Below, in pieces: positions 1 through 8,766 of a stretch of 8,766 nt of DNA. The notes under the pieces were generated by a model. It searched no databases. It worked only from the letters and a program-made list of their open reading frames with translations, and had not been told where the DNA came from. A program made the position numbers and the translations under genes. Position 1 is the stretch's first letter, and each line of letters starts with the position of its first letter. Where the stretch lies: contig LJUI01000104.1 in assembly GCA_001303705.1 (NCBI GenBank), positions 1-8,766 of the forward strand, read 5' to 3'. Source of the stretch: a candidate division TA06 bacterium SM23_40 (GTDB lineage Bacteria > LJUI01 > SM1-40).

Positions 1-1
1 C

Positions 2-52
2 ACACAGATACAGGCCACCGTGGCGGCGACGACCGAGGTAATCGGGCAATAG
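2..52 (+). CDS. C-terminal end of an upstream gene (partial, unidentified)
   Basis: One frame reads 16 sense codons (TQIQATVAATTEVIGQ) and then TAG at 50-52. The composition is protein-like. A strong hairpin begins five bases after the stop, as expected at a gene end. The fragment is too short to identify. That it is coding rests on frame, stop position and hairpin only; the other forward frames either stop earlier or run on into the hairpin. Confidence 0.45.
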   Translation, partial: TQIQATVAATTEVIGQ

Positions 53-57
53 CAGCC

Positions 58-89
58 CCCCCGCCATGTCCGGCCAGGCATGGCGGGGG
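58..89 (+). terminator. Strong GC-rich hairpin, probable transcription terminator
   Basis: CCCCCGCCATG (58-68) pairs perfectly with CATGGCGGGGG (79-89) across a 10-base loop. It lies just after the putative stop at 50-52. The following bases (ATCATTGTCC) are only weakly T-rich, so termination may be inefficient or need a factor. The position between the upstream gene tail and a gene-poor stretch supports a terminator. Confidence 0.6.
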
Positions 90-150
90 ATCATTGTCCT
101 GCGCTATTCCAGTGCCGGCCCGTCCTGGCACAGCCTGCCCATGATTTCCC

Positions 151-179
151 TTGACATTCCGCCCACCCTGGCGTAGCGT
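151..179 (+). promoter_or_regulatory. Possible sigma-70-type promoter for the DUF4145 gene
   Basis: TTGACA (151-156), a 17-base spacer, then TAGCGT (174-179). The -35 is perfect; the -10 keeps only the TA....T positions. The two better promoters in this window use the same -35 and the same 17-base spacing, which raises its credibility. The gene starts about 325 bases further on, so another unseen start site nearer the gene is possible. Confidence 0.35.
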
Positions 180-417
180 GGTGCGGGGTTGAAGACTGGG
201 CTGCTGGGGAAGACGGATACCCCGCATCAACGACGACACTAGCACACGCATCGATACGAGACCCAGTCCCTGGCGACGAACCCGCAGATCTTGCCCAGTT
301 CGCACGGCGAACGACTTCGCCACTTTCTCCCGTCCGACCAGCAGTTCTCAGTACATGCCTGCCCCGCGGAGAAATGGTATCAGGAGGCAGGGATCGGCTC
401 CGCCCGATCTATAGCGA

Positions 418-432
418 CATGCCACAGGCATG
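418..432. repeat. Perfect inverted repeat CATGCC-ACA-GGCATG
   Basis: Two 6-base arms are separated by three bases, located 77 bases before the DUF4145 start codon. It could be a protein-binding operator or a short RNA hairpin in the leader. Nothing else in the sequence decides between these, and chance is possible. Confidence 0.35.
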
Positions 433-508
433 CGCGAGGCGTCGTTCTAGAGAGCATCAATCGACTGAGCGTTACATGGAGTCTGTGCGGAATCGAAGGG
501 AGGAAACG

Positions 509-1141
509 ATGACGGAGTGGAAGAACCTGAGCACTCTCAGTCCCAGGAAATTCACCTGTAGCTACTGTGGCTCGCACGTCCGTTCTGACAGGGGCTATCT
601 CACCGGCACTCCCTCTCGGCACATACGTATCTGCCCTAACTGCAACAATCCTACATACTTCGAAGGGGACCGACAGACTCCCGCTCCCCCGCTCGGAAAT
701 CGGGTGAGCAATGTACCGGCTGAGATCGACTCATTATATAACGAGGCGAGGGCCTGCGCCGCCGCCCGGGCCTACACCGCTGCCGTGCTGGCATGCAGGA
801 AGTTGATTACGATCATTGCGGTGGAGCAGGGGGCCCTCAAAGGCAAGAGCTTCCTTGAATGCGTCGAATTCCTCGCAGACAGGAACTTTATCCCGCCAAA
901 CGGCAGAATATGGCTGCACTACATCCGGACCAGGGGCAGTGAAGCTGCGCACGACCTGTCTCTCATGACCGAAGATGATGCGAATAATCTGATCACATTC
1001 GCCGAGATGCTTCTGAGATTCATCTATGAGTTCCCCGCCCGGGTCACGTCTTCACCGCCTTCATTCTTTGCGGCCGACCACCCGCCCCGGCGGCCAGTCC
1101 CGGTAGGCGACCGGCCTCACAGTGATGCTACCGGCCACTAG
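509..1141 (+). CDS. Zinc-ribbon plus DUF4145-domain protein, function unknown
   Basis: A 210-residue protein. Residues 14-50 hold two CxxC pairs (C17/C20 and C42/C45), typical of a zinc ribbon. Residues about 66-175 match the DUF4145 pattern by eye: an all-helical domain with AVLACRKLI near 92-100 and the conserved EAAHD segment at 145-149. The last 35 residues are Pro/Arg-rich and probably disordered. The ATG at 509 was chosen over the in-frame ATG at 374 because AGGGAGG lies a few bases upstream and the extra 45 residues look like translated leader. DUF4145 domains occur alone or fused to restriction and other nucleic-acid enzymes, so a nucleic-acid-linked or defence-related role is possible, but nothing nearby supports it. 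It appears to be a single-gene unit. Confidence 0.8.
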   Translation: MTEWKNLSTLSPRKFTCSYCGSHVRSDRGYLTGTPSRHIRICPNCNNPTYFEGDRQTPAPPLGNRVSNVPAEIDSLYNEARACAAARAYTAAVLACRKLITIIAVEQGALKGKSFLECVEFLADRNFIPPNGRIWLHYIRTRGSEAAHDLSLMTEDDANNLITFAEMLLRFIYEFPARVTSSPPSFFAADHPPRRPVPVGDRPHSDATGH

Positions 1142-1379
1142 CCGATAGGCTACCATCGACCATGTGGACACGATGCGCCTCGCCCCCACTGTGTGTCCTG
1201 AGAGCCGCCGACGGCCCGCTCCCCTCCCAATGCCGACTCCCTTCCATGTAGATGAACCGGACCTGACCCCCTCGGTGGGCCCTTTCGACACGGCACCTCC
1301 CCCCCAAACACCGGTCGCCACCGCCTCTTAGGCGAAGCGGCCGCTCTCGAGATTCCTCCCCCGAACATACAAAAACGAC
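1142..1379. other. Intergenic stretch, no gene seen
   Basis: The top strand is C-rich and pyrimidine-rich. A small hairpin (TAGCC-GATA-GGCTA, 1139-1152) spans the DUF4145 stop codon, and GGACAC (1166-1171) can pair with GTGTCC (1193-1198). Neither is followed by a T-run, so no clear terminator is present. Overlapping reverse-strand open frames are low-complexity, Arg/Gly-rich and not recognisable. Confidence 0.5.
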
Positions 1380-1408
1380 TTGACATAGCGCCGGAAAAAG
1401 AGGATAAA
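1380..1408 (+). promoter_or_regulatory. Probable sigma-70-type promoter of the five-gene run
   Basis: TTGACA (1380-1385), a 17-base spacer, then GATAAA (1403-1408), which matches four of six -10 positions. Predicted transcription starts about 75 bases before the ATG at 1489. No other gene-proximal promoter as good was seen before the run 1489-5730, so this probably drives all five genes. Confidence 0.6.
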
Positions 1409-1488
1409 GAAGGGTACTGGCCGACACAGGAGAGGTGGCTCTCGAATGTCGCGGCCTACATTGTGCCCAATGAGGAGGCTCCGCGCAA

Positions 1489-2463
1489 ATGCGATTCCCC
1501 CAAGGAACTCCACATCTTCAGAACGCCAAGCTGTCGTTCGTGAACTTCGACAACATACTCCACGACGCCAAAGTAGAGCGTGCCAGCAAGATATGCGGCC
1601 TCATCACCATCATCTATCCGGACGTCACCGAGCTCCTTTTTCTGAGGCAGGGCGAACCGGTGAATGCCGCGAGATTCACCAGAAACGATCGAGACATCGT
1701 ACCCATTCGCGAGGTCATTGAAAAAGCCAAGAAATCACCGGTCGGTACCGTCAGCATCCATGAGGTGCCCGATGAACTACTGGCTATGATCCTGGCGACA
1801 TTCAACACGAAGCCCATGTTCAAGGACATCGATGTGGCGGAGACCTCACCGGATACTTTTCTCGAGAAATTGACTTCTACGAAGTTCTCCGGGTTTGTCG
1901 AGCTACGACGCGGCGTCGAGCTTTCCTACGTCGGGTTCGAAGAGGGCAAACCAACCCACGGCTACTTCGCGGGCCGGGCCGGCAACGAGGTCTCGGATGA
2001 GATCATGCAGAAATACCTCGCGTTGCAGGATTCCGAGGGCGGTTCGATCAAGGTTAGCGGCTTCGAGGTGACGCCCGAGCGCATCGAGCAGGCCACGCCG
2101 GCGCTCATATCGCTATTCCTCAAGATGATCAATGCCATGATAGCAGAATACGGCACACTGGTCGGTCCGGCACTCGCCGAGAAAACTCTTCACAGCTCCC
2201 GTGAGGCTGCCGCCAAGCAGTTCTCCCTGCTCACCGATTTCGTCATCGACAAGGACTTGACAGTGAGCGGCGAACCTCTGGCCTCGCCGGACGACCTGTC
2301 ACGAGCCTTTGCGGCCTGGACAGACCTGCTCGTCGACGCCTTCCGCGCCGTCCTCGGGGATCGTGCCGAGGAGGTATTCGCCCGCTCGACCAAGGACTTC
2401 CGGTTCGCATTGAAGTCGACGACGTTCTCCGAGCATTCCAAGCTCTCAAAACTCCTCGAGTAG
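1489..2463 (+). CDS. Two-module DUF4388-like protein, function unknown
   Basis: A 324-residue soluble protein without signal peptide or membrane segment. It carries two similar modules. Residues about 34-63 contain GLITIIYPDVTELLFLRQGEP and residues about 132-162 contain GFVELRRGVELSYVGFEEGKP (each quoted only in part by pattern: G-hydrophobic strand, EL, aromatic or Leu strand, then G-[EK]-P). This strand-turn-strand pattern resembles DUF4388/PATAN-like domains, which are linked in the literature to signalling proteins; assignment is by eye. Residues about 200-324 are mostly helical and unrecognised. The start is constrained: an in-frame TGA at 1471 precedes it, the ATG at 1489 is the first candidate, and GAGGAGG (1472-1478) lies 10 bases upstream. 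It leads the run, ending six bases before rsmI. Confidence 0.7.
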   Translation: MRFPQGTPHLQNAKLSFVNFDNILHDAKVERASKICGLITIIYPDVTELLFLRQGEPVNAARFTRNDRDIVPIREVIEKAKKSPVGTVSIHEVPDELLAMILATFNTKPMFKDIDVAETSPDTFLEKLTSTKFSGFVELRRGVELSYVGFEEGKPTHGYFAGRAGNEVSDEIMQKYLALQDSEGGSIKVSGFEVTPERIEQATPALISLFLKMINAMIAEYGTLVGPALAEKTLHSSREAAAKQFSLLTDFVIDKDLTVSGEPLASPDDLSRAFAAWTDLLVDAFRAVLGDRAEEVFARSTKDFRFALKSTTFSEHSKLSKLLE

Positions 2464-2469
2464 ACCGTC

Positions 2470-3231
2470 GTGACCGATTCCGGACAGGAGAGGCTCCCGC
2501 CCGCTCTTTACATCGTCAGCACGCCGATCGGAAACTTGAAGGACGTCACATTCCGCGCGCTCGACGTCCTGCGCGCTGCCGATGTTGTCGCTGCAGAAGA
2601 TACACGGAGGACGAGGATCCTGCTCGCTCACTATGGGGCGAGCCGCAGGCTACTCAGCTATCGCGATCGCAATAAGGAGGTCAGAGCACCCAAACTGGTA
2701 CAGACCATCCTTGCCGGGTCGAGCGTAGCGCTCGTCTCCGACGGCGGCACACCGGGGATATCGGATCCAGGATACTACCTGATACGAATGGCCGTACAGA
2801 GGGGCATCGACATCGTGCCCATCCCCGGACCGACTGCCGCCATCGCCGCCCTCGTCGCTTCCGGGCTGCCCTGTGACCGGTTCGCATTCGAGGGATTTCT
2901 GCCTTCACGCCCAGGGAGGAAGCGAAGACGCCTGGAAGAACTCCGAACTGAGCCACGCACGCTGGTCATCTACGAAGCACCGCACCGCCTCAAGTCGACC
3001 CTCGTTCTAATGGCTCAGATCTTAGGTGACCGGAGCGCTGCCGTCGCCCGGGAGCTGACCAAGGTCTTCGAAGAGATCCGTCGCGGTTCTCTCAGCGAAC
3101 TGGCTGCTTACTATCAGACGGAACCAGCCAGAGGTGAAATCGTCATAATCCTGGAAGGTGCGCGCCAACAGGCTCTGTCGGATGTGAGGCAGCACAAGGG
3201 AGATGTCGCGAGTTGCTCTCACGAAGAGTAA
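2470..3231 (+). CDS. rsmI: 16S rRNA (cytidine(1402)-2'-O)-methyltransferase RsmI
   Basis: A 253-residue cytoplasmic SAM-dependent enzyme of the tetrapyrrole-methylase fold. It 2'-O-methylates C1402 in the ribosomal P site of 16S rRNA. Family motifs appear in order: STPIGNLKDVTFRAL (17-31), AAEDTRRT (41-48), SDGGTPGISDPG (90-101), PIPGPTAA (117-124), EGFLP (141-145), YEAPHR (168-173), ARELTKVFEE (193-202) and GEIVIILEG (222-230). The C-terminus stops soon after the last motif and is about 30 residues shorter than E. coli RsmI, so the small C-terminal extension is missing or reduced. The start is GTG six bases after the preceding stop, with no good Shine-Dalgarno, which suggests translational coupling. 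Its last 19 bases overlap the next gene. Confidence 0.95.
   Translation: MTDSGQERLPPALYIVSTPIGNLKDVTFRALDVLRAADVVAAEDTRRTRILLAHYGASRRLLSYRDRNKEVRAPKLVQTILAGSSVALVSDGGTPGISDPGYYLIRMAVQRGIDIVPIPGPTAAIAALVASGLPCDRFAFEGFLPSRPGRKRRRLEELRTEPRTLVIYEAPHRLKSTLVLMAQILGDRSAAVARELTKVFEEIRRGSLSELAAYYQTEPARGEIVIILEGARQQALSDVRQHKGDVASCSHEE
3196..3202 (+). promoter_or_regulatory. Ribosome binding site supporting a TTG start
   Basis: AAGGGAG sits inside the end of rsmI, 10 bases before TTG at 3213. It favours the TTG over the in-frame ATG at 3276. The ATG at 3203 directly beside it is in another frame that soon hits a stop. Confidence 0.5.
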
Positions 3232-3824
3232 GCACCATATGGAGAAGATCTCTTCGTCCCCTTACCAACTTCTCCATGCGCATGTCCCTGCCGCCCAATT
3301 TGCTCACGGCCTGCGGTCTGGTAGCTAGCATCTTCAGTGCTCTGGCTTTCAGGATAGGTGAGTTCCGAGTCGGGGCCATCGTTCTCCTCATCTCGGGCCT
3401 CTTCGACTCGCTCGACGGCGAAGTGGCTCGTCAGACGCATGGAGAAACAAAGTTTGGCGCGTTCCTCGACTCGACGGTAGACCGATATTCGGAATCAGTA
3501 GTTTTCCTCGGTATCGCATGGTACTATCTGCCCGGGCCGCAAGTGCTCATCATCATAGCTGCCCTCGTGGGGAGTTACATGGTGAGCTACGCGCGGGCCC
3601 GTTCTGAAGGAATCGGATACGAGTGCCGAACCGGCCTGATGGAGCGCCCAGAACGAATGCTGCTCCTCGTCTGTGGCGGTCTACTGGGAGAGCGGTTCTT
3701 CTTGGGATTCGTCATCGCCGTCGCAGTTCTCACGCATTTGACGGCTCTACACCGCATCTATTACGTGTGGCGCCAGACGAGAGACACCGCCGGTTCCGGA
3801 GAGCATGGTCAAGGCAGTACGTAG
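3213..3824 (+). CDS. CDP-alcohol phosphatidyltransferase, probable phosphatidylinositol-phosphate synthase
   Basis: A 203-residue polytopic membrane enzyme. The complete CDP-alcohol phosphotransferase signature is present: D65, D68-G69, A72-R73, G82, D86 and D90, spaced exactly as DxxDGxxAR(x8)GxxxDxxxD; these four Asp bind metal and catalyse. Hydrophobic segments lie at about 30-48, 53-66, 92-122 and 146-182. The later segment YARARSEG followed by GLMERPERM resembles the PIP/archaetidylinositol-phosphate synthase branch (inositol 1-phosphate acceptor). The next gene makes exactly that substrate, which supports this over PgsA (glycerol phosphate). Start: TTG at 3213 keeps the basic amphipathic N-terminus usual in the family; an ATG at 3276 would remove it. 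It overlaps rsmI by 19 bases. Acceptor specificity is inferred, not shown. Confidence 0.85.
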   Translation: MLSRRVSTIWRRSLRPLTNFSMRMSLPPNLLTACGLVASIFSALAFRIGEFRVGAIVLLISGLFDSLDGEVARQTHGETKFGAFLDSTVDRYSESVVFLGIAWYYLPGPQVLIIIAALVGSYMVSYARARSEGIGYECRTGLMERPERMLLLVCGGLLGERFFLGFVIAVAVLTHLTALHRIYYVWRQTRDTAGSGEHGQGST

Positions 3825-3895
3825 AGTCGACCTTACACCGACAGAACCGGCCACCGTCATAGAGACAAGACAATACCAGGAGAGGGGGGTCCAGG

Positions 3896-5065
3896 ATGCC
3901 CAAGGTGAGAGTCGGCATCATCGGCGTCGGAAATTGTGCCTCAGCCCTGATCCAGGGCGTGTACTACTACAGACGGGCGCCAGCTGACGAGAGCATCCCG
4001 GGGCTGATGCACGTCAATCTCGGTGGCTACCACGTCGGCGACATTGAGTTTTCCTGTGCCTTCGACATCGACAAGAACAAGGTCGGCAAGGACCTCGCCG
4101 AGGCGATCGTCACCACGCCCAACAACACCTACACCTTTGCCAATGTGCCGAAGATGGGCATCAAGGTGCTCCGGGGCATGACGCACGACGGGCTTGGCCA
4201 TTACCTGTCGCAGATCATCACCAAGGCACCTGGCTCCACCGTGGATATCGTGCAGGTACTCAAGGAATCGAAGACCGACGTGGTCATCAACTTCCTCCCC
4301 GTGGGTAGTGAGGAAGCAACGAAGTGGTACGTCGAACAGGTGCTCAAGGCCGGCTGTGGTTTCATTAACTGTATTCCGGTCTTCATCGCCAGGGAGCAGT
4401 ATTGGCGGCGTCGATTCAGCAAGGCCGGCCTCCCTGTCATCGGGGACGATATCAAGTCCCAGGTCGGCGCCACGATTCTCCACCGCGTCCTGACGAACCT
4501 GTTCATCAACAGGGGGGTGCGGCTCGAACGGACAAGCCAGCTCAATGTCGGGGGCAACACCGATTTCCTCAACATGCTCGAGCGATCGAGACTCGAATCG
4601 AAGAAGATATCGAAAACGAGTGCCGTGACCTCTCAGCTTCCCTATGATATCGGGGAGTCGAATATCCACATCGGCCCCTCGGACTACGTCGCCTGGCTCC
4701 TCGACCGCAAGTGGGCCTATATTCGCCTCGAGGGAAAATCGTTCGGCGATGTTCCGCTCAACATCGAGATGAAACTGGAGGTGTGGGACTCCCCTAACTC
4801 CGCCGGCGTGGTCATCGATGCCATCCGATGTTGCAAACTCGCGCTCGATCATGGGCTCAGCGGGGGACTCAAGGAGCCTTCGAGTTACTTCATGAAGTCG
4901 CCTCCAGTCCAGTATACCGACGAAGAGGCCCGTCTCAAGGTAGAGCAGTACATTTCCCGGTACCGAACGAAGCCATCCAGAAAGAAGACAACCCGGGCGG
5001 CGACGAAACCGAAGACTGCAAAGGGAAAGAGGCGAGCACGCGCCGGAGGCAAAAAGAGGCGATGA
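3896..5065 (+). CDS. ino1: Inositol-3-phosphate (L-myo-inositol 1-phosphate) synthase
   Basis: A 389-residue NAD-dependent cytoplasmic isomerase that converts glucose 6-phosphate to L-myo-inositol 1-phosphate. The N-terminal Rossmann motif is [15 protein letters not shown] (7-21). Other family blocks are [12 protein letters not shown] (134-145), [15 protein letters not shown] (183-197), [14 protein letters not shown] (215-228), [10 protein letters not shown] (235-244), HIGPSDYV (258-265), [11 protein letters not shown] (270-280) and [11 protein letters not shown] (295-305). From memory these match the actinobacterial/archaeal type very closely. The family core ends near residue 353. Residues 355-389 form an added tail with 18 Lys/Arg in 35 and no acidic residue, ending KKRR. 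The start has AGGAGAGG about 10 bases upstream. It lies 71 bases after the phosphatidyltransferase and overlaps tmk by four bases (ATGA). Confidence 0.95.
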
Positions 5066-5730
5066 GCGGTTCTCGACTGCCGAGAGGGGCACTGATCACA
5101 TTTGAGGGAGGCGATTGGAGCGGGAAGACGACCCAGGCGCGCAGACTGGTAGAGTGGCTGGAGAAGGCCGACATTCCCTGCGTCTTCTCGAGAGAGCCCG
5201 GGGGCACGGAGATCGGTGAAGAAATCCGCACCATTCTCCTCAATCCAGATCACGCGCCAATGTCCCCCAAGACAGAGCTCTTCCTGTACATGGCCAACAG
5301 GGCACAGCACACTTCTCAACTCATCATTCCTGCCCTCGATGCGGGCTCGATCGTCGTCTGCGAACGCTTCTCTGATGCCACGTTCGCATATCAGGGGGCA
5401 GGTAGAGGAATCGACAAAAACGTTATCGAACCGATTAACACCATCGCCACCTCCGGCATCGTCCCCGACCTGACGATTATCATCGACGTGCCGCCGGACG
5501 AGAGCACGGAGCGGGCAACGCACGCCGGGAGAGGCGAGGATCGAATCGAACGAGAAGGTCTCACATTTCAGAAGAAGGTGCGGCAGGAGTATCTCCGGAT
5601 TGCACAACAAGATCCGGAACGAGTCAAAATCGTCGATGGTGCAAAAGAGATCGATCATATAGCGCAAGAGATCATCGGCATAGTTGAGCAATTCCTTCGC
5701 GACCGGGGGTTCCTACCGGATACAGATTAA
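5062..5730 (+). CDS. tmk: Thymidylate kinase (dTMP kinase)
   Basis: A 222-residue cytoplasmic kinase that phosphorylates dTMP to dTDP with ATP for dTTP synthesis. The P-loop is GGDWSGKT (16-23), with Trp19 where the family usually has Gly. [11 protein letters not shown] (42-52) is the dTMP-site block; NRAQH (79-83) replaces the common [17 protein letters not shown] (101-112) is the DR[YF] motif with Glu for the first Asp. The lid segment [11 protein letters not shown] (156-166) carries Arg residues. Length is normal. The ATG at 5062 overlaps the ino1 stop (ATGA), and GGAGG (5045-5049) lies 12 bases upstream, inside the basic-tail coding region. An in-frame earlier ATG at 4828 is an unrelated extension through ino1 and was not used. 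Confidence 0.95.
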
Positions 5731-5863
5731 ATATCTATCGACCTCACGTTGATTCACCACTGCGTTCGAGACATGTCCGTACTGGCGATAGCCTGCAGCG
5801 GGAAGCCGCGGCTCCATTTCGCTCGCAGCCGCCCGCCGGCCATATCAGGAAGGGAGAAGAAAG
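5731..5863. other. Intergenic gap between tmk and the protease gene
   Basis: 133 bases without a gene. A modest hairpin is possible (GCGGCT 5808-5813 with AGCCGC 5827-5832, 13-base loop), with no T-run. TTGATT at 5749-5754 lacks a good -10 at proper spacing. Whether the protease and panB are transcribed from here or by read-through from tmk is unresolved. Confidence 0.4.
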
Positions 5864-7444
5864 ATGAGGGGTCGTACACTACCGGTGGTGGGGATACTTG
5901 CCCTTGTTGCCACCTTGCTCCTCGGCTGGTCGCTGATCACGCCGGGACACGGAGCGAGAGATGAGATCTATTACGATCTCACCCTCTTCAGCGAAGTGCT
6001 TTCGAACATCAAGACCAAACACGTCGAGCAGATCGACTCGCGGCAACTGATCAGAGCCGCCATCGCCGGCATGCTCGACGAACTGGATCCCCACACCCAA
6101 TTCCTCGATCCGGAGGAGTACAGAGAACTCCAGATCGGGACTGAGGGCAGCTTCGGCGGGCTCGGAATAACGATCGGCATCAGGAATGATGTTCTTACGG
6201 TCATTTCTCCCATCGAGGGGACACCTGCCTATTCCATGGGCATTCAGCCGGGGGATCAGATCATCGAGATCGAAGGAGTCTCCACAGATGGCCTGGCACT
6301 GCGAGATGCGGTGCGCCAGCTACGCGGCCCGGCCGGGACCAGGGTTACGATCACCATAAGGCGTGAGGGTGTGGACACGCCGTTCGACATCACGATCACC
6401 CGGGCGACGATCAACATCGAGAGCGTGCCGTACCATGCCATGCTCACCGCTGATATCGGGTACGCACGTCTCGCAACATTTTCTAGGCAATCGAGCAGAG
6501 AACTCGAAAACGCCATATCGGAACTCAAAGCGCAGGGAGCCCGGGGATTGGTACTCGATCTCCGGAACAACTCCGGCGGGATGCTGCGGGGAGCAGTCGA
6601 TATCGCGGATACCTTCCTCGACAAAGATGAACTTATCGTCTCTACCAAGGGTCGCACAAGAGAGTCGAATCAGAAGTTCATGGCCAGATCGGATAGCGAA
6701 TATGGTGATTTGCTCCTCGCCGTAGTTGTCAACGGCGGCAGCGCCAGCGCATCTGAGATCGTGGCCGGCGCGATCCAGGATTGGGACAGAGGCCTAGTTG
6801 TGGGGACACGCACCTTCGGCAAGGGATCAGTCCAGTCCGTGATCCCGCTCAGTCACGAGAGTGCGCTCAAGCTCACGACAGCCAAATACCATACGCCATC
6901 GGGAAGGTGCATTGACGACGCCGAACGTCTATCAGAAGAGGAAGACGAGGGCGCAGCGCAAGCCGAGTCCATTGCCGTCGATACGACCGAGACCTTCCAT
7001 ACTGTAGGTGGGTTGGAGCGTGTGGTCTACGGCGGAGGCGGAATCACACCTGATGTCATCGTTCGGTTCCCCGATCTGCCAATGATCGTGCAGGACTTCC
7101 TGCGCCACTCGGCTTTCTTCGAGTTTGCCGTCAAATATACGGCTGCCCATAGGGACATCGATCGTGGATTCAGAGTAGACCGAGGTATGGTGAGCGAGTT
7201 TAAAGCATTCCTCGCTGAGAAAGAATATACCTTCGAAGAATCCAAGTTCGCTGAGCATCTCGACCTCATCAAGCAGGAGATCGAACGCAACATCGCGAAT
7301 GACCTCTGGGGGACGGAGGGCTGGTATGACGTCGCCCTCAAGGATGACGTCCAGGTCCAGAAGGCCATCGAACTCCTTTCGAAGGTAGGCGATACCGGAG
7401 CGCTGCTCGCACTCGCTCAGAGCCAAATAGGAAGCGATGACTGA
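5864..7444 (+). CDS. S41 family C-terminal processing peptidase (CtpA/Prc type)
   Basis: A 526-residue serine protease acting outside the cytoplasmic membrane, degrading or trimming proteins from their C-termini. Residues 6-27 are a hydrophobic signal or anchor segment after a basic N-terminus. The PDZ domain spans about 93-182 (GLGITIG near 99-105; GIQPGDQIIEIEG at 126-138). The protease core has LDLRNNSGG (231-239), the nucleophile block NGGSASASEIVAG (290-302) and TFGKGSVQ (317-324). S295 and K320 are 25 residues apart and Q324 follows by four, the spacing of the known Ser-Lys-Gln triad, so it should be active. Residues 351-375 are acidic and variable. Residues 405-526 form the usual helical C-terminal region. 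AGGAAGGGAGAAG lies before the ATG. The next gene starts 30 bases downstream. Substrate unknown. Confidence 0.93.
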   Translation: MRGRTLPVVGILALVATLLLGWSLITPGHGARDEIYYDLTLFSEVLSNIKTKHVEQIDSRQLIRAAIAGMLDELDPHTQFLDPEEYRELQIGTEGSFGGLGITIGIRNDVLTVISPIEGTPAYSMGIQPGDQIIEIEGVSTDGLALRDAVRQLRGPAGTRVTITIRREGVDTPFDITITRATINIESVPYHAMLTADIGYARLATFSRQSSRELENAISELKAQGARGLVLDLRNNSGGMLRGAVDIADTFLDKDELIVSTKGRTRESNQKFMARSDSEYGDLLLAVVVNGGSASASEIVAGAIQDWDRGLVVGTRTFGKGSVQSVIPLSHESALKLTTAKYHTPSGRCIDDAERLSEEEDEGAAQAESIAVDTTETFHTVGGLERVVYGGGGITPDVIVRFPDLPMIVQDFLRHSAFFEFAVKYTAAHRDIDRGFRVDRGMVSEFKAFLAEKEYTFEESKFAEHLDLIKQEIERNIANDLWGTEGWYDVALKDDVQVQKAIELLSKVGDTGALLALAQSQIGSDD

Positions 7445-7474
7445 GCATCTGTCGATAGAGGAGGAGCCGCGGAC

Positions 7475-8353
7475 GTGTCACCCGAGAAAGTCACAATACC
7501 TGAACTGGCGAAGATGAAGAAACGGGGTGAGAAGATCACCCTGCTGACCGCCTACGACTATCCCATGGCCCGCCTCGTCGACAGGGCAGGGATCGACATG
7601 ATCCTCGTGGGGGACAGCCTCGCCATGACAGTCCTCGGACATGAATCGACCCTCCCGGTTACCATGGACGAAATGATCAGCCATGCCAGGGCGGTGACAA
7701 GGGCCGTGGAGCGGACATTCGTCGTGGGAGACATGCCGTATCTCTCTTACCAGGTTTCGGACGAAGAAGCCATCCGGAACGCAGGCCGGTTCATGCAGGA
7801 GGCCCTCACCGACGCAGTCAAGGTTGAAGGAGGGGAACAGATGCTCGATCGGATACGGGCCATCATCCGGGCGGGCATACCGGTAATGGGCCATCTCGGC
7901 CTCACCCCGCAATCCCTCAGCCTGCTCGGCGGGTACCGTGTGCAGGGGAAGACCGCCCGCGCGGCCAAGCGGCTCCTGGACGAGGCCAAGATGCTCGAAG
8001 ATGCGGGCGTCTTCTGCATCGTCCTCGAGTGTGTCCCGAGTGAGGTTGGCAAACTCGTAACTGACTCCGTGACGATCCCGACACTCGGCGTGGGGGCCGG
8101 ACCGCACTGCGACGGACAGATACTCGTTATGCACGATATGCTGGGCCTGTTCGAGTTCTTCGCCCCGAAATTCGCCAAGCGCTATGTCGATCTGGCCGAG
8201 ACGGTCACCGAGGCATTTCAGGAATTCAGACGAGATGTCAAAGAAGACAGATTCCCCGGACCAGAGCACTGCTACACGATGAAACAGGAGGAGCGTGAGA
8301 GACTATCCGCCGATCTGCCCCCTAAGACTGCACGAGTCAAAACTGATCCTTGA
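7475..8353 (+). CDS. panB: 3-methyl-2-oxobutanoate hydroxymethyltransferase (ketopantoate hydroxymethyltransferase)
   Basis: A 292-residue cytoplasmic enzyme. It transfers a hydroxymethyl group from 5,10-methylenetetrahydrofolate to 3-methyl-2-oxobutanoate, giving ketopantoate for pantothenate and coenzyme A. The active-site set is intact: D47 in VGDSL, D86 in VVGDMP, K116 and E118 in DAVKVEGG, and E185 in VLECVP, corresponding to E. coli D45, D84, K112, E114 and E181. Also seen are TAYDYP (25-30), GHLGLTPQS (139-147) and GVGAGPHCDGQ (205-215). It has about 25 extra C-terminal residues, charged and probably disordered, compared with E. coli. The start is GTG, with AGAGGAGGAG (7457-7466) eight bases upstream. 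It follows the protease gene by 30 bases and is probably co-transcribed; panC and panD are not in view. Confidence 0.96.
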   Translation: MSPEKVTIPELAKMKKRGEKITLLTAYDYPMARLVDRAGIDMILVGDSLAMTVLGHESTLPVTMDEMISHARAVTRAVERTFVVGDMPYLSYQVSDEEAIRNAGRFMQEALTDAVKVEGGEQMLDRIRAIIRAGIPVMGHLGLTPQSLSLLGGYRVQGKTARAAKRLLDEAKMLEDAGVFCIVLECVPSEVGKLVTDSVTIPTLGVGAGPHCDGQILVMHDMLGLFEFFAPKFAKRYVDLAETVTEAFQEFRRDVKEDRFPGPEHCYTMKQEERERLSADLPPKTARVKTDP

Positions 8354-8378
8354 CACCCATTGAGCGTTGTGCTACGAT
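8350..8378 (+). promoter_or_regulatory. Strong sigma-70-type promoter overlapping the panB stop codon
   Basis: TTGACA (8350-8355), exactly 17 bases, then TACGAT (8373-8378). The -35 is perfect and includes the panB TGA. Transcription would begin near 8384-8386, about 145 bases before the ATG at 8530. Confidence 0.65.
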
Positions 8379-8384
8379 CCAACA

Positions 8385-8449
8385 TGTGGGTCCCCGGGCA
8401 CGAGCGGCAACATATCCGGTCCGCAACCCGGGGTCTCTTTTCTCCCACA
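8385..8449 (+). promoter_or_regulatory. Structured leader / terminator-like hairpin
   Basis: CCCCGGG (8392-8398) pairs with CCCGGGG (8427-8433). Inside it GCGG (8404-8407) can pair with CCGC (8421-8424). The pyrimidine run TCTCTTTTCT (8434-8443) follows directly, as in an intrinsic terminator. An outer pairing TGTGGG (8385-8390) with CCCACA (8444-8449) encloses the whole. It may simply end panB transcripts. But RNA from the promoter at 8350 would start at the outer arm, so an attenuator-like role is possible. Confidence 0.5.
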
Positions 8450-8529
8450 ATCGCCGCCGATCTTCGATCACTTCGCTACCATCAGGAGCAGCAACGGCTT
8501 ACCGTCATGGACCACAAGGAGCGAACGAA

Positions 8530-8766
8530 ATGAAACCCCACGTGCATCTCTGCCTTGTCCTTGTCAGCCTCGCCGTCCTCATCTCAGGGACTCGTCTCCC
8601 CGCCCATGGCGCCTATCGCGCTGAAACGGCCCCGCACTCCGAGCTCACCCGTTCCGTCGTGCCGCAACAGCAGATCCTCGACCAGGCAGCGGACTATCTC
8701 GCCGTGTGCGCACGGGTGAACCAGGCACGCCTCGAAGAGAAGCCAGACGCCATCATCGCCAGGGAA
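8530..8766 (+). CDS. Secreted protein of unknown function (5' part only)
   Basis: The frame is open from ATG at 8530 to the window edge (79 codons). AAGGAG (8516-8521) lies eight bases upstream. Residues 1-27 form a signal peptide: short basic start, hydrophobic core LCLVLVSLAVLISG (7-20), then a likely cleavage near PAHGA (24-28). No lipobox Cys is present. The visible mature part (to residue 79) is helical and charged, with no recognisable domain. It has its own promoter and leader, so it is probably a new transcription unit. Function cannot be judged from this fragment. Confidence 0.75.
   Translation, partial: MKPHVHLCLVLVSLAVLISGTRLPAHGAYRAETAPHSELTRSVVPQQQILDQAADYLAVCARVNQARLEEKPDAIIARE

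Follow-up and report, generated by a model that had tools for sequence, protein, structure and literature searches.

The window analyzed here is an entire contig (C57) of 8766 bases, taken from a 2.88-Mb assembly that is 89.8% complete. It carries a gene for a CDP-alcohol phosphotransferase of the phosphatidylinositol-phosphate (PIP) synthase type, hereafter PIPS, directly followed by a gene for an inositol-phosphate synthase, hereafter MIPS. The initial annotation had described this pair between positions 3213 and 5065, as an intact phosphotransferase signature and then a full-length synthase, and both its coordinates and its description proved exact. The genes and features are as follows:

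2470–3231, + strand: rsmI, 16S rRNA (cytidine-1402-2'-O)-methyltransferase, the conserved upstream neighbour
3213–3824, + strand: PIPS, phosphatidylinositol-phosphate synthase-type CDP-alcohol phosphotransferase, 203 aa with a TTG start, assigned from family models, tree and structure
3405–3482, + strand: CDP-alcohol phosphotransferase signature DxxDGxxARx8GxxxDxxxD, PIPS residues 65–90
3585–3602, + strand: SYARAR (S125–R130), aligning with three residues of the MtPIPS inositol-phosphate pocket: S132, K135 (R128 in this protein) and R137
3642–3656, + strand: ERPER (E144–R148), in which P146 corresponds to MtPIPS P153 (lipid groove) and R148 to R155 (binds the phosphate of inositol phosphate)
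3753–3755, + strand: R181, corresponding to MtPIPS R195, the second phosphate-binding arginine
3896–5065, + strand: MIPS, inositol-3-phosphate (1L-myo-inositol-1-phosphate) synthase, 389 aa, its C-terminal tail rich in K and R
3923–3943, + strand: GVGNCAS, the dinucleotide-binding (NAD) motif of MIPS, from the alignment
5062–5730, + strand: tmk, dTMP kinase, the conserved downstream neighbour
5864–7444, + strand: S41 C-terminal processing peptidase of the ctpA type, a conserved gene beyond tmk
7475–8353: panB, an open reading frame in the window

The start of PIPS, preceded by GGGAG about 9 nt upstream of the TTG codon, overlaps the end of rsmI by 19 nt (rsmI stop at 3229–3231), and the stop of MIPS overlaps the start of tmk by 4 nt (ATGA, 5062–5065). 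From rsmI to tmk, the + strand contains no terminator-like or promoter-like site, which, together with the two overlaps, places the pair inside an apparent single transcription unit. The neighbours had been correctly named in the initial annotation as rsmI, tmk, ctpA and panB. The open reading frame at 1489–2463 had no match in Pfam or NCBIfam.

That annotation had also seen no hint of an actinobacterial arrangement in the neighbours, and the RpoB comparison agrees. RpoB is 62% identical to that of TA06 and 52–62% identical to those of Eisenbacteria, Krumholzibacteriota and WOR-3. In the RpoB tree, the genome falls with or beside TA06, WOR-3, S5B7 and genome G030, with seven rows set off at a support of 99, and none of the 40 nearest relatives compared belongs to the same phylum. 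Judged by this placement, the host is not actinobacterial and stands beside the candidate divisions TA06 and WOR-3.

MIPS spans the whole of the TIGR03450 model (positions 1–355 of 355, E = 1e-158), scoring 528 bits against an equivalog cut-off of 638. Its PF01658 domain is full length (123 bits, cut-off 27) and its NAD motif is conserved, so that it belongs to this family. The protein resembles mycobacterial Ino1 along its full length, being 58% identical to the Mycobacterium tuberculosis enzyme (PDB 1gr0) over 351 aa, and differs from it in its basic C-terminal tail and in its score below the TIGR03450 cut-off. It matches 1gr0 at 462 bits, compared with 203 bits for the cyclitol-phosphate synthase 6k96. 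The rest of the genome was searched family by family, and MIPS is the only PF01658 protein in this incomplete assembly.

PIPS has every position of the signature D65-x2-D68-G69-x2-A72-R73-x8-G82-x3-D86-x3-D90. A search of all six frames gave no second match in the window, and the signature arose in none of 2000 shuffles of the protein. Together with a six-helix fold and a PF01066 match of 66 bits (cut-off 22), the signature places PIPS among the class I CDP-alcohol phosphotransferases. The roles of the pocket residues are taken from MtPIPS, in which mutations of R155, R195, S132, P153 and the catalytic D93 proved important and K135 was probed as well (PMC4634129). All of these are kept in the alignment with the window protein apart from K135, which is replaced by arginine. 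With R148, R181, S125 and P146, the protein has the pocket of the group formed by PIP synthases and archaetidylinositol-phosphate synthases.

The NCBIfam models order the candidates within the superfamily. PIPS scores highest with archaetidylinositol-phosphate synthase (NF040950, 171 bits, cut-off 180), followed by PIP synthase (NF045883, 139 bits, cut-off 170), the BT_1523 type (NF052561, 126 bits), pssA (TIGR00473, 33 bits) and pgsA (TIGR00560, 26 bits). Since the score lies below the cut-off of NF045883, we file the protein in the wider inositol-phosphate group only and not as that equivalog. The closest solved structures are the PIP synthases of M. tuberculosis, Mycobacterium kansasii and Renibacterium. 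An AlphaFold model built from a 22-sequence alignment reached a pLDDT of 93, and the first 14 Foldseek matches to it are all PIP synthases. VIA-align Z scores are about 20–22 against PIP synthases, AF2299 and di-myo-inositol-phosphate-phosphate synthase (DIPPS), compared with 12.7 for PgsA and 12.4 for phosphatidylserine synthase.

In a tree whose outgroup consisted of two PgsA proteins, that of Staphylococcus aureus and that of this genome, PgsA is split from the PIPS group at 100/99, and PIPS stands nearer to PIP synthases than to PgsA or phosphatidylserine synthase in tree and structure alike. As the initial annotation had supposed, the enzyme therefore groups with neither: the PgsA identity is ruled out by 26 bits against a cut-off of 109, the tree split and the Z score, and the phosphatidylserine synthase identity by 33 bits against a cut-off of 107 and its own Z score. 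The genome has a separate PgsA (TIGR00560, 115 bits, cut-off 109) and a third CDP-alcohol phosphotransferase on contig C116, adjoining a CTP_transf_1 protein. Family scores, trees and the structural model all point to an enzyme of the inositol-phosphate branch, and within it to a PIP synthase. Our trees support no particular distant order inside the PIPS family, so they speak neither for nor against gene transfer to or from Actinobacteria.

PIPS shares with the actinobacterial PIP synthases (MtPIPS/PgsA1, MkPIPS and RsPIPS) the six-helix fold, the signature, the P(N/D)xxT motif, the ERPER motif, both phosphate-binding arginines and about 35% identity. It differs from them in the exchange of K135 for arginine, in its rsmI/tmk operon, in its non-actinobacterial host and in its score below the NCBIfam PIP synthase cut-off. 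Actinobacterial PIP synthase genes have a PatA/PimA neighbourhood.

We consider it very probable that the pair encodes consecutive steps of an inositol phospholipid pathway of the mycobacterial or archaeal type, carried on an old operon of the TA06/WOR-3 type. The initial annotation had predicted inositol phospholipids from the pair, and family, pocket, operon and co-occurrence support this, the lipid product being a predicted one. For catalysis, donor lipid and final lipid, we infer the following scheme. MIPS would convert glucose-6-phosphate into 1L-myo-inositol-1-phosphate, using NAD. At the metal site D-x2-DG-x2-AR...G-x3-D-x3-D, the six-helix membrane protein PIPS would take up a CDP-activated lipid, for which CDP-diacylglycerol is the likeliest candidate, while R148 and R181 would hold the phosphate of inositol phosphate. 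With D90 acting as the base, the predicted products are phosphatidylinositol-phosphate and CMP, and a further phosphatase would then strip the terminal phosphate to give phosphatidylinositol.

Candidates for this last step are a PgpA protein (contig C51) and two inositol-monophosphatase homologues, all of them unlinked to the locus, and several relatives with the same operon lack PgpA. In Bacteroides, the PIP phosphatase BT_1525 belongs to the PgpA family (PMC9246714). The BT_1523/BT_1525/BT_1526 cluster of Bacteroides thetaiotaomicron resembles our locus in its clustering of MIPS with a PIP synthase and in its PIP intermediate (PMC9246714). Unlike that cluster, the window has no PgpA-family phosphatase or inositol-sphingolipid synthase, and the NF052561 score of PIPS is far from the cut-off of 350.

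The backbone of the lipid is probably diacylglycerol. The genome contains the bacterial lipid genes for PlsY, PgsA and a CTP_transf_1 protein, of which PlsY and the CTP_transf_1 protein support a diacylglycerol-type donor. An alternative that we regard as unlikely is that PIPS draws on CDP-archaeol, or on a mixed isoprenoid ether lipid, as its donor and makes archaetidylinositol or its phosphate in a mixed bacterial membrane. The genome has a geranylgeranylglyceryl phosphate (GGGP) synthase above its cut-off (TIGR01769, 213 bits, cut-off 161.6). It also encodes a UbiA protein that, among the NCBIfam models, best matches a generic prenyltransferase and DGGGP synthases, below the cut-off in each case (230/269 and 184/296). 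These genes speak for an archaeol-type donor, and their presence, with neither CarS nor a convincing glycerol-1-phosphate dehydrogenase in the genome search, fits a pattern reported for Ca. Cloacimonetes (PMC7852524).

Against such a donor, besides the bacterial lipid genes, CarS was not found in the genome search, and the search gave no convincing glycerol-1-phosphate dehydrogenase, the match on contig C45 being a generic Fe-alcohol dehydrogenase that reaches 27 of 413 bits for the enzyme sought; these absences are provisional because the assembly is only about 90% complete. The full archaeal lipid pathway was likewise not found, which sets the genome apart from those with archaetidylinositol-phosphate synthase proper. 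The archaeal name of the top-scoring NCBIfam model might seem to favour archaeol. However, this model also outscores the PIP synthase model in members from TA06, Nitrospira, Acidobacteria, Chloroflexota and Aquificota. It wins in six other bacterial members, so its name says nothing about the backbone and was discarded as evidence for archaeol.

It is still less probable that PIPS uses an acceptor other than inositol phosphate, such as glycerol-3-phosphate, with the product of MIPS serving a separate soluble purpose. Archaeal glycerol-3-phosphate transferases do cluster with the inositol-phosphate group (PMC9385802), and PIPS-like genes exist in genomes without any MIPS. Against this reading, the two families are linked across genomes. 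In 40 genomes, each from a different family, with PIPS scored as positive from at least 70 bits, MIPS was present in 10 of the 13 PIPS-positive and 3 of the 27 PIPS-negative genomes (Fisher p = 7e-5), and in two of these last three, DIPPS-like genes adjoin MIPS. Of 50 named genomes whose PIPS locus contains no MIPS, 38 carry one elsewhere, and the PF01658 search found none in the other 12, which are mostly Chloroflexota and include the complete Caldilineaceae chromosome of locus L073. In these 12, inositol may be salvaged, or the enzyme may act on a different acceptor. Pocket residues were tried as a discriminator of MIPS-linked and MIPS-unlinked PIPS, and their patterns did not differ; as the same residues occur in MIPS-less genomes, they are by themselves no proof of inositol-phosphate use.

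The gene neighbourhood in Chloroflexota bears on the same question. At 12 loci, a GT4 glycosyltransferase lies directly upstream of PIPS. The one at locus L065 served as the query and matched PimA best (221 bits, the next non-PimA match scoring 81), and the remaining 11 are 41–55% identical to it. At L065, L089 and L111, MIPS lies in the same cluster as the GT4 and PIPS genes. The PimA-like linkage, which extends to MIPS-less genomes, argues against a different acceptor. For the window enzyme, the adjacency and co-occurrence of PIPS with MIPS, both conserved phosphate-binding arginines and the separate true PgsA of its genome likewise favour inositol phosphate.

The idea that the pair serves the synthesis of the compatible solute di-myo-inositol-phosphate, or a CDP-inositol route to inositol lipids, has a negligible probability and was ruled out: DIPPS does belong to the same superfamily (NF041135, 71 bits for PIPS, cut-off 580) and MIPS is paired with DIPPS-like genes in genomes G005 and G034, but PIPS, at 203 aa, has no IPCT domain, no IPCT gene lies within the window, the PIP and archaetidylinositol-phosphate synthase models score far higher and the best Foldseek matches are PIP synthases.

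The arrangement around the pair is also kept in relatives. The order rsmI-PIPS-MIPS-tmk-ctp is common to TA06 (L040, in which PIPS and MIPS are 51% and 71% identical to those of the window), two WOR-3 loci (L039 and L092), S5B7 (L090) and Eisenbacteria (L071). A second eisenbacterial locus (L075) keeps rsmI through tmk up to the end of its contig, and G030 (L012) keeps rsmI-PIPS-MIPS-tmk. A 243-aa insert in WOR-3 matched no family in Pfam or NCBIfam. Krumholzibacteriota L083 and Eisenbacteria L109 have rsmI-PIPS without MIPS at the locus and with MIPS elsewhere in the genome, and in Nitrospirota, the pair stands in reverse order, MIPS-PIPS. In the MIPS tree, the window joins TA06, both WOR-3, G030 and S5B7 at a support of 96. 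This group is close to that of the RpoB tree, so the pair looks vertically inherited, and the simplest reading of the trees and gene order is an old operon that has been kept by vertical descent.

When named genomes were scanned with an alignment of PIPS, more than 560 relatives stood among the matches listed. The best 80 of these span WOR-3, TA06, Nitrospirota, Acidobacteriota, Chloroflexota, Eisenbacteria and Krumholzibacteriota, as well as delta-proteobacterial groups, Aquificota and others. In 2022, inositol phospholipids were called comparatively rare in bacteria, occurring mainly in Actinobacteria, Spirochaetes and some Bacteroidetes (PMC9246714). Reports of phosphatidylinositol exist for Bacteroidetes (PMC9246714), for Dictyobacter of the Chloroflexota, where it is a major lipid (PMC12453558), and for Occallatibacter of the Acidobacteriota, where it is minor (PMC12935467). 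Given these reports and the wide spread of the PIPS family, the remark in the initial annotation that such lipids are uncommon elsewhere in bacteria was too strong. Our literature search found no paper combining ‘candidate division WOR-3’ with ‘phosphatidylinositol’.

The value of the pair lies not in its mechanism, which is of a known kind, but in its host lineage, its conserved gene order and the wide spread of the PIPS family. The MIPS-PIPS pair and its operon are kept across several candidate phyla, PIPS-like genes occur in many more, and the distribution of these genes suggests that many overlooked bacteria probably make inositol phospholipids, a lipid class usually associated with eukaryotes, archaea and actinobacteria. 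If so, phosphatidylinositol in soils, sediments and deep water would not be a marker of Actinobacteria or eukaryotes, and the origin of inositol lipids in archaea, bacteria and eukaryotes would become testable with a broad bacterial set. Elsewhere in the family, an acidobacterial PIPS gene (L045) adjoins an acyltransferase gene and a lipid-kinase-like gene.

One family of PIP-synthase-type CDP-alcohol phosphotransferases (PIPS) appears to pair with two types of inositol-3-phosphate synthase (MIPS), since a longer MIPS, with an open frame of mostly ~440-510 aa and a PF01658 score of ~110-117 bits, is encoded in PIPS-positive genomes of Acidobacteriota, of Krumholzibacteriota and of some other groups. 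The MIPS of the window has an extension at its C-terminus:

window 4960-5062, Lys/Arg-rich C-terminal tail, ~35 residues past the end of M. tuberculosis Ino1

PIPS-like genes are also found without MIPS. Four Caldilineaceae loci (L073, L050, L051 and L084) have a PIPS-like gene with the full set of inositol-phosphate pocket residues known from MtPIPS, and MIPS was not found by PF01658 anywhere in the four genomes, one of which (that of L073) is a complete chromosome.

Several PIPS-MIPS loci include additional genes:

L065:3962-5077 (Chloroflexota), PimA-like GT4 glycosyltransferase directly 5' of PIPS
L017:2043-2963 (genome G009), PfkB-family kinase between PIPS and MIPS
L039:7768-8496 (WOR-3), 243-aa ORF separating MIPS from tmk
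window 1489-2463, 324-aa ORF

The PimA-like gene immediately precedes PIPS in 12 Chloroflexota loci (L065, L047, L054, L063, L069, L070, L077, L082, L087, L089, L102 and L111), and this position upstream of PIPS hints at possible phosphatidylinositol mannosides in Chloroflexota. The PfkB-family kinase is a candidate myo-inositol kinase, for salvage. Neither the 243-aa nor the 324-aa ORF gave any match in Pfam and NCBIfam scans; the latter has a homologue (43% identity) in the S5B7 locus L090, at the equivalent position ahead of rsmI.

Further genes of interest lie elsewhere in the genome of the window:

L170:9127-9879 (contig C164), GGGP synthase, scoring over the cut-off
L191:442-1281 (C90), DGGGP-synthase-like UbiA protein
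L003:200-1896 (C116), third CDP-alcohol phosphotransferase of this genome, scoring under the Pfam cut-off, adjoining a CTP_transf_1 protein
L189:651-1541 (C6), decaprenyl-phosphate phosphoribosyltransferase homologue (285 against a cut-off of 234)

Together, the GGGP synthase and the UbiA protein point to possible mixed archaeal/bacterial membrane lipids in this organism, and the two adjoining L003 genes form a putative head-group or cytidylyltransferase pair. In mycobacteria, decaprenyl-phosphate phosphoribosyltransferase is an enzyme of arabinan precursor synthesis. A protein resembling the homologue listed here, as judged by eye, is encoded at L186:1393-2283 in G030, a genome that groups with TA06/WOR-3.
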